The notes under the pieces: model-generated
Seen by the model: only the letters and a program-made list of their open reading frames with translations
Told to the model about the DNA's origin: nothing
Databases searched by the model: none
Assembly (NCBI GenBank): GCA_027459705.1
Contig: DAIDHM010000238.1
Location: 1-34,655 of the forward strand
Source of the DNA: Ktedonobacteria bacterium
GTDB taxonomy: Bacteria > Chloroflexota > Ktedonobacteria > Ktedonobacterales > JACDGC01
Reading direction: 5' to 3'
DNA length: 34,655 nucleotides
In this document: positions 1-34,655 of the stretch, in pieces
How positions within the stretch are numbered: position 1 is the first letter of the stretch
How the letters are laid out: each line of letters begins with the position of its first letter
Translations under genes and position numbers: made by a program

Positions 1-1
1 G

Positions 2-334
2 ACCCCTGCCGCCGCGAGTGGGTCGACCATCGCGACCCTGAGTAGCCTGACGCCAAATAGTTCCGCCAGCTTCACGATTCCCTCGAATCAGGACCCCGGC
101 GTGGTGGTGCGGCTCGCCAATGGCAATGTCGTCGCCTTCGACGCGACCTGCACGCATCAGGGCTGCCCCGTCAGCTATGATCCAAGCTATAAATTGCTGC
201 TCTGCCCTTGCCATGGCGCCGCGTTTGATCCTTCGCAACAGGGCGCGGTCGTCCAGGGACCAGCCGTGTCACCACTTCAGACCGTCGCGATCAATGTCAA
301 TCAACAGACTGGCAACATCACGCTTCAAGCTTAG
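2..334 (+). CDS. Rieske [2Fe-2S] protein, C-terminal part (5' truncated)
   Basis: The frame is open from the window edge to the TAG at 332-334, so only the last 110 residues are visible. They contain both Rieske cluster boxes, CTHQGC and CPCHG, separated as in bc1/b6f-type Rieske domains: Cys-x-His and Cys-x-x-His bind the 2Fe-2S cluster, and the extra Cys in each box can form the stabilising disulfide. The usual Ser after CPCHG is Ala here; in bc-complex proteins that Ser hydrogen-bonds the cluster and raises its potential, so a lower potential is possible (inference). The N-terminus, where a Tat signal or membrane anchor would lie, is outside the window, so assignment to a quinol:cytochrome c/plastocyanin-type complex or another oxidoreductase is open. 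Confidence 0.9.
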   Translation, partial: TPAAASGSTIATLSSLTPNSSASFTIPSNQDPGVVVRLANGNVVAFDATCTHQGCPVSYDPSYKLLLCPCHGAAFDPSQQGAVVQGPAVSPLQTVAINVNQQTGNITLQA

Positions 335-344
335 CATCTAGAAT

Positions 345-390
345 GAGAGCAGACCCGATCAGAATGCATATCCTGATCGGGTCTGCTCTC
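345..390. terminator. Bidirectional hairpin between Rieske and Lon genes
   Basis: Perfect 18-bp inverted repeat: left arm 345-362 (GAGAGCAGACCCGATCAG), 10-nt loop, right arm 373-390. It sits between two convergent genes and can fold on either transcript. There is no T-tract on either side, so it may act as a Rho-independent-like barrier or a 3'-end stabiliser. Confidence 0.75.
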
Positions 391-421
391 GTCAAGTGAT
401 AGGATGTATCTCGTCGCGCCC

Positions 422-3001
422 TCAAACTGGCTGTTTGATTGCGCGTGACGCGTCGCCACTCAGCTGCATATGCCCATCCTCCACATCGGCCGCTGGCTCC
501 AATGCCGCCTCCAGCGCCTCGCGGGCATCTTGCACGGGGATGAAGGTGACTCCTTCGCGCAACTGTGCCGGGAAGTCCTCCAGGTCTGGCTCGTTGCCAT
601 GCGGGCAGATGACCGCCCGCATGCCGTTGCGCTGCGCGGCCAGAGCTTTGTCGCGCAGCCCGCCGATCGGCATGACCTTGCCACGCAAGGAGATCTCGCC
701 GGTCATCGCCACATCCGACCGCGCGCGCCGCCCCGTCGCCAATGAGACCAGCGCTGTCACCATTGTGACGCCCGCCGAAGGTCCGTCTTTGGGCGTGGCG
801 CCCGCGGGTACATGAATATGGACGGCCTTCCCCGCGAAAACATTGGGATCAATTCCCAGCATCACCGCGTTCGATCGCACATAGGTCAGCGCCGCCTGTG
901 CCGACTCGCGCATGACATCGCCGAGTTGGCCGGTGAGGATCAGCCGCTCTTCGTGGCTAGGCATCATCGCTGCCTCGACGAAGAGCATCTCTCCCCCATA
1001 AGGAGTCACGGAGAGCCCCGCCACGACCCCGGGCCGATCAATGCGCTCCAGGGCCTCATCGGGCGCAATCGGACGGCCCAGGAACTCGCGGAGGCGGTCA
1101 CGGGTCACGGTAATCGGAGTCGCCTGTTCTTCAGAGATCATGCGCGCGACTCGTCGGCAGAGATCGGCCATGCGGCGCTCTAATCCGCGCACCCCGGCTT
1201 CGCGCGTATAATCGCGGATGACATGCAGCAGCGCATCATCATCCAGCACAATTTCTTCGTGCTTCAGCCCGGCCGCCGCGATCTGCTTGTTGAGCAAGTA
1301 ACGCCGCGCGATATGCATCTTCTGCTCCTCGGTGTAGCCCGAGAGTTGCAGCACCTCCATGCGGTCGAGCAATGCCGCAGGGATTGGCTCCAGTGCATTG
1401 GCCGTGGCGATGAACATCACCTGCGAGAGGTCGAAAGGGACATCCAGATAGTTATCGCGGAAACTATGGTTCTGCTCTGGATCCAACACTTCCAGTAACG
1501 CGGAGGAGGGATCGCCGCGCCAGTCTGCACCGACTTTATCGACCTCATCCAACATGAAGACTGGATTCCGACTTCCGGCTCGCCGTAACGATTGGATGAT
1601 GCGCCCCGGCATCGCGCCAATGTAGGTGCGCCGATGTCCACGGATCTCCGCTTCGTCCCGGATGCCGCCCAGGGACATGCGCACAAATTCGCGTCCGAGT
1701 GCGCGCGCGATGCTCTGGCCTAGCGAGGTCTTGCCGACACCCGGCGGCCCCACAAAACACAGGATCGGTTCACGCGCTGGGGAAGAGCCCGCGACTCCGC
1801 CCTCAGTACTCTGACGCTCATCTTTCAGTCGCCGTACCGCCAGATATTCCAGGATCCGATCTTTGATCTTCTCCAGGTCGTAGTGATCTTCATCCAATAC
1901 CTGGCGAGCATTGGCCACATCAATCGTCGTCCCGGTCGTTTTGTTCCAGGGCAGCGAGACCAGCAAGTCCAGATAGGTGCGAATGACCGAATATTCTGGC
2001 GAGGCAGTCGGCAACTTCTCCAATCGCGACAATTCACGCCGGGCCTCTTTGAGGGCCTCCTCTGACATACCGGCCTCGTCAATACGCTGGCGTAGATCGT
2101 TGATCGAGGCCTGTTCTTCGCTCTCTTCGCCCAATTCCTTCTGAATTGCTTTGAGTTGTTCGCGAAGGAAATATTCGCGCTGGGCCTTGCCCATCTCTTC
2201 CTGGGCCTCGTTCTGGAGGCGCTTGCCAATTTCCAGCACTTCCAGTTCACGCGTCAGGAACTGGTTGAGCCGTGTCAGCTTCTCACGTGTGGAATCCAGT
2301 TCCAGCAATTCCTGGCGCAGGTGCAGATCCATGCGGGTGGTTGTCGCGATGAGATAGACGATCTGCAGTGGATCATCCAGGTTCATCGCCGCCATCGACA
2401 ATTCATCTGGCAGGTCCTGCACGAGATTGACAAGGCGCTGGAAGAGCGTGACCGCGTTGCGTTGCAGCGCCTCAATTTCCACCCCGTGTTCGATGGTCTC
2501 TGGCGCGACATGAATGCGTGCCATCAGATATGGCGTCGCCTGTACATATTCATCAATCGCGATGCGGTCCAATCCCTGGACCACGATCTGCATCGTCCCA
2601 CCGGGCATGCGCAGGAGCCGCGCGATCCGCGCGACGGTGCCAACCCGATAGGTATCATCTGGGCCGCCCTGCTCAACCTCCGGATCGCTCTGCGCGAAGA
2701 GTCCGATTAAGCGATCACCACGCATGGCATCATCGATGAGCTTGATCGAGCGTTCTTGGCCGACCCCCAGCGGAACAACAGCAAAGGGAAAAACGACCAG
2801 TCCGCGCAACGGCACAATCGGGAGGATGTCAGGTATGGGCACACGGTCGCGTACGGCCTGACCCTCATCGTCGATCACGACGTGTTCCGTGGTCGACGAT
2901 GGGTCTTCAATGGGAATCTCAACATCAATTGGAGGAAGATCTGCTTGGCCGCCTGATTCTTCATCGGATGGCATGCGATCGTGTGTGGGTTCTTCAGGCA
3001 T
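422..3001 (-). CDS. lon: ATP-dependent protease Lon (copy 1)
   Basis: 859-residue LonA-type AAA+ serine protease, degrading misfolded and regulatory proteins in the cytoplasm. Visible parts in order: an N-terminal LAN substrate-recognition region beginning around the ILPIVPLRGLVVFP segment, a coiled-coil stretch, Walker A GPPGVGKT at residues 418-425, Walker B with D485-E486, and the S16 protease domain with catalytic Ser742 in PKDGPSAG and Lys785, exactly 43 residues apart as in E. coli Lon. The open frame extends to 3103, but the ATG at 3001 has a GGGAGG site 8 nt upstream and overlaps the hsp20 stop by 8 nt, so I take it as the start. It is the last gene of the zinc-ribbon/hsp20/lon operon. 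A second, clearly different Lon is encoded at 22643. Confidence 0.96.
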   Translation of the reverse strand: MPEEPTHDRMPSDEESGGQADLPPIDVEIPIEDPSSTTEHVVIDDEGQAVRDRVPIPDILPIVPLRGLVVFPFAVVPLGVGQERSIKLIDDAMRGDRLIGLFAQSDPEVEQGGPDDTYRVGTVARIARLLRMPGGTMQIVVQGLDRIAIDEYVQATPYLMARIHVAPETIEHGVEIEALQRNAVTLFQRLVNLVQDLPDELSMAAMNLDDPLQIVYLIATTTRMDLHLRQELLELDSTREKLTRLNQFLTRELEVLEIGKRLQNEAQEEMGKAQREYFLREQLKAIQKELGEESEEQASINDLRQRIDEAGMSEEALKEARRELSRLEKLPTASPEYSVIRTYLDLLVSLPWNKTTGTTIDVANARQVLDEDHYDLEKIKDRILEYLAVRRLKDERQSTEGGVAGSSPAREPILCFVGPPGVGKTSLGQSIARALGREFVRMSLGGIRDEAEIRGHRRTYIGAMPGRIIQSLRRAGSRNPVFMLDEVDKVGADWRGDPSSALLEVLDPEQNHSFRDNYLDVPFDLSQVMFIATANALEPIPAALLDRMEVLQLSGYTEEQKMHIARRYLLNKQIAAAGLKHEEIVLDDDALLHVIRDYTREAGVRGLERRMADLCRRVARMISEEQATPITVTRDRLREFLGRPIAPDEALERIDRPGVVAGLSVTPYGGEMLFVEAAMMPSHEERLILTGQLGDVMRESAQAALTYVRSNAVMLGIDPNVFAGKAVHIHVPAGATPKDGPSAGVTMVTALVSLATGRRARSDVAMTGEISLRGKVMPIGGLRDKALAAQRNGMRAVICPHGNEPDLEDFPAQLREGVTFIPVQDAREALEAALEPAADVEDGHMQLSGDASRAIKQPV

Positions 3002-3569
3002 CGCTTTCGCCTCCCTGGCCTTCAGGCAGCGGTGTTTCTTCTGGCCCCTCAGGGCCTGAGGCATCGGTTGACAACGATATCGCCTCGCGATGGCGCGCGT
3101 CAATCGCCGGTCCCGGCTGCACGCGCAAGCGATCAGGAATATGTTTTGGCAGATGCAGGCGCAAAAAGCCGTTATGATAATTGGCCTGCGCCTGGTCGCG
3201 ATCGATCGGGTACGGCAGGCGGATGACCGCTTCGAAGGGACCGTAGCGGATCTGGGCTTCGTGGAAGCTCACGCCCTCCTCCACCTCATCCTCGCGGGTG
3301 CCGCTGACCACGACGGCATCATTGTAGAGCGTCACTTCAATGGCGTCTTCCGCCATACCCGCGATTTCAATGCGCACGATGTAGGCGTCACTCGCCTCGT
3401 GGATATCCATCGGCGGCCGCCAGGCAGCGGGGCGACGCGACATGCTCATACCCATCGTCGTCCCACCATGCGCTTGCCGTACGAAATCATCTACCATATA
3501 TTGATAGTGCTGATGCAGCGTCTCTGCTCCCTCAAGCTGGAATAACACTGTTCGGTAGCGCAATCGCAT
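2994..3569 (-). CDS. Small heat-shock protein, Hsp20/alpha-crystallin family
   Basis: 191-residue small heat-shock protein, an ATP-independent holdase that keeps unfolding proteins soluble. The alpha-crystallin domain covers about residues 50-142 and ends in the conserved NGFLRLHLPK segment (133-142), corresponding to the A-x-x-x-n-G-v-L motif. The acidic, Gly/Pro-rich tail of some 45 residues is longer than in typical bacterial family members. It lies 23 bp after the zinc-ribbon gene and overlaps the start of lon by 8 nt, so holdase and protease are made from one transcript and the pair probably handles the same damaged proteins (inference). Confidence 0.93.
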   Translation of the reverse strand: MRLRYRTVLFQLEGAETLHQHYQYMVDDFVRQAHGGTTMGMSMSRRPAAWRPPMDIHEASDAYIVRIEIAGMAEDAIEVTLYNDAVVVSGTREDEVEEGVSFHEAQIRYGPFEAVIRLPYPIDRDQAQANYHNGFLRLHLPKHIPDRLRVQPGPAIDARHREAISLSTDASGPEGPEETPLPEGQGGESDA

Positions 3570-3592
3570 AGGGTGGCCTCATCTTCAGCAAT

Positions 3593-3823
3593 TCAGACCT
3601 CAGTGGTGGCGCCGGACCATCCGGTCGCTTCGACTTCGCCAGTTTTGATGGCGTGGTCACACTCGTGGCAGATATAGGAAAACTCCGAATGTGTATCTTC
3701 GAGCACGTCGGTGTCGACGATACGGGCTTGCGAGCGTGGCGTCATCTTGCCACAACGTGAGCAGTGTACGAAGATGGCAGTGCGCGTCACTGTCCGTAAT
3801 GTCCCAAGAACATCCTCTTCCAT
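3593..3823 (-). CDS. Small zinc-ribbon protein heading the hsp20-lon operon
   Basis: 76-residue soluble protein of unknown function. Two CxxC knuckles, C21-x-x-C24 and C52-x-x-C55, should bind one Zn2+ and form a small zinc ribbon. The open frame extends ten codons further upstream, but the ATG at 3823 has a GAGGAG site 8 nt before it and is preferred. Being first in the operon with hsp20 and lon, it may be a stress-related adaptor, an RNA- or ribosome-associated factor or a redox/heat-sensitive regulator. None of these can be decided from the sequence. Confidence 0.75.
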   Translation of the reverse strand: MEEDVLGTLRTVTRTAIFVHCSRCGKMTPRSQARIVDTDVLEDTHSEFSYICHECDHAIKTGEVEATGWSGATTEV

Positions 3824-3883
3824 TGTAGAGCTCCTCTCGCGACCGGCGCTCACCCATCATATGGGATCATCGCGCCACCTCAA

Positions 3884-3925
3884 AGTATGCCACGCAGTGA
3901 AGTCTTGATTCAAGACCCTCTCAAG
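3884..3925 (-). promoter_or_regulatory. Promoter of the stress operon with CTTGA/TCAAG operator-like repeats
   Basis: On the minus strand TTGAAT (plus 3908-3913), an 18-nt spacer and CATACT (plus 3884-3889) form a plausible sigma70 promoter. The -35 lies inside the palindrome GTCTTG-ATT-CAAGAC (3902-3916), with a further TCAAG at 3921-3925. CTTGA (3904-3908) and that TCAAG are 12 nt apart; the HspR operator HAIR has CTTGAGT-N7-ACTCAAG, that is 11 nt between the same pentamers. Confidence 0.45.
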
Positions 3926-3991
3926 ATTGTGGCCAGATAGTGAGGAGAACGCGTTGGCTCTGGTGGTTTTAGGCAATACACGCTCCCGCTA

Positions 3992-4021
3992 TTGATAAGT
4001 TCCCCTCTTGCCCTTTATAAT
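3992..4021 (+). promoter_or_regulatory. Sigma70-type promoter of the roadblock/GTPase operon
   Basis: TTGATA (3992-3997), an 18-nt spacer and a perfect TATAAT (4016-4021). The start point would be near 4028, leaving a leader of about 47-56 nt before the roadblock gene. Confidence 0.75.
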
Positions 4022-4074
4022 ACTTGCCCGGAAGGAGCACGCGTTCATATCACTGTTATGGGCGCGGCTGCACG

Positions 4075-4587
4075 GTGAAGCGGATGCCAGGTGACCAGAT
4101 ACCGACTGATGGGGTGCGCGATCGTCTCGCGAGATACGCGGACGAGGTGGGTGCTCGGCAGGTCTTGCTGCTGGATCGCGGTGGATTTGTCATCTGTGCG
4201 GCGACCGGTCCGGGTGAGACGATGGAGCCAGTGACGATAGGCGCGGTCGCGGCCGGCACCTTCGCGGCGGCACGGGAATTGGCGGCGCTGTTTGGGGAAA
4301 GCGAATGCCAGATGATCTTCCAGCAGGGCGCGCAATTAGGGGTGTTTACCCTGGCAATTGCCGATCGTTGGTTTTTTATCACCGCTTTCGATCGTCAGGC
4401 CCATGTTGGGTTGGTGCAGGTCCTGGCAACACAGGCCGCTGGCGATCTCGCGCCGTTGCTCGCGCCCTATGCGGAAACCGATGACGCGCGCGACGTGATC
4501 GCCAGCGAGGCTTTCCGCGCTGATTTCGATGATGCTCTCGACCGCATCTTTCAGGATGATCTGTCCACGCCCACTGGAGGCGCATGA
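4075..4587 (+). CDS. Roadblock/LC7-domain protein (MglB-like)
   Basis: 170 residues if the GTG at 4075 is used; ATG 4084 is an alternative and no strong ribosome site decides between them. A TTG-initiated frame from 4024 would begin upstream of the predicted transcription start and is rejected. The protein has the roadblock/LC7 pattern: an N-terminal helix, the LLLDRGGFVICAATG strand pair, a long central helix rich in Ala (GAVAAGTFAAARELAALFG), then the QLGVFTLAIADRWFFITAF strands. Such proteins act as GTPase-activating or scaffold partners of MglA/Ras-like GTPases. The next gene encodes exactly that partner and overlaps its stop codon, which supports a co-translated regulator-GTPase pair. 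Confidence 0.85.
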   Translation: MKRMPGDQIPTDGVRDRLARYADEVGARQVLLLDRGGFVICAATGPGETMEPVTIGAVAAGTFAAARELAALFGESECQMIFQQGAQLGVFTLAIADRWFFITAFDRQAHVGLVQVLATQAAGDLAPLLAPYAETDDARDVIASEAFRADFDDALDRIFQDDLSTPTGGA

Positions 4588-5162
4588 TGGCCCTGATCAA
4601 CACCGCGAATCGTGAGATCCAATGCAAGATCGTCTATTATGGCATCGGCAAATCGGGGAAGACGACCAATGTCGAGTATATTCATGCGCAGACTCCCGAA
4701 ACTTCACGCGGCAAACTCCTCTCCGTTGCGACTGAAGAGGAGCGGACTCTGACCTTCGATTTCTTGCCGCTCGATCTGGGTTTGATCCATAATTTTCATG
4801 TGCGATTTCATCTGTATTCTGTGCCTGGCCAGGTGCGCTATGAGCGCTCCCGGCTGGCGATCCTTCGCTCGGCGGATGGCATCGTGTATGTGGCGGACTC
4901 ACGACGCGATCGCCTGGAAGAAAATTATGGCAGTCTCATCGAACTGGAAGCCTTCATGCAACAGATCGGGCGGAATATGGCCGAATTCCCGCTAGTCATG
5001 CAGTGGAATAAGCGCGATATGCCGGACGCGCTTTCGGCTGCGGTCCTGGAACATTATCTGAATCGACGGGGGGCACCCAGCTTCGAAGCGGTGGCGCTGC
5101 GCGGCGAGGGGGTTTTCCCGACACTGCGTACCGCTTGCCGCCTGGTGATGGCGCGGCTCTGA
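4584..5162 (+). CDS. MglA-like small Ras-superfamily GTPase
   Basis: 192-residue cytoplasmic GTPase. P-loop GIGKSGKTT begins at residue 20, the switch-II region reads VPGQ (80-83) in place of the eukaryotic DxxGQ, as in the MglA branch, and the base-recognition motif is NKRD (142-145). There is no lipidation or membrane signal. The start ATG-ATG (4584, 4587) overlaps the TGA of the roadblock gene; GGAGG at 4576-4580 is 6 nt from the second ATG, so the product may start one codon later. In Myxococcus MglA and MglB set cell polarity and gliding direction; in other bacteria such pairs serve polarity, surface motility or unknown signalling, and here the output is unknown. Confidence 0.9.
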   Translation: MMALINTANREIQCKIVYYGIGKSGKTTNVEYIHAQTPETSRGKLLSVATEEERTLTFDFLPLDLGLIHNFHVRFHLYSVPGQVRYERSRLAILRSADGIVYVADSRRDRLEENYGSLIELEAFMQQIGRNMAEFPLVMQWNKRDMPDALSAAVLEHYLNRRGAPSFEAVALRGEGVFPTLRTACRLVMARL

Positions 5163-5192
5163 ATGGCGCCTGCACATCCAGTGGTAGTTGAC

Positions 5193-5201
5193 TGGTATAC
5201 T
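5193..5201 (+). promoter_or_regulatory. Possible extended -10 promoter before the DUF4388 gene
   Basis: TGGTATACT fits the extended -10 pattern TG-N-TATACT, with no good -35. It lies in the 136-bp gap after the GTPase gene and could give the next two genes their own transcript. Confidence 0.35.
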
Positions 5202-5298
5202 TTGTCGGCAATGGGCCACATGACGGCATTGGGTGAGGATGCTGAAAGCGCCGCCATCGCGAGCAGACGATGGTGGCAGAAGTCGGACGGGAGTGCCG

Positions 5299-6186
5299 AT
5301 GACCAGGGGTTTGTTGCACGAGATTAAACTGCATGAACTGATCCAGTTCATTGGATTGAGCGATCGTACGGGCGTGCTGGAATTGACGCCGCTGTATCCC
5401 AGACGTCATCGTCCCGCGCAGATCCCCACAGGCCAGATCTTCTTTCGCGAAGGCCTGCCACATGCGGCTTTTGTCGCCGATCGCGTTGGGCAGGCCGCGG
5501 CGGAGAATCTCTTTCTCTGGGAAGCGGGATTCTTCGTGTTTCACGCCATCCAACCGAACGATCTTCCTCCCGAGAACATCACTCAGGAGGTCGATGGTAG
5601 TGAGAGTCTGTATAAATCACAATCCCTCGTCTTTCGCGGCGTCAATCGCATGCACCAGTGGCATGTGGCTCGATCATTGGTGCCCACCTTGCGAGCCGTG
5701 CTGCAACCCAAGCCGCCACAGGCTGGCGCCTCCCCCTCCCCGCTAGATGAGCGCGACCCCGCGAGCCACCTCCTGGCGCTCTGCGATGGCTACCGTCAGA
5801 TTGACGCGCAAGCTCAGATGCTGGGGTGGGGACGGTTACGCTGTCGCGAGGTCGCGGCGCGGTTGCTGGCCGACGATTACGTCGTCTATGGCCCGATGAG
5901 TATGGGCGAACAACTCGTCCGCGCGATTGCTGAGCTAGCGCTGCCGACCCTGGGGATTGCCGCTGATCTGTTCTGTGATGACGCGCTGCGCGCCTGCGGG
6001 ATGGCGCCTGAACACATCGGCCAGATCCAGCAATTCGCTATCATGCAGGTCCAACAGGTGATCAGTGAGATGGAAGCTGACGTAGGCGAGACGCTCGATC
6101 CCATGCGCGCCGAGGCCCTGGCGCGTCATCTCTGCCATGGGTTGCGCGTGCCGTATGTATCGCGCGCTGAGGTACGACATGTTTGA
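5299..6186 (+). CDS. DUF4388 (PATAN-like) domain protein
   Basis: 295 residues from ATG 5299, chosen because GGGAG lies 6 nt upstream and the DUF4388 domain starts at once (MTRGLLHEIKLHELIQFIGL). The frame is open from a GTG at 5233 but those 22 codons look like leader. Residues 1 to about 110 match DUF4388: a Leu-rich first helix, SDRTGVLEL, then GQIFFREGLPHAAF. Such domains occur in response-regulator-like and gliding/polarity-associated proteins and are thought to bind partner proteins. The remaining 180 residues are mostly helical and not recognised. The position after a roadblock/GTPase pair suggests an effector or adaptor of that GTPase (inference). Its stop overlaps the next start by 8 nt. 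Confidence 0.75.
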   Translation: MTRGLLHEIKLHELIQFIGLSDRTGVLELTPLYPRRHRPAQIPTGQIFFREGLPHAAFVADRVGQAAAENLFLWEAGFFVFHAIQPNDLPPENITQEVDGSESLYKSQSLVFRGVNRMHQWHVARSLVPTLRAVLQPKPPQAGASPSPLDERDPASHLLALCDGYRQIDAQAQMLGWGRLRCREVAARLLADDYVVYGPMSMGEQLVRAIAELALPTLGIAADLFCDDALRACGMAPEHIGQIQQFAIMQVQQVISEMEADVGETLDPMRAEALARHLCHGLRVPYVSRAEVRHV

Positions 6187-7024
6187 ACCAGCACTGGGGA
6201 GCTATAGTCCCGCGGGGATCTTTACCTGGCACCAGCACGTGCGGGCGTATGAGCCGGGCCTCTCTGATCGGTTGGGTCCAGGGAATCTGTTGCGGTACTG
6301 TGAATTGGTTGCCAATGCGGCCTCCACCGCCGCTGGATTTGGCGACCAATGGTATGTGGGGCGCGGCGAGGGATGGGTGGTCTATCGCCAGACGCTCGAA
6401 TTAGCGGCGCCCGCTCATACCGCTGATCTGTTGGAATTGAACACCTGGGTTCAGTCATATACGCGGGTCTCGGCCCAACGTAATTATCACTTGCGTCTCG
6501 CCGCGACTGGCGCGACGGTCGCTCGTGCCGCCACGACCTGGGCATACATCGACCGCGCGCGTCTCCTGCCGCGCCGCATTCCTCAGGAGATCCTGACGAA
6601 TATACCTCTGTATGATCGGTCATGTCTGCCCGATCGCCCGGCATGGGGGATGGCGATAATCGATGCCCCACTGGCGACGGCGAGTTGGCGCGCTCGCATC
6701 TACGAAGCTGATCGCCTGCGCCACATCAATAACTGTGTCTATAGTGACTGGCTGCACGAAGCGGCGTCACTGGCGATGGCGGAGTGGCGTACCCGCGACG
6801 ACGCGCTGGGGGCGATCTGTCAGCGCTCATTGTTGCCGCGCCGGATGACGCTCCACTATCTCCGTTCAGCGGTCCCCGGCGATCAGGTGGTGCTGACGAC
6901 CAGCCCCGCCCGGGTCGGATCGTGTGGCCTTGTCGTAGATCAGCGCATCACGCTGGCCGACGATCCCACCGCGCTGCTCGTGTCTGGGACAGCGAGCTAC
7001 CTCGGCATGGCAAGGCAAGCGTGA
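6179..7024 (+). CDS. Acyl-ACP thioesterase-like double-hotdog protein
   Basis: 281 residues from ATG 6179 (TGAGG 6 nt upstream; overlaps the previous stop by 8 nt). Two hotdog folds are arranged as in the FatA/FatB acyl-ACP thioesterase family. The second carries the signature HINNCVYSDWLHE (182-194), matching the plant/bacterial pattern HVNNxxYxxWxxE, with the catalytic Asn and His visible (H182, N184/N185). The expected reaction is release of a free fatty acid from acyl-ACP or acyl-CoA in the cytoplasm. The family is normally free-standing, and its coupling to a DUF4388 gene and a polarity-type GTPase pair is unexpected; a link to membrane lipid adjustment is possible but speculative. Confidence 0.8.
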   Translation: MFEPALGSYSPAGIFTWHQHVRAYEPGLSDRLGPGNLLRYCELVANAASTAAGFGDQWYVGRGEGWVVYRQTLELAAPAHTADLLELNTWVQSYTRVSAQRNYHLRLAATGATVARAATTWAYIDRARLLPRRIPQEILTNIPLYDRSCLPDRPAWGMAIIDAPLATASWRARIYEADRLRHINNCVYSDWLHEAASLAMAEWRTRDDALGAICQRSLLPRRMTLHYLRSAVPGDQVVLTTSPARVGSCGLVVDQRITLADDPTALLVSGTASYLGMARQA

Positions 7025-7145
7025 ATGTGTCGGCTCTCTTGATCTCGAACCGGCCAGCGCCATATACTCAGGAATAAATCGCAGGTTGGTGGATCAGCGC
7101 AAGCCAGGTTCGCCAGAAGTCCTGCTATAAGCCAGGAGCCAGATT

Positions 7146-8147
7146 ATGCCTCGCAAAGTCACGCTCTTCACCGGTCAATTCGCCGACCTCCCTCTCGCTC
7201 AACTGGCGCCGCTCGCGCGATCCTGGGGCTACGATGGTCTGGAGTTAGCCTGATGGGGCGATCATTTTGATGTCAGTCGCGCTCTAGAGGATCCGACGTA
7301 CGTCAGAAATCAACGTGACTTGCTGGAAGCGCATGGTTTAGGATGCTGGGCGATCAGCAACCATCTCGTGGGCCAGGCTGTCGCTGATGCCTTCATCGAC
7401 GCCCGCCACAAAGCGATTTTGCCGCCCCATGTCTGGGGTGATGGCGAACCCGAAGGCGTCCGCCGTCGCGCCGCCGAGGAGATGCAGCGCACCGCGCGCG
7501 CCGCCAGGCTTTTTGGCGTGACGCAGGTCAATGGCTTTACTGGTTCCCCGATCTGGCACCTGTTCTATTCATTTCCTCCCAATGATTGGGAAGTTATCGC
7601 CGCTGGCTACCGTGAATTCGCCGACCGCTGGAATCCCATTATCGATGTCTTCGATCAAGAAGGGGTACGCTTCGCCCTGGAGGTCCACCCAACCGAGATC
7701 GCCTATGACCTCGTCACGACCGAGCAGACCCTGGCGGCCATTGGCCACCGCCCTGGCTTCGGCATTAATTTTGATCCCAGTCATTTTGCCCATCAGTTTA
7801 TCGATTCCGCTTTCTATCTGGAGACGTTCGCCGACCGCATCTACCATGTGCATATCAAGGACACTGCCCGCAATCTGACCGGTCGCACCAGCATCCTGGG
7901 TTCGCATCTCAATTTTGGTGATACACGGCGCGGATGGGATTTCCGGACGCCGGGGCGCGGCGACATCGCCTTCGAGCCGATCATTCGCGCCCTCAATCGG
8001 ATCGACTATCAGGGGCCACTCTCAGTTGAATGGGAAGACAGTGGGATGGATCGTGCCTATGGCGCGATTGAGGCCGCCGCATTCGTTCGTAAGCTGGATT
8101 TTCCCCCGGCCGGGCAGAGCTTTGACGCCTCATTTCAGCAGCACTGA
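7146..8147 (+). CDS. Sugar phosphate isomerase/epimerase-like TIM barrel with in-frame TGA (Sec candidate or nonsense mutation)
   Basis: Reading from ATG 7146 gives 35 residues, then TGA at 7251-7253, then 297 more codons in the same frame to the TGA at 8145-8147, 333 residues in all. Residues on both sides are coherent: [17 protein letters not shown] ... GYDGLELA, the TGA, then [11 protein letters not shown]. From memory, homologues of this AP endonuclease 2-like (xylose isomerase-like) family read LELACWGDH, so the TGA replaces a Cys codon. Likely metal ligands follow: E179 (LEVHP), D210 (NFDPSHF), H236 (HVHIKD), E295 (SVEWED). No frameshift or other damage is visible. If the TGA is a true stop, translation could restart at TTG 7320 to give a 275-residue protein without the first barrel strands. 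The substrate is unknown. No canonical SECIS hairpin was found by eye. Confidence 0.7.
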
Positions 8148-8597
8148 TGCCTCCAAGAAATGTATTTGTTGCTCGCGCATCGAGTTCATGGGCATCTGAA
8201 CGTTCTCGGTTCACCTTCCCACAGCAGTCTAACGAGTGAAATACTGCCGAGCATGCAGACTGCGGGGCCGAATATGTCATCGGCTTGCCGGAGGCATCAG
8301 GCCCTTCGTTTGCGTTGCGGTCGATCGTCGCGCGTTCCAGACAAATGTATGCTGTTAGCATGATGAGCATCCAAGCTAGTATGTTGCTGAATACCCCGCG
8401 CCTGACCGCCGACGAGTTCGTCATTGCGCAACTCCAGATTGTCATCGTCGACGAGATTTTTTAGCTCCCGCAGAGCCTACAACGCCTGCGGGCTGAGGAG
8501 CGCCACCTCCCCCCATGAGCGCTTCGTTGGCCAGGCCTAGCCCGCGATGGGCTGCGAAACGCGGCCTGACGATGAGCACTGCACGTGGTACCTTTCC

Positions 8598-8637
8598 CGC
8601 CACGACGTCGGCAGGCCCACCTGCCGACGTCGTGGCG
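8598..8637. repeat. 18-bp perfect palindrome with 4-nt loop
   Basis: Arms CGCCACGACGTCGGCAGG (8598-8615) and its exact complement (8620-8637), loop CCCA. It would form a very stable hairpin on either strand. There is no adjacent T-tract and no gene end close by: the isomerase stop is 450 bp upstream. It resembles the T-less hairpins found at gene ends in this window. Confidence 0.8.
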
Positions 8638-8809
8638 TTGTCGTCCGCAATGCTCGTAAACACTCGCGGCGTCCTGGCCCAGCCAGCGCCACCAACACTT
8701 AGATCACCCCTATCAACCAACCAGGTAGAAATAACTCGTGCATTCCCCGGTTATGCCCATGAATATCCATAAATCACGGGCAATATCGACAAAATCATCA
8801 ATATATATC

Positions 8810-8840
8810 TTGACAAATATCAATGCAATTTGTTTATAAT
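8810..8840 (+). promoter_or_regulatory. Strong sigma70-type promoter in an AT-rich patch
   Basis: Perfect TTGACA (8810-8815) followed by TTTATAAT (8833-8840); the -10 can be read as TTTATA with a 17-nt spacer or TATAAT with 19. Transcription would start near 8847. The first credible gene downstream is the secreted peptide at 9183, which would have a leader of about 335 nt; a separate non-coding RNA is also possible. Confidence 0.6.
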
Positions 8841-9105
8841 AATTGTATGTGACTGTGATATATAACAGATTGCACACCGTGTTTATTGTCGATAAAAATG
8901 TGAAGTACACCAGTGCATCGACTTCCAGGGGTGCTTCCACCAGCAGACAGAGGGGGTAAAGAAGCTTTTGTTCTCAGCGTGCAGACGCCACGCACAGATC
9001 TCCGCGACAACCTAGAAAAAACGCGCGGCCCGCCTGACTCGAGCAAAGATGACCGGCGGTCCGCACCAAGCAACTGCCCAAACAACGACCATCGCGGTCG
9101 GCCAT

Positions 9106-9127
9106 CTGAGAGCGCTCGTGCTCTCAG
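9106..9127. repeat. Inverted repeat upstream of the peptide gene
   Basis: CTGAGAGC (9106-9113), loop GCTCGT, GCTCTCAG (9120-9127), directly followed by TATACC (9128-9133), which could be a -10 element. A second small repeat ATCGCT-G-AGCGAT lies at 9141-9153. Either could be an operator or leader hairpin controlling the peptide gene 56 bp downstream. Confidence 0.5.
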
Positions 9128-9182
9128 TATACCATCTCATATCGCTGAGCGATAGCTATGGTGACTGAAAGGAAATTTACCC

Positions 9183-9353
9183 ATGAACATGGTACGGCGC
9201 ATTCAACTCTTCGCCATCGCAACCCTGACTGCCTGCGGCCTGGGTGTTGCAGTCTTCGCAACCCCCATTGCCAGCCACTTCGCCACCGCGACGAATTCGT
9301 CGCATGTGCGTCAGTTGGCCTGCGACGGTACCCTCTCGCCGCCGTGCAACTGA
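9183..9353 (+). CDS. Small secreted peptide precursor (56 aa), candidate signalling or cyclic peptide
   Basis: Start ATG 9183 has an AAAGG site about 10 nt upstream. The protein has a textbook Sec signal: basic MNMVRRIQ, hydrophobic core LFAIATLTACGLGVAVFA, then AxA-like cleavage options after residue 26 or 34. The mature C-terminus ends in HVRQLACDGTLSPPCN with Cys47 and Cys55, which could close a small disulfide loop. LTAC at 15-18 resembles a lipobox, but the hydrophobic stretch continues after that Cys, so a lipoprotein is less likely. A hairpin (9365-9407) follows 12 nt after the stop, and the TPR-protein gene starts 187 nt downstream on the same strand. Its function is unknown; small secreted precursors beside TPR receptors are the hallmark of RRNPP-type signalling (inference). 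Confidence 0.6.
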   Translation: MNMVRRIQLFAIATLTACGLGVAVFATPIASHFATATNSSHVRQLACDGTLSPPCN

Positions 9354-9364
9354 GCAGAGCCTGA

Positions 9365-9407
9365 GCGACATGGAGGGTGGCCCTGTGCCAACCGCCCTCC
9401 ATGTCGC
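9365..9407 (+). terminator. Strong hairpin after the peptide gene
   Basis: Arms GCGACATGGAGGGTGG (9365-9380) and CCGCCCTCCATGTCGC (9392-9407), 16 bp with one G-U pair and an 11-nt loop. No T-tract follows. It probably ends or attenuates transcription between the abundant peptide message and the downstream TPR gene. Confidence 0.65.
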
Positions 9408-9539
9408 CATGCCAGTGGCGATCACATGTAGGACTCGAGTGAAATGGACCTTGGGTGCCCCCTTGCACTTCGTGATATGATTCGAGATAGAGTATGCTCT
9501 AAGCTTGTTATCATCGGCTATGATACAGGGGGGGTATCC

Positions 9540-10859
9540 ATGAAGGATCCTATCCGCTGGCATTTTCTGGGACCGCTTGAGGAGTCAATCGGCCAGAGCA
9601 GTGATCCATTTTTGCTGCAGTTGCTGTCTTGGGTTAACGATGAAGATCATCGCCCTGAGGCTGTTTTTCGCTTTCAAGATCTTGAGCGTCAGTGCGCACT
9701 GACCAACTACACGCCCGCCGACCTGAGGTCAACGTTTTACCTGGGCGGTCAGATGCTCTACAAGTTCGACCGCTTCGATGATGCGCTGAAAGCCTTCGAG
9801 CATGCCGAAGCGCTGCGAGATCCCGCTGATAAGATTGACGAGATCGTGCTGCTCCGTTATCGCGACTTAGCTGCGCATCGCGCGCATGAATTCGAGCGAT
9901 CGAATGACTACTCCGCACGTTTGATCGAGCTTTGGGTCAAAGCTCCGGTGTCTCTCCGCGAGGACTGTCTGGTGGAGGATGGTGACGCATTCTTGTGCAA
10001 TTTATATCGCATGAGAGCGCAGGTTTTATTGCAGCTGGGTAACATCACAAAGGCTCGCGAACTGTTAGTCGACTTTGCCATGCCGCTGTTAAACCAGCAT
10101 ATTGAAATATTCTCCGCCCCGCCATCCAACGCTCAAAGCGAGATCAACTGGCGCGCATTACGCCTCTATGTTCCGTGGCAACTGGTGAATACGATCCAGC
10201 AACAGGTCTGGACATATCATGAGCAGGAATTATCCGCGGATTACATCGATGCTGATGTACTGCTCCAGGATTGCATCTCGTGGGCGGAATCGCAGACCGA
10301 GCTTGCCAGCGCCTTGCCGCTCTTGTACACGCTGAGGACGGAGTTGATGAATCATCAGTGCCGTGTTGCAAGGAACGCGGAAGTTCGCGACATTATGAGT
10401 TTTACTGCCGACGGGTTTCTAGATGATGCCGCGAAGCTCTATTCTCCGCTGCAAGACAACGCTGATCAACGTGCGTATCACCTGGCCCTCCAGATCGCGG
10501 AACTGGAACGCAGTTGGATTGACTACCTGGGTGAGAATCGACTTGAGCAGGCACCCATAGTGCTCAGTCGCATCGAGAAACTACAGCGCGAAGCTCAGGC
10601 AGAGCCTACACCGCCTTTCAGGGTCATTGCGGCGCGGCTGGAATGGTTGAAGGGGATCATAGAAGCGGATCGCGAATATTGCGATCCCGAGCGATTCCCA
10701 CGGGCATTTGAAGCAGCTAGAGCGCACTTGCAGCGCGCGCGGGACATGCTGATCGAAGCGAAATTGACGCAGGTCCCGATCATGCTTGGCATCCTCGCCG
10801 ACCTTAACCGGCTCGAAGGGCGTGAATACCAGGGTCCTCGTGACCGCGGCATGTGGTAG
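9540..10859 (+). CDS. TPR-like helical repeat protein without DNA-binding domain (RRNPP-receptor-like)
   Basis: 439 residues from ATG 9540, preceded by a GGGGGG-containing site; the frame is open from 9444 but that part looks like leader. The protein is soluble and almost entirely helical. TPR-type helix pairs are visible at about 62-95 (LRSTFYLGGQMLYKFDRFDD, then ALKAFEHAE) and about 155-185 (LYRMRAQVLLQLGNITKARELL), with further amphipathic helices to the C-terminus. There is no helix-turn-helix, no catalytic motif and no membrane segment. Length and all-helical make-up resemble Rap-type peptide receptors (about 380 residues), but generic TPR scaffolds look the same at this level. The link to the upstream secreted peptide rests on position only. 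Confidence 0.75.
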   Translation: MKDPIRWHFLGPLEESIGQSSDPFLLQLLSWVNDEDHRPEAVFRFQDLERQCALTNYTPADLRSTFYLGGQMLYKFDRFDDALKAFEHAEALRDPADKIDEIVLLRYRDLAAHRAHEFERSNDYSARLIELWVKAPVSLREDCLVEDGDAFLCNLYRMRAQVLLQLGNITKARELLVDFAMPLLNQHIEIFSAPPSNAQSEINWRALRLYVPWQLVNTIQQQVWTYHEQELSADYIDADVLLQDCISWAESQTELASALPLLYTLRTELMNHQCRVARNAEVRDIMSFTADGFLDDAAKLYSPLQDNADQRAYHLALQIAELERSWIDYLGENRLEQAPIVLSRIEKLQREAQAEPTPPFRVIAARLEWLKGIIEADREYCDPERFPRAFEAARAHLQRARDMLIEAKLTQVPIMLGILADLNRLEGREYQGPRDRGMW

Positions 10860-10898
10860 CGTGTGACCTGCTCGCCCTTTTGGCACGCAGTTGCATGA

Positions 10899-10937
10899 CC
10901 GTCGTGGCACACAGAGAGCAACTGTGTGCCACGACGG
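10899..10937. terminator. Bidirectional hairpin between TPR gene and F420 operon
   Basis: Perfect 16-bp arms CCGTCGTGGCACACAG (10899-10914) and CTGTGTGCCACGACGG (10922-10937), 7-nt loop, no T-tract. It lies between the ends of two convergent genes. Confidence 0.75.
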
Positions 10938-10965
10938 CGCGTCCAGATCAGGGGGCGCGCTCTTC

Positions 10966-11967
10966 TCACGTCCAGCGCAGGTTAGGCAGCACCTCGCGGC
11001 TATACGCCGCGAGGAATGCTTCCTGGTTACGACCGACATTGTGAACATACACTTCGGTGAATCCCATGTCGATGAAGTGTTGGATATGCGCGACATGCTC
11101 ACCGAGATCTGGCGTCACCAGGACGCGGTTGGTATAATGCTCAGGTCGCACGAAAGCGGCCATCGCCGCGAAATCTTCGGGGTTCCGGATGTCGGCCTTG
11201 GGGAAGGGCATCCCACCATTTGGCCACTCCTTCACGGCTTGCGCCATGGCCGTCTCGCGTGAATCCGCCCACGAGACATGAAGCTGGATGACACGCGGCA
11301 TGGTCGCGGGATCTTTGCCGGCGTCGCGCGCGCCGCGCTCGAAGCGCTCCAGCAACATCCCCAGCTTCTCATCGGATGCACCGACGCTCATGAAGCCATC
11401 CGCGAATTTGCCGGTCTTTTCACTATTCAGTGGGCCGGCGGTCGCGACGATAATCGGCGGTGGCGCGGCTGGCAACGTGTAGAGCTTGGCGCTCTCCAGC
11501 TGAACATGTTTGCCATGGTATTTGACGACCTTGCCGCCAAAGAGCTTCTTGATGACCTCGATCGCTTCGAAAAGGATCTCGGAGCGCTCGCCACCTTCGG
11601 GCCAATACTCGCCGACGATATGTTCGTTGAGTGCCTCACCAGCGCCAATGCCAAGGTAAAACCGCCCCGGATACATTGCTTCCAGGGTCGCTGCCGCTTG
11701 CGCCAGGATCGCCGGATGGTAGCGGAAGCCGGGCGCCGTGACGCCTGTGCCGAATCGCAGATTGGTGGTGGCGCCCACCGCGCTAAGCCAGGCCCAGACG
11801 AACGCGCTCTGCCCCTGGCTCGGCGTCCACGGATGAAAGTGATCAGACGCCATCACAGCTTTGAATCCGTGATCTTCCGCCATTTTAGTATAGCGTAGCA
11901 GTTCCGTCGGGTGGAATTGTTCGAACATGGCGGCATACCCCAGGATGCCCTGTGGTGCTGTGGTCAT
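10966..11967 (-). CDS. F420-dependent LLM-class oxidoreductase, G6PDH (FGD-like) family
   Basis: 333-residue luciferase-like TIM barrel that transfers hydride to or from coenzyme F420. The N-terminus (ILGYAAMFEQFHPTELLRYT) and the segment ASDHFHPWTPSQGQSAFVWAWLS are typical of the subfamily named after F420-dependent glucose-6-phosphate dehydrogenase; the mid-region GRFYLGIGAGEALNEH is the usual cofactor-phosphate part. AAGGAG precedes ATG 11967. It lies 30 bp after cofE in the same direction, so cofactor makers and user are probably co-transcribed. The substrate may be glucose-6-phosphate, generating F420H2, but many family members use other alcohols or aldehydes, so I do not assign fgd. Confidence 0.85.
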   Translation of the reverse strand: MTTAPQGILGYAAMFEQFHPTELLRYTKMAEDHGFKAVMASDHFHPWTPSQGQSAFVWAWLSAVGATTNLRFGTGVTAPGFRYHPAILAQAAATLEAMYPGRFYLGIGAGEALNEHIVGEYWPEGGERSEILFEAIEVIKKLFGGKVVKYHGKHVQLESAKLYTLPAAPPPIIVATAGPLNSEKTGKFADGFMSVGASDEKLGMLLERFERGARDAGKDPATMPRVIQLHVSWADSRETAMAQAVKEWPNGGMPFPKADIRNPEDFAAMAAFVRPEHYTNRVLVTPDLGEHVAHIQHFIDMGFTEVYVHNVGRNQEAFLAAYSREVLPNLRWT

Positions 11968-11997
11968 GATATGCTCCTTACTGCGTAGATGAATGGT

Positions 11998-12753
11998 TCA
12001 ACGGAAGAGATCGCGCGTGGGATCCATGACGAGATCGCGTCCCTGGCCCGCGCCAGTGGGGGCGGCATAGCCGCGGATGACGGCGACGGGACAACGATTG
12101 ACCTTGCCATGGGCAAGCTCGGCGGCGCTGGCAAGCTCATCGGCGATGGCCAGCACCGTGACATGCATCTCTCGGCCTTCGGTGTCGGGCTGGCCACGAT
12201 AGTCGACCAACGCCGCCATCCCGGCGACACCGATGGCGATGTTGGTAATGCCATTGCGCCAAGGGCGACCAAAGCTATCGGTGATAATCACGGGGACAGC
12301 GAAGCCGCACCAGGCACTTACCACGTCGGCGATACGCCGCGCCGAGGCGTCGGGATCAATCGGGAGGAGGCAGACGGTCTCCTCGCCGGGGATATTCGAT
12401 GCATCCACACCCGCATTGGCGCAGATGAACCCGTGTCGCGTCTCGCAGATCAGCACACCCCGATCCATCCGCACGATGCGCCTGGACTCGCGGAGCACGA
12501 CCTCTGTCTGGCGCGGATCCTTCTCCCAGCGCTCGGCCCAATCAATCGCCAAGGCCGAAGGCGTGATAGTTCGCAGATCTACCAGGCGATCTTCGGCCTT
12601 GGAGACGACCTTCTGGGTGACGACCAGGATGTCGCCCGGAACCAGCGGCAGAGGTCGTGCGGCCGCCCAGATCAGCGCGCCGAGGTCATCGCCGGGCCGC
12701 ACCTCAGGAATATCGGGAATGCCGAAGATTTGGATAGGTGGGGGGATCGTCAA
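11998..12753 (-). CDS. cofE: Coenzyme F420-0:L-glutamate ligase
   Basis: 251 residues; adds glutamates to F420-0 in a GTP-dependent reaction, the last step of tail building. Family hallmarks are GDILVVTQKVVSKAEDR near the N-terminus, ETRHGFICANAGVDASN, and ITDSFGRPWRNG. The start is a TTG at 12753 overlapping the cofC stop (TTGA), with AGGAGG 7 nt before it. The length matches the stand-alone archaeal type; the C-terminal FMN-dependent reductase domain of actinobacterial FbiB is absent, so if dehydro-F420 intermediates are made here, another protein must reduce them. It lies in a cofD-cofC-cofE-oxidoreductase operon. Confidence 0.93.
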   Translation of the reverse strand: MTIPPPIQIFGIPDIPEVRPGDDLGALIWAAARPLPLVPGDILVVTQKVVSKAEDRLVDLRTITPSALAIDWAERWEKDPRQTEVVLRESRRIVRMDRGVLICETRHGFICANAGVDASNIPGEETVCLLPIDPDASARRIADVVSAWCGFAVPVIITDSFGRPWRNGITNIAIGVAGMAALVDYRGQPDTEGREMHVTVLAIADELASAAELAHGKVNRCPVAVIRGYAAPTGAGQGRDLVMDPTRDLFR

Positions 12754-13442
12754 GGCAGCACCTCCTGCGCCACCAGCATGGCGGCGAGATCAAGTGGAAA
12801 GGTGGGGTCAATGGCCTGGGTAGCGCGCCAGAGATCGACCGCCCCTGACCAGTGGAGCGCGAGATCGCGCAGATCCGCAGGCGTATCAAGATCACACGCA
12901 AACTCTGGGAGATCACACGTGGCCAGCGCCAGACCGCGTTGTCGCGCCTCTGTGCTGTGGCGGGCAAAGCTCGCGGCGCCGAAGCACCACGGCATGCTGC
13001 CGGGAGGCGCGACGAGTAGCGCGTTTGTGCCGTCGCCGATCTGGTCGCTGGCAAGGCAGACGGCTGGCGCGGGCGGTATCCCCGCAACCAGCATACGAAT
13101 TGCCGCGGGCGTGATCCGCGGGAGATCGGCGGGCAAGACGAGCAGCGCCTCAGCAGCGTGCGATTGCGCCCATTGCGTCGCGACATCAAGCGCGGCGTTC
13201 AGTCCCTGATCGCATTGGTGCAGCGTTTCGACCGTGCGGTTCTCACTGACACGCGCCATAATTGCCGGGTCAGGGGCGATGAGGGCAACGCGTGTTGCCA
13301 CACCAGATTCAACCAGCGCGTCAAGGACACGCCGCGCCAAAGCGATGAGTAAGGCCTGACGCCAGGCATCAGGGAGAATCGGTCGGAGGCGGCTTTTGCC
13401 ACTGGCGAGGTCGCGCAATGGCATGATGGCGGCCAGACTCAT
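12750..13442 (-). CDS. cofC: 2-phospho-L-lactate (or phosphoenolpyruvate/3-phosphoglycerate) guanylyltransferase
   Basis: 230 residues; activates a three-carbon phosphoacid with GTP for transfer onto the deazaflavin Fo. The nucleotidyltransferase fold is seen from the N-terminal MPLRDLASGKSRLRPIL (phosphate-binding loop with K17) through LLVLPADLPRI (metal-binding Asp) to DGTNALLVAPPG and CDLDTPADLRDL. Which phosphoacid is used (2-phospholactate, PEP or 3-phosphoglycerate) cannot be told by eye. ATG overlaps the cofD stop by 4 nt (ATGA), and the gene's own stop overlaps the cofE start, which implies tight translational coupling. Confidence 0.92.
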   Translation of the reverse strand: MSLAAIMPLRDLASGKSRLRPILPDAWRQALLIALARRVLDALVESGVATRVALIAPDPAIMARVSENRTVETLHQCDQGLNAALDVATQWAQSHAAEALLVLPADLPRITPAAIRMLVAGIPPAPAVCLASDQIGDGTNALLVAPPGSMPWCFGAASFARHSTEARQRGLALATCDLPEFACDLDTPADLRDLALHWSGAVDLWRATQAIDPTFPLDLAAMLVAQEVLP

Positions 13443-14383
13443 GCCTGTACCACCTGGGCGATAGCCTGGGCCAGGGCAAGGCTCGCGGCGGCATCCGTCA
13501 TGATCGTCGGGAGCACATGAGGGCGCATCCCCAATTGCGCGACCGCGGGCGCCAGGTCCGCATCGGCACTGTCCAACACGAAATCATCGACGAGACCTAC
13601 GTAGAGTCGCGCGACTCCCAGCGCTGAGACTTCATATCCCAGACCTTCCAGCATGCGATCGGCAGGGCCTTTCAATGCCTGGCCCTGGATGATCGGGCTG
13701 ACGGCTATTCGCCGCCGCCCGGCCTGACGATGCGCCAGCGCGTCGCGCATCCCGGGCAGCGCCAGGATGGGGCCAATACTTACGATGGGGTTGGAAGGAC
13801 AGAACACCACGACTTCCGCTGACCGCATCGCTTCTAAAGCGGCTGGGAGTGGCCTGGCTCGCGCGAGACCGGCGAAACGCACGTCACTGACGGGGTCCGC
13901 GTGCCGACGCCGAACGAAATATTCCTGGAAGGGCAACCAGCCATCGGGCGTCTGGATCTCGGTCGAGACGACATCATCGCTCATTGGCATGATGCGTACC
14001 CACGCGGGAATCCCCAGCCGTCGCGCGAGATCTGCCGTGACTTTCGCCAACCCGTCACCCGCGCTGAGCGCCCTCGTCCGCAGCAGGTGGGTTGCCAAAT
14101 CGCGATCTCCCAGCCAGAACCACGGATCTTCGCCCAATGTCGTCAGTTGATCGAGCACTTTGGTCGTGTCGCCAGCAATACCCCAGCCCGTCTGTGGATT
14201 GGCGATGCCCCCCAAGGTGTAGAGCACCGTATCGATATCCGGCGAGATGTGCAGACCATGCAGAGTAAAATCATCGCCGGTGTTGACGATGATCCGCAGG
14301 TCGGCGATGTTCACTGGTGTCAGTGCCATCAACCCGCGCGCCAGTTTTGCGCCACCCACGCCGCCCGCTAAAGCTGCCCACAT
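13439..14383 (-). CDS. cofD: 2-phospho-L-lactate transferase (F420 biosynthesis)
   Basis: 314 residues from ATG 14383, chosen because GAGGAG lies upstream and the protein then begins MWAALAGGVGGAKLARGL, the usual N-terminus; the frame is open to a GTG at 14431. The enzyme joins the GDP-activated phosphoacid to Fo, forming F420-0 or its dehydro form. Signatures: GGVGGAK (residues 7-13), IVNTGDDFTLHGLHISPDID, and CPSNPIVSIGPIL near residue 200. It is the first gene of the operon. Fo synthase (fbiC or cofG/cofH) is not in the window and must be encoded elsewhere. Confidence 0.93.
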   Translation of the reverse strand: MWAALAGGVGGAKLARGLMALTPVNIADLRIIVNTGDDFTLHGLHISPDIDTVLYTLGGIANPQTGWGIAGDTTKVLDQLTTLGEDPWFWLGDRDLATHLLRTRALSAGDGLAKVTADLARRLGIPAWVRIMPMSDDVVSTEIQTPDGWLPFQEYFVRRRHADPVSDVRFAGLARARPLPAALEAMRSAEVVVFCPSNPIVSIGPILALPGMRDALAHRQAGRRRIAVSPIIQGQALKGPADRMLEGLGYEVSALGVARLYVGLVDDFVLDSADADLAPAVAQLGMRPHVLPTIMTDAAASLALAQAIAQVVQA

Positions 14384-14455
14384 AGGCCGCCGCTCCTCAT
14401 GGATCAAGTCCTTGCTATTTTTTCCCGCCACGCGATTGACAGTACCCGCAAATGG

Positions 14456-14500
14456 TGACCAGAGCCGACGGGCACTTGAAGTGGCCCAGGGCTCTGGTCA
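14456..14500 (-). terminator. Hairpin after the second LLM oxidoreductase gene
   Basis: Outer arms TGACCAGAGCC (14456-14466) and GGCTCTGGTCA (14490-14500) with an inner GGGC/GCCC pair (14470-14473/14484-14487). It sits 19 bp past the end of the minus-strand oxidoreductase gene and before the cofD start; no T-tract. It probably separates the two transcripts. Confidence 0.65.
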
Positions 14501-14519
14501 ATCCACGCGTGTGACCGGC

Positions 14520-15458
14520 TTAGCGACCGGCGACGGGGATCTGCATCACCGCGGGAATGATTACTTCCCGCCAGACGCCAAACGCTTCCGGTTCAGCGAT
14601 ATTACGCAGCGAGACGATGCCCTGATCGAAACCCAGCGCCGCCAGAGCGGCAAACTGATCGATGGCCTGTTGCGCGGTGACGGTGCCATTGCCGCCATCT
14701 TTGGTGACGTGGATATTGTCCAGCGTCGTCTTCTCGATATCAGTATAGGGTCGACCGAACGCGTCGCAATGTTCGCGCAGAACGTCCAGTTTATGGACCA
14801 GCGCCTCCTGGCCGAGCCGCGCAAAAAGATTGCAGGCGTCGCCATATTGCGCGACAAACTTCAGCGTCTTGGTCTCACCGGTCCCACCGATCAAAATCGG
14901 TGGATGGGGCCGCTGCGCACTCTGCGGCACGTTCAGGGTGTGCTCGAGCTGGTAATGTTTGCCGTTGAATGGCTTGGCTGCTTCGAAATCGCCGCCATCC
15001 TGCCACATCTGATGGGCGATCTGCAACGCTTCTTCCAGCATCTCGAAGCGCTCCTTGAGGGGTGGGAAGGGAACTCCCAATCCACGGTGCTCCACTTCAT
15101 TCCAGGCCGCGCCAACGCCGAAATATGCCCGGCCACCCGAAAGGACATCCAGAGTTGTGACCTCTTTGACGAGCAGACCCGGATAGCGATAGGTGACTCC
15201 CGTTACCATCGACCCCAGGCGGATGCGGTTGGTGACGCCCGCGATGTAACCCAGCGTCGTATACGCCTCGAGCATATCCAGATTGATCGGCCCGACGTTG
15301 GTAATCTGGAAGAAATGGTCCATGACCCAGAAGCTATCAAAGCCCGCGCCTTCCGCCAGGCGTGCCTTATCGGCCAGCGCGAGTCCAAGTGTCCTGGGAT
15401 TGGCGGTGCCATTGCCGTTTGTCCATGTGAAGTTGGGAACCTGTAAGCCTACGCGCAT
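14520..15458 (-). CDS. LLM-class F420-dependent oxidoreductase
   Basis: 312-residue luciferase-like monooxygenase-fold flavin/F420 oxidoreductase. Typical parts: N-terminal MRVGLQVPNFTW, FDSFWVMDHFFQI, the SMVTGVTYRYPGLLVKEVTTLD stretch before GGRAYFGVGAAWNEVEHRGLG, and the C-terminal PPILIGGTGETKTLKFVAQYGD. GGAG precedes ATG 15458. The subfamily includes enzymes annotated TIGR03560-type, whose substrates are mostly unknown. Although next to the cof operon and on the same strand, it is separated from it by a strong hairpin, so it is probably regulated on its own. Confidence 0.85.
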   Translation of the reverse strand: MRVGLQVPNFTWTNGNGTANPRTLGLALADKARLAEGAGFDSFWVMDHFFQITNVGPINLDMLEAYTTLGYIAGVTNRIRLGSMVTGVTYRYPGLLVKEVTTLDVLSGGRAYFGVGAAWNEVEHRGLGVPFPPLKERFEMLEEALQIAHQMWQDGGDFEAAKPFNGKHYQLEHTLNVPQSAQRPHPPILIGGTGETKTLKFVAQYGDACNLFARLGQEALVHKLDVLREHCDAFGRPYTDIEKTTLDNIHVTKDGGNGTVTAQQAIDQFAALAALGFDQGIVSLRNIAEPEAFGVWREVIIPAVMQIPVAGR

Positions 15459-15623
15459 GTGCTGTAACTCCGTCTTTCAATCGCGCCATTGCTGGCACAG
15501 GGCGATCGTTCACTGTCCTTGGCAATTCTCGCCTGGCAGTCGTAGCACTCTGTGCATCAAGCTGCCAGACAGGAGTCGAGTCCCACACATGCTTTCAGAC
15601 ATTGTGTGGCTGACAGTCCTCAC

Positions 15624-15638
15624 CTTACATAGTGTAAG
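15624..15638. promoter_or_regulatory. Operator-like palindrome between the divergent LLM and VOC genes
   Basis: CTTACATAGTGTAAG: arms CTTAC and GTAAG around ATAGT, 52 bp before the VOC gene start. CTGACA at 15610-15615 and TAAGAT at 15635-15640 form a weak plus-strand promoter with a 19-nt spacer that the palindrome would overlap. A TetR- or PadR-like repressor site is possible. Confidence 0.35.
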
Positions 15639-15689
15639 ATGTACGCATAGCACTGCGCAATCATAAGGCGCACAGAAGGGCAGCAATCC

Positions 15690-16436
15690 ATGGAACTGAT
15701 ACGGTTGGATCATGTCGTCATCGTGGTCCGCGCGCTCGATCAGGCGATCGCGGATTTCCAGGCAATGGGATTCACGACCACTCCGGGGGGCGTCCATGCC
15801 GATGGCTTAACCGCGAACGCGCTCGTTCCCTTCGCCGATGGAACCTATCTCGAGTTGATCGCCTTCCTCGCACCCGATGTGCCGCAGGCACATCGGTGGT
15901 ATCCACGACTGGCGGCTGGCGAAGGCTTCGTCGACGCGGCGATTGCGGTGGATAATCTCAGCGAGGCCGCGGAAGTCTGGCGGCAGCGTGGACTCCGCGG
16001 GACCGGGCCGGTGGAAGGTGGGCGCCAGCGACTCGATGGGCAGGAACTGCGCTGGCGCACCTTCTTCTTCGACCGCGATCAGGGATTACCGTTTGCCATC
16101 GAAGATGTGACGGCGCGCGCGAGTCGGGTGCCCGGCGACGCGGCCGCCGTGCACGCCAACGGTGCCGTGGGGATTACCGCGCTGCATGTAGCAAGCCCTC
16201 CCGCGATGGCTCAGGCATATCGCAACCTCTGTGATCAGCCGCTGGCCAGCACTCGTTTCAATCTGGGCGCCCAGACTATCGTCCTGGATGGCCCACCACC
16301 GACGGATGTGCCCGCACTGTCGGCGCTGCGTTGGGTGCCAACGATGGTAGTGCTGCGTGGCTCCAGTTCTGATTGGATACACAACCCTGCAGCTAGTCAT
16401 GGGGCACGCTTCACCTGGGCCTCAGAGGATCTCTAA
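15690..16436 (+). CDS. VOC-superfamily (glyoxalase-like) protein
   Basis: 248 residues, cytoplasmic. The N-terminal IRLDHVVIVVRALDQAIADF is the typical first beta-alpha unit of vicinal-oxygen-chelate folds, with a metal-ligand candidate His8. YLELIAFLAP supplies a further candidate metal-binding Glu. The arrangement (LDHV, then TANALVPFADGTYLELI) resembles the Glyoxalase_3 group, and a second betaalpha half begins at about residue 155 (GITALHVASPPAMAQAYRNL). The substrate is unknown. Its 3' end overlaps the convergent response-regulator gene by 15 nt. Confidence 0.8.
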   Translation: MELIRLDHVVIVVRALDQAIADFQAMGFTTTPGGVHADGLTANALVPFADGTYLELIAFLAPDVPQAHRWYPRLAAGEGFVDAAIAVDNLSEAAEVWRQRGLRGTGPVEGGRQRLDGQELRWRTFFFDRDQGLPFAIEDVTARASRVPGDAAAVHANGAVGITALHVASPPAMAQAYRNLCDQPLASTRFNLGAQTIVLDGPPPTDVPALSALRWVPTMVVLRGSSSDWIHNPAASHGARFTWASEDL

Positions 16437-16823
16437 AAATGGGGCATTTGCGACCACTTTCAAGACTTCATCGATTTCGAAAGGCTTCCGCATGATCACT
16501 GCGTGGTGCTGGCGCAGTTGCTCTAAAAATGTGGCTGGCAACACTCGCCCCGCCGCGGTCATCAGGATAAAGCGCTGATTGCGAGCCAGTGGCGGATCGG
16601 CCAGCAAATGCGTGAAGAGGCCGTCGCCCCCGAGACGCGGCATCCAATAATCAGAGATAATCGTATACCCGGCCGGTTCCAGGAGGAGATGCTCCCAGGC
16701 TGATTGTCCATCACTGAAGGCAGCGACGGTAAAGCCTTCTTCTTCTAGCACCATCGTGACGTACGTGCGGATCGCCTCATCGTCATCGACAACAAGCATA
16801 CGTGACAGAGCAGGCTGTGTCAT
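16422..16823 (-). CDS. Single-domain response regulator (CheY-like receiver)
   Basis: 133 residues from ATG 16823, chosen for its GAAGGAG site; the frame is open 11 codons further. Receiver landmarks are all present: acidic pocket D13-D14-D15 (MLVVDDDEA), phosphoacceptor D58 (IISDYWMPRLGG), switch T89 (LMTAAG) and K113 (RKPFEIDEVL). There is no output domain, so it must act through protein contact, like CheY or a Spo0F-type phosphorelay shuttle. No histidine kinase is adjacent, so its input is unknown. It is transcribed from a promoter whose -35 overlaps that of the divergent gene at 17033. Confidence 0.92.
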   Translation of the reverse strand: MTQPALSRMLVVDDDEAIRTYVTMVLEEEGFTVAAFSDGQSAWEHLLLEPAGYTIISDYWMPRLGGDGLFTHLLADPPLARNQRFILMTAAGRVLPATFLEQLRQHHAVIMRKPFEIDEVLKVVANAPFLEIL

Positions 16824-16886
16824 GGCAATGGCTCCTTCTCTCAACTGATGAACCATTCAAACACCTGCAGAGTATCATATTGTCAA

Positions 16887-16938
16887 GTTATATTTCCGGC
16901 GTAAAACATTGTCAAATTTAGAACATATGTTTTATAAT
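16887..16938. promoter_or_regulatory. Back-to-back divergent promoters sharing one -35 region
   Basis: Plus strand: TTGTCA (16909-16914), 18 nt, TATAAT (16933-16938), serving the gene at 17033. Minus strand: TTGACA (plus 16910-16915), 17 nt, TATAAC (plus 16887-16892), serving the response regulator. The two -35 hexamers overlap by five bases, so RNA polymerase cannot occupy both at once. Confidence 0.65.
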
Positions 16939-17032
16939 ACTAATGCGTTATTCATGCTGGACGTGGGCACGCGAAAGTAATTCAAGATATTTCAACGTTG
17001 AACAATGTTGCAGAAAGTGAGGCATCCGAGAT

Positions 17033-17365
17033 ATGGCACGTGGATCTTCCGCGCCACTTCCCGTTGTACGTCGCCGCCGCTCCGTTTCAGCGGAGACTGT
17101 TCAAGACCCGGAGTATCTGGTACGCTGGAACCACTGGCCCGCGCCAGAGATTCCACTGACGATCCTCGGACAGACAGGTCAGTGGTCGTTTTGCGCCCCG
17201 TTTCCCTGCGGGAGCCAGGAGTTCGTCTTGCTCACTCCTTACGCATTACGCGATGAACCTGACATCGAGCGCCAGGTCGTCGTGATCAGTGATCTCCGGC
17301 TTCCCACGCCCCAAAAAGCGCCAAAGAAGGCGGAGCGGCGTTCCAAGGTGCGCCGAACTCAGTAA
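17033..17365 (+). CDS. Uncharacterised 110-aa basic protein
   Basis: Unrecognised. The start ATG 17033 has a weak GTGAGG site upstream. The protein is soluble with Arg/Lys-rich ends (RRRRS near residue 13; KKAERRSKVRR at the C-terminus) around a beta-rich middle (LVRWNHWPAPEIPLTIL, QWSFCAPFPCGSQEFVLLTP). Two cysteines lie close together in CAPFPC. The basic tail would suit nucleic-acid binding, but nothing more can be said. Its promoter is coupled to that of the response regulator. The gap to the next gene is 193 bp. Confidence 0.6.
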   Translation: MARGSSAPLPVVRRRRSVSAETVQDPEYLVRWNHWPAPEIPLTILGQTGQWSFCAPFPCGSQEFVLLTPYALRDEPDIERQVVVISDLRLPTPQKAPKKAERRSKVRRTQ

Positions 17366-17558
17366 TTGCCCTCCCCTTCGTCTATGTCGCCCGCACCAAA
17401 TCGCGCGCGGATTCCTGTCGTGTCGTACAACGACGGCTCCCCATGCCGACGCTATACTTATGAATGGACCGGGCGGTTGTGAGCACCGGAGCGACATCCA
17501 GCTCCCGAAGTACCGCCTGTGGTATTCTGCGACCAACTGCGGCGCGGGGGAGGACGAG

Positions 17559-18905
17559 ATGTTTGATTGCGAAATCATCAATGGGGTTGTCGTGACGAGT
17601 GCGGGGCGGCAACGCGCGTCGATTGCGGTGCATGACGGCCACATTGCCGCGATCAGCCCCACGCCACTTGGCGGAGCCGCGCGGGTGATCGACGCGGCGG
17701 ATCTCGTGGTTCTGCCAGGCATGGTCGATCAGCACGTCCATTTCATGGATCCTGGTGACACAACGCGCGAAGACTTTCCTCATGGTTCGGCCGCCGCTGC
17801 GGTCGGCGGGATCACCACGGTTATCGAGCATACCCACAGCCATCCCGTCCTCACAGCATCTGATCTGAAAGCCAAAGCGGCATATCTCGCCGATCGATCA
17901 GTCGTTGATTTTGGTCTGGCCGCGCACATTTTTCCCGAGACCATCGCGCAGGTGCCCGCACTCTGGGCAGAGGGCGCGGCGCTGTGCAAGGTGTTCACCT
18001 GCGTGACCCATGGCGTGCCCGCCCTCCAATCCGATGATCTCTTGCGCTGCTTTCGAATCTTAGCGCAGGTCGGCGCGCGCGCCCTGGTGCATTGCGAGGA
18101 TGACGCCATTACCGCTGATAACGAAGAACGGCTTCATGCCGCGCTCAGGACCGATTATGGAGTCATCGTCGAATGGCGATCCTGGGAGGCCGAGTTAGTG
18201 GCGGTGAATAGCGTTGCATTGCTGGCGCGCCTGACAGGTGCGGAGATCACCATTGCCCACGCGAGCCAGCCAGAGGTCATTTCCCTGGCCGCGCGCGAAC
18301 GGCAGCTTGGCGCGCATATTAGCGTTGAGACCTGCCCGCAATATCTCACACTGGCGGCGGCGGATGTCGTCGAACACGGCCCCACTCGCAAATGCACGCC
18401 GCCGCCGCGCGACCCGCCCGCGCAAGCGAAACTCTGGGATCTCCTCGCGCATGATGCGATCGACCTGATCTCGACAGATCACGCTCCCTCGACGCTGGCC
18501 CAAAAACAGCACGGCACAATCTGGGAATGCCACTTTGGCTTGCCGGGTGTGGAGACTACCCTCCCGATCCTGCTGGACGCGGCGAGCGTCGGCAAATTGA
18601 CGCTGGAACAGATCGCCCAACGATATAGCGAGATGCCCGCGCGTCTGCTGGGCCTTTGGCCGCGGAAAGGCGCGCTTGTGCCGGGCGCCGATGCCGATCT
18701 CGTGCTGGTTGATCCAACCGCTCGCTATGCGTTGCAGGACGCGAATATTCTCTCCAAAGCTGGTTGGACGCCCTATGCCGGACGCCAGATCACCGGGCGA
18801 CCTGTCATGACGATGGTTCGTGGCACGGTCGTCGCGGAACATGGCGCGATCCGTGCGGACGTCGGCACCGGACGCTGGGTGCGGCGCGCGCCTGCTTCCG
18901 CCTGA
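17559..18905 (+). CDS. Allantoinase/dihydroorotase-family cyclic amidohydrolase
   Basis: 448 residues from ATG 17559 (GGGAGG upstream; the frame is open from 17289 but that part has no good site). It is a binuclear-zinc TIM-barrel hydrolase that opens cyclic amide rings. Ligands are visible: H59-x-H61 (VDQHVHFMDPG), the carbamylated lysine K144 (LCKVFTC), H178 (VHCED), H234 (IAHAS) and D307 (STDHAPS). The sequence VTHGVPALQSDD after the lysine and the overall layout fit allantoinase best, but hydantoinase or a class-I dihydroorotase is possible. No other purine-degradation or pyrimidine genes are beside it, so the substrate remains open. Confidence 0.88.
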   Translation: MFDCEIINGVVVTSAGRQRASIAVHDGHIAAISPTPLGGAARVIDAADLVVLPGMVDQHVHFMDPGDTTREDFPHGSAAAAVGGITTVIEHTHSHPVLTASDLKAKAAYLADRSVVDFGLAAHIFPETIAQVPALWAEGAALCKVFTCVTHGVPALQSDDLLRCFRILAQVGARALVHCEDDAITADNEERLHAALRTDYGVIVEWRSWEAELVAVNSVALLARLTGAEITIAHASQPEVISLAARERQLGAHISVETCPQYLTLAAADVVEHGPTRKCTPPPRDPPAQAKLWDLLAHDAIDLISTDHAPSTLAQKQHGTIWECHFGLPGVETTLPILLDAASVGKLTLEQIAQRYSEMPARLLGLWPRKGALVPGADADLVLVDPTARYALQDANILSKAGWTPYAGRQITGRPVMTMVRGTVVAEHGAIRADVGTGRWVRRAPASA

Positions 18906-19031
18906 GGAGTCACCTGGACGCGGGTGGGTCGGCAGCGCGGCCGGGGTGAGCTGGCGTGTCTGTCGCAGGCGAGCTGCCGGAAACGTCATATCCTGATCGG
19001 AAAGCTTTGCGATTTGACACATCAGGAAAAG

Positions 19032-19060
19032 TTGCGGTCCGGCATGGAGTAGGCTATAAT
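19032..19060 (+). promoter_or_regulatory. Promoter upstream of tRNA-Leu
   Basis: TTGCGG (19032-19037), 17-nt spacer, perfect TATAAT (19055-19060). A start near 19067 gives a 124-nt precursor leader before the tRNA. Just upstream, TCCTGAT (18991-18997) and ATCAGGA (19021-19027) form an inverted repeat that encloses TTGACA at 19014-19019. Confidence 0.55.
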
Positions 19061-19190
19061 ACGATAAATGCAGTGTATATGTCTTCATCGTACGAGCGGG
19101 TGATGGAAGCGACGGTATATCCATACCGGACGTGCTTATCAGCGCGTGCTCCACAACCTGTGGTGTGCAGATGGAGCATTGCCTGCACAT

Positions 19191-19273
19191 GGGCGATTGC
19201 TGAAATGGTAGACAGGGCGGACTTAGGATCCGTTGGGCTAACACCCGTAAGAGTTCGAGTCTCTTATCGCCCA
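19191..19273 (+). tRNA. tRNA-Leu (anticodon TAG)
   Basis: Acceptor arm GGGCGAT pairs with ATCGCCC. The anticodon arm GCGGA-CTTAGGA-TCCGT gives anticodon TAG, reading CUA. It has the long class II variable arm expected of tRNA-Leu (GGG-CTAACA-CCC), T-arm AAGAG-TTCGAGT-CTCTT and discriminator A. CCA is not encoded: the discriminator is followed by CCC. Confidence 0.95.
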
Positions 19274-19302
19274 CCCGTTGAGGAATTCGTTGAAGGCCAT
19301 CG

Positions 19303-19311
19303 TGCTATAAT
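19303..19311 (+). promoter_or_regulatory. Extended -10 promoter for trigger factor
   Basis: TGCTATAAT (TG-N-TATAAT) lies 30 bp past the tRNA and 118 bp before the trigger-factor start, with only poor -35 matches. The leader contains the repeat ATGGCA (19343-19348)/TGCCAT (19366-19371), which could fold. Confidence 0.45.
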
Positions 19312-19428
19312 CAGGGGAAGGGATTCTTCACCGCCAAATGAGATGGCAGGAGGTCCACTGCCTGTTGCCATTCCTAAAAATATCGACGAAACGACAAAAT
19401 CCTACGGGAGCAGTCGGAGGAAGTTTGA

Positions 19429-20874
19429 GTGAACGTCACGGTTGCCACCACTCCAGAAAGCGAAGCCCAGTTCAACGTCCAGCTTTCCTGGACTGAGATC
19501 GATAAAGCGTCAGAGGGCGTCTATAGACGGCTGGCGCAGCAACAAAAAGTACCTGGTTTTCGTCCGGGACATGCCCCGCGTTCCATCATTGAGCGGATGT
19601 TTGGACGCGATGCCCTCTATGAGCAGGCGATAGATGATCTTGTCGAGCGCGCTGTCCGTGAGAAAGCCAAAGAGAGCGAACTCACCCTCCTGGCCTCCCC
19701 GCACGCGCACGTTCACGAGATCAACTATGGTCAGGAGCATGAGGTGCTGGTCAACGTACCTGTGCTTGGCAAAGGGGTCCTGGCGGATTACCACGACATT
19801 CAGATTACTCCGGAAGCTGTGGTAGTTACTGAGGAAGACATCGATAATATCATCAATCGCGCCCGCGATCAGATGGCGGAATACCATCCGGTCGATCGTC
19901 CGGCGGCCATGGGTGATCGGGTGACGGTGACCATGCAGCTGACGGTCAACGAAAAGGTGGTTAGCGATGTCAAAGACCACGACTTCGACCTGACGACTGA
20001 CCGCACTGGCCTCTTTACCGGCATGGATGAAGAGATCGTGGGCATGCAGGAAGGCGAGACCAAATCCTTCACCACGACGCTCCCGGCCGACTATCCGAAA
20101 GCCGAGATGGCGGGTCAGCCAGGGAATTATGTCGTTACCCTCGAAAAGGTTACCATCAAACAGCTCCCCGAGATTGACGAAGAGTTCGCCAAAAAAGCCG
20201 GGCAGTTTGCATCCGTTCCGGCTATGCGTGAGGCGGTGCGCGCCGACTTGCTGCAGAGTCGCACCGAGACCGCGCAGCGCAAGAACCGTGAAAGTCTGAT
20301 AGAAGCCTTGCTGGAGCGGTTGGAACTGAGCGTTCCACCCCAACTCGTTCAGGCGGAGTTGGAAGACCTGATGCGCGAGATGGAAGAGATGCTCCAGAGC
20401 AACCGAATGGACCTCTCACAGTATCTCGCCATGCTCAATACCACTCGCGAAGATTACAGCGAGACGATGAAACCTGAAGCCATGCGCCGCATTCGCCAAC
20501 GCCGGGCGCTTGAATTAGTCGCCGAGCGGGAAGGCCTGGTCGTGACTGACCACGACCTGCAACAACTCCTCGACCAATATGGCAACACGGGCGGCCGGGG
20601 TCGGGCACGCATCCAACATCTTACCCCAACCCAGCGCATCGCGGTCACCAGGAGCATCCTGCGCGATCACGCGACGAAGTGGTTGGAGGAACACTTGATA
20701 GTAGAGCCGGCCGCACCAGTGGAATTGGAGACGGGGGCGCTTGATGCCGATATGTCTACTAACCCCGCTGACACGTCGACGGCTATGGGGAAGATTGCTG
20801 AAGAAGATCCCGCTGGCATGACGGCCGTCGAGGGTCCCACCGCTTCCAGCAAGGGCCAATCGCGCAAATCGTAA
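19429..20874 (+). CDS. tig: Trigger factor (ribosome-bound chaperone/PPIase)
   Basis: 481 residues; the first chaperone to meet nascent chains at the ribosome exit. The start is GTG 19429 with GGAGG 8 nt upstream. Order: N-terminal ribosome-binding domain with the signature GFRPGHAP (43-50), FKBP-type PPIase domain at about 160-245 (GDRVTVTMQLTV ... ADYPKAEMAG), then the long helical C-terminal arm domain (EEFAKKAGQF onward). A poorly conserved acidic/Ser-Thr tail of about 50 residues follows. It heads a tig-clpX-lon block, a common proteostasis grouping, with its own promoter behind the tRNA gene. Confidence 0.95.
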   Translation: MNVTVATTPESEAQFNVQLSWTEIDKASEGVYRRLAQQQKVPGFRPGHAPRSIIERMFGRDALYEQAIDDLVERAVREKAKESELTLLASPHAHVHEINYGQEHEVLVNVPVLGKGVLADYHDIQITPEAVVVTEEDIDNIINRARDQMAEYHPVDRPAAMGDRVTVTMQLTVNEKVVSDVKDHDFDLTTDRTGLFTGMDEEIVGMQEGETKSFTTTLPADYPKAEMAGQPGNYVVTLEKVTIKQLPEIDEEFAKKAGQFASVPAMREAVRADLLQSRTETAQRKNRESLIEALLERLELSVPPQLVQAELEDLMREMEEMLQSNRMDLSQYLAMLNTTREDYSETMKPEAMRRIRQRRALELVAEREGLVVTDHDLQQLLDQYGNTGGRGRARIQHLTPTQRIAVTRSILRDHATKWLEEHLIVEPAAPVELETGALDADMSTNPADTSTAMGKIAEEDPAGMTAVEGPTASSKGQSRKS

Positions 20875-21133
20875 GCGTACGTACGCGGAGGACGAGTGCG
20901 ACTGACCAATGCACCTGGCGACAGGCAGGCGCTTGGCGCGGAGGTGGAGGATGGGTCTGAAAAACATGGATTCTGCCCCATAATCCAGACGCAATTCTGC
21001 TGAGGGCGGTGGCCGAATGGCCTATTTTAGCTTTCTTGACACACATCGGGAACGAGATGCGCTGGTTCCGGAACATCTAGCATCACCGCGGTGTGAGATG
21101 CTGGTCAATTCCTCTCTGCGGAGGTAGTGAGAT

Positions 21134-22438
21134 ATGTCCACAACGAAAGGAAAAGGTATGACCTACCGCTGCTCATTCTGCGGGAAATCCCAGGATCAAG
21201 TCACTCGCTTGATTGCTGGCCCGGGTGGAGTGTATATTTGCGATGAGTGTGTTGACCTATGCCGCGAAATCATAGAAGAGGATCAGCCCGCTCCAGCGCG
21301 CACCCAGCGTCCATCGACAGGCAAACTACCAGCGCCGAAGAAGATATTTGATCAGCTGAATCAGTACGTCATTGGACAAGATCGCGCGAAGAAAGCCCTC
21401 GCCGTAGCGGTTTATAACCACTACAAACGCATTAACGCGGGCATGCAGATCGACGATGTTGAACTGGGGAAGAGTAACATTCTCCTGATCGGCCCTACCG
21501 GATGCGGCAAGACTTTGCTTGCTCAGACGCTGGCGAAAATTCTGGATGTCCCGTTCTGCATTGCCGACGCCACGGCCCTGACCGAAGCGGGCTATGTCGG
21601 CGAAGACGTGGAGAATATTCTGCTCCGGCTCATCCAGATGGCGGATTTTGATATCGCACGCGCTGAACGTGGCATTGTCTATATCGATGAAATCGATAAG
21701 ATCGCCCGCAAGGCCGATAACCCCTCAATTACGCGCGATGTCTCAGGTGAAGGGGTCCAACAAGCCCTTTTGAAGATAATTGAGGGCACCGTCGCCAATG
21801 TCCCCCCACAGGGTGGGCGCAAGCATCCCCACCAGGATTTCATTCAGATCAATACCCAGAACATCCTCTTCATCTGTGGCGGCGCGTTCGAAGGGATCGA
21901 CAAGATCATTCAGCAACGCCTTGGCAGCAATAAATCTATGGGATTCCGCACGCCATTGGGGAATGAGATGGCGGAATCCAACGAAGTGCTGTCACAGGTC
22001 ATGCAGGACGACCTGCTGAAATTTGGGCTGATTCCGGAATTCATCGGCCGCCTCCCTGTGACCGTTGCGCTCGATAACCTCGACAAGGCGGCGTTAGTGC
22101 GCATTCTGACGGAGCCCAAGAATGCGATCGTCAAGCAATACCAGAAGCTACTGCAGATCGACCGGGTGGATCTGGTCTTCAATGACGAGGCGCTGGACGC
22201 GGCTGCCGAAGAGGCGCTCCGCCACAAGACCGGTGCGCGTGGGTTGCGTACCATTGTCGAAGAGGTTCTGCTGGACGTCATGTATGAGATTCCTTCGCGC
22301 AGTGATGTCCGTAAAGTGGTCATCGATGCCGAGGTCATCCGCCATCATGGGCAACCCCAGTTCATCCTCCGCGAGAGTCGATCCTCAACCGCGACGAATA
22401 CCACACTCCCGGATGTCCGCGAAAATGCTTCAGCCTGA
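21134..22438 (+). CDS. clpX: ClpX, ATPase subunit of ClpXP protease
   Basis: 434 residues; unfolds tagged substrates and feeds them to ClpP. N-terminal zinc-binding domain C13-x-x-C16 and C36-x-x-C39; Walker A GPTGCGKT (120-127); pore loop GYVG (153-156); Walker B with D185-E186 ([12 protein letters not shown]); sensor/arginine part [20 protein letters not shown]; and MGF (269-271), the ClpP-docking loop. The docking tripeptide shows that it should still work with ClpP, although no clpP lies between tig and clpX, as it often does in other bacteria. ATG 21134 has GGAGG about 10 nt upstream; Met9 (GAAAGG nearby) is an alternative start. The 259-bp gap before it holds TTGACA (21036-21041) but no clear -10. 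Confidence 0.96.
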
Positions 22439-22497
22439 TCGCCTGTTGTGCTGATCTGGCATTCTAAGTGCAGAGTAGGCAACGCTCAGTATGCTGC

Positions 22498-22562
22498 CTT
22501 CCTCGCCTACAACGTAGGCGAGGAGCAGAATTATCCAGAGGCGCGTTCTGCGCCCTCTGGAT
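22498..22562 (+). terminator. Tandem hairpins between clpX and lon-2
   Basis: First hairpin CCTCGCCTAC (22501-22510)-AAC-GTAGGCGAGG (22514-22523). The second is ATCCAGAGGCGC (22533-22544) with GCGCCCTCTGGAT (22550-22562), having one bulged base. Neither has a long T-tract. They may terminate the clpX message or limit read-through into lon. Confidence 0.6.
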
Positions 22563-22642
22563 CTTGACTTATCGGGATGCTCTCTGTGCATCAGCCATCG
22601 AGGTCTTGGCGCTGTGGCGGTTGGGGTAGTGGAGGGCGTTTG

Positions 22643-25228
22643 ATGGCATTGATTGCCGGTCGCAATGGAAATGGGGAGGAACAGGAAGTTATGCATGAAT
22701 ATGCACTTGTCCCGTTGAAAAACGTTGTCGTCTTTCCTAAGATTCGAGTCAACCTCACGATCACACGTCCACGGTCCGTACGCGCCGTCTTAGACGCAGA
22801 CAAAAGTAGCCGCGTCCTGGTCGTCGTGACGCAACGCCATCCTGACTCGGAGGATCCGCGGCCTGATGAGCTCAATGAGGTCGCGATGCTCGTAGACATC
22901 TTGTCGGTTCATCCTCAGAATGACGGCAGTGTCGTGGTGCTGGTGGAGGGCAATAAGCGCGTCCATATTGAAGGATGGTTGGGGCAGGATCCTTATCCCC
23001 GGGTCGCGGTGACTCGCATCATTGAGCCGACACCCACCAGCAAATCAGCGGAATCTCTCGTGCGCCATGCCCATGAACTGTTTGAGCATTTCATCCCGTA
23101 TAACCACAAGTTTACCCCCGATGATATCTCCCAGATCCAGGTCATTCACTCCTGTTCTCGCCTGGCGGATTCGCTGGCCGCGCATATCGTCTCGGATAGC
23201 CACCGTCAGCAAGAGTTGCTCGAAACAATAGATCCCGAGGTACGTCTCGAGATGGTCTGTGTCATTCTTGGCAATGAGATCGAAGTACAGGAACTTGACC
23301 AACGTATCAGGCAGCGCGTCCGCGACCAGGTCGATCGCAACCAACAAGAATATTACCTGAAAGAACAAATCCGCGCTATCATGAAAGAACTGGGAAATGA
23401 CTCCGCCACCGAAATTATGGAGATGCGCGAGCGGATCCGGACGTTGGGTATGCCAGAGACCATCATGTTCAAGGTACTCAAAGAGCTTGACAAACTCGAA
23501 CGCCTCCCGGCGACTTCCGCCGAGATCAACGTGTTGCGCAATTATATCGACATGATGATGGCGCTCCCCTGGCAAGAGCGCACACAGGATCAGTTAGATC
23601 TCAAAGCTGCTAAGAAGTTGCTCGATGTCGAACATTATGGGTTAGCCACCATTAAAGATCGCGTTCTGGATTTTCTGGCCGTCCGTCAATTGCGTAGCAG
23701 GCGCGCCCAGCACCTCGCGCGCGAGGAAGGGACGCAGGATGACCAATATGCGGCCAATCAGGCGGCCAACCGCGGACCAATCCTTTGCTTCATTGGGCCG
23801 CCCGGAGTCGGCAAAACTTCCCTTGGCGCGTCAATCGCGCGCGCGATGGGCCGCAAATTTATTCGTATCTCGCTCGGCGGTGTCCACGATGAAGCCGAAA
23901 TTCGCGGTCACCGTCGGACGTATATCGGCGCGTTACCGGGACGCATCATCCAAGCCATGCGGTCGGTAGGGGTAAAAAACCCCGTCTTCTTGCTTGACGA
24001 AGTAGATAAGCTGGCATCGGATTATCGCGGTGATCCGGCGGCGGCACTCCTGGAAGTGCTGGATCCCGAGCAGAATAACACCTTCACCGACCACTATCTC
24101 GAGGCTCCGTTCGACCTTTCCGAAGTCTTCTTCATCTGTACTGCCAATGCGCGTTATCAGATCCCCCGAGCGCTGGCTGACCGTATGGAGATTGTGGAGA
24201 TCGCGGGCTATACGCTTGAGGAGAAGGCCGCGATTGGTCGACGCCACCTCTGGCCGAAAGTCCTCAAAGAAGCCGGGTATGAGACTGACCAGATCACGCT
24301 CACGGACCGGGCATTGCGCTACATCATCGAGTCATACACGCATGAAGCCGGAGTCCGCTCCTTAGAGCGCCAGCTCGCCGCTATTTGCCTCAAAATCGCG
24401 CGCTCTGTCTATCTCAATCCCGGCCTCCACAAACGCATTACTCCCCACCAGGTCGAAGAGTATCTGGGAGTTCCGCGGTTTTTGGGAGAACGCGCGCTTG
24501 AGCAAGATCAAGTCGGCGTGGCGACCGGGATGGCTTGGACGGAGTCTGGCGGAACGCTGTTGCGCGTCGAAGTGGCCGTCATGGTCGGTCGTGGGTCGAT
24601 CCGTTTGACTGGGCAACAGGGCGATGTGATGCAGGAGTCGGCGCATACCGCGCATTCGTATATTCGCACACGGGCCGAAGCCCTGGGTATTCCGACGAAT
24701 TTCGCCGATCAATATGATATGCACATTCACTTGCCTGAAGGCGCGATCCCCAAAGATGGTCCTTCCGCTGGCATTACCATTGCAGCCGCGATGATCTCGG
24801 CCTTGACCGGGCGACCAATCCGCGCGGATACTGCGATGACCGGTGAAATCACTCTACGTGGCAATGTCTTCCCAATCGGCGGCCTCAAAGAGAAGGTATT
24901 GGCGGCGCACCATGTTGGCATTCGCCGCATCATCCTGCCAGCGGATAACCGCAAAGACGTCACAGAGATCCCTGAACCGATCCGCCGCGCGATGCAATTC
25001 ATCTATGTGCGACGGATGGAAGAGGTCGAAGCGGCCATTCTGCGCGATCCGGTCGAGGATGCTGATGGGCACTCCATTCACCTCATCGCCCAGGGGGGCG
25101 ATCGTGATGACGATCAGCAGATCCCACGGAGCGATGACCGCGCCGATGGGGAGGATCAACGGAATCGCAATCAAACGCCACCGCGACCACCCGAACCACC
25201 CAACTTGCCCGAATCACCCACTGCGTGA
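22643..25228 (+). CDS. lon: ATP-dependent protease Lon (copy 2)
   Basis: 861 residues from ATG 22643 (GGAGG upstream); Met at 22691 (MHEYALVPLKN), also with a good site, is a rival start. LonA architecture: LAN domain from ALVPLKNVVVFP, coiled coil, Walker A GPPGVGKT (385-392), FLLDEVDK Walker B, and protease domain with Ser708 in PKDGPSAG and Lys751 (43 residues apart). The C-terminal 50 residues form an acidic then Pro-rich tail (RDDDQQIPRSDDRADGEDQ; PPRPPEPPNLPESP) absent from copy 1. It differs strongly from copy 1 in N-terminus and tail, so the two are old paralogues. It follows clpX by 204 bp, after hairpins, and so may have its own promoter. Confidence 0.96.
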   Translation: MALIAGRNGNGEEQEVMHEYALVPLKNVVVFPKIRVNLTITRPRSVRAVLDADKSSRVLVVVTQRHPDSEDPRPDELNEVAMLVDILSVHPQNDGSVVVLVEGNKRVHIEGWLGQDPYPRVAVTRIIEPTPTSKSAESLVRHAHELFEHFIPYNHKFTPDDISQIQVIHSCSRLADSLAAHIVSDSHRQQELLETIDPEVRLEMVCVILGNEIEVQELDQRIRQRVRDQVDRNQQEYYLKEQIRAIMKELGNDSATEIMEMRERIRTLGMPETIMFKVLKELDKLERLPATSAEINVLRNYIDMMMALPWQERTQDQLDLKAAKKLLDVEHYGLATIKDRVLDFLAVRQLRSRRAQHLAREEGTQDDQYAANQAANRGPILCFIGPPGVGKTSLGASIARAMGRKFIRISLGGVHDEAEIRGHRRTYIGALPGRIIQAMRSVGVKNPVFLLDEVDKLASDYRGDPAAALLEVLDPEQNNTFTDHYLEAPFDLSEVFFICTANARYQIPRALADRMEIVEIAGYTLEEKAAIGRRHLWPKVLKEAGYETDQITLTDRALRYIIESYTHEAGVRSLERQLAAICLKIARSVYLNPGLHKRITPHQVEEYLGVPRFLGERALEQDQVGVATGMAWTESGGTLLRVEVAVMVGRGSIRLTGQQGDVMQESAHTAHSYIRTRAEALGIPTNFADQYDMHIHLPEGAIPKDGPSAGITIAAAMISALTGRPIRADTAMTGEITLRGNVFPIGGLKEKVLAAHHVGIRRIILPADNRKDVTEIPEPIRRAMQFIYVRRMEEVEAAILRDPVEDADGHSIHLIAQGGDRDDDQQIPRSDDRADGEDQRNRNQTPPRPPEPPNLPESPTA

Positions 25229-25254
25229 CCGCCCCAACAGGCGGGCAAACATTA

Positions 25255-25289
25255 AGACCACCATGCCGAGCGTATCGTCATGGTGGTCT
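25255..25289. terminator. Convergent hairpin between lon-2 and the ABM gene
   Basis: Arms AGACCACCAT (25255-25264) and ATGGTGGTCT (25280-25289) with a 15-nt loop. It lies between the ends of two convergent genes; the plus side continues CTACTATTCT. A smaller CCGCC/GGCGG pair precedes it. Confidence 0.6.
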
Positions 25290-25312
25290 CTACTATTCTG
25301 CTCACCTACCGC

Positions 25313-25603
25313 TCAGTCGAAGTGATAGTGTCGAACGCGCGGTTGTCCGGCAAAGAGGCCAGTGATATGCTGGCGATAGGTCGGAAATAGCGGGCCATTG
25401 CGGAACGTCTGGAGATGGTCTTCGATCGTGCGCCAGCGAACCAAGAGGACGAATTCCTCAGCATTCTCCACTGACCGTGACCATTGCGCATCCAGACACC
25501 CTTCAGCACTACGAATGACCTCGATGCCACGGGCGATCCCGGCGGCGAACTCCGCGCCTTTGCCCTCCAGCGCGGTGAATTCAGCAACCTCAAGTACAGC
25601 CAT
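25313..25603 (-). CDS. Antibiotic biosynthesis monooxygenase (ABM)-domain protein
   Basis: 96-residue single ABM/dimeric alpha-beta barrel domain: VLEVAEFTALEGKGAEFAAG, then a long helix, then EFVLLVRWRTIEDHLQTFRNGPLF, the conserved W-x-s-x-e-a-h-x-x-f pattern. Family members act as small cofactor-free oxygenases, haem-degrading enzymes or have unknown roles; no haem-ligand pattern is obvious here. It lies 63 bp downstream of the metallophosphoesterase gene on the same strand and may be co-transcribed with it. Confidence 0.8.
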   Translation of the reverse strand: MAVLEVAEFTALEGKGAEFAAGIARGIEVIRSAEGCLDAQWSRSVENAEEFVLLVRWRTIEDHLQTFRNGPLFPTYRQHITGLFAGQPRVRHYHFD

Positions 25604-25666
25604 CAGAATGTTCTTCCTTTCGTGTTTTGCGCGGTCGAATCGCGCGAGATCTGGTTGTGTGACGCT

Positions 25667-27004
25667 TCAGTGAGGCGCAATAATCGACGCTTCATCCGGA
25701 ACAAGACTAAAAGAATGGTCTTCCCAGGCGATCAATTCACCGACGGTCGCTGCGCCGGGATCCGCGCGGAGCCATGCTGCTGTGAAGCGCGTGCCATTGC
25801 GAGGGGCGCGGCCAGATTGGCGTCCCTCGCGAAACCAGGCAGCGAGGTCCGCGTACCATTCCGCCGCAGTGGGGACGACTGACCGATGCATCCATGTACC
25901 AGTATTTAGCAGGACGCCCCCGGTCGGCAAACTGCGCCTCCCTTCATTATGGGTATGCCCGACAATCACCAGATGGGGCGTATCTTCTGATTTGCTGGCC
26001 GGGTGGGGCATCACTGGCAGATCCGCCCCTTGTGGACGGGGTTGGGTGCCGGTGACGATCGCCGCTAGCGCCTCTGGCGCGGGCATTGCCAGGGCGCTGC
26101 GCAATCCGGCGATCTCCGCGAGCCAGGCATCATCTTCTTGTGCCCCGACGGCCTGAGTGACGCCGGCGACGGCGCGCAACGCTGTGTCAAACAGCGCTAA
26201 TGGCTCCTCGTTCGCTGGGAAGGTTGGGGTAGCAGTTGCAGGAGCGATCAGATCAAGCATATGCCGTACCCAGCCGATCGCTAATGCTGGGGCCAGCAGA
26301 CTGACCAGCGCGATCTGGCGCGTAGCACCGAGATCCGGCACCATCCGATCGAGGTAAGGGAAGCGTTCGCGCAGTGGCAAGAAGACATGGGTCATATATC
26401 GGGAGCCAAAGGGCAGTAAAGCTGGGCCGATGGCCTGGCCGCGGGGATCGCTCATCTCAAGCTCGGATGGGTATGCGGGCGGTGCTGATTGTTCCCAGAT
26501 GGTGGGAATAGTATTCCAGGGATCATACTGACAGCCATGCTCCACCACCACATCTGGACGTGGTGAATACGCCCGCGCCAGGCAGACGCGCACTGTGCCA
26601 GGGTTCGCGCGTATCGCCGAGCGGAGCCGAGAGCGGATCGATGGATAGATCAGTTCCAGATCATGATTGCCAATCAAAAAGGTCAAACGCCGCCCCGGCA
26701 CCTCCAGGAAGCGTCGTAGCGCGGCAAACCACGGCTCATGCGCGGCGGCGATCCCCGTCCACTTCGCATGCGCCATCGTGACATCAGTTGTAAGCTGGGC
26801 ATCGAGGTGCGGACGAGTGAGTAAGAAATCAAAAGTATCGCCATTACAGATCAATTCCACCTGGTCCGCTGCCAGTGCACCGCCAGGACGCGTCGCATCC
26901 AGCAGTTCTTCGAATGCCGATTGTTGCGCCGGCCCCCACAGTTCCAGGTCAACCTGCCCATTAACTAAATGCAGATCGCTGATGACCAGGATATTCGCAA
27001 CCAT
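25667..27004 (-). CDS. Calcineurin-like metallophosphoesterase
   Basis: 445 residues; hydrolyses a phosphoester with two metal ions. Motifs in order: D10-x-H12 (VISDLHL), G55-D56 (ICNGDTFDF), GNHD (112-115), a metal-binding His in VVVEHGCQYDPWN and GHTH (IVGHTHNEG) towards the C-terminus. A long insert of about 150 residues between the last two contains a hydrophobic stretch (IALVSLLAPALAIGWV) that could lie on or in the membrane. The pattern resembles UDP-2,3-diacylglucosamine hydrolase-like and YbbF-type enzymes, but the insert and size differ, so the substrate is unknown. GGGGGAG precedes ATG 27004. Confidence 0.85.
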   Translation of the reverse strand: MVANILVISDLHLVNGQVDLELWGPAQQSAFEELLDATRPGGALAADQVELICNGDTFDFLLTRPHLDAQLTTDVTMAHAKWTGIAAAHEPWFAALRRFLEVPGRRLTFLIGNHDLELIYPSIRSRLRSAIRANPGTVRVCLARAYSPRPDVVVEHGCQYDPWNTIPTIWEQSAPPAYPSELEMSDPRGQAIGPALLPFGSRYMTHVFLPLRERFPYLDRMVPDLGATRQIALVSLLAPALAIGWVRHMLDLIAPATATPTFPANEEPLALFDTALRAVAGVTQAVGAQEDDAWLAEIAGLRSALAMPAPEALAAIVTGTQPRPQGADLPVMPHPASKSEDTPHLVIVGHTHNEGRRSLPTGGVLLNTGTWMHRSVVPTAAEWYADLAAWFREGRQSGRAPRNGTRFTAAWLRADPGAATVGELIAWEDHSFSLVPDEASIIAPH

Positions 27005-27328
27005 CTCTCCCCCTCAGGCGCATCCCAATCGCTCGTCATCGACGCCCTCCAGGGGCGCATTGCCGCTGACATCATATGCCCTGGCGACGAAGATCGCCAG
27101 TCTGCGAGATGCTCGATGGATAGCCGTCATTTTGCGCGGTATTACCATCAATTGTTCTGAGTTTTCCCACGCGCCAGCCTGAATATTCGAATTTGCGCAG
27201 ATCACCAGCGAAACCACTTGACAGAACTCCATATATGATCGCATTATAGCGCAATATCCTGTTCGCCAGTTACACTGCTTCCGACAATTATTGTGGGCAG
27301 GATAATTGTTACGAAAGGAGCTTTCTCT
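27005..27328. other. Divergent intergenic region before the mctP operon
   Basis: No gene seen. It holds TTGACA at 27218-27223 with only weak -10 matches (CATTAT at 27242-27247, 18-nt spacer) on the plus strand, and a perfect inverted repeat ACAATTAT (27284-27291)-N10-ATAATTGT (27302-27309) that ends next to the ribosome site of the DUF3311 gene. Confidence 0.5.
27284..27309 (+). promoter_or_regulatory. Inverted repeat in the leader of the DUF3311-mctP operon
   Basis: ACAATTAT, 10-nt spacer, ATAATTGT. Perfect 8-bp arms ending 6 nt before the AAAGGAG ribosome site. It could be a repressor operator or an RNA hairpin that influences translation of the transporter genes. Confidence 0.45.
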
Positions 27329-27556
27329 ATGGCTACACAACCAACAGGCGGGCGCGCGCGCCAACTCTGGCTGTTATTGCTGGTTCCTGCTGTCATCGTC
27401 CCCCTTATCGTTCCCATCTACAACTCAGTGAATCCAGAGCTTGCGGGCATTCCATTTTTCTACTGGTTCCAATTTCTCTGGATCATCGTCAGTTCCGTGC
27501 TGATCGGTATTGTGTACTTCGCGGTGCGCGATCGCCAGACGCCCACGAGTAAGTAA
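27329..27556 (+). CDS. DUF3311 small membrane protein (MctP partner)
   Basis: 75 residues from ATG 27329 (AAAGGAG upstream). Two transmembrane helices are clear: QLWLLLLVPAVIVPLIVPIY and FFYWFQFLWIIVSSVLIGIV, joined by NSVNPELAGIP, the DUF3311 pattern. Proteins of this family are regularly encoded directly before sodium/solute symporters of the MctP type and are presumed to be small accessory subunits. The symporter gene starts 131 bp downstream. Confidence 0.85.
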   Translation: MATQPTGGRARQLWLLLLVPAVIVPLIVPIYNSVNPELAGIPFFYWFQFLWIIVSSVLIGIVYFAVRDRQTPTSK

Positions 27557-27687
27557 CTCGCTAGCGGCCAAGATGCTTCCTGTTCTCAGGAATAGGTTTG
27601 TGTGGGGCACCGCAGTGTTCCGCGAACCTCGCGCCGCCTGAGGCTGTCGGCATTATAAATGTCCTCGATTGATGAGGAGGAGTTGTC

Positions 27688-29310
27688 ATGATCAATTGGA
27701 CCACGCTTGGCATCTTCATCGCCCTCTTCCTACTTGTCACCGTCATCGGATTCGTCGCATCACGTTGGCGGCGGGGCGACATGCAGGAACTGAATGAGTG
27801 GGGCCTTGGGGGTCGCCGCTTCGGCACCACGATTACCTGGTTTCTGCTGGGTGGCGATCTCTATACCGCCTACACGTTCATCGCCGTGCCAGCCGCTGTT
27901 TTCGCAGCTGGCGCGTATGGGTTCTTCGCCGTCCCTTATACCATCATCGTTTATCCGCTAGTCTTCGTCGTCATGCCACGCCTGTGGGCGGTCTCCAAGA
28001 AGCATGGCTATATCACCACCGCGGATTTCGTGAAGGGGCGCTTCGATAGCCGCTGGCTGGCCCTCGCGGTCTCGGCTACGGGCATCCTGGCAACCATGCC
28101 GTATATCGCGTTACAACTCGTTGGTATGCAGACCATCATCGGTGCACTGGGCATCACAGGCACCACCACGCTCACCAAAGACCTGCCATTGATCATCGCC
28201 TTCATTATTCTGGCAGTGTATACCTATAGCAGCGGCCTGCGCGCCCCCGCGCTGATTGCCCTGGTCAAGGATCTGCTGATTTACATCGCGGTCATCGCGA
28301 TTATCATCGTCGTCCCCTTGAACCTGGGTGGTTTTGGCGCGATGTTCAAAGCGGTGCCAGCGGCAAAACTCACCCTCTCAGCCCCGCTGGTCAACCAGTA
28401 TTGGACGCTCGCGCTTGGTTCTGCCCTGGCACTCTTCCTCTATCCCCACTCGATCACGGGCGTGCTCAGCTCCAAGAGCGGCAATGTCGTCAAACGTAAT
28501 GCCGCGCTGTTGCCAGCCTATTCGATGGTACTGGCGCTTCTGGCGCTGATCGGTTTCATGGCCATTGCTGATAAGATTGCCCCAACCAAAACGGTCGTCA
28601 ATGGCTTCCATGTCATGACGGCCAACGACGTTGTCCCAGCCTTGATCATGAAGAATTTCGACCCCTGGTTCGTCGGGGTTGCCTTCGCGGCTATCGCGAT
28701 CGGCGCGCTGGTTCCGGCGGCGGTTATGTCGATTGCGGCCTCGAATACCTTCACGCGCAACATTTACAAAGAATTCTTCCGCCCCAATGCGTCGAACCGC
28801 GAAGAATCTGAAGTCGCCAAGGTCGTCTCCCTCTTCGTCAAAGCCGGCGCGCTGGCCTTCATTTTCTTCGTCCCGGTCCAGAACGCCCTGGACTTCCAGT
28901 TGTTGGGCGGCATCTGGGTCTTACAGACTCTACCACCAGTGATCCTGGGGCTCTATACGCGGTGGTTCCACCGCTGGGGTCTGCTGATCGGCTGGGCCGC
29001 TGGTATGGTCGGAAGTAGCTACCTCGTCTCTTACGCGACGAATGCCGCAAACTCGAAGGGGTTGATTAACGCGCTGACCATCACGCACAGCCAATTTAGT
29101 ATGATCGATCCCGCGGTGCCGTTCAAGGCCTACATCGGTGTGGTCGGCCTGTTGCTGAATCTGGTCGTCACGGTGGTGTTCTCGTTGATCTTCAATGCCT
29201 TGCGCGTCTCGAATGGCAAAGACGCAACGGTCACAGCGGATTATGCGGATACTGGCGAAGAGTCGGCAGTAGCGATCTCTAGCACTCTGGTGCAGCCCGC
29301 TGAGGAGTAG
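27688..29310 (+). CDS. mctP: Sodium:solute symporter, MctP-like monocarboxylate permease
   Basis: 540 residues with about 13 transmembrane helices, the usual size of the SSF family. The N-terminus (FIALFLLVTVIGFVASRWRRGD, then ELNEWGLGGRRFGTTITWFLLGGDLYTAYTF) and the HGYITTADFVKGRFDSRWLAL segment match the MctP branch, which takes up lactate, pyruvate, acetate and similar acids with Na+ or H+. GAGGAGG precedes ATG 27688. With the DUF3311 gene it forms a two-gene uptake operon ended by a hairpin. The exact acid transported is not visible. Confidence 0.88.
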   Translation: MINWTTLGIFIALFLLVTVIGFVASRWRRGDMQELNEWGLGGRRFGTTITWFLLGGDLYTAYTFIAVPAAVFAAGAYGFFAVPYTIIVYPLVFVVMPRLWAVSKKHGYITTADFVKGRFDSRWLALAVSATGILATMPYIALQLVGMQTIIGALGITGTTTLTKDLPLIIAFIILAVYTYSSGLRAPALIALVKDLLIYIAVIAIIIVVPLNLGGFGAMFKAVPAAKLTLSAPLVNQYWTLALGSALALFLYPHSITGVLSSKSGNVVKRNAALLPAYSMVLALLALIGFMAIADKIAPTKTVVNGFHVMTANDVVPALIMKNFDPWFVGVAFAAIAIGALVPAAVMSIAASNTFTRNIYKEFFRPNASNREESEVAKVVSLFVKAGALAFIFFVPVQNALDFQLLGGIWVLQTLPPVILGLYTRWFHRWGLLIGWAAGMVGSSYLVSYATNAANSKGLINALTITHSQFSMIDPAVPFKAYIGVVGLLLNLVVTVVFSLIFNALRVSNGKDATVTADYADTGEESAVAISSTLVQPAEE

Positions 29311-29337
29311 TCATCCTTCGGCGCGTCGTTGGGGAGG

Positions 29338-29358
29338 TGCCAGCCATTATGGCTGGCA
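29338..29358 (+). terminator. Terminator of the mctP operon
   Basis: TGCCAGCCAT (29338-29347), T, ATGGCTGGCA (29349-29358), 28 bp past the stop and followed by the pyrimidine-rich ACTCCCTGTTTCTTG. Confidence 0.65.
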
Positions 29359-29487
29359 ACTCCCTGTTTCTTGCTCGGAGAAGATTGTGGGTGAGGTTCT
29401 CTCCTGATAGTCATGCCACCTGGACTGTCATGCTCAACAATGTCCATTCCTGGGTGTGCCCGTGTCAGGAATTCGAGCTTTTCAAAC

Positions 29488-29518
29488 ATAAAAACCTCTT
29501 CCACCAGTGGGGAAGAGG
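29488..29518 (-). terminator. Rho-independent terminator of tRNA-Gly(CCC)
   Basis: On the minus strand CCTCTTCC, 8-nt loop and GGAAGAGG are followed by TTTTTAT (plus 29488-29494). It lies 8 nt past the tRNA 3' end, and is the only classical hairpin-plus-T-tract found in the window. Confidence 0.8.
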
Positions 29519-29525
29519 CTCTCAT

Positions 29526-29600
29526 TGGAGCGGGTAATGGGATTCGAACCCACGATCTCAACTTTGGGAAAGTTGCATGTTGCCCCTACACCATACCCGC
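29526..29600 (-). tRNA. tRNA-Gly (anticodon CCC)
   Basis: Acceptor arm GCGGGTA/TACCCGC, anticodon arm CAACT-TTCCCAA-AGTTG giving CCC (reads GGG), T-arm GTGGG-TTCGAAT-CCCAT, discriminator U and an encoded CCA (plus TGG 29526-29528). Confidence 0.95.
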
Positions 29601-29653
29601 AGATGCGCATCGACAGACCAGAGTGGATATCCCTCAACCGGGACAATGTTGCT

Positions 29654-29682
29654 CTATCAGGCCTTTTGTGGGTCACTGCCAA
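29654..29682 (-). promoter_or_regulatory. Promoter for tRNA-Gly(CCC)
   Basis: Minus strand TTGGCA (plus 29677-29682), 17-nt spacer, TGATAG (plus 29654-29659). A start near 29647 leaves a leader of about 47 nt before the tRNA. Confidence 0.4.
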
Positions 29683-29854
29683 TCGGGACCGGTTATCCCT
29701 TTGCCAGTGGAGAGTGACCGTGTTGGCGCCCTGATGAGAAGTTTTAGGGATGCTCTAGCCTGGACTTACTCCGAAATGATAACACGTCTTGCATCACGTG
29801 TCAAGCTCCACTTGACCAGAAACCAGGGCAAAAATTGGGACTATTACGAGCTTA

Positions 29855-30748
29855 TCAACTTCTCGCTCTGATCCCGGGTTTCTGCCCGTACGCAACAAAA
29901 TAGGGGATGAAACCACGGTGGGTGCGTAATTCAGTCTGGAACCGTAGGAACGTCGCATCAAACTCTTGTTCAGTGGTAATTTTGGTACCAATCAGCGGTT
30001 GTCGCAGCCCTTTAAAGATGGCATGCACATCCGTCCCACACCACCGACCGATACGTCCACCATGTTCTCCAACGGGAATATCTATGCGGTGACTACGAAC
30101 ACTTCTTAATTGAGCTTGTTGCAGAAAGTCACCTAAGTATCGCACAATCCCAACGTCGATGTTCCGCATCTTGGCCAGGGCACCCATCCAGGAAAACATC
30201 TGCTCAAGTGCCGGGGCACCAAAGCCGTAGCTCGGTTCACATAACTCGATCCACCCGTTCGGCTCCGCGACGCGCGCGAGCTCACGGGTCGCAGTGACCC
30301 ATTTATCGGTGGGAATACCCAGTACGAGCACGCGCTGGTGAATATAATCAAAAGAGTCGGCATGAAAGGGCAATCCTTCGAGCACATCGGCTTGTATGAA
30401 CGTGTAGTTCGCAACGACCTGCTCTTTGGAGGCGGATTGGGGTGCGATATCAATGCCAATAATATTGGCATTGGGGAATTGTGTCGCGACCTCTTTCGCC
30501 CACAGGCCAGTCCCACACCCTACGTCAAGAATACCCAGGGGATTTCTGACAGGCGCCAGGACATTGGCATGCAGCATGTAGCGAAACATATAATGCTGGA
30601 AATCCTGGCGGCTCACCTCTTCCGGATCTCGCGGTAATTCATACGCGGCAGCTGAGAGGACGTGCCCTTTCTGCACGAATTTGAAAGGATGGCGATCGGA
30701 AAAAGACTGGGTAGGGGTTGCCGATCGCGGTGTTTTTCTCCACCACAT
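29855..30748 (-). CDS. Class I SAM-dependent methyltransferase
   Basis: 297-residue cytoplasmic methyltransferase. Motif I ILDVGCGTG at 73-81, the acidic end of strand 2 at NIIGIDIAP (95-103), FIQADVLEGLPFHADSFDYIHQR (motifs II/III) and a post-motif ELARVAEPNGWIEL. The C-terminal third is helical, as in small-molecule methyltransferases (UbiE/Methyltransf_25 type). It lies 56 bp after the PaaK-like gene on the same strand, so one transcript probably makes both, suggesting methylation of a small acid handled by that enzyme (inference). The neighbouring DNA is more AT-rich than the housekeeping parts of the window. Confidence 0.85.
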   Translation of the reverse strand: MWWRKTPRSATPTQSFSDRHPFKFVQKGHVLSAAAYELPRDPEEVSRQDFQHYMFRYMLHANVLAPVRNPLGILDVGCGTGLWAKEVATQFPNANIIGIDIAPQSASKEQVVANYTFIQADVLEGLPFHADSFDYIHQRVLVLGIPTDKWVTATRELARVAEPNGWIELCEPSYGFGAPALEQMFSWMGALAKMRNIDVGIVRYLGDFLQQAQLRSVRSHRIDIPVGEHGGRIGRWCGTDVHAIFKGLRQPLIGTKITTEQEFDATFLRFQTELRTHRGFIPYFVAYGQKPGIRARS

Positions 30749-30804
30749 GACGCATGTCTCCTTTATTGTTGTGCTGATGCTGTTGCTTGAATGGTGCCAG
30801 CCCC

Positions 30805-32355
30805 TTAACCCACCTCTTCGCGTCTCACCGTCTCATCTATGAGAGGTGGAACTTTAAACTGTCCGGCACTCAGTTCGCCTGGCGCAAAAATGACGATGGT
30901 TGGGGGAGGCAACTCGCCTGTCGTGAAGTAGTAGTCCAACTGGCGCGCCATTTTGAGGACAGTGAGCATGTTTGCGCGATAGTCATCAGCGCGATTCGCT
31001 GGCGCTTCGAGGCGCACAACGACTGACGGACCGCCATCTGGTGTGAGACATTTCGCGATTTGCAGCATCGGTGCAGGTGTCCCCAGCTTTCCCATCTCAT
31101 CCTGTAATTTCGCGACATCCTCGTAGGCAAATTTCATCGCCCCGAAGAGCAGTCCACCTGACCGTGAGAGGGAATCGAGAAACATGCCATGCTGTAAGAG
31201 GCCGCTCCCGAGCGGTGAGGTATTCTGCTGTGTCGGTAAGGTCAGTTGGAGATCGCGCCAGAGACTGGTGTGGGTGCTCGGATGACCAAGATAACGAGCC
31301 CGGTCGCCAATTCTGTACCGAATGATGGGCGCGGCATCATGCACAAGACTGGTAATCAACACATCCCCTGTTTCGCCTGGAGCAACCTGGTGACCCTGTT
31401 CATCCACGATTTCAACGATGAGGCGATCGGTTGGGACAACATACGGCGTGTGTTCGGCAAGTTGGATGCCGACATAGCCACCTTCAGTAGTCACATAGAC
31501 GCCTAAGGAATAGCGCAGCCTGAATTTCGCGCGGGTCAGCGCATCATCTTCGTTGCTTAACGGCGCCGCCCCCCAAAAGATCGTGTCTAACCGCATACGA
31601 GCGAGATCAGCATCTGAGGCGCGCAATGCCACCGTTCGATAAAATGTCGGAGCCGCCAGTGCCCAGTGGGCAGGTTGAGCAAGTTGCGCAATGTGTTGTT
31701 CAAGGGTATCCTGAGTGCTGCCCATGTGTATCAGATCGGGCGCCATACGCTGGAATGTCGAAAACGCCGCATAGGTGGCAAAGTTGCGTTGTTCCTCAGA
31801 TTGTTGATGCAAATAATGGGCGATCGCATAGCCTTTCGCCTGCAGCGGATCGATACCGAAAAGCATGAGATACCAGACCATCGGTTCCATCGATGGCGCC
31901 CATAATCCTGAGAGCGTCAACGGCAATTGCGCCCTTATGCCCGTCGTCGTACCACTGGTCGCAGGCACAAAGCGGATCAAATCGCGAGATACTGCTGGTT
32001 GGTCCCAATACGAACCCGACAGAAGAATCTGTTTATCGGTGATCGGCAACATAGCTAAAATATCCGTCAGTGGCATGCGCTGAGGAAAGTTGAGATGCGT
32101 ATTTGAGGAATTTGATCCACCGAATAATCCAAAAGGGCCACGTTTTCTGGTTGGTAGGTTGACTCCCGTCGCTTGCACGGTCTTACGGTAGGTCGCATTC
32201 AAGGGCGAAAGATAATGATGTTCCAGGGTGGCGATCAATTGTTGACGGCGCTGGGCCGCGAATGCGGACGGGGAAAATTGCTGATACTTGAGGAGATTTT
32301 TATGGGCGTTGGCAACATTGGTCGCAAAGTTTTGTGTTGGTGGTGTGATAAACAC
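30805..32355 (-). CDS. PaaK-like AMP-forming adenylating enzyme
   Basis: 516 residues from GTG 32355 (GGGGG about 9 nt upstream). Adenylate-forming fold of the phenylacetate-CoA ligase branch: phosphate loop TSGTTTG (133-139, in VPATSGTTTGIRAQ), YVTTEGGYVGIQ corresponding to the motif around the ATP-binding Glu, and IIRYRIGDRARYLG (hinge Asp motif RxGD). It activates a carboxylic acid as acyl-AMP, usually transferring it to CoA. The first 120 residues are unlike paaK itself, and no phenylacetate genes are near, so the acid is unknown. Coenzyme F390 synthetases also belong to this branch, so an F420 substrate is an alternative worth excluding. It is in tandem with a methyltransferase and divergent from a PaaI-like thioesterase. 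Confidence 0.75.
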   Translation of the reverse strand: MFITPPTQNFATNVANAHKNLLKYQQFSPSAFAAQRRQQLIATLEHHYLSPLNATYRKTVQATGVNLPTRKRGPFGLFGGSNSSNTHLNFPQRMPLTDILAMLPITDKQILLSGSYWDQPAVSRDLIRFVPATSGTTTGIRAQLPLTLSGLWAPSMEPMVWYLMLFGIDPLQAKGYAIAHYLHQQSEEQRNFATYAAFSTFQRMAPDLIHMGSTQDTLEQHIAQLAQPAHWALAAPTFYRTVALRASDADLARMRLDTIFWGAAPLSNEDDALTRAKFRLRYSLGVYVTTEGGYVGIQLAEHTPYVVPTDRLIVEIVDEQGHQVAPGETGDVLITSLVHDAAPIIRYRIGDRARYLGHPSTHTSLWRDLQLTLPTQQNTSPLGSGLLQHGMFLDSLSRSGGLLFGAMKFAYEDVAKLQDEMGKLGTPAPMLQIAKCLTPDGGPSVVVRLEAPANRADDYRANMLTVLKMARQLDYYFTTGELPPPTIVIFAPGELSAGQFKVPPLIDETVRREEVG

Positions 32356-32480
32356 GTCAAACAGCCCCCAAATCGTACCGAGTGTGCTTGCATGATAGAG
32401 CGAGAAGATAATCTGTACCTACTCATGGGTTACCATGCAGTTTTTTTACCAGTGTTTTCTGCTCAAGCAGGTATGCAGAC

Positions 32481-32517
32481 AGTGTAGCAGTTCGCTTGAA
32501 GTTGTCAAGATACTTGA
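32481..32517 (-). promoter_or_regulatory. Promoter of the PaaK-like/methyltransferase operon with TCAAG repeats
   Basis: Minus strand TTGACA (plus 32503-32508), 16-nt spacer, TACACT (plus 32481-32486); start near 32474, leader about 120 nt. TCAAG-ATA-CTTGA (32505-32517) overlaps the -35, and an upstream CTTGA at 32495-32499 adds a third copy. Confidence 0.6.
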
Positions 32518-32660
32518 ATTGGACAGGTGCGGCGCATAATTCTCCACGCACGCTAAAATCAGGTAATGATCCTGTCTGCATTGGGGTGTGTGCGAAAATT
32601 CCGCCCCATGCATGCTGGGGAGGCAAACGCCGTCACCGCAGCGACAACCATTTTCCATTC

Positions 32661-32689
32661 TTGAGCGAAATACCCATGTGTGGTATATG
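32661..32689 (+). promoter_or_regulatory. Promoter of the PaaI-like gene
   Basis: TTGAGC (32661-32666), 17-nt spacer, TATATG (32684-32689) preceded by TGG, an extended -10. Start near 32696. Confidence 0.5.
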
Positions 32690-32832
32690 TGAAACGAAGT
32701 CGAGCGAAGAGAGGTGCAAGCCGAAGGGGAGAGCGCTAGCAGAAATACGCTCAAAAAAATTGCCATCAGCATTTTCTCGATTCATACGTCGTTACAGCCA
32801 CGCTGGCGACGACACATCAGCGGGAGAGCCAG

Positions 32833-33249
32833 ATGATGGAAAACGATCTTCTCGAATACGGTCGTGCCGTACTTGCATCACAACCATTCAGTGTTTTACT
32901 CGGTACACAACTTCTCACCTTTACCGCAGGACGGGCTGAGTTGGCTATTGAACTCAAGCCAGAATTTCTGCAACAGCATGGCCTGGCACACGGAGGGCTG
33001 CTCAGTTATCTTGCGGATAATGCCCTGGCTTTTGTGGGAGGCAGTGTTCTTGGAGCTGATGTACTCACGAGTGAATTCAAAATCAATTATCTTCGGCCAG
33101 CTCGTGGGCACCGAGTGGTGGCTCGGGCACATGTCATCTCTGCCTCAACCCGTCAAGCCATCTGCCAATGCGAACTCTTTGCCATGCATGATAAAGGAGA
33201 AAATTTAGTAGCAATCGCACTAGGTACCATTATCAAACGCGGCTCCTAA
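32833..33249 (+). CDS. PaaI-like hotdog thioesterase
   Basis: 138 residues; single hotdog domain of the PaaI/4HBT group, hydrolysing acyl- or aryl-CoA. The signature HGLAHGGLLSYLADNALAF carries the conserved H-G-G and the catalytic Asp (D67 region). FKINYLRPARGHRVVARAHV follows, as in other family members. Two ATGs (32833, 32836) follow GGGAG. The gene is divergent from the PaaK-like enzyme; in phenylacetate pathways PaaI rescues trapped CoA esters, so it may proof-read thioesters made by its neighbour (inference). Confidence 0.88.
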   Translation: MMENDLLEYGRAVLASQPFSVLLGTQLLTFTAGRAELAIELKPEFLQQHGLAHGGLLSYLADNALAFVGGSVLGADVLTSEFKINYLRPARGHRVVARAHVISASTRQAICQCELFAMHDKGENLVAIALGTIIKRGS

Positions 33250-33505
33250 CCATTGCTTGCCACGCAGAATCCTGGTTAAGCCGCATGCACGCAGCGTCTT
33301 TTGGGTAATGATAGCTCGCTAGCTTGCTGAGATGGCGTACATGCACTGTGGGGTATGCTCCACAATTGCAGCGTGATCTACTGAGCACGAGTACGGGCGG
33401 CCTGTTCCGCAACGATCTTATGGCGAGAGATGCGGATTGTTGTCGTTTGACTTGATGTTGGGTACGCCACTGATGACCGTCGGCGTGGTGAATGCACCTT
33501 TCCGA

Positions 33506-33661
33506 TTATGGGGTATAGTTCGAAGCGGTCGCCGTTTTATTAGCGGCGGAATCTTGGCCACCGACGAGCAAGACTGTACCATTAGCAAGCAAAACATTTA
33601 CACCGGCATCGTGTTGTTGCCCGATTGTCGCCACGTTACTCCAGGTCAATATACAGAAACC
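33506..33661 (-). pseudogene. Kelch-repeat-like fragment (galactose-oxidase-type remnant)
   Basis: The minus-strand frame reads QQHDAGVNVLLANGTVLLVG, then GQDSAANKTATASNYTP and a stop, close to a kelch blade (L-ANG-VL-VGG ... A-A--Y-P). After the stop a different frame stays open for about 27 codons. There is no start with a ribosome site and no neighbouring blades, so this looks like a leftover of a larger kelch protein. A chance resemblance is possible. Confidence 0.35.
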
Positions 33662-33710
33662 TACCACACGTGAGTTCCCGGCCATGATTCTCACCCCAAC
33701 CAATGAAATG

Positions 33711-33754
33711 ACCCCACCCAACTCGTATAATACGAAGCCAGGTGGGGCAAAGCA
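33711..33754 (-). terminator. Long hairpin after tRNA-Gly(TCC)
   Basis: On the minus strand, CCCCACC with wobble-extended pairing leads into TCGTA-TTA-TACGA and back to GGGTGGGG, about 16 bp with one bulge. It begins about 17 nt past the tRNA. The T-tract is weak (TCATTTC). Confidence 0.55.
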
Positions 33755-33765
33755 TCCCAAGCATT

Positions 33766-33840
<75 letters not shown>

Positions 33841-33850
33841 GAACATAGAC

Positions 33851-33879
33851 ATTATGCGCTACCCGCCGCGGTTTGTCAA
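33851..33879 (-). promoter_or_regulatory. Promoter of tRNA-Gly(TCC)
   Basis: Minus strand TTGACA (plus 33874-33879), 17-nt spacer, CATAAT (plus 33851-33856); start near 33844, only a few bases before the tRNA. Confidence 0.8.
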
Positions 33880-33921
33880 GCGTTGATCACTGCCTCACTT
33901 TTTGGCTCGCTGCGCCGCGCG

Positions 33922-34655
33922 TCATGGGTGTGGGGGCACGATCAGGTGGAGATAGCGGTCTAAGCCGACCGCGTGCGAAGCTTTCACCAGTACGACATCT
34001 CCCGCCCGCATGACCGCGGCGCAGGCTCGCACTGCATCGGCGGGGTCGGGCGCGACCACTACCTCGGCCATGCCCGCGGCGCGCGCGCCAGCGGCAAGCT
34101 GTTCGCATTCTTCACCAGTCGCAAAGAGCAGATCGCAACGCGCGGCGGCGCGGCGGCCCAGGCGGTGGTGCTCGCGTGGCGCGCGCGGCCCCAGCTCGCG
34201 CATTGTCCCCAGAATCGCCAGCCGACGCCCTCCCACCGGCCGTGGCCAATCCGCCAAAAATTCCAGCGCGGCCTTCATGCTGGCTGGTGAGGCATTGTAG
34301 GTATCGTCGATGACCGTGCCGCCATGTTGGCCCACGAGGATCTGCATGCGTTGCGGCACCTGGACCGATGCCAGCGCCGCCGCTGCCGTCGCGAGATCCC
34401 ACCCATCCGCCTGCGCCACGGCCAGCGCCGCCAGCGCATTTGTGACCAGGTGGCGGCCCAACAGCGTGGTCTGGACGGCGATAGCCATCTCGCCCTGGTG
34501 CGCGATGAAATTGAGCGGCACCAGGCCTCGACTGGATACGTCTGTACCGCGTAAATCGACCCCCGGCAGGGTACCATACTGGAAGACCCGTACTGACGAT
34601 CTCGCCATCCGCTCAGGGGCGGACCAGCCGCTGGAAGCCATCCCACGCACCAGCC
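33922..34655 (-). CDS. murF: MurF, UDP-MurNAc-tripeptide:D-Ala-D-Ala ligase (5' truncated)
   Basis: The frame runs from the window edge (in frame at 34653) to a stop at 33922-33924, giving about 243 residues of the central and C-terminal domains. The enzyme adds D-Ala-D-Ala to the peptidoglycan precursor in the cytoplasm using ATP. Visible: LGRHLVTNALAALAVA (Mur ligase central-domain signature HNVxNALAA-like), VIDDTYNASPASMKAALEFL, the typical MurF DDxYNANPxSMxAAL motif, ILGTMRELG and a C-terminal GDVVLVKASHAVGLDRYL (the KGSR-like motif). The N-terminal UDP-binding and ATP-loop parts lie outside the window. Confidence 0.92.
   Translation of the reverse strand, partial: LVRGMASSGWSAPERMARSSVRVFQYGTLPGVDLRGTDVSSRGLVPLNFIAHQGEMAIAVQTTLLGRHLVTNALAALAVAQADGWDLATAAAALASVQVPQRMQILVGQHGGTVIDDTYNASPASMKAALEFLADWPRPVGGRRLAILGTMRELGPRAPREHHRLGRRAAARCDLLFATGEECEQLAAGARAAGMAEVVVAPDPADAVRACAAVMRAGDVVLVKASHAVGLDRYLHLIVPPHP

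Follow-up and report, generated by a model that had tools for sequence, protein, structure and literature searches.

The closest described counterparts of the locus reported here are the RRNPP systems of Bacillota, whose gene signature has five points: a small propeptide, Sec export, a receptor of ~250-500 aa, peptide-binding TPRs and adjacent genes (PMC10075063). Three RRNPP surveys place the family in Bacillota and their mobile elements and do not mention Chloroflexi, and searches of open-access literature, judged by titles and abstracts, yielded no report of an RRNPP system or peptide pheromone in Chloroflexota. In the Rap-Phr systems of Bacillus, an HTH-less cytosolic TPR protein adjoins a Sec-exported precursor, and several such sets occur per genome. 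PlcR-PapR, NprR-NprX and AimR-AimP (RRNPPA) likewise combine an exported precursor with an adjacent TPR receptor; their receptors carry HTH domains and their mature peptides are linear.

The window analysed here, a 34,655-bp contig (GC 0.58) from a 4.6-Mb draft genome, carries a gene pair of similar outline in Chloroflexota. The following features define it.

8810..8840, + strand: possible promoter, TTGACA-19-TATAAT, within AT-rich sequence (GC 0.29 versus 0.58 for the window), an unproven sequence reading
9106..9127, + strand: weak 8-bp stem-loop within the peptide-gene leader (regional z -2.15)
9183..9353, + strand: precursor peptide gene, 56 aa, with signal sequence and mature tail (ORF and translation; paralogue at L002; 1 of 28 such peptides)
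9321..9347, + strand: Cys47-x7-Cys55 (CDGTLSPPC), presumed 9-residue disulfide ring (Cys spacer of 6 or 7 in 28/28 peptides; spacer enrichment also seen when no signal peptide is required)
9365..9407, + strand: stem-loop with a 13-bp perfect stem, 3' of the peptide gene (z -3.65)
9540..10859, + strand: TPR protein of 439 aa without HTH, presumed to be the peptide's cytosolic receptor (ORF, Pfam, structural model and family alignment)

The peptide ORF starts with ATG behind a GGAAA box, which reads as a good ribosome site, and its product is MNMVRRIQLFAIATLTACGLGVAVFATPIASHFATATNSSHVRQLACDGTLSPPCN. A basic start and a hydrophobic core are followed by ...NSSHVRQLACDGTLSPPCN. The signal peptide that the original prediction assigned to this 56-codon gene was recognized by a hydropathy rule as a Sec-type signal sequence, and the two Cys of the predicted tail lie at the end of the precursor as C-x7-C. 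The hairpins said to flank the gene are both present, the downstream one being the stronger. This downstream stem-loop is likely a transcript end or a stabiliser between peptide and receptor; 3' stems were longer at peptide genes than at control genes (Mann-Whitney p 6e-4). The possible promoter was not reported by a consensus promoter scan, for which its spacer is too long, and another pair from this genome (L002) has TTGACA-18-TATAAT at the equivalent position. Nothing unusual surrounds the window pair: a TIM-barrel protein is encoded upstream, and a block for cofactor F420 lies downstream on the other strand (10966-14431, - strand: luciferase-like oxidoreductase, CofE, CofC and CofD). A long perfect palindrome at 8600-8635 (ccacgacgtcggcagg/cctgccgacgtcgtgg) is likely an intergenic terminator.

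The frame of the TPR gene opens at 9444 (471 aa), with 9540 as the likely start. As had been predicted for the 439-aa product, the AlphaFold model is all-helical and Pfam detected no DNA-binding domain; a transmembrane stretch was not found in it either. Its Pfam TPR matches are sub-threshold, and TPR families were matched in most of the 30 family members that we aligned. The model of one relative is mostly helical. Both AlphaFold models are of low confidence and too weak to reveal a groove for the peptide or a conserved Asn. They are poor at the N-terminus, the region of the 3-helix bundle that acts on a response regulator in the Rap subfamily. Most relatives measure 360-490 aa, with two longer proteins (563 and 623 aa) bearing an added N-terminus and one of 206 aa at L088. 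Short TPR proteins (175-275 aa) were observed between the peptide and the long TPR gene, or alone with a peptide (L035:2219-2746, L087:6370-7197 and L088:3549-4169); these are possibly truncated or second receptors.

We then asked how widely the pair recurs. Searching its own genome with the window TPR protein returned one relative (E 1.6e-24), and a 63-aa precursor lies directly upstream of that relative. The two precursors share 34% identity and the common motif SSHVxQxxCxG...PxC, and the exact pattern [S]HVxQxxCxG occurs at only two places in the genome, which are these precursors. Querying named genomes with the window TPR protein alone gave no match because the receptor diverges fast, and profiles were therefore needed. 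Growing profiles, later with those of family f3 added, were run against 47 genomes from four families of the class Ktedonobacteria. They yielded further pairs in another genus (L035), a third genus (L087 and L088) and a second family (L093, L124 and L130), and many more once the f3 profiles had joined the search. Two homologous loci (L134 and L135) belong to MAGs named 'Ktedonobacterales bacterium'.

Altogether, the profile searches of the 47 genomes found 34 HTH-less TPR loci, and 27 of these had, within 1 kb on the same strand, a signal-peptide ORF with a C-terminal Cys pair. The pairs span 14 genomes, 11 genera and two families of soil Ktedonobacterales; all 11 genomes examined in family f3 and 3/6 in the family of the window contain them, and a single genome (G017) holds four loci with five peptides. 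The peptide lies upstream of the receptor gene at 24 of the paired loci, downstream at two (L220 and L221) and on both sides at one (L232), with gaps of 61-761 nt. No peptide was found at the other seven (L086, L125, L126, L217, L229, L225 at a contig edge and the partial L227). Tandem TPR-family genes with no peptide found nearby occur at L125:4996-7743 and L086:6887-9826, and may read a peptide made elsewhere. The prediction had called for a search for the pair in related genomes, and had named as refuting outcomes a peptide frame lacking conservation and TPR homologues regularly found without a peptide gene. The search succeeded at 27/34 loci, the frame is kept throughout the 14 genomes (11 genera), where the two-Cys tail of the peptide varies least, and homologues of the TPR protein are not regularly peptide-less.

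The peptides share a common anatomy of signal sequence, variable middle often containing SH or TH, and C-terminal Cys pair. The window precursor has 56 aa and its relatives ~49-103 aa, with several start codons uncertain. A basic n-region and hydrophobic core are present in 28/28, as judged by the hydropathy rule rather than SignalP, the rule itself being a search criterion. The Cys pair often follows the consensus C-[G/D/P]-G-x(2-4)-P-C with mostly 0-2 residues beyond it, and the spacer between the Cys is 6 in 16 peptides and 7 in 12, with none of 5 or 8. A disulfide could close the last eight or nine residues into a ring. The orthologous peptide genes at L124 and L093 differ at 18/12/32 sites of codon positions 1/2/3, so these peptides look translated and constrained.

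Under identical criteria, a background of 246 genes (394 kb from the same genome) contained just 2 with such a neighbour, neither with a spacer of 6 or 7, and 50 other TPR loci (162 kb) contained one such ORF. Five background ORFs that fitted the definition all had spacers other than 6 or 7. When the signal-peptide filter was removed, spacers of 6 and 7 accounted for 19 and 13 ORFs beside TPR genes, every other spacer for 0-7, and the background was flat. The pairing is far beyond chance. Scanning the order with the Cys motif as a DNA pattern gave mostly chance matches besides the known pairs, and one candidate peptide (G005:C131) was rejected as it sits inside an unrelated reading frame.

The nearest outside relatives of the TPR family, from Ktedonobacterales and other classes, have an XRE helix-turn-helix at the N-terminus and form one well supported tree group (100/100); the tree has many long branches and its root is not fixed (row L234a, out of frame, was left out of the reading). 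No peptide was found at the XRE-TPR relatives checked in Ktedonobacterales, family f4 and other classes. This arrangement, with peptide-less HTH-bearing TPR proteins as the nearest outside group, parallels the loss of the HTH from an HTH-TPR ancestor proposed as the founding event for Rap (PMC12700828). Two XRE-TPR genes were observed in particular settings. A 776-aa XRE-HTH and TPR protein (L003:8215-10545, - strand) is convergent with the L002 pair; it was rejected as a partner of that pair, having no paralogue in the genome and no repetition at other pairs. At L270:1157-5860 (G046:C556), identical XRE-TPR and neighbour genes stand inverted on one contig, as an inverted duplication or assembly artefact.

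Compared with the RRNPP signature (PMC10075063), all five points were found at the gene level, with export judged by the hydropathy rule and TPR binding predicted. Among natural bacterial chains, the best matches of the TPR profile were Rap phosphatases (RapJ 9e-13, RapF, Rap3T and RapI), with designed TPRs and eukaryotic LGN scoring higher. Of two fold searches with the low-confidence models, the first gave no RRNPP-specific match and the second placed Rap only within the top 50. Since the gene criteria agree and receptor homology is inconclusive, we file the pair as a variant that would work like RRNPP systems, not as a proven member. It resembles Rap-Phr in its HTH-less TPR protein next to an exported precursor and in the multiple sets of G017, and differs in occurring in Chloroflexota, in a peptide gene that is mostly upstream and apparently a separate unit, in the Cys-pair tail and in having no Spo0F or ComA-type target established; the likeness shown is at the generic TPR level. 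From PlcR-PapR, NprR-NprX and AimR-AimP, it is set apart by HTH-less receptors and the Cys-pair peptide.

The outline of exported precursor and TPR receptor stands because the conservation test and the peptide-pairing test both came out in its favour. The best reading of these sequences, mostly from draft genomes, is a small exported precursor with a cytosolic TPR receptor, outside Firmicutes and with a disulfide-type peptide, and we consider it probable that the two form a peptide communication pair operating in the manner of RRNPP systems from Bacillota. The precursor would be exported through Sec, as its signal sequence suggests, and trimmed to a C-terminal fragment with C-x7-C, which probably closes by a disulfide outside the cell. 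The mature peptide would then be re-imported, presumably via an oligopeptide permease; we infer that cytosolic reduction of the ring form would leave a linear peptide. It may bind the inner face of the TPR solenoid encoded by the neighbouring gene and thereby alter what the TPR protein holds. Because the TPR protein has no DNA-binding domain, its output would be by protein-protein contact, as in Rap. Peptide and receptor appear to be separate transcription units with a strong hairpin between them.

At two or more of the related loci, the TPR protein probably partners an ECF-type sigma factor whose gene adjoins its own. At L221:1438-4104, the order is an ECF-type sigma gene (Sigma70_r4_2, 3e-9), a TPR protein with HLADCAWC near its start, and the peptide; at L220:1473-4568, it is a protein that matches sigma region 4 (3e-7), a TPR protein with HLAECETC, and the peptide. 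The Hx3Cx2C motif characterizes zinc anti-sigma domains. As this motif stands at the N-terminus beside a sigma gene, the TPR protein of these two loci is probably, judging from sequence, an anti-sigma factor, and peptide binding may free the sigma factor, making a peptide-controlled sigma/anti-sigma switch possible. The gene order resembles that of ECF sigma and zinc-binding anti-sigma pairs, and differs in using a TPR domain as sensor and in having a peptide gene next in line. Neither a sigma gene nor the zinc motif was found at the window locus, and no neighbour genes are common to most paired loci; by analogy with Rap, the window pair may act on a distant partner. More tentatively, and with rather less confidence than for the pair itself, we suggest that Ktedonobacterales may possess an independently evolved family of intercellular peptide systems. 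In these, exported precursors would release a disulfide-closed C-x6/7-C pheromone to be read by cytosolic TPR receptors without HTH, which would be kin to XRE-TPR regulators and in some cases act as anti-sigma factors, releasing an ECF sigma factor on peptide binding.

Other explanations were weighed against this communication pair. The peptide might be a secreted effector (an antimicrobial, a peptide of wall or matrix, or a redox or metal binder) that the TPR protein regulates or protects from, rather than one re-imported to it. Small Cys-pair peptides are indeed common effectors, but genes for modification, a protease or dedicated export do not recur beside the pairs, the ring has only 8-9 residues of variable content, the constant partner is a receptor-type protein, and the ECF-type sigma genes at two loci point to regulation; we regard this as unlikely. 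A RiPP precursor was set aside, with no modifying enzymes nearby.

The main alternative is a cis-acting leader or arrest peptide, as in SecM-secA, TnaC or cysteine-codon attenuators, in which the ribosome would stall near the Pro-Cys end and the hairpin would control the TPR gene. The usual order of peptide, strong hairpin and TPR gene fits this and is that of SecM-secA secretion-monitor leaders, where a signal-peptide ORF and hairpin precede the regulated gene. Many tails also end in Pro-Pro-Cys-x or Leu-Pro-Cys-stop, and Pro near the stop favours ribosome stalling. The reading is weakened because the peptide can follow the TPR gene, as at L220 and L221, or stand on both sides of it, as at L232, and the gaps to the receptor range from 61 to 761 nt. 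The conserved part is a ring-type tail; as its Cys pair is fixed in spacing and the residues between are largely free, it suits a ring better than an arrest motif. Stalling in cis is therefore, in our judgement, distinctly unlikely.

Disulfide-closed peptides would also suit extracellular sensing, and membrane kinases serve as receptors for cyclic pheromones such as AgrD products. A different receptor sensing the peptide at the cell surface, with the TPR protein only sharing its regulon, is nevertheless very improbable, given that no membrane kinase recurs beside the pairs and the constant neighbour is a TPR gene. Short ORFs are common, but a fortuitous ORF next to an ordinary TPR gene is already refuted statistically and has a negligible probability in view of 27/34 against 2/246, the Cys spacing confined to 6 or 7 and the codon-position bias between L124 and L093.

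These results suggest a previously unreported means of peptide communication in Chloroflexota, a phylum that seems to have no known example, and its disulfide-type peptide is unusual for an RRNPP-like system. Cultured Ktedonobacterales form mycelia and spores. If the reading is correct, peptide quorum sensing through cytosolic TPR proteins, described in the literature consulted only for Bacillota and their mobile elements, would have arisen or persisted in another phylum, and the recurrent, multi-copy Ktedonobacterales family would be an outgroup of the kind asked for by structural phylogeny (PMC12700828). It would also introduce ring-closed pheromones and suggest a direct route from peptide to sigma factor.
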